DNA of 44,295 nucleotides, taken from NCBI GenBank assembly GCA_007134055.1, contig SLLM01000247.1:1-44295 (forward strand). Reading direction: 5' to 3'. The notes beneath the pieces were generated by a model. It saw nothing but the letters and a program-made list of their open reading frames with translations. It was not told the origin of the DNA and did no database searches. Both the position numbers and the translations under genes were made by a program. This DNA is from Ectothiorhodospiraceae bacterium. GTDB taxonomy: Bacteria; Pseudomonadota; Gammaproteobacteria; Nitrococcales; Aquisalimonadaceae. This document shows positions 1-44,295 of this stretch, piece by piece; position 1 is the stretch's first letter; each line of letters begins with the position of its first letter.

Positions 1-499
1 CCCCTGGGGTATAGGTGGCACCGCAGGCTTCGCAGGAGTCGCCATATTGATCGGCCGCGCCACAGCGAGGGCATTCACCCTTGATGTACCGGTCCGGCAG
101 GAACATGTTCTCCACCGGATCATAGGCCTGCTTGATGGTGCGGCTGGTGATGTGTCCGGCCTCTTTCAGGCGGCCGTATATCAGCTCGGCATAATGACGG
201 TTTTCATCGGAGTGCGTGGAGTAGTAGTTGTCGAACTCGATCAGGAAGTCGGCGAAGTCCCGGCGATGTTCCTCACCGATACGCTCGATCAGCTCCTCTG
301 CGGAAATGCCCAGTTCCCGCGCCTTCAGCATGATCGGCGTGCCATGGGCGTCGTCCGCGCAGACATAGATGCACTCGTTGCCACGCAGCTTCTGGAATCG
401 CACCCAGATGTCCGTCTGGATGTATTCCACCAGGTGGCCAAGATGAATCGGGCCGTTGGCATAGGGAAGGGCGCTGGTCACCAGGATCTTGCGTGTCAT
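1..499 (-). CDS. metG: Methionyl-tRNA synthetase, N-terminal part (truncated by window edge)
   Basis: Reverse strand reads [40 protein letters not shown]...; HIGH-type signature and Zn knuckle [18 protein letters not shown]. Confidence 0.95.
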
Positions 500-642
500 G
501 AAACCTCGTCTCGACGGTGCCGACCGGAAAGCCGCTCAGTATGCCAGATTCCGGCCCTGGAATTCTGCCCGCGGTGGCGGGAGCGCGGCCCGGCGGCATT
601 CGCCGGCCCATACGGCCGCCGCTTTGCGGTACAGTCGCTGCC

Positions 643-2778
643 ATGTCGAACCGGAACCGCTATTTCGTGACCGTTGCCAGTGGCTTCGAGGAGCTGCTGG
701 CGGATGAGCTGACCAGCCTCGGTGTGACGGATTGTGTCCCCGCACGAGGCGGGGTGCGGGCCACGGGAACGTTGCAGATAGCCTACCGCATATGCCTGTG
801 GTCCCGCCTGGCCAACCGGGTGTTGCTGCCGTTGCTGGAGGCGGAGGTGGGCGACGGGGACGAACTCTACGCGGCCACCCGGCAGGTGGACTGGCTTCGT
901 CACCTGGGAGCCGACAGTACCCTGGCGGTGGATTTCGGCGGGGTGCGACCGGTGGTGTCCCACACCCGGTACGGGGCCCTGAGGGTGAAGGATGCGATCG
1001 TCGACTCCATACGCGATACCGTCGGCGAGCGGCCTTCCGTGGACACCGGGCAGCCGGATGTGCGGATCAATGCCTTCCTGCTGGAACGCCACCTTACCCT
1101 GGCGGTGGACCTGTCCGGGGACAGCCTCCATCGCCGCGGCTATCGGACTCCCGGGGTGATGGCGCCACTGAAGGAAAACCTGGCGGCAGGCATACTGCTG
1201 CGGGCGGAGTGGCCGGCTGTCGCTGCGGCCGGCGGCGGATTGCTGGACCCCATGTGCGGGTCCGGTACATTCCCCATCGAAGCCGCCTGGATAGCGGGCG
1301 ACGTTGCTCCCGGACTGCTCCGGACCCGGTTTGGTTTCTATGGCTGGCGCGGCCATGAGGACCTGCTCTGGAAGGATCTGCTGGACGAGGCACTGGAACG
1401 GCAGGAAACCGGCCTGCGGCGGCTGCCGCCCATCGTGGGTTATGACAAGGACGCCGACGCGGTCCGTCAGGCCCTGGCAAACGTGGACCGAGCCGGGCTT
1501 CGCGGGCAGGTGCACGTCGAACGACGGGAGCTGGAGCGTGCCGGGCCGGTAGGGGAGACCCCCGGCCTCGTTGTCGTGAACCCGCCCTACGGTGAGCGTC
1601 TGGGGGAGGGGGAGAACCTCGCGCCGCTGTATGCACGGTTGGGGGAAACCCTGCGCGGCCGGTTCCCCGGTTGGCGGGCGATGGTGCTCTCGGGCGCCGG
1701 GTTTCCCCTTGGTCTGCGCCCGGACCGGACCTGGCAGGTACGCAACGGCCCGATCCGCTGCCGCCTGGAGCGCTTCGAGCTTCATGGCGACGAGGGTGGT
1801 CGCGAGGAGGTGGTACCGCTGATCAACCGCATCGCCAAGAACCGGCGGCGACTGCGTTCCTGGCTGCGGAGCAGCGGCACCGGTAGCTACCGGGTCTACG
1901 ACGCGGACATACCCGAGTTCTCCCTGGCCGTGGATCTCTACCACACGGAGGAGGAGAACGACTGGCTGCATGTGCAGGAATATGCGCCGCCGGCCACGGT
2001 GACGCCCGGCGATGCCGCGCGGCGGTTGCGCCTGGCACTGGCCGCGCTACCCGCTGCTTGCGATGTCCCGCCCGCACAGCTCGCGTTCAAGGTCCGCCAG
2101 CGCCAGAAGGGCAGTGAGCAGTACCGTCCGCAGGGCCGACAGGGCCGCTTCCTCACCGTCCGGGAAGGGGTGGCCCGGCTGCGGGTCAACCTTACCGACT
2201 ACCTGGATACCGGTCTGTTCCTTGACCATCGGAAGGTACGCGCCTACATCGGCGAGCAGGCGCAGGGACGGCGCTTCCTCAACCTGTTCTGCTACACGGC
2301 GGCCGCCACCGTGCATGCTGCCCTGGGAGGTGCCGCCGGGACCGTGAGTGTGGACCTGTCACGGACGTATCTGGACTGGGCCGACGCCAATCTGCGGCTC
2401 AATGGGCTGCCGACCGACGGCCGCAACCGGCTCGTCCGGGCGGATTGCCTGGAGTGGTTGCGCCAGGTGCCGCGGCAGGAGGGCCCATTCGACCTGATCC
2501 TGCTGGATCCGCCCGGTTTCTCCAACTCAAGCCGCATGCACGCCACCCTCGACGTGCAGCGGGATCAGGAAATGCTGGTGGACGCGGCCATGGCGCTGCT
2601 GGCGGCGGATGGCGAGCTGGTCTTCTCGAACAACCGGCGCCGGTTCCGGCTCGATCCGGCATTGCCCGGGCGCTACGCGGTGACGGATCGAAGCCGCTGG
2701 TCCATCCCGCCGGACTTCGCCCGCAATCCGCGCATCCATCACTGCTTCAGCATTCGTCACCGCGACGCCGGGCCCTGA
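643..2778 (+). CDS. rlmL: Bifunctional 23S rRNA methyltransferase RlmKL
   Basis: MSNRNRYFVTVASGFEELLADEL...; THUMP plus two methyltransferase domains (DPMCGSGTFPIEAA, VVNPPYGERLG, LILLDPPGFSNS); internal ATG at 643 in ORF 517-2778. Confidence 0.93.
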   Translation: MSNRNRYFVTVASGFEELLADELTSLGVTDCVPARGGVRATGTLQIAYRICLWSRLANRVLLPLLEAEVGDGDELYAATRQVDWLRHLGADSTLAVDFGGVRPVVSHTRYGALRVKDAIVDSIRDTVGERPSVDTGQPDVRINAFLLERHLTLAVDLSGDSLHRRGYRTPGVMAPLKENLAAGILLRAEWPAVAAAGGGLLDPMCGSGTFPIEAAWIAGDVAPGLLRTRFGFYGWRGHEDLLWKDLLDEALERQETGLRRLPPIVGYDKDADAVRQALANVDRAGLRGQVHVERRELERAGPVGETPGLVVVNPPYGERLGEGENLAPLYARLGETLRGRFPGWRAMVLSGAGFPLGLRPDRTWQVRNGPIRCRLERFELHGDEGGREEVVPLINRIAKNRRRLRSWLRSSGTGSYRVYDADIPEFSLAVDLYHTEEENDWLHVQEYAPPATVTPGDAARRLRLALAALPAACDVPPAQLAFKVRQRQKGSEQYRPQGRQGRFLTVREGVARLRVNLTDYLDTGLFLDHRKVRAYIGEQAQGRRFLNLFCYTAAATVHAALGGAAGTVSVDLSRTYLDWADANLRLNGLPTDGRNRLVRADCLEWLRQVPRQEGPFDLILLDPPGFSNSSRMHATLDVQRDQEMLVDAAMALLAADGELVFSNNRRRFRLDPALPGRYAVTDRSRWSIPPDFARNPRIHHCFSIRHRDAGP

Positions 2779-2920
2779 TTGCGGCAACCCGCTCGCGCCA
2801 GGCCTGCAGCCTGTCCTCGTAGAGGTCGAGAATGCAGGGAACACAGCCACTGCCGCAGCACTCATCCGGCTCCGGTTTCTCCGGTGGGGGCGGCAGCGTT
2901 TCATCCCGAGAGCTGACCAT
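2747..2920 (-). CDS. Small Cys-rich protein, oxidoreductase-like N-terminal domain family
   Basis: Manual translation: [57 protein letters not shown]; not in the supplied ORF track; overlaps the rlmL 3' end. Confidence 0.65.
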
Positions 2921-2937
2921 ACGTCCTCAAAGGTTCG

Positions 2938-3420
2938 TCAAGGCTCGTACCGGAGCGAATCACCCAGCCGGATCAGTCCGCCTTCGAGGATACGGGCGGT
3001 AATGCCGCCGTGGCCGCGCATGGCGTTGTAACCGCCGGGTCCGAGCGCCTCCTCCATCCGGGCGCAAGGAACACACAGATCGGTGAACTCCAGCAGTGCC
3101 TCGCCGACGCGGAAGCGCTTGTCCTTCAGGGCAAGCAGGTTCAGTCCGGCAATGGCGATGTTTCGCCGCAACAATGCCGGGTCCGGGGGCGTGGTTCCCA
3201 CCAGGGCGCCAAGCGCCGCGACATGCTCCTGCTGGATCAGGGTGACCTGCCGCTTGCTTCCCGGGCTGGCACCGTAGTGGTCGCCTTCCAGGTGGCGATC
3301 CGTCAGCGCCTGGACCTGTTCCAGCGGCTGCACGGCAGCGCGTCGGGCCGGCCGCACACCGATCCAGGTCACGCGCCCGGTCTGGGGAAGTGTCTCGAGC
3401 AGGGTATTGAGGCTCACCAT
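2938..3420 (-). CDS. MOSC domain-containing protein
   Basis: [49 protein letters not shown]...[64 protein letters not shown]-like RNI...G.NL and C.PC motifs. Confidence 0.85.
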
Positions 3421-3510
3421 CGTGTCGGGTACTCCAGTCGCGGTGTCGCGTCCGCCCATGTACAATCCCCAGCCTCCGGCAGGCTTGACTACAGGGCACG
3501 GCGCGGCAGC

Positions 3511-4080
3511 ATGGCTATCAAATCGGATAAATGGATCCGCCGCATGGCAGCGGAACACGGAATGATCGAACCCTTCGAGCCCGGCCAGGTTCGGGAAGCC
3601 CCCGGCACCGGCCGGATCATTTCCTACGGCACGTCGAGCTACGGCTACGACGTGCGCTGCGCCGACGAGTTCAAGATATTCCACAACATCAACTCGGCCA
3701 TTGTCGACCCGAAGCGCTTCGACGAGAAGAGCTTCGTGGACCTCAAGGCGGATGTCTGCATCATTCCGCCCAACTCCTTTGCCCTGGCGCGCACGGTGGA
3801 ATACTTCCGCATTCCACGCAGTGTGCTCACGGTATGCCTGGGCAAGTCCACCTACGCCCGTTGCGGGATCATTGTCAACGTGACGCCGCTGGAACCGGAA
3901 TGGGAGGGGCATGTGACCCTGGAGTTTTCCAACACCACGCCGCTACCGGCGCGGATCTACGCCAACGAAGGCGTTGCGCAGATGCTGTTTTTCGAGTCCG
4001 ACGAGATCTGTGACGTGTCCTACAAGGACCGCGCCGGCAAGTACATGGGGCAGCGGGGGGTGACCCTGCCCCGCTCCTGA
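3511..4080 (+). CDS. dcd: dCTP deaminase
   Basis: [28 protein letters not shown]...[16 protein letters not shown]...[50 protein letters not shown]. Confidence 0.96.
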
Positions 4081-4203
4081 GACCGGACAACGCTTCCTGA
4101 AAGGCCTGGCAACCCGCCGCGAGGTTGGTAACGGCCTGCGCACCGCCTCACAGTTCGTGGTACCCGGATCGCCTATCCTGACCGGCGCGGGGAAGCGTAA
4201 TCG

Positions 4204-4992
4204 GTGGCAACGTTCATGGCAGGCTCCTTTCGACCTCTATTCGTGATTGTCCTGCTCCTGGCGATCACGGCATGGCCGGTTCCCGGCTGGGCCCAGACGG
4301 CGGCGCGGGCGGCCGTGGCGTCCAGCCTGGAGCCGGTCATGCATGAGCTGGTGGCGGTCTACGCCCGGGAGACCGGGCAGCGTCTGGAGCCACGCTACGC
4401 CGCTTCCGGCCGACTGGCGCTGCAGATCGCTGCGGGCGTGGCCGCTGACGTATTCATTGCCGCGGACCGCGATCATGTGGCCTGGCTTCGGGAGCAGGGC
4501 TTCATCAACGCGGACGGACAGTCATTCGCCACGTCGGGCCTGGCCTACTTCGTCGGCGATGGCGGCGCACTGACCGCCACGGAGGGCCTGGACAGCCTGG
4601 GACGTGCCCTGGATCGCGGCACGCTGGGCCGCTTCGTCATCGCCGACCCGGATCACTCCCCCCACGGGCGGGCCGCGCGCGAGGTCCTGCTGGAAGCGGG
4701 GCTCTGGTCCGCCCTGCGCAATCATCTGGTGCTGGCCGATGATGCCGCCCAGGCCGCGCGCTTCGCCTCCGGCGGCAGCGCCCGGGCGGGGCTCGTTCCC
4801 GCCCACTTTGTCGACGAGGAACGGCTGCGCAGGCGTGGACAGGCCGTCGCCGTGGCCGCGGAACTGCACCGGCCGCTGGAGTACACCGTAGTCGTGGTCA
4901 ACCCGCAGAGCGCGGCGGGTGCCGCCTTTGCCGAATTCCTCACCAGCGAAGCGGCCCGCGCAGTGTTGCAGCAGTATGGCCTGCACCAATAG
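4204..4992 (+). CDS. modA: Molybdate ABC transporter periplasmic binding protein
   Basis: Signal peptide then AARAAVASSLEPVMHELVAVYARETGQRLEPRYAASGRLALQIAAGVAADVFIAAD...; ModA pattern. Confidence 0.88.
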   Translation: MATFMAGSFRPLFVIVLLLAITAWPVPGWAQTAARAAVASSLEPVMHELVAVYARETGQRLEPRYAASGRLALQIAAGVAADVFIAADRDHVAWLREQGFINADGQSFATSGLAYFVGDGGALTATEGLDSLGRALDRGTLGRFVIADPDHSPHGRAAREVLLEAGLWSALRNHLVLADDAAQAARFASGGSARAGLVPAHFVDEERLRRRGQAVAVAAELHRPLEYTVVVVNPQSAAGAAFAEFLTSEAARAVLQQYGLHQ

Positions 4993-5101
4993 CTTGCTGA
5001 AAAAGGGGGGTGTTCTGGCCGTTTTCCAGCTCGCCGCGCCGCTATGGCGGCCTGCCAGCCCTCCAGTACGTCCCGGGGGTTTGCTCGCCGTCGCCGGCCG
5101 G

Positions 5102-5458
5102 TCAGGCTTCTGGTCCGGTGTCCACCGCGCGCGCCTCGACGCAGCCGAAACGCCCGGGTGGTATGTGCGAGGCGATGCGGACCGCTTCGTCCATATCGGC
5201 GGCATCGATCAGGTAGAAACCGGCGAGCTGCTCCTTGGTCTCGGCGAACGGGCCGTCAGTAACGGTGGTCTGGTCGCCCCGGGTACGTACGGTGATGGCC
5301 GTGGAGGTCGGCTGTAGTCGTTCGCTGGCAAGGAAAGTTCCCTCCTGGCGGAGCTCCTCGGTGTGTTCGTCGCACTCCCTCGCCACAGCGCTTACCAGGT
5401 CGGCGGGTGCCTCCTGCAGGGCGTTCTCGTCAATGTAGATCATGCAGAGGTATTTCAT
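5102..5458 (-). CDS. YciI-like (DGPF) domain protein
   Basis: MKYLCMIYIDENALQ...VRTRGDQTTVTDGPFAETKEQLAGFYLIDAADMDEAVRIA; DGPF motif. Confidence 0.9.
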   Translation of the reverse strand: MKYLCMIYIDENALQEAPADLVSAVARECDEHTEELRQEGTFLASERLQPTSTAITVRTRGDQTTVTDGPFAETKEQLAGFYLIDAADMDEAVRIASHIPPGRFGCVEARAVDTGPEA

Positions 5459-5557
5459 GGTGTACTCCCGTCTACCGGCGACTCCGGGGTTGTCGTGAGA
5501 GTAGTCGTCTGCCGGGTCACCGTTTCGACCGGCGGGTGACCGGAACCCTGGATCCTG

Positions 5558-5839
5558 CTAGTCGTAGCTCACCAGAACCAGGTCGGCGGCTTCACGGCGC
5601 AACGGGATGAGGGCCTGGTAGGCAGGTGACAGGTACCAGCCTTGTACCGAGGCGTGATCGGGAAAGCGGATCACGACGGCGGCCGTGAAGTCGTGGCTGC
5701 CGGCCAGCACGGTGTTCCGGCTGCCCCGGAATACGATTTCCCCTCGCCACGGCTCCAGGGTTGCGGGCACCCGGGAGCGGTATTCCTCCCACTTGTCTTC
5801 ATTCCTGACGGTAATGTGGCCGATGATGTAGGCGCTCAT
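5558..5839 (-). CDS. DUF1330 family protein
   Basis: MSAYIIGHITVRNEDKWEEYRSRVPATLEPWRGEIVFRG...AAVVIRFPDHASVQGWYLSPAYQALIPLRREAADLVLVSYD. Confidence 0.88.
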   Translation of the reverse strand: MSAYIIGHITVRNEDKWEEYRSRVPATLEPWRGEIVFRGSRNTVLAGSHDFTAAVVIRFPDHASVQGWYLSPAYQALIPLRREAADLVLVSYD

Positions 5840-6270
5840 CGCGATCCTCCTTCCTGACTTGCCCGTCTCGATGGCCGCAGCCCCGTGCCACTCGCATAAG
5901 ACGACACCCGGAGTATAGGGGCGCCAGTGCAGGCATGTCCCGGGTCGTGCCCCTCCGGGCACATGGGCGCTTGTCGCGCGCTGAACTATCCCTGGGGAGC
6001 GGTACGGTTCCCTGTGTGGTCGGTGGTTTCCCGATGATCCGTTCGGTTTCACACGGGCGACCATTGCCGCGCGACCTCGAGGGGTTACACACGGATCTCC
6101 CGCGCTGCGTTGTTGCGACGTTTAGCCGTGAAACCACCACGACGCTGCGCGCCAGGGAAGTGCGGGGGTGTCCACCACGCTCGGGAGCCACCTGGGTCGG
6201 ACGCATGCGGATCATCCTGTCCCCGACCACCAGCGGCTTCCCGCAGGCGAAATGCCGACCTTTCAGCCGG

Positions 6271-6942
6271 TCACGGCAGCGAGAAGAAGTCCGGTTCCAC
6301 GCTGACCCGGCGCTGCAGGAAAAGGATCTCCTGCCGCGGATTGCCGGCCTGATCGATAACCCGGAGCGGCAGGCCGTTCTCCGCGTAGCTATCCATGGCG
6401 GTCTGCAGGGCGGCTTCACAGGCCCCCCGATCCCTGTCCGACCGCCGGGAAGCCAGCCGCTGGCGTTGATGGAAGCGTCCCATGACCCGCAGGTAGTCGG
6501 CCGCATCCGCCCGCTCCAGTGCCTCCCGGGAGAGGAACACCTCGCCGCAGTCGGGGTCATTGCCCCGTAGGCGGTAGCGTTGCGTCGGGTATCCGGCGAT
6601 CTGCGGTCCACGGCCCAGGTGCTCGAGTGAGGTGGCGTGGGTGTTCTCGGTCACGCCGTCAGGCGGCAGACGCGGGAGATCCGCCGTCAGATCCATTACA
6701 TCGCCGGAATCCGGGAATACGGCATGGATTTGCTCGTAGCCCGTGTCCACCAGCAGGTAGGCGTCGGAGCTTCCCTGGATCCTGGCCCGGTCGCCATCAA
6801 GCCATACACGGGTGACGGAACCATCGCTCTCCTGCTTGGCGATCAGCGTTTGTGCCTCTGCCGGGGCGGCCATGGCGGACAACAGCAGGAGTACCAGAAC
6901 GGCAATGAAGCGGGTGATAGGTAAGCGTATTGGCAGTGTCAT
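6271..6942 (-). CDS. Secreted DUF4412-like hypothetical protein
   Basis: Signal peptide MTLPIRLPITRFIAVLVLLLLSAMAAPAEAQTLIAKQ; start at internal ATG of ORF 6271-7608; family assignment tentative. Confidence 0.6.
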   Translation of the reverse strand: MTLPIRLPITRFIAVLVLLLLSAMAAPAEAQTLIAKQESDGSVTRVWLDGDRARIQGSSDAYLLVDTGYEQIHAVFPDSGDVMDLTADLPRLPPDGVTENTHATSLEHLGRGPQIAGYPTQRYRLRGNDPDCGEVFLSREALERADAADYLRVMGRFHQRQRLASRRSDRDRGACEAALQTAMDSYAENGLPLRVIDQAGNPRQEILFLQRRVSVEPDFFSLP

Positions 6943-7149
6943 GAATCGGCGGGTCGATTGCTGAGACGTTGGCAGCTGGCTCGGCGGCCAGTATGCTTGA
7001 ATCCGTCTCGTGTTGGAACGCTCCGTACCGTCTTCCTCTACCGGGCCAATGCCTGCACCCTGATGGTTGCCGCTTGCCGTGAGTCCCGACGGGCGGGCGG
7101 AACGTGGCAGTATGGGCGGGGCTGGAATCGCCGGGAGCCGAAACCGACC

Positions 7150-8430
7150 ATGTTTCTGGAGAGAAATCCGCGTTTTGTCAGCCGACTGACCCGGGATACC
7201 CTGGCCATGATACTGGCCGGCGGTCGCGGTGGCCGACTGGCGAACCTCACGGATTGGCGGACCAAGCCGGCGGTGCCTTTCGGTGGCAAGTTCCGCCTGA
7301 TCGATTTTCCCCTCTCCAACTGCATCAATTCCGGTATCCGGCGCATCCAGGTCCTGACCCAGTACAAGGCCCATTCCCTGATCCAGCATGTGCAGCGGGG
7401 TTGGGGTTTTCTCCGCGGCGAGTTCGGAGAATTCGTGGAACTGGTCCCCGCGCAGCAGCGCCTGGATGCGCCGCTGTGGTACGCCGGGACCGCGGACGCG
7501 GTCTATCAGAGCATCGACATAATCCAGGCGCATGCCCCGGAGTACGTGCTCGTGCTGGCAGGGGATCACGTCTACAAGATGGATTACGGTCCGATGATCG
7601 CCCGGCATGTCGAGTCCGGGGCCGATATGACCGTCGGTTGCGTGGAAACCCCGGCGGAGCGGGCCAGGGCCTTCGGCGTCATGGCCGCGAACAGCGAAGG
7701 GGTTGTGCAGTCCTTCAGCGAGAAGCCGGAACAGCCGGCGGCCATTCCCGGGGATCCGGATCGCGCCCTGGTGTCCATGGGCATCTATGTCTTCAACCGG
7801 GAGTTTCTGTTCCGGGTATTGCGGGAGGATGCCGGTGCGCCGGAATCAAGCCGGGATTTTGGCCGGGACATCATCCCCCTTGCGATCGGCAGTGCCCGGG
7901 TCGTGGCCCATCCCTTCCGGGATCCCCGTACCGGGGAGCAGCCCTATTGGCGGGACGTGGGCACCGTGGATGCGTTCTACCAGGCCAACCAGGAGCTGAT
8001 CGGAGCGGCGCCGGAGCTCGACATCTATGACGAGGCGTGGCCGATCTGGACCTACCAGGCCCAGTTGCCGCCAGCCAAGTTCATCAACGTTCCCGTGGGC
8101 GGTGAGGAGCTCCCGGGCATGGCGGTGGATTCGATGGTCTCCGGAGGAGATATCATTTCCGGCTCCCTGGTCCGGCATTCCCTGCTGTTCTCCCAGGTGG
8201 TGGTGCGGTCCAATTCCCTGGTAGAGGAGTCGGTGATCCTTCCCGCAGTTACCGTGGGGCAGGGGGCGCGCATCCGCGGCGCCATCATCGACGAGGGCTG
8301 CCACATTCCCAACGGCACCGTGATCGGCTACGACACGCAACACGACCGCCGCCGCTTCCACGTCTCCCCCTCCGGGGTAGTGCTGGTGACGGCGGAGATG
8401 CTGGGGCAGTCCGTGGATCATGTTCGTTAG
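7150..8430 (+). CDS. glgC: Glucose-1-phosphate adenylyltransferase
   Basis: [66 protein letters not shown]...; typical GlgC. Confidence 0.95.
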
Positions 8431-8439
8431 GAGACCGGC

Positions 8440-9042
8440 ATGTCCGTAGGCGCGTCGGATCCCGTGCGTTGCACTGTCTGCCGCTTGCACCGGGGGCGCA
8501 CGCAGGTGGTGCTGCCTGATGGGCCGGCTGGTGGACTGCTGGCTATCGGTGAAGCGCCCGGTCAACAGGAGGATGCCACCGGCATCGGTTTCGTTGGTCG
8601 TGCCGGCCGCACGCTGGATGCCGTACTGGAGCGGCTGGGTGTCGCCCGGCAGGCCTACGCCCGGACCAACGTGGTCCGGTGCCGTCCTCCGGATAACCGC
8701 AAACCGCGTGCGGACGAGGTACTCGCCTGCCGCCCGTGGCTGGAGGGGGCGGTGCGCGACCTCCGCCCCCGGGTGATCCTTGCCGTGGGTCAGTCGGCAG
8801 CGGCGCAGGTCATGAGCGTGCAGTGGGGGGCGGGATACCTGGATCTCGTGGAGGAGGTGATTTCCGCCAGCAGACCGTTGCCGAGCTACCAGGGTGTCCC
8901 CGTCGTGCCGATGCCCCATACCTCGCCGCTGGCCTGGAACCGGCGTCGTCCCGATGGAACTCCGATCCGCGAGCTGGGCGTTGCCGCCGCGGCACGTGCG
9001 GTGGCCGAGCTGATCGGGGATACGCCCCTGCCCCTCCGTTGA
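8440..9042 (+). CDS. Uracil-DNA glycosylase superfamily protein (family 4-like)
   Basis: Cys pair CTVC; GEAPGQQEDATGIGFVGRAGRTLD; NVVRCRPPDNRKP...LACRPWL; HTSPLAWNR near C-terminus. Confidence 0.85.
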   Translation: MSVGASDPVRCTVCRLHRGRTQVVLPDGPAGGLLAIGEAPGQQEDATGIGFVGRAGRTLDAVLERLGVARQAYARTNVVRCRPPDNRKPRADEVLACRPWLEGAVRDLRPRVILAVGQSAAAQVMSVQWGAGYLDLVEEVISASRPLPSYQGVPVVPMPHTSPLAWNRRRPDGTPIRELGVAAAARAVAELIGDTPLPLR

Positions 9043-9067
9043 CTTGCGTCAACTTGCATGTCGTCGG

Positions 9068-9089
9068 GTTGAGGCAACATTGCTTCAAC
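9068..9089. promoter_or_regulatory. Imperfect 22-bp palindrome, candidate operator for the XRE regulator
   Basis: GTTGAGGCAACATTGCTTCAAC, 18 of 22 positions symmetric, just upstream of the XRE gene; a second TTGACTTGCGTCAA lies at 9039-9052. Confidence 0.4.
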
Positions 9090-9117
9090 TTCCCCGAGAA
9101 ACCGTATTGAGGACGAC

Positions 9118-9414
9118 ATGACGACCAATCAGCAGGCATCGGAGTTCAGCAGGGAGCTTGGCCGAAGGGTCAGGAACCTGCGCGGTGATGTGTTACTGAC
9201 GAGGCGGGATCTGGCGGAACGCTCGGGCGTTTCCGAACGCTACCTGGCCTCCCTGGAGACGGGGCAGGCCAACCCTTCCCTGGCGATATTGTTTCGCCTT
9301 GCCGGCGCGCTTGACCTGCGCATCGAGCAGCTGTTGTGCCCGCAGAAGTCCGATTTGCAGACCAGGGCGGCTGCCACCCGGGTCTCCGCGCAACGCCAGA
9401 CAGTGAACAGCTGA
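9118..9414 (+). CDS. XRE-family HTH transcriptional regulator
   Basis: RELGRRVRNLRGDVLLTRRDLAERSGVSERYLASLETGQANPSLAILFRLAGALDLRIEQLL; HTH similar to the N-terminus of the BoxR/BzdR group, without a kinase-like domain. Confidence 0.88.
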   Translation: MTTNQQASEFSRELGRRVRNLRGDVLLTRRDLAERSGVSERYLASLETGQANPSLAILFRLAGALDLRIEQLLCPQKSDLQTRAAATRVSAQRQTVNS

Positions 9415-9562
9415 TCAGGAGTGCCGCAGGCCCCGCGCTCGGCGGGCGACATCAATCTATGGTATAAACTCGCACCACGTCGTCGCCGGGCCCCGCTGCC
9501 CGGCGACCCCTGCGGACGGCAGCCGCGGTGCTGCCGCGGTCCCCCCGGGCAGCACGAGGTGT

Positions 9563-11095
9563 ATGATGACCACCATCCGTCAGGACCATCTCATCCAGAG
9601 CATCGCCGATGCCCTGCAGTACATTTCCTACTACCACCCCGCGGACTTCGTGCGGGCCGTCGGTGAGGCATACGAGCGCGAGGAGTCGCCGGCCGCCAGG
9701 GATGCCATGGCGCAGATCCTGATCAATTCCCGCATGTGTGCCGAGGGACGGCGACCCATCTGCCAGGATACCGGTATCGTCACCGTGTTCCTGCGCATCG
9801 GCATGAACGTGCGCTGGGACGCCACCATGAGTGTCGAGGACATGGTGAACGAGGGAGTGCGGCAGGCGTATCGCAACGAGGACAACATCCTCCGTCCCTC
9901 CATCCTGGATGACCCTGCGGGCCATCGCCGCAACACCGGGGACAATACCCCGGCAGTGATCCACATGACGCTGGTTCCCGGTGATACCGTGGAGGTGGAG
10001 GTGGCCGCCAAGGGCGGGGGTTCCGAGGCCAAGGCGAAATTCGCCATGCTCAACCCTTCCGATAGTGTCGTCGACTGGGTGGTGGATACCGTCCCCGGCA
10101 TGGGGGCGGGATGGTGCCCGCCGGGAATCCTGGGTATCGGTGTCGGTGGCACCGCCGAGAAGGCCATGGTGCTGGCGAAGCAGGCGTGCATGGAAACCAT
10201 CGATATCCATGATCTGCGCCGACGCCGTCCCTCGACCCGCGCGGAGGAGTTGCGGCTCGAGATTTTCGACAAGGTCAATGATCTGGGGATCGGTGCCCAG
10301 GGGCTCGGCGGGCTTACTACCGTGCTGGACGTCAAGATCCGGGACTACCCCACCCATGCCGCCAACCTGCCGGTGGCCATGATTCCCAACTGTGCGGCGA
10401 CCCGGCATGCGCATTTCGTGCTGGACGGTTCGGGACCCGTAGCGCTGGCCCCGCCCTCGCTGGACGACTGGCCAAAGGTCACATGGGCGGCCGGCGAGAG
10501 TGCGCGCCGGGTGAACCTGGACCAGGTTACCCCCGAGGAAGTGGCATCCTGGGAGCCGGGAGAGACGCTGCTGCTGTCGGGAGCCATGCTCACGGGTCGG
10601 GATGCCGCCCACAAGCGGATCGCGGACCTGCTTGACCGGGGCGAAGCGCTGCCGGAGGGAGTCGATTTCCGCAATCGTTTCATCTACTACGTCGGGCCCG
10701 TGGACCCCGTCAGGGACGAGGTCGTGGGACCGGCCGGGCCGACCACGGCCACACGCATGGACAAGTTCACCGGCATGATGCTGGAGCGTACCGGGCTGTT
10801 GGGGATGATCGGCAAGGCGGAACGGGGCCCGGCCGCGGTGGAAGCGATCCGCCGGCACAAGGCGGTGTACCTCATGGCTGTGGGCGGCGCGGCCTACCTG
10901 GTGTCCAGAGCCATCCGCAAATCACGCGTGGTGGCGTTCGAGGACCTGGGCATGGAGGCAATCCACGAATTCGAGGTGGAGGACATGCCGGTCACGGTGG
11001 CCGTGGACTCCAGCGGCGAATCGGTACACCAGACCGGGCCCCGGGTATGGCGCGAGAAGATCGGCAGGATTCCGGTGGTGACCGAACCGGGCTGA
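9563..11095 (+). CDS. Class I fumarate hydratase (4Fe-4S)
   Basis: MMTTIRQDHLIQSIADALQYISYYHPADFVRAVGEAYEREESPAARDAMAQILINSRMCAEGRRPICQDTGIVTVFL...; GVGGTAEKA, TTVLDVKI. Confidence 0.94.
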   Translation: MMTTIRQDHLIQSIADALQYISYYHPADFVRAVGEAYEREESPAARDAMAQILINSRMCAEGRRPICQDTGIVTVFLRIGMNVRWDATMSVEDMVNEGVRQAYRNEDNILRPSILDDPAGHRRNTGDNTPAVIHMTLVPGDTVEVEVAAKGGGSEAKAKFAMLNPSDSVVDWVVDTVPGMGAGWCPPGILGIGVGGTAEKAMVLAKQACMETIDIHDLRRRRPSTRAEELRLEIFDKVNDLGIGAQGLGGLTTVLDVKIRDYPTHAANLPVAMIPNCAATRHAHFVLDGSGPVALAPPSLDDWPKVTWAAGESARRVNLDQVTPEEVASWEPGETLLLSGAMLTGRDAAHKRIADLLDRGEALPEGVDFRNRFIYYVGPVDPVRDEVVGPAGPTTATRMDKFTGMMLERTGLLGMIGKAERGPAAVEAIRRHKAVYLMAVGGAAYLVSRAIRKSRVVAFEDLGMEAIHEFEVEDMPVTVAVDSSGESVHQTGPRVWREKIGRIPVVTEPG

Positions 11096-11127
11096 CAGCC
11101 AGCGGGCCGCGGGTAAGCCCGGGTGTG

Positions 11128-11541
11128 TCAGGCGGCCTCGCTGGCGGCGATCTCGTGAATACGCTCGACCATGGCGAAAAAGCCGTTGCGTCGACTGGGA
11201 GTGAGGTGCTGCTCCAGACCCAGCCGGGAGAACAGTCCCGCGATGTCCGTGTTACGGATTTCCTCCGGGGTGCGGCCGGAGTACGCCGCAAGGATGATCG
11301 CGATCAATCCCTTGACGATGAAGGCATCGCTGTCGGCCCGGAAGGTGAGCCGCGATGGCGAGCCCGGCTCGACGCCGTGGATGAGCCAGACGTTGCTGGT
11401 ACAACCTTCCACGCGGTTGTCTTCCGTGCGCTCGTCGTCCGGGAATTCCGGCAGTTCCCGGCCCATGTCGATCAGCAGCCGGTAGCGGTCTTCCCAGTTG
11501 TCCAGGAACTCGAAGTTGTCGACCAGGTCGTCGATGGTCAT
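11128..11541 (-). CDS. sufE: SufE-family sulfur acceptor protein
   Basis: MTIDDLVDNFEFLDNWEDRYRLLIDMGRELPEFPDDERTEDNRVEGCTSNVWL; conserved V.GC.S motif. Confidence 0.93.
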   Translation of the reverse strand: MTIDDLVDNFEFLDNWEDRYRLLIDMGRELPEFPDDERTEDNRVEGCTSNVWLIHGVEPGSPSRLTFRADSDAFIVKGLIAIILAAYSGRTPEEIRNTDIAGLFSRLGLEQHLTPSRRNGFFAMVERIHEIAASEAA

Positions 11542-11673
11542 ATGGCCCGGACCTCCATTACCCGTTCATCCCACACGGTAACATAGACCGTCGCTGCGAT
11601 GCCGGGCGCTGAGCCGGATCGGGGTGCTGTGGCATACTGTCCGCAACGGTTCTGCAGCCCCCCGGAGACAAGC

Positions 11674-11940
11674 ATGCTGGATGTGGAGTTCTACGGCGTA
11701 CTGCGTCAGGTGGCCGGTGGCAGGTCGGTGCAGCTGGAGGGTGTGGAAGGTGGCGAGACGGTGGACCAGGTACTCGCCCGCCTGCGTCAGGAGCTGCCTG
11801 CCCTCGAGCCGCACCTGTCCAGACTGGCATGCGCCCAGGGAGATCGCCTGATACGCCGCGATCAGGTGATCGACCTGCAGCAGCCCCTGGTCCTGTTGCC
11901 GCCGGTCAGCGGCGGATCCGGCGGGCCCGACACGGTTTGA
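11674..11940 (+). CDS. moaD: Molybdopterin synthase sulfur carrier subunit MoaD, with C-terminal extension past Gly-Gly
   Basis: MLDVEFYGVLRQVAGGRSVQLEGVEGGETVDQVLARLRQELP...VLLPPVSGGSGGPDTV; immediately upstream of moaE. Confidence 0.88.
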   Translation: MLDVEFYGVLRQVAGGRSVQLEGVEGGETVDQVLARLRQELPALEPHLSRLACAQGDRLIRRDQVIDLQQPLVLLPPVSGGSGGPDTV

Positions 11941-11950
11941 GGAGATCAGC

Positions 11951-12397
11951 ATGAGTCACATGACCGAGCAGCCTCTGGACCTGGACGCCCTGATCCGTGA
12001 GACCGAGAACGAGACCTGCGGCGCCATGGTCGTGTTCTCCGGTATCGTCCGCAACCATCACGACGGGCGCGGGGTGACGGGCATGGACTACTCCGCCTAC
12101 GGCCCAATGGCCGACCGGGTCCTGGAAGAACTGGAAGCGGAGACCATCGAACGGTTCGGCGTGCAGGAATGCCGCATCATGCATCGTACGGGCAGGCTGG
12201 AGGTGGGGGAATCCAGCGTGCTGGTGGTCGTGCGTTCCCATCACCGGGGCGACGCCTTCGAGGCCGCCCGTTACGCCATCGATACCCTCAAGGTGCGGTT
12301 GCCCGTTTGGAAGGAGGATTTCTACACCGACGGCAGCGCTGCCTATCAGGATGGCGTCGCATTGCAGGCAAGGGATACCGGGGAGCGGGAACCATGA
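11951..12397 (+). CDS. moaE: Molybdopterin synthase catalytic subunit MoaE
   Basis: GAMVVFSGIVRNHHDGRGVTGMDYSAYGPMADRVLEEL...HRTGRLEVGESSVLVVVRSHHRGDAFEAARYAIDTLKVRLPVWKEDFYTDG. Confidence 0.95.
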   Translation: MSHMTEQPLDLDALIRETENETCGAMVVFSGIVRNHHDGRGVTGMDYSAYGPMADRVLEELEAETIERFGVQECRIMHRTGRLEVGESSVLVVVRSHHRGDAFEAARYAIDTLKVRLPVWKEDFYTDGSAAYQDGVALQARDTGEREP

Positions 12398-12930
12398 CGG
12401 AACGGCAACCGGAAGAGAGCGGCTTCCTTTCCCTGCCAATCGCCGTTCTGACGGTATCGGACAGTCGCACGGATGCCGATGACAAGTCGGGAGCACTGCT
12501 CGTGGAGCGCCTGCGGGCCAACGGCCACGAGCTGGCGGACAAGCGCATCGTCCCCGACGACATCTATCAGGTCCGGGCCTGGGTGTCCCGCTGGATCGCA
12601 GACGAGGGCGTGCGCGTAATCCTTACCACCGGCGGTACCGGGGTAACCGGCCGTGACACCACGCCGGAAGCGGTGACACCCCTGCTCGACGTGCAGGTGG
12701 AAGGCTTCGGGGAGCTGTTCCGCCATCTCTCGTTCCAGGAGATCGGCAGCTCCACCGTCCAATCCCGTGCTATCGGGGGGGTGGCCAACGGCACCCTGGT
12801 GTTCTGCCTCCCCGGATCATCCGGCGCTTGTCGCACGGCATGGGACGGCATCCTGCAACCCCAGCTCGATCTGCGAACCCGGCCGTGCAATTTCGTCTCC
12901 CTCATTCCACGCATGCGGGAACGCGGCTGA
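12394..12930 (+). CDS. moaB: Molybdenum cofactor biosynthesis protein MoaB/Mog
   Basis: LPIAVLTVSDSRTDADDKSGALLVERLRANGHEL...ILTTGGTGVTGRDTTPEAVTPLL; ATGA 4-nt overlap with moaE. Confidence 0.92.
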   Translation: MTERQPEESGFLSLPIAVLTVSDSRTDADDKSGALLVERLRANGHELADKRIVPDDIYQVRAWVSRWIADEGVRVILTTGGTGVTGRDTTPEAVTPLLDVQVEGFGELFRHLSFQEIGSSTVQSRAIGGVANGTLVFCLPGSSGACRTAWDGILQPQLDLRTRPCNFVSLIPRMRERG

Positions 12931-12965
12931 CAACGGCTCTTCATGCGGCGCCGTAGACACGACAC

Positions 12966-12993
12966 TTGCCAAGCGTCCGGTGCTTTCTATGCT
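12966..12993 (+). promoter_or_regulatory. Candidate sigma-70 promoter for sodC
   Basis: TTGCCA, 16-nt spacer, TATGCT; by eye only. Confidence 0.3.
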
Positions 12994-13058
12994 TGTGGTG
13001 AACGATCCGCAACGAAACGCCGCGTGCGGGCATTCTCGCACTATCAGGAGGAATTGCC

Positions 13059-13604
13059 ATGAAGAGCCTGTCCAGAGCGGGATTCGTACTCTTGCTTGCC
13101 GCCCCGATGGTCACAGCCGTTGCCGCCACGGACGAACATGTGACGGCGACCGCCACCGCAACCATTATCGACAACGAGGGTCAGGAAATCGGCCAGGTTC
13201 TGGTGCGTCAGGGGCCGAATGGAACACTGTTCGACCTGGAGCTGGAGGGCTTGCCACCAGGGCAGAAGGCCATCCATATCCACAGCGTCGGCACCTGTGA
13301 CGATCATGACCACGGGTTCCAGGACTCCGGCGGGCACCTCAATCCCGAGGGCAAGGATCACGGGCTCATGAATCCCGGCGGCCCGGATGCCGGTGATTTC
13401 ACCAACTTTTATGTGCACGATGACGGCTACGCGTGGGCACAGTTCTTCAATGAACGCGCCAGCCTGGACGGCAGTTTCGGTGCGCAGATGCTTGACGATG
13501 ACGGTGCTGCCCTGGTCATTCACGAAAACTCCGACGACCACGTCTCGCAACCCATCGGCGGTGCGGGCGCCAGGATCGCGTGCGGCGTGATCGTTGCCGA
13601 CTGA
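13059..13604 (+). CDS. sodC: Periplasmic Cu,Zn superoxide dismutase family protein
   Basis: Signal peptide; KAIHIHSVGTCDD, GGHLNPEGKDHG, ALVIHENSDDHVSQPIGGAGARIACGVI. Confidence 0.92.
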   Translation: MKSLSRAGFVLLLAAPMVTAVAATDEHVTATATATIIDNEGQEIGQVLVRQGPNGTLFDLELEGLPPGQKAIHIHSVGTCDDHDHGFQDSGGHLNPEGKDHGLMNPGGPDAGDFTNFYVHDDGYAWAQFFNERASLDGSFGAQMLDDDGAALVIHENSDDHVSQPIGGAGARIACGVIVAD

Positions 13605-13731
13605 GGATTTGGCCGCGGGCTGGCCGGCCGCCGTGCGGCAGCGCCGCCGGATTCCATGGTGCGTGCCGTGCCTGCCTGCCGATCCCGTTGGCAGCCGCCG
13701 GTGCCCATTGTCCCCAGCTCCGGGAGGTTGA

Positions 13732-14451
13732 ATGAGACGTCGATCCTTTGTTCAGGCCTGCGGTGTCGGCGCCGGCTGCATGGCCCTTGGTGGAAGCATT
13801 TCCCTGGCGGCGACCGGAAACGCGGAACTGCGCCCCCGCCATTACGAGCGGGTCCGGCTGCTGGGCAGTGACGGTTCGCCATTGCTGGCGTCCACCGTAC
13901 AGCCGAAAGAGCAGTACGTGTTCCCGTACCCCTACGAGGCGACGCCCTGCTTTCTCATAAACCTGGGGGAGCCGATGGAACCCCGCAACGGGCTCACCAC
14001 GGCTGACGGCGAGGCCTACGACTGGCCCGGGGGCGCAGGGCCGCGGCGGCACCTGGTGGCCTACTCGGCCATCTGTGCCCACAAGATGGCCCATCCTACG
14101 CCGACGTTGAGCTACATCAGTTTCCGCGAAGCGCGGGATACCGATGAACCGTCTCCGGGCGTGATCAGCTGCTGCGCGGAGAATAGCCTCTACAATCCGT
14201 CGCGTGGTGCCGAGGTCATATCGGGGCCGGCGCGTCAGCCCCTGGCAAGCATACTGCTGGAGCATGACGAGGAAAGTGACCAGCTTCTTGCCGTCGGCAC
14301 CGTCGGCGGTGAGCTCTTCGATCGCTTCTTCTCGGAGTTCGAGGCGCGGCTCGCCCTCGAGTACCCGGACGGGAACGGAAGCCAGCCCCTGTCCGGCGAT
14401 GTCATCGCCAAGCGCCTGTCCGAATTCACCAGCAACATAATGCGCTGCTGA
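13732..14451 (+). CDS. Tat-signal Rieske-like protein with non-canonical cluster motif
   Basis: MRRRSFVQACGVGAGCMALGG Tat-like leader; YSAICAHKMAH...VISCCAENSLYNPSRGAEVISGPARQPL aligns with Rieske CxH and CPCHGS...GPA.RPL. Confidence 0.65.
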   Translation: MRRRSFVQACGVGAGCMALGGSISLAATGNAELRPRHYERVRLLGSDGSPLLASTVQPKEQYVFPYPYEATPCFLINLGEPMEPRNGLTTADGEAYDWPGGAGPRRHLVAYSAICAHKMAHPTPTLSYISFREARDTDEPSPGVISCCAENSLYNPSRGAEVISGPARQPLASILLEHDEESDQLLAVGTVGGELFDRFFSEFEARLALEYPDGNGSQPLSGDVIAKRLSEFTSNIMRC

Positions 14452-14471
14452 TGCGGTCGGGCCAGGGAGCA

Positions 14472-14598
14472 AGGGAGACACTGATCCATTCGCATGGGAC
14501 CCTGTCTAGACAGCCTGCCTGCGAACGCCGCCTTGACAGCGCGCCGAATGCGCTGAATGGCTCCGCAGAGCCCTATGCGAATGGATCAGTGTCTCCCT
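14472..14598. mobile_element. 127-bp MITE-like element with perfect 24-bp terminal inverted repeats
   Basis: AGGGAGACACTGATCCATTCGCAT at 14472-14495 and exact reverse complement ATGCGAATGGATCAGTGTCTCCCT at 14575-14598; no coding capacity. Confidence 0.6.
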
Positions 14599-15253
14599 AG
14601 TGTTCCCGCAACAGATCGAGGATATGGGACTCGCCGCTGCGCTCGGCGATGACGAGGGCGGTGTTGCCGCTGTGATCCTCTTCCTCCGGGCTGATGCCGG
14701 CATCCAGCAGGGTCCGCACCATGGGCTCGTCGCCCCGCTCGACGGCGCGCATGAGCAATGTCCAGCCGTACACGTCCCGGGTCTGTGGGTCGGCTCCCAG
14801 GGCGACCAGCGTCTCCACGCTTTCCGTGTGCCCTTTGGACGTGGCCAGCATCAGGGGGGACCAGCCGTGGCGTACGGTGTGGTTCGGGTCCGCGCCGGCC
14901 TCCACCAGGCGTTCGATGATGGTGGCGTGCCCCTGAACGGCGGCGTACATGAGTGCAGTACCCCCCTTGGGGTTGGTACGGTTGACGTTGGCGCCATATG
15001 CAAGGAGCAGGTCCACGCTTTCGACGTCGCCCCCTTCCGCGGCCCACATGAGCGCGGTCTTGCCGTCATACTCGCCGCCGCGGGTGACGGCCTCCGGAGT
15101 GACGCCCTGGTCGAGCAGGATGGACACGCGCTGGGGCTGGCCGTCCTCGATGGCGTTGATCAGGGCCTGGTCGGACGCGAACAGGCCGGCGGGCCACAGC
15201 AGCACGAAGGAGAGCAACACACTGGCGAACGACAGCGAGCGATACGGTATCAT
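14597..15253 (-). CDS. Exported ankyrin-repeat protein
   Basis: Signal peptide MIPYRSLSFASVLLSFVLLWPAGLFA; repeats such as DGKTALMWAAEGGDVESVDLLLAYGANVN, GGTALMYAAVQGHATIIERLVEAGADPN. Confidence 0.93.
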   Translation of the reverse strand: MIPYRSLSFASVLLSFVLLWPAGLFASDQALINAIEDGQPQRVSILLDQGVTPEAVTRGGEYDGKTALMWAAEGGDVESVDLLLAYGANVNRTNPKGGTALMYAAVQGHATIIERLVEAGADPNHTVRHGWSPLMLATSKGHTESVETLVALGADPQTRDVYGWTLLMRAVERGDEPMVRTLLDAGISPEEEDHSGNTALVIAERSGESHILDLLREH

Positions 15254-15353
15254 TGGGGCATCCGGCGGTGGCGAGCTTCTACCATGTCGTGTTTAGCAGA
15301 AACCCGCCGCCATGGCAACGTCGTCCCGGGTACCACACAGGAGGAGCTTCTAC

Positions 15354-16445
15354 ATGTCAGCATTGTCCCGCGAAGCCATCGAACAGGCCTTGAAAGGCTA
15401 CACGGAGCCCCATCTGGGCAAGGATCTGATCGCTGCGGGCTGCCTGGAGAACGTGGAGATTGACGGTGCCAACGTGACGGTTTCCATCCGCCTGGGCTTT
15501 CCGGCCAGGTCCGTGCGGGAGGAACTGGAGAGCGGGTTGGCCTCCGCCGTCCGCACCCTTGACGGGGTAGGAGAGGTACGGGTGCGGGTGGAGACCGAGA
15601 TCGCCTCCCACCTTGCTCAGCGAGGCGTTACGGACGTGAAGGGAGTCAAGAACATCATCGCCATCGCTTCGGGGAAGGGGGGCGTCGGGAAGTCCACGAC
15701 CGCCGTCAATATCGCGCTGGCGCTGTCTGCGGAAGGCGCCCGGGTGGGTGTTCTGGATGCTGACATATACGGCCCCAGCCAACCCCGCATGCTGGGCATC
15801 GCCGGCAAGCCGGATTCCCGCGACGGCAAGAAACTCGAGCCCCTGGTCAACTACAACATCCAGGCCATGTCCGCGGGTTTCCTCATCGATGAGGAAACGC
15901 CCATGATCTGGCGTGGGCCGATGGTTACCCAGGCTCTGGAACAGTTGTTGCGCGACACGAACTGGCAGGATGTGGATTATCTCGTGGTGGACATGCCGCC
16001 GGGTACCGGCGACGTCCAGCTTACCCTGTCGCAGAAGGTTCCGGTCAGCGGTGCGGTAATCGTGACCACGCCCCAGGACATCGCCTTGCTGGATGCACGC
16101 AAGGGTTTGAAGATGTTCGAAAAAGTGAATGTTCCCGTGCTCGGCATCGTGGAGAACATGAGTACGCACATCTGTAGCCAGTGCGGGCATGAAGAACATA
16201 TTTTCGGCGAAGGGGGCGGTTCCCGCATGGCGGAACAATACGGAGTCGAGATGCTCGGTTCCCTGCCGCTGGACATCCATATCCGCGAGCAGACGGATGG
16301 CGGCAAGCCGACCGTTGTCGCCGATCCGGAAGGGGCGCGCGCGCAGGCGTACCGGCACATGGCGCGGAAGATCGGCGCACGCCTTTCCCAGCAGCGCAGG
16401 GATGCATCCAGCGCCTTCCCCAAGATCACGGTGGAGAACACCTGA
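15354..16445 (+). CDS. Mrp/ApbC iron-sulfur cluster carrier ATPase
   Basis: DUF59-like N-terminus then IIAIASGKGGVGKSTTAVNIALALSAEGARVGVLDADIYGPSQPRMLG...HICSQCGHEEHIFGEGGG. Confidence 0.96.
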   Translation: MSALSREAIEQALKGYTEPHLGKDLIAAGCLENVEIDGANVTVSIRLGFPARSVREELESGLASAVRTLDGVGEVRVRVETEIASHLAQRGVTDVKGVKNIIAIASGKGGVGKSTTAVNIALALSAEGARVGVLDADIYGPSQPRMLGIAGKPDSRDGKKLEPLVNYNIQAMSAGFLIDEETPMIWRGPMVTQALEQLLRDTNWQDVDYLVVDMPPGTGDVQLTLSQKVPVSGAVIVTTPQDIALLDARKGLKMFEKVNVPVLGIVENMSTHICSQCGHEEHIFGEGGGSRMAEQYGVEMLGSLPLDIHIREQTDGGKPTVVADPEGARAQAYRHMARKIGARLSQQRRDASSAFPKITVENT

Positions 16446-16476
16446 CACGGAAACCGATACCCGGGTGGCGTGGGTC

Positions 16477-17907
<1,431 letters not shown>

Positions 17908-18192
17908 AGTCTTCCCCCACTTGCGTATCACGCCTTCGGGATTGCCTGGTCCGTAGTGCGACAATCCAGTGGTGGTCCGTTCCCATGGCACGGAGAAAAC
18001 GATCCGCCATCTACAGGGGCGACGAGGCGTTTTGTCCCATCACGACCACCTTATTGACCCATTTTGTGCCAATGTGGCGATGAATGCGAGCAATTCAAGC
18101 GTCTCCGTCTCGTTGCGGGTGGCAGGCCGGTATCCACACGTTTGCGTCGGTGGTGCTACCATCGCGATTCCGGAGGCGAGGAGTGCACCGTG

Positions 18193-18834
18193 ATGGACAA
18201 GGGGCCATTCAGCCCGAACAGGTCCACGATCACCGGGGTCGTGCTCGCCGGTGGCCGCGCCACCCGTATGGGCGGAATGGACAAGGGGCTGGTACCCGTC
18301 GGTGGCGCACCCATGGTCAAGCACGTGGTGCAACGGCTTTCGCCGCAGGTCGCCAGGGTCGTGATCAACGCCAACCGGAACGTGGAACGCTACCGATGCC
18401 TGGCCGATGCCGTGGTGACGGATTCCCACCGGGACTTCGCAGGCCCCCTCGCTGGCATGGCGGCGGCGATGCAGTGGGCACAGTATGGCTGGATCGTGAC
18501 GGTACCCTGCGATTCCCCCTTGGTCCCCGGGGACCTGGTCGCGCGGCTGGCTGCGGCCTTGCGGGCGGAAGACGCCGAACTGGCGGTAGCCTGGGGCGAT
18601 GGCCGATTGCAGCCCGTATTCGCGCTGCTACCCTGCAACCTGCTCGGGAGTCTGCAACAGTTCCTCGCCTCCGGGGAACGCAAGATCGACAAGTGGTACG
18701 CCAGCCACCGCATGGCAACTGCGGATCTTGACGACGTTCCGGAAACCTTCCTCAACGTCAATACCCCGGAAGAGCGGGATGCGCTCGAGGTGCGCTACTT
18801 CGATGATGGCGCAAGGGAGCGGAGACATGAATGA
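18193..18834 (+). CDS. mobA: Molybdenum cofactor guanylyltransferase MobA
   Basis: TITGVVLAGGRATRMGGMDKGLVPVGGAPMVKHVVQRL...VTVPCDSPLVPGDLVARL. Confidence 0.93.
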   Translation: MDKGPFSPNRSTITGVVLAGGRATRMGGMDKGLVPVGGAPMVKHVVQRLSPQVARVVINANRNVERYRCLADAVVTDSHRDFAGPLAGMAAAMQWAQYGWIVTVPCDSPLVPGDLVARLAAALRAEDAELAVAWGDGRLQPVFALLPCNLLGSLQQFLASGERKIDKWYASHRMATADLDDVPETFLNVNTPEERDALEVRYFDDGARERRHE

Positions 18835-21211
18835 GTCTCTCCCGGAGGAACTCCCGCGGGAGATCCAGCGGGCCTATAACGCGTGGCTGGCGGGCGGCGT
18901 CGACCCGGACCGGGAGCTGGGCCGCCGTCTGAACAGGCATCTCAAGCGCTCGGATGCCCCATTGCTGCTGCAGGGGGAGGGCGGCGCCGCCGCGGCGGTG
19001 GCCGGCTGGCTCGACCGGCAGCTGTCGCGAGGAACCGACCGGATCTTTTTCCACCACGTGGGAGCCACCCGGGAATCCCGGCGTGCCGGGAACCTGGTTC
19101 TGGAGCTGCTTCGCTTCATCAAGCGCAACGAGCGGCTGCGCGAGCCCTTGCCGGTGAGCCAGGATGGCCGCCTGGAGTTGCTCCCGAACTGGCTCGCGCG
19201 GGCGGCGGCCCGGGAGCGGGTGGCGGTGGTCATTACCCGCATCGACATGCTTGAGGCCGTGGACGAGACCTCCGTGCTGGACTGGTTGCCGGACTACCTG
19301 CCGCCGGGCATCCGGCTTGTCCTGACTGCGGCAAGCGATGCCACGGCCCGGTTAGCGGAAACCAGGGGATACCAGCGCATGCCGGCCCCCGGTGAGACGG
19401 ATCCCGAACTTCCTGCAGCGGACGACGGTGGCGTACTCGCGGCGCTTTGGTGCAGCCGCTTCGGCCTCGATGGCGATGAACTCCGGCGCCTGGATCTCTC
19501 CCCCCCGGATACGCAGGCCCCGCACCTGTACCGCAACCACGACCGCTGGCTGCTGGCCGGTCCCGCGGTGCAGGACCGGGTGCGCAGACGCCACCTTGCC
19601 GACGGGGTGCAACGGCAGGCGGGCCATCATCGCCTCGCCGATCGGTGCTTCGCGCGGACCGGCGACAGAGAGCGCCGCATGCAGGAGCTTCCCTGGCAGC
19701 TGGCGGAATCCGATGACCGGGAAAGCCTCCGTGATCTGCTGCTGCAGCCCGGTTTCCTGGGTGACATGCTCCGGCAGGGTTGGCGGGAGGAGCTGGTTGC
19801 CCTGTGGGGTGTCCTGGGGGAGCCGGAGACCGTGACCGCCTGGTATGCCGAGGTGGTGGATGCCTGGGCCGCGGATGCGGAACCCGCCCGCCTGGCCGGC
19901 TTGCTGGCGGATCTGATCGCGGCGCTGCAGGATGCCGGGGCTGCCGGCGAGGAGCTGGCCCCTCTGTACCAGCGGGCACTGGCTGTGGCGGACTCGTTGC
20001 CCCCGGCCCCACGGCTGGGTCTGTGCATTGCCCGGGCTGCGTGGCTGGGTGAGCAGGAAGGGCAGCGGCACGGCGCCGGGGAGCTGTTGCAGCAACTGGT
20101 GGCCGAGGCGGAGGAGCGGCTTGGCGAGGATGCGGCGGAAGCGCGCCGGGCCCGGCACGCGCTGGCAACGGTGCGGGAACACTCCGGTGATCTCGAGGGC
20201 GCCGCGGAGCTGTACCGGAGGACGCTGGAGGCACGCCAGCGGAGTCTCGGTGGCCAACAGCACGCCGAACTGCTGCCCTATCTCACCAATCTTGCGGCGG
20301 TGCTCAAGGCGGCGAACGAGATGGATGCCGCCCGTCCCCTCTATCAGCGTGCGCTCGCCATCGCCGAACGCGCGTACGGCAACGCCCACCCCGGGACTGC
20401 TGCCTGCCTGGACAACCTGGCGGGACTGCTCTACGCCGGACAGGACTTCGCCGCCGCCGAGGACTGCTACCAGCGTGCCCTGGGGATTGCCGAGCAGGCA
20501 TTCGGGCCAGGCCATCCGGCCACTGCGGCAAGCGCCCACAACCTGGCGACCGCGCTGGATGCCCGCGAGCAGTTCAGGGCAGCGGAAGGCCTGTTTCGTC
20601 GCGCCCTCGAGATACGGCAGGAAGCCCTCGGGGAAGAACACATGGATACGGCATCCAGCCTGCACAACCTGGCCGGCGTTCTGGATGCCATGGGTCGCTA
20701 CGACGAGGCCGAGCCCATGTACCGCCGCGCAGTGGAGACCTGGGAGAAGGTGGTGGGCAGGGATCATCCGGCGACCGCAACCAGTGTCAACAACCTGGCG
20801 GACCTGTTGCGGGAGCGAGGCCAGTACGAAGAAGCCGAAGGGCTCTATCGTCGCAACCTGGACACCTGGTCCCGGCTGCTCGGAGAACGCCATCCCCATA
20901 CGGTGATGACCCTGGCGGAACTGGCGTGTCTGTATGCGGACCGGGGGGATCACCAGCAGGCCGAGCCTCTCCTGCGGCAGGCGGTGGAGCAGACGGCGCA
21001 GGTCATGGGCGTGGAGAACATGCAGCACATCTCTGCGGTCACCAGGCTGGCAGCGCTTCTGCGGGACCGTGGCGATATTGAATCGGCACGCCAGCTCCTG
21101 AGGCAGGCCAGCCGGCAGGTGGAGGGCCGGGTCGGTCTGCTGTCGCCGGCGCTGCAAAAACTCCGGAGACACCTGGAGGCGCTGGACGTCCGCAACGACA
21201 TGCTGCACTAG
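18827..21211 (+). CDS. Kinesin-light-chain-type TPR protein with degenerate STAND/NPHP3-like NTPase N-terminus
   Basis: PLLLQGEGGAAAAVAGWLDRQ...IFFHHVGATRESRRAGNLVLELLRFI...VAVVITRIDMLE...DWLPDYLPPGIRLVLTA, followed by TPRs such as AARPLYQRALAIAERAYGNAHPGTAACLDNLAGLL; 8-nt overlap with mobA. Confidence 0.8.
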   Translation: MNESLPEELPREIQRAYNAWLAGGVDPDRELGRRLNRHLKRSDAPLLLQGEGGAAAAVAGWLDRQLSRGTDRIFFHHVGATRESRRAGNLVLELLRFIKRNERLREPLPVSQDGRLELLPNWLARAAARERVAVVITRIDMLEAVDETSVLDWLPDYLPPGIRLVLTAASDATARLAETRGYQRMPAPGETDPELPAADDGGVLAALWCSRFGLDGDELRRLDLSPPDTQAPHLYRNHDRWLLAGPAVQDRVRRRHLADGVQRQAGHHRLADRCFARTGDRERRMQELPWQLAESDDRESLRDLLLQPGFLGDMLRQGWREELVALWGVLGEPETVTAWYAEVVDAWAADAEPARLAGLLADLIAALQDAGAAGEELAPLYQRALAVADSLPPAPRLGLCIARAAWLGEQEGQRHGAGELLQQLVAEAEERLGEDAAEARRARHALATVREHSGDLEGAAELYRRTLEARQRSLGGQQHAELLPYLTNLAAVLKAANEMDAARPLYQRALAIAERAYGNAHPGTAACLDNLAGLLYAGQDFAAAEDCYQRALGIAEQAFGPGHPATAASAHNLATALDAREQFRAAEGLFRRALEIRQEALGEEHMDTASSLHNLAGVLDAMGRYDEAEPMYRRAVETWEKVVGRDHPATATSVNNLADLLRERGQYEEAEGLYRRNLDTWSRLLGERHPHTVMTLAELACLYADRGDHQQAEPLLRQAVEQTAQVMGVENMQHISAVTRLAALLRDRGDIESARQLLRQASRQVEGRVGLLSPALQKLRRHLEALDVRNDMLH

Positions 21212-21262
21212 TGTCGTCCGCGGACGCGTGTCCCGCTTTGGTCCCCGGTCTTGCCGGGACGG

Positions 21263-22009
21263 TCAGCGCGAGATGACTTCGACCAGGTGTCCACGCCGGC
21301 GATTACTGAGCAATACCACCCGATCGTAACGGCTCCCCCCGTCCAGGAGGGCTGCGGCGATCTCCCGCGCCGCGCGTTGCAGGGGGGCGTCGTCCACCAT
21401 GTTGAGTACCGGTACCAGTGGGCCGTCGCCGGTATTGGCGGAGAGTCCGCCGGGCCGCAGGTACAGGGCGGCGACGAGTGCCGGGGTCACGGGTTCGCCC
21501 AGCGGATGCCCCGTGACCTCGCTGATACGTTCCGGGCGGTGAGCGATGCGTTCGTCCAGGGGGCGGCCGAGAGCAAGTACGGAGCTGATGGCGAGCACGG
21601 TGCTGCCGGTGATCACCTTCGGTTCCTGTACGCCCGGAGCCTTGATGCGCCGCATGCGGGCGCCGTCCGCTTTGACGAGTGTGAGTTCGAAGGCGCCGTC
21701 CCGGTGCATGGCGGTAATGTCCCCGCCGTGCAGCGGGCCGATCCGCCGCGGCTTGTCCGTCGGCACGGCGTACGCGACCCGGGAAGCCGGGTCGGTGGGA
21801 ACCTGTTGCCGGAGGACAGCCAGCTCCGCCAGGTGGATGCTGGCGTTCAGCGTGTCGGGAAAAGGGGGCGTGAAGACGCTGGCCGTGAGACCGGTACGCA
21901 CCTGCGAGTGCTCCAGCAGCGCGAAAAGTGTCGTCTTCTTGCCGCCGGCGCCGATGGCGCAGACGATGCCCCGTTCCGCGCCCAGTGCCTGGTGCAGGCT
22001 GCTACTCAT
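21263..22009 (-). CDS. yqeC: YqeC-family putative Mo-hydroxylase accessory protein
   Basis: P-loop IVCAIGAGGKKTTLFALLEH...VKADGARMRRIKAPGVQEPKVITGSTVLAISSVLALGRPLDERIAHRPE. Confidence 0.75.
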   Translation of the reverse strand: MSSSLHQALGAERGIVCAIGAGGKKTTLFALLEHSQVRTGLTASVFTPPFPDTLNASIHLAELAVLRQQVPTDPASRVAYAVPTDKPRRIGPLHGGDITAMHRDGAFELTLVKADGARMRRIKAPGVQEPKVITGSTVLAISSVLALGRPLDERIAHRPERISEVTGHPLGEPVTPALVAALYLRPGGLSANTGDGPLVPVLNMVDDAPLQRAAREIAAALLDGGSRYDRVVLLSNRRRGHLVEVISR

Positions 22010-23193
22010 CCTGCACCCGTGCCACCGGTTGCCGTGTGGGCCTCGCCGGAGGGAAGGGACCGAAACGCCGTATCCACTTCGGCCACCTGGACGCTGAGGA
22101 TACGGGGCAGGAACTCGGCGATGCAGCGCCAGCTCTCGCCCCCGTCCCGGCTGGCGAATACGTGGCCGCTGGACGTGCCGAAATATGCGCCGGCGACCGG
22201 CGTATGGTGATCCAGTGCCAGACCCTCGCGCAGTACCGACACGTAGGCGTGCTGCTGCGGCAGCCCGTCCGCGAGGGCCGTCCAGCGGCGCCCGCCGTCC
22301 CGGGAGCGGTAGACCCGCAGGCGGCCGCCGGGAGCCGTACGCAGGTGGTTGCTGGCAATGGGAATGACCCAGACCGAGTCCGGGTTGTCCGTCTCGCTGG
22401 CCAGGGCGTAGCCAAAGTCGCTTGGCAGGCCCTCGGTGATCTCGTGCCAGCTGGCGCCGCCGTCGTCGCTGCGGTAGACGCCGTTATAGCACTGGCGGTA
22501 GAGGCGGTCGGGATCGGCCGGGTGCGCGACCAGCCGGTGCACGTTGTGGCCGCTGACGGCATAGCGCTGCGGGAGGTTTTCGGCTCGCACTCCACGGTTG
22601 ATCGGTTGCCAGTGTTCCCCGCGGTCGTCGCTACGATACACCCCGCCGGCGGAGACCGCAGCGTAGAGGCGATCCGGCTGCCGGGGACACTGATGGACGG
22701 AGTGTACGGAGAAACCACCCTTCGCCGGCTCCCACGTGTCGCGGGATGGGTGCATGTTCAGGCCGTCGACGGGGATCCAGCTCAGGCCCGCATCACGGCT
22801 GACAAACAGCCCTGCCGGATCGATTCCCGCATACAGAGTGTCAGGTTCTTCCGCAAGGCCGGGAGCCAGGTACCAGATGGCTCGCAGGGCCTCCGGAAAG
22901 CGCCCGGGCGGGTGTGCGGGCAGCGAGTCCAGTGGTGTCCAGGTGGCCCCTGCATCCAGGCTGCGGTATACGTGGGCGCCCCAGATCGTGTGGGTCACGG
23001 CAGCATAGGCCCGCTGCGGTTGTCGGGGATCGTTCCAGGCGTGTAGCACCTCGTAACCGGCGATCAGCGGCCCCTGGATGTGCCAGTGGCTGTCCTCCCC
23101 GGTCGCCACCAGCCGGAAAAGCCCCTTCTGCGTTCCCACCAGGAGTATGGTGGCCGGACTGCCTGTGGTGTGGGGAGGGCGGCTGTCGTTCAT
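22006..23193 (-). CDS. WD40/YVTN/BNR-repeat sialidase-like propeller protein
   Basis: Repeated BNR Asp-box motifs: SLDAGATWTPL, SRDAGLSWIPV, SDDRGEHWQPI, SDDGGASWHEI, SRDGGRRWTAL, SRDGGESWRCI; ATGA overlap with yqeC. Confidence 0.88.
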   Translation of the reverse strand: MNDSRPPHTTGSPATILLVGTQKGLFRLVATGEDSHWHIQGPLIAGYEVLHAWNDPRQPQRAYAAVTHTIWGAHVYRSLDAGATWTPLDSLPAHPPGRFPEALRAIWYLAPGLAEEPDTLYAGIDPAGLFVSRDAGLSWIPVDGLNMHPSRDTWEPAKGGFSVHSVHQCPRQPDRLYAAVSAGGVYRSDDRGEHWQPINRGVRAENLPQRYAVSGHNVHRLVAHPADPDRLYRQCYNGVYRSDDGGASWHEITEGLPSDFGYALASETDNPDSVWVIPIASNHLRTAPGGRLRVYRSRDGGRRWTALADGLPQQHAYVSVLREGLALDHHTPVAGAYFGTSSGHVFASRDGGESWRCIAEFLPRILSVQVAEVDTAFRSLPSGEAHTATGGTGAG

Positions 23194-23296
23194 TGACGTA
23201 CTCTCTGCCTGTGACCCGGCCTATTGGAACAGATGTGGCGCGCCAGGTGAATGCAGGGTTTGGCCCCGGGCGGGGATTGGCGGGTAAACTGGGAGA

Positions 23297-23710
23297 ATGA
23301 GGACTGTGGTACTGCCCGCCCATGTCCGTCGGGAGCTGGAAAGCCTTGCGGTAGCGGCCTATCCCGAAGAGGGTTGCGGCGTACTCCTGGGCAAGCCCAC
23401 GCCGCAGGGGCCGTCGGTCGTCCGGGTTCTGGCCTGTGGCAACGTGGCGGAGGATCGGCGGCGTGCGTACCTGCTTGAACCGCTTGAGTACCTGGCGGCG
23501 GAACGCGCCGCCAGCTCCTGCGACCTGGAGGTTGTGGGGATCTGGCACAGTCACCCGGATGGAGCGCCAGTGCCGTCGGAGACGGACCGCGTCCAGGCCT
23601 GGGGTGGCTGGAGTTACGTCATTGCTGCCACCTCCCAGGCCGGGGTCACCGGCCTGCGGGCGTGGCGCCTGCGGCAGGACGTGTTCACCGAGGAGGACAT
23701 CCACCCTTGA
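23297..23710 (+). CDS. JAB1/MPN (JAMM) metallopeptidase, Mec-like
   Basis: YPEEGCGVLLGK and GIWHSHPDGAPVPSETD: catalytic Glu plus exact HxH-x7-S-x2-D motif. Confidence 0.93.
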   Translation: MRTVVLPAHVRRELESLAVAAYPEEGCGVLLGKPTPQGPSVVRVLACGNVAEDRRRAYLLEPLEYLAAERAASSCDLEVVGIWHSHPDGAPVPSETDRVQAWGGWSYVIAATSQAGVTGLRAWRLRQDVFTEEDIHP

Positions 23711-25155
23711 AACTGGTAACCGTACGCATTCCCACGCCGCTGCGCCCCTTTGCCGACGGCTGCAGCGAGATCGAGGCCCGCGGCGAGACCGTCGGGGACG
23801 TGCTTCTGCAGCTGCACCACAAGCACACGGGACTGGGCCAGCGGATCCTCACGCCGGAAGGTGCGGTGCGCCGTTACGTCAACGTCTTTGTCGGCGAAAC
23901 CAGTATCAGTCAGCTGCACGGGATGGATACCGTTCTCGACGACGGTGATACGGTGTCCATCCTCCCGGCGGTGGCGGGGGGCGGCGGTCGCGCCAGGGAT
24001 CAGCGACTGGAGGCACTGCGCTCGAGCGTGCGGGAGGTCGAGCCGGCGGAAGCGGCTCGCATGCAGTCCGAGGGCGGGGTGCTGATCGATGTACGCGAGC
24101 AGGATGAGATCGCCGCCGGCAGCCCCCGGGATGCCGTTCGCCTGGGTCGTGGTTACCTGGAACTGCGGATCGAGGACGCCGTCCCGGACCTGGACACGCC
24201 GTTACTTACCCTGTGCGGCGGTGGTACCCGCTCGCTGTTCGCCGCCGAGGACCTGCAGCGGATGGGCTACCGCAATGTTGTCTCGGTGGCCGGTGGGTTC
24301 AACCGGTGGAAGAACGAAGGTCTGCCATTCGAACTCCCCCGCACGCTGAACGCCGCGGCACGGGAGCGATACTCCCGGCACCTGCTCATGCCGGAGGTCG
24401 GGGAGTCGGGGCAGATGCGGCTCATGGATGCCCGGGTGCTGCTGATCGGTGCCGGGGGGCTGGGGTCACCGGTGGCATTGTATCTGGCGGCGGCCGGGGT
24501 CGGCACCATCGGCGTGGTGGATCATGACGTCGTCGACCGGAGCAACCTGCAGCGGCAGGTCATTCACGCCGAGGACCGGGTGGGCATGTCAAAGGTGGAG
24601 TCCGCCCGGGCAGGCATACAGGCCCTGAACCCGGACGTGGATGTCCGCATGCACGATCGGCATCTGACCAGCGACAACGTGGATGAACTCTTTCCCCAGT
24701 ACGATCTGGTCGTGGATGGTGCGGACAATTTCCCCACGCGGTACCTGGTCAATGACGCCTGCGTCAAGCACGGTCTGCCGAACGTGCACGGGGCGGTGTT
24801 CCGCTTCGAGGGACAGGTGACCGTTTTCTGGCCGGGACGGAAGGGAGCGCCGGGACCGTGCTACCGCTGCCTCTACCCGGAACCGCCGCCGCCGGAGTTG
24901 GCGCCTTCCTGCGCCGAGGCGGGTGTGCTGGGCGTGCTTCCGGGAGTGATCGGACTCATGCAGGCGATCGAGGCGGTGAAACTGATCCTCGAGGTCGGCG
25001 AGCCGTTGGTGGGCCGTTTGCTCTACTACGATGCGCTGAGTGCCACATTCACCGAGCTGCGCATGGAACGGGATCCGCACTGCGCCTACTGTGGCGACGG
25101 CGCAGCCTTCCCGGGCTACGTCGACTACCAGGGGTTCTGTGCCGCGTCCGGCTGA
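23707..25155 (+). CDS. CysO/MoaD-like ubiquitin fold - rhodanese - MoeB/E1-like adenylyltransferase fusion
   Basis: LKLVTVRIPTPLRPFADGC...DGDTVSILPAVAGGGGRARD; LIDVREQDE...LLTLCGGGTRS; RYSRHLLMPEVGESGQMRLMDARVLLIGAGGLGSP...DRSNLQRQVIH...VDGADNFPTRY...CYRC...CAYC. TTG start at 23707 overlaps the JAMM stop. Confidence 0.92.
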   Translation: MKLVTVRIPTPLRPFADGCSEIEARGETVGDVLLQLHHKHTGLGQRILTPEGAVRRYVNVFVGETSISQLHGMDTVLDDGDTVSILPAVAGGGGRARDQRLEALRSSVREVEPAEAARMQSEGGVLIDVREQDEIAAGSPRDAVRLGRGYLELRIEDAVPDLDTPLLTLCGGGTRSLFAAEDLQRMGYRNVVSVAGGFNRWKNEGLPFELPRTLNAAARERYSRHLLMPEVGESGQMRLMDARVLLIGAGGLGSPVALYLAAAGVGTIGVVDHDVVDRSNLQRQVIHAEDRVGMSKVESARAGIQALNPDVDVRMHDRHLTSDNVDELFPQYDLVVDGADNFPTRYLVNDACVKHGLPNVHGAVFRFEGQVTVFWPGRKGAPGPCYRCLYPEPPPPELAPSCAEAGVLGVLPGVIGLMQAIEAVKLILEVGEPLVGRLLYYDALSATFTELRMERDPHCAYCGDGAAFPGYVDYQGFCAASG

Positions 25156-25168
25156 GCCGGTTCGCGGA

Positions 25169-26437
25169 TCAGCCGAACATGCCGTGCAGCGGCTGCACCT
25201 CGACGTACTCGCCCGCGGCGACGGGGCCACTGTCGTGGGGGAGTACGATGAAGCAGTTGGCGGCCGTCACCGAACTGAGGATACCGGAGCCCTGGTTGCC
25301 GGTGCTGCTCACCACCAGCTCCCCTCGTTCGTCCCGCTGCAGCCGGCCACGCTGGAACTCCGTTCGCCCCGGGCGCTTGCGCAAGCGCCCGGCGGTGCGC
25401 ACGCGGAAGGTGAGGGGCCGGGAGATCTCCTCTCCCATCAGGTGACACAGTGCCGGCCGCACGAACTGGTACCAGGTAGCCACCACCGAGACCGGGTTGC
25501 CCGGCAGGCCGAAGAACCACGCGCCACCGAGGTTGCCGAAAGCCAGTGGCCGGCCGGGCCGCATGGCGATCTTCCAGAAGTTTACCTCGCCGAGCTCGTC
25601 GAGGATCTGCTTGATATAGTCCGCCTCGCCCACGGAGACACCACCGGACGTGACAATGGCGTCGGCGAAACCGGCAGCGGCGCCGAATGCCTCCTCCAGC
25701 GCCTCCGGGGTGTCGCTCACCACCCCCATATCGGTTGCCTCCACCCCGAGGGCCGCCAGGGCGGCGTAGAGCGTGTAGCGGTTGCTGTCGTAGATCTCCC
25801 CGGGAGCCAGCGGTTCCCCGGCGCCCCGCAGCTCGTCACCGGTGGAGAAGAACGCCACCCGCAGTCGCCGGAATACCGGGACCTCCACCAGGCCCATGGA
25901 GCCCAGCACACCCAGTTCCGCGACGCCGATCCGCTGTCCTCTGGCGAGGACGCGCTGCCCCCTGGCCAGGTCTTCACCGGCCTGGCGCACGTTCTGCCCG
26001 GGTTGCTGGCCCGATGCCACCGAGACCTGATCCCCTTCGACCGTGGTCCGCTCCTGCATGACGACGGTGTCGGCACCGTCAGGAATGGGGGCCCCGGTGG
26101 TAATGCGTATGCAACTACCGGGGGTCACCATGCCGTGGAACGGATGCCCGGCGAGTGCCTTGCCCCGCAGGGACAGAACGGCGGCGCCACTGGCGTCCAG
26201 GTCCGCGCCGCGCAGGGCGTAGCCGTCCATCGCCGCGTTGGTGTTCGCGGGAACGTCGACCTGCGAGTGGATGTCCTCGGCGAGCGTGCGATTGAGCGCG
26301 TGGCGGGTTGCCACGCGCTCAATCGTGGTGATCGGCTCAATGTCCGCCCGGATTCGTTCCCAGGCAGCGTCAATGGACAGTGAAACGGGGTCGGAATCAT
26401 CCTGGCAACTGGGGTCCGGGTGGTCGTGTCCGGTCAT
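25169..26437 (-). CDS. moeA: Molybdopterin molybdenumtransferase MoeA
   Basis: PANTNAAMDGYALRGADLDA...CIRITTGAPIPDGADTVVMQE...STGDELRGAGEPLAPGEIYDSNRYTLYAAL...TSGGVSVGEADYI...GLPGNPVSVVATW. Confidence 0.95.
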   Translation of the reverse strand: MTGHDHPDPSCQDDSDPVSLSIDAAWERIRADIEPITTIERVATRHALNRTLAEDIHSQVDVPANTNAAMDGYALRGADLDASGAAVLSLRGKALAGHPFHGMVTPGSCIRITTGAPIPDGADTVVMQERTTVEGDQVSVASGQQPGQNVRQAGEDLARGQRVLARGQRIGVAELGVLGSMGLVEVPVFRRLRVAFFSTGDELRGAGEPLAPGEIYDSNRYTLYAALAALGVEATDMGVVSDTPEALEEAFGAAAGFADAIVTSGGVSVGEADYIKQILDELGEVNFWKIAMRPGRPLAFGNLGGAWFFGLPGNPVSVVATWYQFVRPALCHLMGEEISRPLTFRVRTAGRLRKRPGRTEFQRGRLQRDERGELVVSSTGNQGSGILSSVTAANCFIVLPHDSGPVAAGEYVEVQPLHGMFG

Positions 26438-26694
26438 GCATGGCCTCGTCTGTTCAGTCCGGGTTGGCGTCCGGTGGCTGTAGCGGCAGCTGGCCTGTTG
26501 GCATATGGAGCGATCAGTATGAAGGAGGAAGCAGGGGATGCGGAAGGTCTCGCCATGCGAACGCTGATGTTGCTGGCGGACATGCGACGTGCGGCAGCGG
26601 TCCACAACGACCGCCGATCCGCTCCCGGAGCAGGGGGGAGGAGCCCTGGGGAGGCCGCCGATTCAGACCTCGACGGTAGCGATCCGGGCATCGG

Positions 26695-27654
26695 TCAATG
26701 TGCGGTCCACATGATCCGTCCAAGTTCCGTGAAATCGTAGCCACCAAGGCTCTCTGCCGCGGTCTGGGTTCGCCGGGTACGCAGTTCGTCGAGCAGCTGC
26801 TGAAACAGCCGCCGGAAATACACACCCCGGTAGAGGGCCAGGTCGAACGCTTCCCAGCCGACGGGCACGAAGGCGAGGCCTGCCTCGGTCGCGTTGCCGT
26901 GGCTGCCGGGGGCCACGTCTGCCTGTCCCATCGCCAGGGCCGCCGCCGCGTCGCGGCCGGACAGCGCGGTGTAGACGGAGCGCTCCATGATGCTGGCCAT
27001 GGTGACCTGCTGCGCCGCCAGCGCTTCCTGGAGAAAGCGCTGGCAGCCGGAACCCTCCTGGCGCATCGCCCAGCGCAGGGGGGCCGAGACCAGGCGTGGC
27101 AACTCGTCCTGGTGCTCCCGCCGTACCATCAGACCCTGCTGACGGTGAAAGGCGCGTACCAGCACCCAGTCGCGGTGCTGGGGGTAGCGGCTGAGCAGTG
27201 CGGTATGCCGATGCCGGCTTTCCGTTACCGGTCCCCAGTGAACGGCGCAGATATCGGCCCGGTGCCTTGCCAGAAGGCCCAGTCCCAGGCCGGCGCCGGT
27301 AGGCGTGTAGCTCACCAGCGCCTGGGCGCGGATGTCGTGGGCGAGCTGCATGATCACCCGGTGGAGCAGCGGGTCATCGCTGCCGGCAAGGGCGAGGCGG
27401 TCGGTCAGCACACCGCCGTAGCTGGATTCCAGCAGCCAGCGGTCGACCAGGTCCCGGGGGAACATCCACTTGCCGGTTACCTTCGTTGCCGGAATGTTGC
27501 CCTCGCTGACCAGGGCGTAGACCTTCTTTTCGTTGAGGTGCAGGTAATCGGCGACCTGGCGAACATTCATGAAACGTGGTGCGGGCTTGTCCCCCGGGGC
27601 AGCAAGGGCGCTGGACCCGTTGCCCGATATCGGCCGCGCGCCGGGTGCATCCAT
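26695..27654 (-). CDS. Excisionase-type HTH plus periplasmic-binding-protein-like domain regulator
   Basis: FMNVRQVADYLHLNEKKVYALVSEGNIPATKVTGKWMFPRDLVDRWL then PBP-like domain ...WALVRAFHRQQGLMVRRE-type region, GQADVAPGSHGNATEAGLAFVPVGWEAFDLAL; ATG at 27654 or GTG at 27687. Confidence 0.8.
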   Translation of the reverse strand: MDAPGARPISGNGSSALAAPGDKPAPRFMNVRQVADYLHLNEKKVYALVSEGNIPATKVTGKWMFPRDLVDRWLLESSYGGVLTDRLALAGSDDPLLHRVIMQLAHDIRAQALVSYTPTGAGLGLGLLARHRADICAVHWGPVTESRHRHTALLSRYPQHRDWVLVRAFHRQQGLMVRREHQDELPRLVSAPLRWAMRQEGSGCQRFLQEALAAQQVTMASIMERSVYTALSGRDAAAALAMGQADVAPGSHGNATEAGLAFVPVGWEAFDLALYRGVYFRRLFQQLLDELRTRRTQTAAESLGGYDFTELGRIMWTAH

Positions 27655-27693
27655 GGTCCTGGCCTCCCTGACTGTCGCGGCAGGCACCTCGTG

Positions 27694-28701
27694 TCAGCCG
27701 CCAGTCACGCTCATGTGGCGAAAGATCACCGGTTTCACGTCAATGTTGAAATCGTGCCCCCGGGGTTTGATCTCCATGGAGTTCACGATTGTCTCGCGGA
27801 GACGCTCCATGTCGCCGGGGTGACTGCGCATCACGCGCTTGAGGTCCATCGAGTGTTCCTGCCCCAGGCATAGCAGCAGCTGGCCTTCCGTGGTTACCCG
27901 GACGCGATTGCAGCTCTCGCAGAAGTTGTGGCTGTGGGGCGAGATGAACCCGACCTTGCTGCCGGAGTCCGCGATCCGGAAATAGCGCGAAGGTCCGCCC
28001 GTGGTCTCCGTGGTGGGCAGCAGCCGGTAGCGGGTTTCGATCCGTTCCCGGACCTCGTCGGAGGACATGTAGGATTCGGCCCGGTCATGCTCGATCTCGC
28101 CCAGTGGCATTTCCTCGATGAAACTGATGTCCATGTTCCGTCGGCGGACAAAATCAACCAGGTCGAGTATCTCGTCGTCGTTGCGGTTGTGCATGGCCAC
28201 GGTGTTGATCTTGATCCGCTCGAAGCCGGCGGCGAGCGCGGCGTCGATGCCCCGCAGCACCTTGTCGAGTTCCCCGACCCGGGTAATGCGCCGGAACCGC
28301 TCCGGATCGAGGCTGTCCAGGCTGATATTGATACGGCGCACGCCGGCATCCCGCAGCGGCCGTGCCAGTTTCTGCAGCTGCGAACCGTTGGTGGTCAGCG
28401 TCAGTTCCTCGAGTTCCGGGAGCCGGCCCAGCTCCCGGAACAGCCAGATCACGTTCTTCCGCACCAGCGGTTCGCCGCCGGTAATCCGGATCCGCGTCAC
28501 TCCGAGTTCGGTGAATGCACGCCCCAGGGTGGCCATTTCCTCCAGCGTTAACAGCTGGGCGCGCGGGAGGAACGTCATGTCCTCGCTCATGCAGTAGACG
28601 CAGCGGAAATCACAACGATCGGTGACGGACATGCGGACGTAGGTAACATGCCGACCGAACCGATCCACGAGTTTCGGGGTGTCCGGCTGATTGGTGTGCA
28701 T
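27694..28701 (-). CDS. moaA: GTP 3',8-cyclase MoaA
   Basis: [37 protein letters not shown]...[12 protein letters not shown]...[21 protein letters not shown]...MSVTGG. Confidence 0.96.
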
Positions 28702-28777
28702 TCAGTGCCTCGACTTGATCGTTGTGCGGGGCTTCCCGGCGGCGCCCCGGGTCTTCGCAGATGTACGCAATATTCAT

Positions 28778-28827
28778 GCCTCTCCGTAGGCTCGGGAAAC
28801 TCCCCGTGGTTACGGGGAATCCGGAGT
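28778..28827 (-). promoter_or_regulatory. Structured leader upstream of moaA; candidate Moco/Tuco riboswitch or attenuator
   Basis: Minus strand ACTCCGGATTCCCCGTAACCACGGGGAGTTTCCCGAGCCTACGGAGAGGC: 7-bp stem TCCCCGT/ACGGGGA (plus-strand notation) plus alternative CTCCG/CGGAG versus GCCT/AGGC pairings. Confidence 0.35.
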
Positions 28828-29108
28828 GAATGCCGGAATTTGTGCGCAGCAGCATGGTTCATTCTGCCGCGGTTTCTCCTGACGTGGTGCAAATCGACTC
28901 ACGTTCAACGGTTTCGAACTCGTTCCCTTCCGGAAACCTGCCTTCGATAAGCGATGCGCCTTGTCCCCTGCAACGCAGACCCTGTGGGGGGTCGCCTCCT
29001 TCGCCTGCGGTTTGCCGTCGCTGCACGCTCCGTGGCCGCTCATTGTGGCATAGGGATTGCTTTGCTTCACCGTGCGAACGTGTGCGGGGCGGGAGGCCGC
29101 AGTGGTGC

Positions 29109-29669
29109 ATGGCAGAGAGTGACGACGCGACTGTCGAATGGTCTGGGCTGTCCGAGCTGCCCGTGTCCGTGGTCGTGGGGGCGCCGTCGGGCGAAGCCCG
29201 TCAGGACCAGCGTAACTGGCGGATCATGGGCGTCGTCGCCGGGGATCGGTTCGCCTCCCGCGCACTGGAGCGGGTACAGATGCGGTCGGGCCCGGACGGT
29301 GACCTGTTCCTGTGGCGCGGACACCGCCTGCGGCTGTCGAAAGGCCTCGCGGAGGACTATGCGCTGAATCTGGCGGATCCGGTGCCGGTTATCTATGTGG
29401 TGGTCCAGTGGGATCCTGACCGGGGTCTTGTGCCGCTGGAGCTGACGGCCAGCCTCGGAGAAGCGCAGAACATGGATGCCACCGATCTGCGGGCCGTTGA
29501 CGAATCGGTGCGAACGACGCCGATGCCGGCAGAGGTTGGCCGCTGGCTGGACGCCTTCACCCGGGAGCACTACGTGCCCCGGAAGAGGAAGAAGCGGGGC
29601 AAGCGGCGAAGCAGGGCCATTTATGATGCCGAGGTCGGTGACTGGGCGGGGGATGACGGTGAGCAGTGA
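29109..29669 (+). CDS. DUF3305 protein of formate dehydrogenase locus
   Basis: LPVSVVVGAPSGEARQDQRNWRIMGVVAGD...VPVIYVVVQWDPDRGLVPLELTASLGEAQNM; position at head of FDH operon. Confidence 0.75.
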   Translation: MAESDDATVEWSGLSELPVSVVVGAPSGEARQDQRNWRIMGVVAGDRFASRALERVQMRSGPDGDLFLWRGHRLRLSKGLAEDYALNLADPVPVIYVVVQWDPDRGLVPLELTASLGEAQNMDATDLRAVDESVRTTPMPAEVGRWLDAFTREHYVPRKRKKRGKRRSRAIYDAEVGDWAGDDGEQ

Positions 29670-30306
29670 CATGCGGAGAACGAAACCCGAGGTCGGCGGG
29701 ACGCGACTGGAAGATCAGGATTTCCTTACCCGCTGGTCCCGGCGCAAGCAGGCGCTGCGCCAGGGGGAGGAGCTGCCCGACGCGCCGGTGCCGGCGGACC
29801 GTGGGGCAGCGTCCGCCGAAGCGACACAGTCGCAGGAGGCCGAGCAGGTCCGGATCGATCCACGAACCGGGAAACCGTATGATGAGTTGACCGATGACGA
29901 TATGCCCGATCCGGACTCGCTGAGCGCGGATTCCGACGTCAGCATGTTCATGGCGAAGAATATCTCGCCGGCGTTGCGCATGAAGGCGCTGACCCGGATC
30001 TTCCGCACGGCGAAGTTCAACAAGGTGTGCCTGTGTGCGGAGTACGCGGAGGATTACACCAGCTTCACCCCCCTCGGCGACATCGTTCCCCATGACCTCA
30101 AGGCGGCGATCGTACGCGAGGCGGAGAAACTGCGCGCGCACCTCAAGGAGCGCGGGCTGGAGATCTCCGATGAGGATGCCAGGGCACGGATTGCGGCGGA
30201 ATCCCGTGGCGAGAAGCTTCCGGACGTGGAGTCGCTGGCGCGGCGGACCCGGGATCACGAAGTCGAGCAGGCGCAAGCAGAACGGCCGGACCGGTTGCAG
30301 AGCTGA
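29653..30306 (+). CDS. DUF3306 protein of formate dehydrogenase locus
   Basis: DFLTRWSRRKQALRQGE...DVSMFMAKNISPALRMKALTRIFRTAKFNKVCLCAEYAEDYTSFTPLGDIVPHDLK; start at 29653 or 29671. Confidence 0.8.
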   Translation: MTVSSDMRRTKPEVGGTRLEDQDFLTRWSRRKQALRQGEELPDAPVPADRGAASAEATQSQEAEQVRIDPRTGKPYDELTDDDMPDPDSLSADSDVSMFMAKNISPALRMKALTRIFRTAKFNKVCLCAEYAEDYTSFTPLGDIVPHDLKAAIVREAEKLRAHLKERGLEISDEDARARIAAESRGEKLPDVESLARRTRDHEVEQAQAERPDRLQS

Positions 30307-30504
30307 TGGTGGTGGGACGAAATGACGCAACGAGCGGACGGATTCGGCCAATTGCTGATCTGTTCTCCGTTCTGGTTTGTTTTTTCTGGCCCCTGAATTG
30401 CAACATCGTGCTCAAGGTTCTGTGTTCTGAACAAGGGAGTCCATGTGGCGTGTTTCGGTTTTCCCCGGGGATGACCCCGATGAATCCAGGGTGTGCGGAC
30501 TGAC

Positions 30505-32232
30505 ATGGCTGATCTCCTGTCCCTCTACTCCGGAATGCGTTTTCCCGATGAAGGCGGGTATGGAGCGGCGCGCGAGGCGGCGCTGCAGGCGGCCCATGCC
30601 GTGGATGTCGAGGCCACTTCGCTGGTGGGCTACCGCTCGGCAGGCTACCTGGTGGTCATCGGGTCGGAACTGGATGCCCTGGAATGCGCCGATATCCTGC
30701 GCCCCCACCTGCATTGCACCGTGATCATCACGGCATCGCATGGTGGGACGCTGTCGGAGGAAGCGCAGCAGGCACGTGACGACACCGCCCGGGTGCTGGT
30801 GCTCCGTGGTGAGCCGGGCACGATCAGTGGCCATCTCGGCCGCTTTTCCGTGGGCCTTCGCACCGCCCAGGGCGAGGAGCTGATGCCGGCGGAGTACACC
30901 CGTCATGACCATCCCTACTTCGACCTGGTGCTGGATCTGCGCCGCGAGCCGGGCGTTCGCGTCGAGGTGCCGCCGTTCGGCTACTACGCACCGGCCGGGG
31001 ATGGGGAGCGCCTGGCCCGGATGCTCGAAGAAATCCCGGAGATGACCGGAGAGTTCGAGAAACCCCGCTTCTACAACTACAACCCGGACATCTGCGCCCA
31101 CGGCGACAGGGGCCTGACCGGTTGTACCCGGTGTCTGGACGCCTGTCCCACCGGAGCGATCAGCTCCCTGGGCGATACCGTGGAGGTGGATCCCTATCTT
31201 TGCCAGGGGGCCGGGACCTGTGCCAGCGTCTGTCCAACGGGGGCCATGATCTATGCCTATCCGGGGCCGAAGGATCAGATCGCCCGGCTGAAGGCCATGC
31301 TGGGCGCCTTCCGCGAGGCCGGAGGCGAGGCGCCGATGGTGGTCTTCCACGACGAGGAGGCCGGAGTGGAACGGCTGGAGCGGCTTGCCGGTGACATGCC
31401 CGCACGGGCATTGCCGGTACGGGTTGCCGAGATCGGTGCCGTGGGCATGGACGTATGGCTCTCGGCGCTTGCCTACGGCGCCGCTGAAGTCGTGCTGCTG
31501 GACACCGATGCGGTGCCCGTAACCGTGCGGCGTGCCATGCAGGCGCAGCTGAGTTACACGAGACCGTTGCTGGAGGCGATGGGCTACGATCCCGGTTCCC
31601 TGGTCTGGCTGGGGGCGGACGACGGTGCGCCACCCCCGGGCCCGGAAGCGGCAACGGCACGGACCGTGCCGCCAGCGGGCTTCGACACCTTCAACGAGAA
31701 GCGCGGCACCCTGCGGCTGGCGCTGGACCACCTTTTCGAGCACGGGGCCAGGCAGCCGGCGGAAACGTCGCTGCCCCGGGGGGCACCGTTCGGCCAGGTT
31801 CTGGTCAACGAGGATACCTGCACCCTGTGCATGGCCTGTCCGCAGGTTTGCCCGACCCGTGCGCTGACCGATGCGGGCGACAAGCCGCAACTGAATTTCA
31901 CCGAGGACCTGTGCGTCCAGTGCGGTCTGTGCCAGACAGCCTGCCCGGAGGATGCCATCCGGCTGCAGCCGCGATTCCTGTTCGACTGGGAGGAGCGGCG
32001 TCGTACCCGGGTGCTCAACGAAGAGGAGCCGTTCCGGTGTATCAGCTGCGGCAAACCGTTTGCCACGCCCAGCGTGATCGACCGGATGACTGAGCGTCTG
32101 GGTGACCACCACATGTTCCAGTCGGAGGATGCGCTGAGGCGACTGAAGATGTGCGGGGATTGCCGCGTGGTGGACATGTTCAAGGACGATGTCGAGGCCG
32201 GTTCCAAACCCAAGTGGTACGGACCGCAATGA
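30505..32232 (+). CDS. Polyferredoxin-like 4Fe-4S protein of formate dehydrogenase locus
   Basis: Four ferredoxin motifs: CTRCLDACPTGAI, CQGAGTCASVCPTGA, CTLCMACPQVCPTRAL, CVQCGLCQTACPEDAI; further Cys pairs CISC and CGDC. Confidence 0.88.
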   Translation: MADLLSLYSGMRFPDEGGYGAAREAALQAAHAVDVEATSLVGYRSAGYLVVIGSELDALECADILRPHLHCTVIITASHGGTLSEEAQQARDDTARVLVLRGEPGTISGHLGRFSVGLRTAQGEELMPAEYTRHDHPYFDLVLDLRREPGVRVEVPPFGYYAPAGDGERLARMLEEIPEMTGEFEKPRFYNYNPDICAHGDRGLTGCTRCLDACPTGAISSLGDTVEVDPYLCQGAGTCASVCPTGAMIYAYPGPKDQIARLKAMLGAFREAGGEAPMVVFHDEEAGVERLERLAGDMPARALPVRVAEIGAVGMDVWLSALAYGAAEVVLLDTDAVPVTVRRAMQAQLSYTRPLLEAMGYDPGSLVWLGADDGAPPPGPEAATARTVPPAGFDTFNEKRGTLRLALDHLFEHGARQPAETSLPRGAPFGQVLVNEDTCTLCMACPQVCPTRALTDAGDKPQLNFTEDLCVQCGLCQTACPEDAIRLQPRFLFDWEERRRTRVLNEEEPFRCISCGKPFATPSVIDRMTERLGDHHMFQSEDALRRLKMCGDCRVVDMFKDDVEAGSKPKWYGPQ

Positions 32233-32242
32233 GGAGGGGTCG

Positions 32243-32863
32243 ATGAGCGGAGGCGATTCGGTGACGGTTCCGGCTGCTCCTTCCCGGGAGAACGAGCTGC
32301 GGGCGGGGACCTGGAACCTGCTCGGTAACCTGCTCGCCGGCCCGCCCGCCAGCGAGGTGCTGGAACTGCTCAGCGGGATACGGGACCCGGCGTCGGAACG
32401 CGAGCGGGACGAGATCGCCAGCGCCTGGGCGACACTGCGGATTGCCGCACAACGGGCTGTTCCCACTGCGCTGGAGCAGGAGTACCAGGATGTATTCATC
32501 GGTGTGGGCGGGGGCGAGATTACCCCCTATGCTTCCTGGTACGAGACTGGTTCGCTGCTGGAACGTCCCCTGATCGAACTGCGCCAGGATCTGCAGTTGA
32601 TCGGAATCGAGCGCCAGGCCGGTGTGACGGAGCCGGAAGACCACGCCGCCGCGATCTGCGAAGTCATGTCCGTGGTCATCAATGATCCCGACATCGGCCT
32701 GGACTGGGAGAAGCAGTTTTTCGAGCGCCATATCCATCCGTGGATGGGTCGCCTGTTCCGCGACCTGCAGCAGGCGCCGTCGGCCGGCTTCTACAAGGCT
32801 GTCGGCAGCCTGGGCGAAGCATTCGTTCGCCTGGAGCAGCGCTACTTTTCAATGCCGGCCTGA
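32243..32863 (+). CDS. TorD/DmsD-family chaperone
   Basis: LRAGTWNLLGNLLAGPP...EYQDVFIGVGGGEITPYASWYETGSLLERPLIELRQDL...EDHAAAICEVMSVVI. Confidence 0.9.
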   Translation: MSGGDSVTVPAAPSRENELRAGTWNLLGNLLAGPPASEVLELLSGIRDPASERERDEIASAWATLRIAAQRAVPTALEQEYQDVFIGVGGGEITPYASWYETGSLLERPLIELRQDLQLIGIERQAGVTEPEDHAAAICEVMSVVINDPDIGLDWEKQFFERHIHPWMGRLFRDLQQAPSAGFYKAVGSLGEAFVRLEQRYFSMPA

Positions 32864-32952
32864 GGGAGACGGGCCGGCCAGATTGATGCAGGGAGTCTTC
32901 TGGAGAGGGTTATGGAGAGTTGCGTAACGACCATGGTGAGGAGGAGCCAGCG

Positions 32953-33162
32953 ATGAAAGAACAGGACAGGACGGGAGGTGAATCCCGGCGCACGTTCCTG
33001 AAGACCATGGCCGCCACCGGTGGCGCAGTCGCCGTGACGGCCGGAATGGGGACCACGGTAGCCTCCGCCCGCGAGGAAACCTCTTCGGAGGTTGCCAGCG
33101 AGAAGCGCGGCTATCACGAGACACAGCATATTCGGGACTATTACGCGCGAGCGGGTATCTGA
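32953..33162 (+). CDS. Small Tat-signal protein of formate dehydrogenase locus
   Basis: MKEQDRTGGESRRTFLKTMAATGGAVAVTAGMGTTVASAREETSSEVASEKRGYHETQHIRDYYARAGI. Confidence 0.85.
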   Translation: MKEQDRTGGESRRTFLKTMAATGGAVAVTAGMGTTVASAREETSSEVASEKRGYHETQHIRDYYARAGI

Positions 33163-33214
33163 GCGCTGCCGGCAGGCGTAGCTCGGTGTCCGTTGTCCGT
33201 GGAGGAGGTTCACC

Positions 33215-36094
33215 ATGAAACTGATGAAGAAGAGTGCTGCGGCGTCTGGTATCTCGGCGCCCGGCCTGCTGGGGAAGGCGATCGGCCGACGCACCTTCCT
33301 GCAGGGCTCCGGCCTTGCGGTTGGCGGGGCCGTGGTCGCGGGCTCGCTGCCGCTGACCATGGTCAGGAAGGCGAAGGCCGCGCCGCGCGTTGCGCCGGAC
33401 TCGGAGATTCAGCGGGTCAAGACTATCTGTGGCCACTGCTCCGTAGGATGCAGCACCATAGCCGAGGTTCACAACGGGATTTGGATCGGGCAGGAGCCCG
33501 CTTTCGACAGCCCCATCAACCTGGGGGCGCATTGCGCCAAGGGTGCGGCACTGAGGAACCACGGCCACAGCCAGCGGCGTATCAAGTACCCCATGAAACT
33601 GGTGGACGGTCGCTGGCAGCGGATCAGCTGGGAACAGGCCATCGACGAGATCGGCGACAAGCTCCTGGAGATCCGCGAAGAGTCCGGGCCGGACTCCTTG
33701 TGGTTCGCCGGTTCGTCCAAGGCGAACAACGAGGGTGCCTACCTGCAACGCAAGTTCGCTGCCTTCTGGGGGTCGAACAACTGCGACCACCAGGCGCGCA
33801 TCTGCCACTCCACTACGGTGGCCGGTGTGGCGAATACCTGGGGGTACGGCGCCCAGACCAACTCCTACAATGACATCAACAAGTCCGAGTGCATCGTGAT
33901 GTGCGGCTCCAACGCCGCCGAAGCGCACCCCGTGGCCATGCAGATGATCCTGCGCTCGAAGGAGAACGGGGCCAAGCTGATCGTCATGGATCCACGCTTC
34001 ACCCGTACCGCGGCGCATGCCGACACCTATGTCCGCTTCCGCTCCGGTACCGACGTGCCGTTGCTCTGGGGCATCCTCTGGCATGTCTTCGAGAACGGCT
34101 GGGAAGATACCGAGTACCTGCGACAGCGGGTGTTCGGCATGGACCGGGTACGTGAAGAGGTCGCCAAGTGGACCCCGGACGAGGTCGAGCGGGTCACCGG
34201 TGTCGGTGAGGAAGCCCTCTACGATGTGGCCCGGACCATGGCGGAGAACCGCCCCGGCACGTTCGTGTGGTGCATGGGCGGCACCCAGCACACCATCGGC
34301 AGCAACTATGTCCGGGCCTACAACTGCCTGCAGCTGGCGCTCGGCAATATCGGTGTCGAGGGTGGTGGTGCCAACATCTTCCGCGGACATGACAACGTTC
34401 AGGGTGCCACGGATATCGGCCCGAATCCGGACAACCTGCCGGGTTACTACCCGATCTCGGAAGCCGGCTGGCAGCACTGGTGCCGGGTCTGGGACGTGGA
34501 CTACGAGTGGCTGGAGCAGCGCTTTGACCAGGCCGAGTACGACGACGGTCGCGGCGGCACCGTGAAGAACATGAATGCCGGCGGCATCACCGTCTCCCGC
34601 TGGATCGACGGGGTGCTGGAGGACAGTGACAACATCGCCCAGAGGGACAACATCCGGGCGGCCATCTTCTGGGGCCATGCGCCCAACTCCCAGTCCCGGG
34701 GTCCCGAAATGAAACGGGCCTTCGAGATGCTGGACCTGCTGGTGATTGCCGATCCGTATCCCACCGTGAGCGCGGTGCTGCATGACCGGAAGAACAACAC
34801 CTACCTTCTTCCCGCGGCCACGCAGTACGAGCAGGCGGGTTCGGTGACCGCCTCCAACCGCTCCATCCAGTGGCGGGAGAAAGTGATCGACCCGCTTTAC
34901 GAGCACAAGAGCGACGGCGAGATCGCCTACCGGCTCGCCAGCAAGCTCGGCTTCGCCGACCAGATGTTCAAGCACATCGAGGTGCGGGACAACGTGCCGG
35001 TTCCGGAGAGTATCCTCCGCGAAGTCAATCGGGGTGCGTGGTCCATCGGCTACACGGGGCAGAGTCCGGAGCGGCTCAAGGAGCACATGGCCAACCAGCG
35101 TCATTTCGACGTGGTGAGCCTGAAGGCGGAGGGCGGTCCGCTGGATGGCGAGACCTACTGCCTGCCCTGGCCCTGCTACGGCACTCCGGAGCTGAAGCAT
35201 CCCGGCACCCACGTTCTCTATGACACCAGCAAGCACGTCATGGAGGGTGGTGGTAACTTCCGCGCCAACTTCGGCACGGAGTACGAAGGCGAGAACCTCC
35301 TGGCGGAGGATTCGTACCCGGTCGGGGCGGAAATCCAGGGCGGCCATCCACAGTTCGACTCCGAGCTTCTCAAGCAGCTTGGCTGGTGGGATGAGCTGAC
35401 GGACGAGGAGAAGGAAATGGCCGAAGGCCGGGCCTGGACCACCGACCTCTCCGGCGGCATCATCCGGGTCGCCATGAAGCACGGCAACCACCCGTTCGGC
35501 AACGCGAAGGCGCGTGCCTACGTGTGGAACTTCCCGGATCCGGTCCCCGTGCACCGTGAACCGCTCTACACGCCGCGCTACGACCTGGTCGAGGACTACC
35601 CGACCTACGAGGACCGCGCCGTGTTCTACCGGCTACCCACCCGCTGGGAGTCGGTGCAGGCCCGGGACTACAGTCGTGAGTTCCCGCTCATTCATACCTC
35701 CGGCCGACTGGTCGAGTATGAAGGCGGCGGCGAGGAAACCCGCTCCAACCCCTGGCTGGCCGAGCTCAAGCAGGACATGTTCGTCGAGATCAATCCTGCG
35801 GATGCCAACGACGCCGGCGTGCGGGACGGCCAGACGGTCTGGCTGGAAGGCCCCGAAGGCGGCCGGATACGCATCAAGGCCCTGGTCACGAATCGCGTCG
35901 GTCGCGGAACAGTATTCACGCCGTTCCACTTCGGCGGCCACTTCCAGGGCGAGGACCTGCTCAGCAAGTATCCGGACGGCGCAGCCCCCTACGTGCGTGG
36001 TGAGTCCACCAACACCGCGACCACGTACGGCTATGACGCGGTAACGATGATGCAGGAAACCAAGACCACGCTCTGTCGGGTCATCCCCGCCTGA
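33215..36094 (+). CDS. fdhA: Formate dehydrogenase catalytic (alpha) subunit, cysteine form
   Basis: Tat motif RRTFLQ; 4Fe-4S ligands CGHCSVGCSTIAEV; NNCDHQARICHSTTVAGVANTWGYGAQTNSYNDI; the position in the active-site CHS motif is TGC (Cys). Confidence 0.95.
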   Translation: MKLMKKSAAASGISAPGLLGKAIGRRTFLQGSGLAVGGAVVAGSLPLTMVRKAKAAPRVAPDSEIQRVKTICGHCSVGCSTIAEVHNGIWIGQEPAFDSPINLGAHCAKGAALRNHGHSQRRIKYPMKLVDGRWQRISWEQAIDEIGDKLLEIREESGPDSLWFAGSSKANNEGAYLQRKFAAFWGSNNCDHQARICHSTTVAGVANTWGYGAQTNSYNDINKSECIVMCGSNAAEAHPVAMQMILRSKENGAKLIVMDPRFTRTAAHADTYVRFRSGTDVPLLWGILWHVFENGWEDTEYLRQRVFGMDRVREEVAKWTPDEVERVTGVGEEALYDVARTMAENRPGTFVWCMGGTQHTIGSNYVRAYNCLQLALGNIGVEGGGANIFRGHDNVQGATDIGPNPDNLPGYYPISEAGWQHWCRVWDVDYEWLEQRFDQAEYDDGRGGTVKNMNAGGITVSRWIDGVLEDSDNIAQRDNIRAAIFWGHAPNSQSRGPEMKRAFEMLDLLVIADPYPTVSAVLHDRKNNTYLLPAATQYEQAGSVTASNRSIQWREKVIDPLYEHKSDGEIAYRLASKLGFADQMFKHIEVRDNVPVPESILREVNRGAWSIGYTGQSPERLKEHMANQRHFDVVSLKAEGGPLDGETYCLPWPCYGTPELKHPGTHVLYDTSKHVMEGGGNFRANFGTEYEGENLLAEDSYPVGAEIQGGHPQFDSELLKQLGWWDELTDEEKEMAEGRAWTTDLSGGIIRVAMKHGNHPFGNAKARAYVWNFPDPVPVHREPLYTPRYDLVEDYPTYEDRAVFYRLPTRWESVQARDYSREFPLIHTSGRLVEYEGGGEETRSNPWLAELKQDMFVEINPADANDAGVRDGQTVWLEGPEGGRIRIKALVTNRVGRGTVFTPFHFGGHFQGEDLLSKYPDGAAPYVRGESTNTATTYGYDAVTMMQETKTTLCRVIPA

Positions 36095-36118
36095 TAACGC
36101 ATTGAGAGGAGAGCCGTC

Positions 36119-36709
36119 ATGGCGAGAATGAAGTTTCTCTGTGACGCGGAACGCTGCATCGAGTGCCAGGCGTGCGTGACCGCGTGTAAGAACGAGCATG
36201 AAGTGCCCTGGGGCGTCAACCGCCGGCGGGTCATCGTCATGAACGATGGCCGGCCCGGTGAGAAATCCGTCTCCGTCGCCTGCATGCACTGTACCGACGC
36301 ACCCTGTGCCGCGGTCTGTCCGGTGGATTGCTTCTACACCACGGCGGACGGCATCGTGCTCCACGACAAGGACCTCTGTATCGGTTGCGGATACTGCTTC
36401 TATGCCTGCCCCTTCGGGGCACCGCAGTTCCCGCAGCAGACGGCCTTCGGCGTGCGCGGCAAGATGGACAAGTGCACGTTCTGTGCGGGCGGGCCGGAAA
36501 CCGCGGGCTCCCGTGCCGAGTTGATCAAGTACGGCACCAACCGCGTGGCCGAGGGCAAGCTGCCCCTGTGCGCAGAGATGTGCGCGACCAAGGCGTTGCT
36601 GGCTGGTGACGGTGACATTGTCGCCGACATCTACCGGAAACGGGTCATGACCCGTGGTGGACGGCCCCAGACCTGGGGCTGGCAGGCCGCCTACGGGGAG
36701 GACGCCTAG
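36119..36709 (+). CDS. fdhB: Formate dehydrogenase iron-sulfur (beta) subunit
   Basis: CIECQACVTACKNEHEVPWG, CMHCTDAPCAAVCPVDCF, CIGCGYCFYACPFGAPQF. Confidence 0.94.
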   Translation: MARMKFLCDAERCIECQACVTACKNEHEVPWGVNRRRVIVMNDGRPGEKSVSVACMHCTDAPCAAVCPVDCFYTTADGIVLHDKDLCIGCGYCFYACPFGAPQFPQQTAFGVRGKMDKCTFCAGGPETAGSRAELIKYGTNRVAEGKLPLCAEMCATKALLAGDGDIVADIYRKRVMTRGGRPQTWGWQAAYGEDA

Positions 36710-36785
36710 ACACACGGCCGGAGACAGGGCGAGCGCCCTGTCTCCGGCCCGTTCCGGTAGAACAAGATCAGAGAGGAGCGTCAAG

Positions 36786-36977
36786 ATGCCGAATAAAAGC
36801 GTTCTTGCCCTTTGCGGGGCAGGGTGCCTGTTTCTGCTCAGTGCGTGTGGGGACGTCACCATGTACGAGCCGGGTGTGTATAAGGGCAAGCATGATGAAA
36901 CTGCGACCGAAGAGGCGGTGCAGCAGCGTTCGGGCGACCTGCGCGAACGGGCCCAATCCGGCATGACGGACCGCTAG
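36786..36977 (+). CDS. Small predicted lipoprotein within the formate dehydrogenase operon
   Basis: MPNKSVLALCGAGCLFLLSACGDVTMYEPGVYKGKHDETATEEAVQQRSGDLRERAQSGMTDR; lipobox LSAC. Confidence 0.8.
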   Translation: MPNKSVLALCGAGCLFLLSACGDVTMYEPGVYKGKHDETATEEAVQQRSGDLRERAQSGMTDR

Positions 36978-36993
36978 GCGAGGAGACTTCAAT

Positions 36994-38100
36994 ATGCATG
37001 CGCACAATCCATCCGCCAGGGCACAACGTCGCTGGCGGGCGACGTTGTGGAGCATCGTCGCCATCATCGTGCTGGCCATCGCGTTGCCCTCCATCAGTTA
37101 CGTGATGGCGCAGACAAGCGGTGCCTATGGCGGTCAGCGTGATTTCACCGAAGACCGGGCCACCAATCCCCGATCCGACATGTGGCGGGATGCCCGCGAG
37201 GGAAGTGGCGGGTACACCACCCAGACCGGGCCCTACATCACCAACACCATGATCAGCAACGTCGGCGAGAACTGGCGTCAGATCCGCACCGGTCCCCTGG
37301 TGACCTATGGTGGCTGGGCGCTGGTCGTTGTGCTCGCGCTGATCAGCCTGTTTGCCGTGGTCAAGGGCCGAATACGGATCGAGGGTGGACGATCCGGTAT
37401 GACGGTGGAGCGATGGAAGGCCTACGAGCGGTTCCTGCACTGGTTCACTGCCCTGAGTTTCGTGGTGCTGGCAATCACCGGGCTTAGCCTGTTGTTCGGG
37501 CGCTACGTACTGATTCCTCTGTTCGGGCACTCGGGGTTTGCCACCTATGCGCAGTTCGCCTACAACGTGCACAACGCCCTCGGGTTGTTCTTCTCGGTCG
37601 CCGTATTGCTGATGATCGTGCTGTGGATCCGCCATAACATCCCGAACAAGACGGACCTGCAGTGGTTCCGGCAGGGCGGCGGCATCATCGGCAACAAGCA
37701 TCCCTCGGCCGGAAAGGTGAACGGTGGCGAGAAGGTATGGTTCTGGCTCGGGGTGGTTGTGCTTGGCCTCACGGTCATCATCTCCGGTTTCATCCTGCTC
37801 TTCCCCAACATGGGCTTCCAGACCCGCGAGATCATGGCCTGGTCCCAGGTGGTGCACGCGGTGGCTGCGCTGGTGTGGATCGCGCTCTTCTTCGGTCACG
37901 CCTACATCGGCACCATCGGGACCGAAGGCGCCTTCGAAGGCATGGCCCGCGGGCGGGTGGATACCAACTGGGCGAAGCAGCACCACGACCTCTGGTACGA
38001 GGAAATCGTGGCCAAGGGCGAGAAGCCGGTCCCCGAGGACGAGCTGCGACGGCAGAAGGAGGCACCGCCGGTTCGAGTCGAGGGACAGACCGGCCACTAG
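36994..38100 (+). CDS. fdhC: Formate dehydrogenase cytochrome b556 (gamma) subunit
   Basis: Multiple TM helices with conserved His: ERFLHWFTALSFVVLAITGLSLLFGRYVLIPLFGHSG...NVHNALGLFFSV...VHAVAALVWIALFFGHAYIGTIGTEGAFEGM. Confidence 0.93.
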   Translation: MHAHNPSARAQRRWRATLWSIVAIIVLAIALPSISYVMAQTSGAYGGQRDFTEDRATNPRSDMWRDAREGSGGYTTQTGPYITNTMISNVGENWRQIRTGPLVTYGGWALVVVLALISLFAVVKGRIRIEGGRSGMTVERWKAYERFLHWFTALSFVVLAITGLSLLFGRYVLIPLFGHSGFATYAQFAYNVHNALGLFFSVAVLLMIVLWIRHNIPNKTDLQWFRQGGGIIGNKHPSAGKVNGGEKVWFWLGVVVLGLTVIISGFILLFPNMGFQTREIMAWSQVVHAVAALVWIALFFGHAYIGTIGTEGAFEGMARGRVDTNWAKQHHDLWYEEIVAKGEKPVPEDELRRQKEAPPVRVEGQTGH

Positions 38101-38128
38101 CCAGCAAGGCAGGTGATCGTCGCAATCC

Positions 38129-38161
38129 GGGACGGCAGGGGATTCCCTGCCGTCCTTTTTT
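38129..38161 (+). terminator. Rho-independent terminator after fdhC
   Basis: GGGACGGCAGGG-GATT-CCCTGCCGTCC followed by TTTTTT. Confidence 0.85.
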
Positions 38162-38255
38162 GCCGGTTCCGGACGGTATACTGATACCCGCGACAATCCT
38201 GATGGCGGGAGCGTTCACTGCCGCGGGGTGCCGCGGTCTTGCCGATGGAGGAGGG

Positions 38256-38744
38256 ATGAAGTTCCTGCGCGTTGCACGGCTCGATGACACGGACGAGCAT
38301 GTCTACGAACGGGCGGCTCAGGTGGGGGAGCTTGCGGTGCCGGGCAGTTTCCTCTACACCTTCTCTGACGAGGATCCCGCGGAGTTCCAGGGCAAACGCC
38401 GACAGGCGTTCAGCCACGCCTTTCTGGGAGTCGGCTCTTTCGGCCACTGTACCGTCGTCACCATCGCCGAGATCAGCGACGGTGAATACAAGAGCGTGGT
38501 GGAAAGCCTTGCCCGGCACTTCATGGACGCCTATGGCGCCCCCGGCCTCCAGGAGGCGCTGCCATACGCCCGCGAGGAGGCGGAGTATGCCGCAAGCCTG
38601 TGCGAGCATGAGGTGAACACCCTGCTGGCCCTGGAGCGTGTGGTGGACGGGCGGGGTATCCACGAGACCTTCAAGGTCGTTCGACCGCAGGCAAACTGGC
38701 AGGGAACGGAGGTCAGAATCTGGAAGGCCGAACCGGACGACTGA
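38256..38744 (+). CDS. Conserved hypothetical protein, possibly DUF6505-like
   Basis: MKFLRVARLDDTDEHVYERAAQVGELAVPGSFLYTFSDEDPAEFQGKRRQAFSHAFLGVGSFGHCTVVTIAEISDGEY; family name uncertain. Confidence 0.65.
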   Translation: MKFLRVARLDDTDEHVYERAAQVGELAVPGSFLYTFSDEDPAEFQGKRRQAFSHAFLGVGSFGHCTVVTIAEISDGEYKSVVESLARHFMDAYGAPGLQEALPYAREEAEYAASLCEHEVNTLLALERVVDGRGIHETFKVVRPQANWQGTEVRIWKAEPDD

Positions 38745-38788
38745 TCCGGAGCAGCCGCGCCGCCGGGCCGGTTCTCCTCATCGCCCTG

Positions 38789-39400
38789 ATGCTGGTCGGC
38801 ATGGGTCTTGCGATCTGGCAGCCGGTGGAGTTGCCCGTGCTGCTGGGCTGGGGCGAATGGCTGACGGCGCATCCGGGGATGCTCCTGCTCCTTGTCTTTG
38901 TCATGACGCTACTGTTCTCCCTGGGCCTTCCGGGCAGCGCCTTCATCTGGCTGGTCGCGCCGTTCCAGCCGCTGGTCGTGTCCACGGGACTGCTGGTCAC
39001 CGGCAGTGTGGCAGGGGCCGCGGGCGCCTACCACCTGGCCCGTGCCCTTGGCTCGGACCTGCCGGTCGGCCCCCGGGGAGAACGGATCAGGATATTCCTC
39101 GCCTCCCATGGCAACATGGCGACCCAGTGCGCACTGCGTCTGCTGCCGGGCTTTCCCCATGCCGCGATCAATTTCGGCGCCGGCGTTCTGAAACTGCCCC
39201 GGTTGCCGTTTCTCCTGGCCGCCCTGCTGGGATTGACGGTCAAATGGGCGGTCTATACCAGTGCGATCCACAGCGGTCTTGGCGCGCTGGAACGTGGGGA
39301 GGTCATTGCCCTCACCGAGGTGCTGCCGCTGGTATTGCTGGCAGTGATGCTGCTGATCGGCGTGTGGCTGCGTTCTCGCCTGGAGCGCCATGGCAAGTGA
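38789..39400 (+). CDS. TVP38/TMEM64 (VTT)-family membrane protein
   Basis: VTT-like topology; LGLPGSAFIWLVAPFQPLVVSTGLLVTGSVAGAAGAYHLARALGSDL...LRLLPGFPHAAINFGAGVLKLPRLPFLLAALLG. Confidence 0.8.
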   Translation: MLVGMGLAIWQPVELPVLLGWGEWLTAHPGMLLLLVFVMTLLFSLGLPGSAFIWLVAPFQPLVVSTGLLVTGSVAGAAGAYHLARALGSDLPVGPRGERIRIFLASHGNMATQCALRLLPGFPHAAINFGAGVLKLPRLPFLLAALLGLTVKWAVYTSAIHSGLGALERGEVIALTEVLPLVLLAVMLLIGVWLRSRLERHGK

Positions 39401-39549
39401 CCGGAAGTGGTCCCCGGGTGGCATCGCGGGATCGTGGATCGTTGCGGGTGCATCCGATGTCCACACTGTGAGGATGGTACGGTACAGACATCGCCGGGCA
39501 TCGGGCCGGGCGACCCTGGCGAAGCCACATTGGAACAGGACGGGAAGAG

Positions 39550-41040
39550 ATGGAGGACACGATCGAATCGCCGCTCGTGCTGGAATCCGGTTACGCGGAG
39601 TTGCCAGGGCATTTCCACGCCCGGGTAACACCCGTTCCGGTCGTCGAGCCGACGCTGGTGGAACTCAACCGGGCACTCTGCGCCGAACTTGGCCTTGATC
39701 CCGATGCCTTGCCACGCGATGGCTGGGCGGCTGTCTTCTCCGGTAACCGGAGCCTCCAGGGGGCCCGGCCCGTGGCGATGGCCTATGCCGGCCACCAGTT
39801 CGGTCATTTCGTTCCGCAACTGGGGGATGGTCGTGCCGTATTGCTGGGCGAGGTGGTGGATCATGATGGTCGACGGCGGGAGATACAGCTCAAGGGGGCT
39901 GGTCGCAACCCCTTCTCCAGGCAGGGGGATGGCCGCGCGCCGCTCGGTCCGGTTCTGCGCGAGTACCTGGTGAGCGAGGCGATGCACGCCCTGGGGATCC
40001 CCTCGACCCGGGCCCTCGCCGCCGTCACCACCGGTGAGACCGTGCGCCGGGAGGAGCTACTGCCGGGAGCGATACTCACCCGCGTCGCGTACAGCCATGT
40101 GCGGGTCGGGACCTTTCAGTATTTCGCCGCCCGCGGCGATACGGAGTCCGTGCGCCTGTTGTGCGACTACGTGATCGGGCGTCTGTACCCGGAACTGCGG
40201 GACGCCGGCAATCCCGCCCTGGCCCTGCTTGACGTGGTCGCCGAGCGCCAGGCGCTACTGGTTGCACGCTGGATGTGCATCGGTTTCATCCACGGTGTCA
40301 TGAATACGGACAACATGGCGATATCCGGGGAGACCATCGACTACGGCCCCTGCGCGTTTCTGGATGACTACGCACCCGGTACCGTCTACAGCGCCGTTGA
40401 CCAGTTCGGGCGTTACGCTTACGGCAACCAGCCGGGGATCGCCCAATGGAACCTGGCGCGCTTCGCGGAGGCTCTGTTGCCGCTGATCGATCGCGAACAG
40501 CAGAAGGCGATCGATCTCGCCACCGAGGTGGTTGCCGGATTCCGCCAACGGTTCGACAGACACTGGACCGACGGCATGCGGCGCAAGATCGGATTGAGCG
40601 TGGATCGCGAGGAGGATCAGTCGCTGGTGGACTCACTGCTGGACGTCATGGACCGGAATCAGGCGGATTTCACCCTCACGTTCCGCCGTCTGTGTGATGC
40701 AGCGGAGGATCCGACGGCCCGGGAAGGCGTGCGCGAGCAGTTTGCCGATCCGGGTGCCTTCGACGCCTGGGCGCGGCGCTGGCAGGAACGGATGCAGCAG
40801 GAATCCCTTGCCCCGGCCCGGCGCGCGGCCTCCATGCGAGCGCTGAACCCGGCCCGCATTCCCCGCAACCACAGCGTGGAGCAGGCACTGGCAGCGGCCG
40901 TGGATGAAGGGGATTTTACCGCGTTCCGGGAGATGCTGGCGGCCATGCGCCAGCCATACGCCGATGTCGACGGGCCGGACCCCTACGCCGCGCCGCCGCG
41001 CCCGGACGAGAGGATCCGCAACACCTTCTGCGGTACCTAG
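39550..41040 (+). CDS. selO: Protein adenylyltransferase SelO (YdiU/UPF0061)
   Basis: MAYAGHQFGHFVPQLGDGRAVLLGEV...QLKGAGRNPFSRQGDGRAPLGPVLREYLVSEAMHALGIPSTRALAAVTTGE...GFIHGVMNTDNMAISGETIDYGPCAFLD. Confidence 0.95.
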   Translation: MEDTIESPLVLESGYAELPGHFHARVTPVPVVEPTLVELNRALCAELGLDPDALPRDGWAAVFSGNRSLQGARPVAMAYAGHQFGHFVPQLGDGRAVLLGEVVDHDGRRREIQLKGAGRNPFSRQGDGRAPLGPVLREYLVSEAMHALGIPSTRALAAVTTGETVRREELLPGAILTRVAYSHVRVGTFQYFAARGDTESVRLLCDYVIGRLYPELRDAGNPALALLDVVAERQALLVARWMCIGFIHGVMNTDNMAISGETIDYGPCAFLDDYAPGTVYSAVDQFGRYAYGNQPGIAQWNLARFAEALLPLIDREQQKAIDLATEVVAGFRQRFDRHWTDGMRRKIGLSVDREEDQSLVDSLLDVMDRNQADFTLTFRRLCDAAEDPTAREGVREQFADPGAFDAWARRWQERMQQESLAPARRAASMRALNPARIPRNHSVEQALAAAVDEGDFTAFREMLAAMRQPYADVDGPDPYAAPPRPDERIRNTFCGT

Positions 41041-41256
41041 TGTGCCGGCACACCAGACCTCCTCTCCGTTCCGATGCTTCATGGATCTGGTCTGCTCATG
41101 CAACCAATTCCGGAAGCGTAGCGCGTGGCAGCGTGGAAACCGCCGAGCGCCGGGGGCTGGCGTCGCACGCGGCCGGCACCGCGGCGGTGTGGTCTGCCGG
41201 TAATCCCCGACATATAGTGGTACCCGGAGGAGCAGCGGGTGCATCCCGCCGGGAGA

Positions 41257-42852
41257 ATGACAATGATCCAGCGTCTCGATCTGCAGCTGTCGCTGCTGCG
41301 TGGAGCGACGGTCCCACGACCGTGCCTTGCTGCCGGCCAGCCGAGTCGTAGCCGCGAAGTCCAGCTTCGCCCGCAGCACCGGGCCAGCGTCTCGGATCGG
41401 CTTGCCGTCCTGCTGCTGGACCTTGTGGCCAGGGGCCATATTCCCCCCGGCACACGCCTGCCACCGGAGCGGCAGATCGCCGAGTCGGTCGGTGTCAGCC
41501 GCGTGTGCGTACGCGCCGCGCTGGAACGGCTCAAGACCCAGGGGTATCTGCAGTCGGTCCAGGGCAGCGGTACCCGTGTCGTCGCCGCGGACGACGAGGA
41601 GGATTTTCCGCTCGCCCTGTTACTGGCGGCCAATACCGACAACCTCCATGATCTTGCCGACATGCGAGGATACCTGGAGTGCTGGGCGGCGGAGCGGGCG
41701 GCTCATTTCGCCACCGTCGAGCAGGTCGAGAGCCTGCGCGAGCTGGTGGAGGAGGCGGAGCGCCCCGACTTTCCCGACGACGCCAAGGCCGAGAACGATC
41801 TGCACTTCCATCAGACCATTGCCAGGGCGTCCGGTAGCCGTGTCTACGAACATCTGGTGCTGCTGCTCAACCGTACTCTGCGTGCCTATTTCGTCCAGGT
41901 GCGCTACACCCTGTACACCGGCCCCGAACGCGACCGGGAGCTGCGTGAGCATCACCGTGCCATCTACCAGGCAATCGCAGCGGGTGATCCACGTACCGCT
42001 CGCGACGCGATGCACCAGCATTCCCTCGCCGTTCGCGCTGCCTATCGCGAGAACGGCGAGGCCCTGGTCAGCGTCAGCCAGTTCCGCAACTCCGCCCTGA
42101 CGCTGTCCGCGGAGGAGGTGCTGGCGTTGCTCGCCGAGGCACGGGACGACCTGCTGTGCGACAAGGTCGCGATGGCCATCCTGGCGCTGGTGACGTCCGG
42201 CCGCCTCGGTCCGGGTGACAAGCTGCCGGGCGAGAGGGAACTGGCGGACCGCATGGACGTCAGCCGGGTGTCGGTGCGTGCTGCACTTGGCCGCCTGAAG
42301 CAGGCCGGATGGCTTGAATCCATGCCGCGTAGCGGCACCCGTGTTGCCGGCAAGCAACCGCCGCAGTGCCCACCCCCCAGCCTGGAAGCCCTGGTGAAGG
42401 CGAGTCGGGCCAACCTGAGTGACCTGTGCGAGATCCGCGGCTACCTGGAAGTCCGGGCCGCCGGGCGGGCGGCCAGCCTGGCTACGGAGGATCAGCGCTG
42501 GGAACTGGAGAAGATCGTCCGCGACATGAAGCGAGTCGACCGGAGCGCGCGATTCAAGGCGCACGATGATCTCCGCTTTCACCTTGTCATCGCCAGGGCC
42601 TGCGGCAGCGCCGTCTATCAGTACCTGATGGATGCCCTGCAGGACACACTGGCGGACTACTTCGAGTATGCCCGCAACGATCTGGCGCCGGCTCCGGAGG
42701 ACGATGCCGCGGCCCTGGAGCAGCACATCGCCATTCAGGAAGCGATCTGCAACCGGGATGCGGCGGCCGCCATTCAGGCCATGGACGAACACAGTCGCTA
42801 CTTTCGCGAGGTGTTCCGGCGCCGCTGGCCATCACCCGGGCCCCGGTCCTGA
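41257..42852 (+). CDS. Tandem-duplicated GntR/FadR-type regulator (two wHTH-FCD units in one chain)
   Basis: wHTH 1: GHIPPGTRLPPERQIAESVGVSRVCVRAALERLKTQGYLQSVQGSGTRV; wHTH 2: GRLGPGDKLPGERELADRMDVSRVSVRAALGRLKQAGWLESMPRSGTRV; each followed by an FCD-like domain. Confidence 0.9.
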   Translation: MTMIQRLDLQLSLLRGATVPRPCLAAGQPSRSREVQLRPQHRASVSDRLAVLLLDLVARGHIPPGTRLPPERQIAESVGVSRVCVRAALERLKTQGYLQSVQGSGTRVVAADDEEDFPLALLLAANTDNLHDLADMRGYLECWAAERAAHFATVEQVESLRELVEEAERPDFPDDAKAENDLHFHQTIARASGSRVYEHLVLLLNRTLRAYFVQVRYTLYTGPERDRELREHHRAIYQAIAAGDPRTARDAMHQHSLAVRAAYRENGEALVSVSQFRNSALTLSAEEVLALLAEARDDLLCDKVAMAILALVTSGRLGPGDKLPGERELADRMDVSRVSVRAALGRLKQAGWLESMPRSGTRVAGKQPPQCPPPSLEALVKASRANLSDLCEIRGYLEVRAAGRAASLATEDQRWELEKIVRDMKRVDRSARFKAHDDLRFHLVIARACGSAVYQYLMDALQDTLADYFEYARNDLAPAPEDDAAALEQHIAIQEAICNRDAAAAIQAMDEHSRYFREVFRRRWPSPGPRS

Positions 42853-42898
42853 ATCCACTCCGGCGGGGCCGCTGACTCCTTCCCCCGGACTGTCGATC

Positions 42899-42917
42899 TG
42901 GTCCTGTCCCAGGACCA
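42899..42917. promoter_or_regulatory. Inverted repeat TGGTCCT-N5-AGGACCA, candidate GntR operator
   Basis: Perfect 7-bp arms between the GntR gene and the TRAP gene. Confidence 0.3.
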
Positions 42918-43062
42918 ATCCAGGGAAACCACGGCGCTCCCCCGTCAGCTCGCCGCGATTGGTCTGATCGCCTCACCACATGCCGCCTTGCCGCCGGGCA
43001 GGGTATGCGGTTTGCTGACCCTGCGCGGCCCGAAGGCCGCCGATCCGGCTTTTCAAGAACGC

Positions 43063-43079
43063 CGCGGAACGGTTCCGCG
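43063..43079. promoter_or_regulatory. Perfect palindrome CGCGGAAC-G-GTTCCGCG upstream of TRAP gene
   Basis: 8-bp arms, about 57 nt before the dctP-like start codon. Confidence 0.3.
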
Positions 43080-43135
43080 ACATAACGGTGCGCGCCGGCG
43101 ACTTTCCGGTCAGGCACCAGGGAGGAGACAAGACG

Positions 43136-44272
43136 ATGGCGGTACAAACGTACGGCAGATTATCCGCAACGCTGGCCCTGGTCGGGGGAATGCTTTTCGG
43201 TGGCATCGGCACCGCGTCCGCACAATACACCGCAAGCGCCTTTGTCGGCCCGCTGCACCCGGTAGTAGAGGGCGGCTACGAGGTCTTTATCGAGCAGGTG
43301 GAGGAAGCCAGTGGTGGCGAGATAGAGTTCACCATGTACGCGGGCGGATCCCTCCTCGGTGCACGGGAGACGCTGTCCGGTGTGCGTGACGGCGTTGCCG
43401 ACATCGGTTTCATTGTCCTTGTCTATCACCCGGCGGAGTTCCCCCATGGGGCGCTGCTCGCCGACATGGCGCTGATGGCCGAGGACGTGCCGGCGACCTC
43501 CGCTGCCGTCACGGAGATCACGCTGCTGCACTGTGATGCCTGCCACGAGGAGATGCGGCGCAACGATGTCATCCCCTTCGGCGCCTACGCCACCACGATG
43601 TACAACATCATCGGCAAGCAGCCCTATGAGACGAAGGAGTCGCTGCGGGGGCAGCGGGTGCGTACCCCCGGTGGTGCCTGGGACCGCTGGGCCCGGCATG
43701 TGGGTGCGGTTCCGGTCAACGTGCCGGCGAGCGAGGTCTACGAGGGCCTCAACCGCGATGCGCTGAATATCGTCCTGTTGCCGGTGTCCGATTACGGCGC
43801 CTACAACCTGTGGGATGTCGCCTCCCACGTGACCATGCTGCCGGTGGGCTCTTTCTTCTCCAATACCACCTTTGCCATCAACCGGGATTTCTGGCGCTCG
43901 CTGAGCCCGGAGCACCGGCAGCTGATCATGGACCACGGTGCGATCAGTTCCATGGGAACCACCGTTACCTACCTGCGGCAGAACGCCGCGGTCGGTGATG
44001 AACTGCGGGAGCAGGGCATCGAGGTGGTCGAACCCTCCGCTGAACTGCAGGAGGACCTGGCCGCGTTCCGCGAAGCGGATCGGGAGACCATCCTGGAGAA
44101 CGCCCGTGAGCGCGGAATCGAGGACCCGGAGGGCTTCCTGGAACTGTTCGAGAGCAAGGTGGCGAAGTACCAGGAGCTGTTCGACGGTCTCGAGGACGAC
44201 CATAAGGCGATGGTCGACGTCGTGCAGCGGGAAGTCTACGACCGCATCGACCCCGAGAGCTTCGGCTTCTGA
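43136..44272 (+). CDS. TRAP transporter DctP-family solute-binding protein
   Basis: Signal peptide; TASAFVGPLHPVVEGGYEVFIEQVEEASGGEIEFTMYAGGSLLGARETLSGVRDGVADIGFI... Confidence 0.92.
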   Translation: MAVQTYGRLSATLALVGGMLFGGIGTASAQYTASAFVGPLHPVVEGGYEVFIEQVEEASGGEIEFTMYAGGSLLGARETLSGVRDGVADIGFIVLVYHPAEFPHGALLADMALMAEDVPATSAAVTEITLLHCDACHEEMRRNDVIPFGAYATTMYNIIGKQPYETKESLRGQRVRTPGGAWDRWARHVGAVPVNVPASEVYEGLNRDALNIVLLPVSDYGAYNLWDVASHVTMLPVGSFFSNTTFAINRDFWRSLSPEHRQLIMDHGAISSMGTTVTYLRQNAAVGDELREQGIEVVEPSAELQEDLAAFREADRETILENARERGIEDPEGFLELFESKVAKYQELFDGLEDDHKAMVDVVQREVYDRIDPESFGF

Positions 44273-44295
44273 GAGTTCCGGCTCCGGGCCCGTCC

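Follow-up and report, generated by a model that had tools for sequence, protein, structure and literature searches.

How can a sulfur carrier be activated if the diglycine on which activation depends lies in the middle of a longer polypeptide? In MoeB/ThiF/MoeZ chemistry, adenylation requires a free C-terminal glycine. The question is raised by two adjoining genes in the window—the whole 44,295-nucleotide stretch of DNA analysed here (Ectothiorhodospiraceae bacterium, assembly GCA_007134055.1, contig SLLM01000247.1)—which encode a JAMM peptidase and a single chain joining a CysO-like carrier, a rhodanese and a MoeB-type E1 enzyme. Since the reaction depends on a carboxylate that is free at the C-terminus, the internal diglycine of such a chain must somehow be exposed. 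In the following, we describe the two proteins, their distribution and their genomic setting, and we weigh the ways in which they could work together.

Architecture of the JAMM gene and of the carrier–rhodanese–E1 fusion

The first gene (23297..23710, forward strand) starts with ATG at 23297, stops with TGA at 23708-23710 and encodes a JAMM/Prok-JAB metallopeptidase of 137 amino acids, matching Pfam PF14464 at 4e-23 and PDB entry 2kcq at 5e-20. Sequence reading places the catalytic motif, WHSHPDGAPVPSETD, at 23543..23587 (forward strand); the glutamate and the HSHP and S-x2-D zinc/catalytic motif of Prok-JAB proteins are all present, and Glu25, His84, His86, Ser94 and Asp97 were invariant among the 17 homologues aligned. 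Against the haloarchaeal desampylase model NF041370 the protein scored 87 bits, under the cut-off of 130. Both reading frames and their overlap are as originally described, with the TTG start of the second gene at 23707 sharing four nucleotides (TTGA) with the JAMM stop. Homologues back this TTG as the start of the fusion, and direct reading revealed a likely ribosome-binding site, GAGGAGG (23690..23696, forward strand), within the 3' end of the JAMM gene—a G-rich stretch with counterparts in many homologues.

The second gene (23707..25155, forward strand), delimited from the open reading frame, hmmscan and homologue starts, encodes 482 amino acids, in which hmmscan resolved ThiS (residues 6-92), rhodanese (113-204) and ThiF (222-459) domains. 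The carrier domain (23722..23982, forward strand; PF02597, 3e-10) combines the beta-grasp and diglycine of ThiS/MoaD/CysO carriers and ends in PAVAGG (residues 87-92, with the diglycine at 23977-23982), so that its diglycine is internal rather than terminal. Its end had been likened to that of mycobacterial CysO, and a PDB match agrees: M. tuberculosis CysO (3dwg) aligns with residues 4-92 at 1e-16. The same domain reached 54 bits against the SAMP1 model NF041918, slightly under the cut-off of 60. Conservation of the diglycine had been chosen beforehand as a point on which the original prediction could fail; the two glycines proved invariant in every carrier aligned, and VAGG was invariant in the 18 carriers aligned. 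In the rhodanese domain (24043..24318, forward strand; PF00581, 1e-12), the active-site Cys170 lies in LCGGGTRS (residues 169-176) and is conserved in all fused homologues. The E1 domain (24370..25083, forward strand; PF00899, 4e-82) has the adenylation fold, nucleotide loop, arginine motif (RSNLQRQ, 278-284) and paired zinc CxxC motifs (CYRC, 385-388; CAYC, 459-462) of the MoeB/ThiF type. All the motifs named in the original prediction were recovered, although the nucleotide loop reads GAGGLGSP and not GIGAGGLGSP. Taken together, rhodanese and E1 (residues 97-480) match NF006444, i.e., PRK08762, with 625 bits against a cut-off of 449.

The AlphaFold2 model of the fusion had a mean pLDDT of 86.6 and a pTM of 0.66, a value at which the relative placement of the domains is unreliable. 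Two segments fell below a pLDDT of 50, namely residues 395-406 within the E1 domain and residues 89-93, VAGGG (23971..23985, forward strand), at the predicted JAMM cut. Since VAGGG is the sole inter-domain segment with such a low score, the diglycine appears to lie in a flexible linker. Foldseek identified MoeB-MoaD (1jw9) as the best match, with MoeB-MoaD, ThiF-ThiS and Uba4 as top hits.

Distribution of fused, tailed and free carriers

Our survey covered 76 related genomes, a class-wide sample of 369 genomes and a scan of species genomes. Among the 76, the fused arrangement was found in the window's genome (G000; 88% complete) and in G001, G004, G005, G007, G009, G010, G011, G012, G015, G022 and G064. 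In the class sample it occurred in 5 of the 369 genomes, with some 30 others encoding a rhodanese-MoeB protein that lacked the carrier domain, and the species-genome scan added named loci, Aquisalimonas MAGs among them. Places met twice (L157-L160 and L164, identical to G015, G011, G013, G005 and G009) were each counted once. The survey yielded 19 distinct loci encoding the carrier-rhodanese-E1 chain, and a JAMM gene adjoined the chain in 19 of 19—a coupling of fusion and JAMM that goes beyond chance. With this number of distinct fused loci, an assembly or sequencing error joining two genes could be ruled out. A programmed frameshift at the G-run encoding the diglycine, considered as an alternative to plain fusion, seems unlikely, given that every homologue encodes the fused chain in a single reading frame. 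A quick tree of the fusions required five state changes for the fused form and may be compatible with a single origin. One locus, L166, is labelled Nitrospira, yet groups with gammaproteobacterial sequences in this tree and may be a binning error.

Within the window's family, the carrier is encountered in several forms: fused; with nine residues after the diglycine (G002, G013); with 38 residues after it (G003); or ending exactly at the diglycine (G006, G008). All split forms end at, or carry, the same diglycine as the fused form. Farther afield, a Phycisphaeraceae MAG (L229:3472-4938) encodes a different fusion, carrier-MoeB, with a JAMM gene upstream. At five other loci (L186, L188, L191, L192 and L197), four of them with a JAMM gene, carriers with an internal diglycine continue into an additional ~80 residues at the C-terminus, which by eye resemble a NIL-like domain.

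Association of masked diglycines with the JAMM gene

The relationship between carrier form and JAMM presence was assessed for loci containing a rhodanese-MoeB or a close BNR protein. A JAMM gene adjoined the carrier in 29 of 29 loci with a masked diglycine (19 fused and 10 tailed) and in four of nine with a terminal one (Fisher 2.5e-4, calculated without phylogenetic correction on loci that are not phylogenetically independent). The G017 carrier stops at the diglycine, and a separate rhodanese-E1 gene follows directly; this genome (91% complete) yielded no JAMM of the module's type, only a weak match in a 231-residue frame. The four JAMM genes kept beside terminal diglycines are those of L048, L049, L150 and L154, the first two being the loci of G008 and G006, both of which have a tailed MoaD. 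A JAMM beside an already terminal diglycine implies that the peptidase does more than unmask the carrier. Outside the rhodanese-MoeB/BNR context, 19 of 54 short-tailed carriers were without a JAMM gene in the loci fetched; hence, the rule linking masked diglycines to JAMM is not universal.

A tailed MoaD and the E1 complement

A candidate second substrate for the JAMM peptidase, missed by the original prediction, lies 12 kb upstream of the module. Here, an 88-residue MoaD (11674..11940, forward strand; PF02597 match at 11683-11916) ends in LLPPVSGG-SGGPDTV—that is, with a seven-residue tail, SGGPDTV, after VSGG—and is followed by a MoaE domain, the large subunit of molybdopterin synthase (11960..12295, forward strand; PF02391, 2e-38). 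In ten genomes of three genera (G000, G001, G002, G003, G005, G006, G008, G009, G011 and G013), MoaD carries a tail of 5-9 residues; no two of these tails are alike, and the module's JAMM gene is present in all ten genomes. MoaD ends at the diglycine in G004, G007, G010, G015, G017, G064, G075, G022 and G074; in G017, a JAMM of the module's type is absent. Such tails are no general habit of these genomes, since their ThiS, where found, ends at the diglycine—the exception being G075, with two extra residues. MoaD requires a free terminal glycine (PMC4326299), so a processing peptidase must exist if the tailed MoaD is functional, and the JAMM peptidase encoded in the cluster would, we infer, be the obvious choice. 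Alternatively, the tails could be tolerated or be removed by another protease; the protease acting on mycobacterial MoaX is unidentified (PMC4326299). In the genomes of genus g4 and in G015, fusion and JAMM are present and MoaD is untailed, so the peptidase needs a substrate beyond MoaD there.

ThiF-domain searches returned the fusion as the only MoeB/ThiF-type E1 in the window's genome. In G001, they returned the fusion and a distant ThiF-like frame of 628 residues. Because the window's genome is 88% complete, the case for a single E1 rests mainly on G001, which holds MoaD, MoaE and a ThiS beside frames reading as ThiG and ThiC. By analogy with mycobacteria, where MoeZR serves MoaD and CysO alike (PMC3227635), the fused E1 probably serves MoaD, the carrier and, in G001, ThiS in the window's genus. 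Most other fused genomes keep a separate MoeB-like protein too, and genomes with a free carrier have a stand-alone MoeB-like protein and no rhodanese-E1 fusion. Two further observations concern G001: the 628-residue protein is adjoined by another JAMM (G001:C6:264809-266028), the pair possibly being an anti-phage E1/JAMM system, and a MoaD-like match (L302, G001:C6, 36848-37084) shares its region with a frame resembling aldehyde ferredoxin oxidoreductase.

Genomic neighbourhood

The original prediction also missed the setting of the module among genes for molybdenum cofactor (Moco) and formate dehydrogenase. Divergent from the JAMM gene lies a conserved neighbour encoding a BNR/Asp-box repeat protein (22006..23193, reverse strand; PF02012 and synteny), followed by a second one for a YqeC-family protein (21263..22009, reverse strand; TIGR03172, 105 bits against a cut-off of 73). 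On the other side are MoeA (25169..26605, reverse strand; NF007960, 560 bits), a regulator with HTH and periplasmic-binding-like domains (26695..27687, reverse strand; PF12727, PF12728), MoaA (27694..28701, reverse strand; TIGR02666, 376 bits) and, in the same cluster, the catalytic subunit of an FdhA-type formate dehydrogenase (33215..36094, forward strand), assigned by conserved synteny and a TIGR01591 match of 1e-139 that stays under the curated cut-off. Apart from some losses of the regulator or moaA, the order mobA, TPR, yqeC, BNR, JAMM, fusion, moeA, HTH regulator, moaA and formate dehydrogenase is conserved in the family. Linkage to MobA, MoeA and MoaA thus holds for the window's family, but not for all fused relatives.

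BNR and YqeC proteins are the most constant partners of the module in the window's family, and Woeseiaceae-like MAGs show the order BNR-yqeC-carrier-moaA without a JAMM gene. Since BNR proteins recur beside carriers, including where JAMM is missing, they are candidate acceptors or partners. A second carrier family, ending in LSGG, pairs with BNR paralogues without JAMM in G000, G072, G074 and G075, and such a carrier with its BNR protein forms a recurrent two-gene unit (L301, i.e., G000:C216; L303; L304; L305). A selenium cofactor, as might be read from YqeC, found no support as a general link: SelD exceeded its cut-off only in G002, G003, G008 and G009 among 18 genomes.

Of 20 module or near-relative genomes searched for FdhD (PF02634), 18 yielded no match, the window's included; it was detected in G017, which has a split carrier and lacks JAMM, and in G008. 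In the class sample, FdhD accompanies this formate dehydrogenase in 39 of 47 genomes, and all three genomes with a close BNR orthologue belong to the eight without FdhD (p 0.003, confounded by descent). These data hint, weakly, that the released carrier takes over from FdhD and supplies sulfur to the Moco of the formate dehydrogenase next door, an idea we consider doubtful. Five genomes without FdhD are also without a BNR orthologue, and in four genomes with parts of the module (G064, G216, G081 and G413), a formate dehydrogenase of this type was not found.

Proposed mechanism and alternative explanations

Drawing on the domains, catalytic residues, invariant diglycine, synteny, E1 census and distribution of tails and JAMM genes, we infer the cleavage, its site, MoaD as a substrate and an acceptor as follows. 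The fusion would unite a pro-carrier with the enzyme that activates it. A JAMM cut after VAGG (after residue 92) would release the carrier, CysO-like and now ending in its diglycine, and leave a rhodanese-MoeB enzyme, the E1 domain of which would adenylate the carrier's terminal glycine; Cys170 of the rhodanese would then hand over persulfide sulfur to yield the carrier thiocarboxylate. The same peptidase would trim the tailed MoaD to VSGG for loading by the same E1, which in G001 would also load ThiS. In this way, the module would provide a maturation and sulfur-loading step of Moco biosynthesis, and the freed carrier would donate to a sulfur acceptor probably tied to the Moco/formate-dehydrogenase/BNR/YqeC cluster. 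As a whole, the reading that JAMM exposes both diglycines and that the E1-rhodanese thiocarboxylates them for Moco maturation is, judged from sequence evidence, one we hold to be likely, with real room for doubt. The original prediction had left two options for the internal diglycine; release by JAMM is the most likely, and action in cis without cleavage is unlikely on chemical grounds, since the uncut carrier offers no free C-terminal carboxylate for adenylation.

The fused carrier might nevertheless never be cut and instead serve the E1 as a domain for docking or regulation, which would leave MoaD or carrier adducts as the sole substrates of JAMM. The MoaD tails would indeed offer the peptidase another substrate, and the fused protein is sequence-stable across many genomes. 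We still regard this explanation as unlikely, given that PAVAGG is kept in every fused carrier down to its terminal glycines, which only a functional C-terminus needs, that the same diglycine ends the split carriers, and that the g4 genomes and G015 retain fusion and JAMM with an untailed MoaD. It is very improbable that molybdopterin synthase uses the fused carrier in place of MoaD for its small subunit: the module does sit in a Moco cluster, but a separate MoaD is encoded beside MoaE here and in most module genomes, and we rejected a replacement MoaD on these grounds.

Cysteine synthesis of the CysO/Mec/CysM type deserves more weight, without being the expected answer. Here, the carrier would be thiocarboxylated, a distant CysM-like synthase would form carrier-Cys, and JAMM would free the cysteine as Mec+ does, with processing of the fusion as a second job of the same peptidase. 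This fits the match to M. tuberculosis CysO, the persistence of JAMM beside carriers already ending in the diglycine, and the CysM/CysK-family gene that comes immediately after the fusion in G064, G216, G114 and L166 and after the split module in eight other loci—matches that stay below cut-off in the curated CysM and CysK models. The original view of a two-gene, condensed sulfur-transfer module of the CysO/Mec/MoeZ type is supported; the downstream synthase in fused relatives makes the CysO link real for part of the family, and in relatives with such a neighbour the module plausibly is a CysO-type cysteine pathway. In the window's family, however, the cluster is one of Moco and formate dehydrogenase genes, and no CysM-like gene occurs in its fetched loci (mostly 12-20 kb); nor is a linked synthase present in the window, as the original prediction had noted. 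A ubiquitin-like role, with lysines as targets for conjugation of the carrier and JAMM taking it off again as in archaeal sampylation, seems improbable. The likeness of JAMM to desampylase (NF041370) and of the carrier to SAMP1 (NF041918), both below cut-off, speaks for it; the surroundings belong to sulfur and Moco metabolism, and no E2-like gene is among the window's annotations. The preferred reading—release of the carrier and trimming of MoaD by one peptidase—lends itself to direct tests of processing, as a single family includes versions of the same carrier that are fused, tailed or free.

Relation to known systems

The module shares a CysO-like carrier, a JAMM peptidase and a MoeB-rhodanese with the CysO/Mec+/MoeZ/CysM system of Mycobacterium tuberculosis, and in some relatives a cysteine synthase adjoins it. 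Here, however, the carrier is fused ahead of the E1, the rhodanese precedes the E1 rather than trailing it, and the window's copy stands in a Moco cluster without a cysteine synthase. The QbsE/QbsD/QbsC and HcyS/HcyD systems, in which a JAMM peptidase removes a short tail after the diglycine of a sulfur carrier, differ in belonging to siderophore or methionine pathways and in being encoded by separate genes. Residues 97-480 are shared with the PRK08762 rhodanese-MoeB proteins (NF006444), most of which lack a carrier domain in the class scan. Comparable operons are on record in gammaproteobacteria, namely Alkalilimnicola ehrlichei and a species abbreviated 'Noce', which we take to be Nitrosococcus oceani. 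Both are listed by Iyer et al. (2006) in row 4b, which comprises three-gene ThiS/MoaD + E1-rhodanese + JAB operons, and the same authors already suggested release of a fused carrier by JAB as a possibility (PMC1779556). The text of that article, figures aside, has no mention of a carrier-rhodanese-E1 chain, and it describes JAB proteins as absent from Moco pathways (PMC1779556), whereas the JAMM gene studied here stands in a Moco cluster.

Parallels for the cleavage come from fusions of a carrier to its acceptor enzyme: HvJAMM1 cleaves SAMP1-MoaE (PMC4443979), DR0402 cleaves MoaD-MoaE (PMC8832034) and MoaX is cut after Gly82 (PMC4326299). In each, a JAMM peptidase—or, for MoaX, the unidentified protease—cuts after an internal diglycine to yield a working carrier; there, the carrier is fused to MoaE, whereas here it is fused to the activating E1-rhodanese and MoaD is only short-tailed. 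The components, the operon, the idea of release by JAB and the demonstrated JAMM cleavage of carrier-MoaE fusions are hence already known. In the part of the literature covered, figures aside, neither the fusion of a carrier with its own E1-rhodanese nor a short-tailed MoaD turned up in any paper. Should the preferred reading hold, a JAMM peptidase would act inside Moco biosynthesis as a MoaD maturase, contrary to the 2006 statement, and a ubiquitin-like carrier would be encoded with its own activating enzyme in one chain and be released by proteolysis, much like ubiquitin from its precursors.
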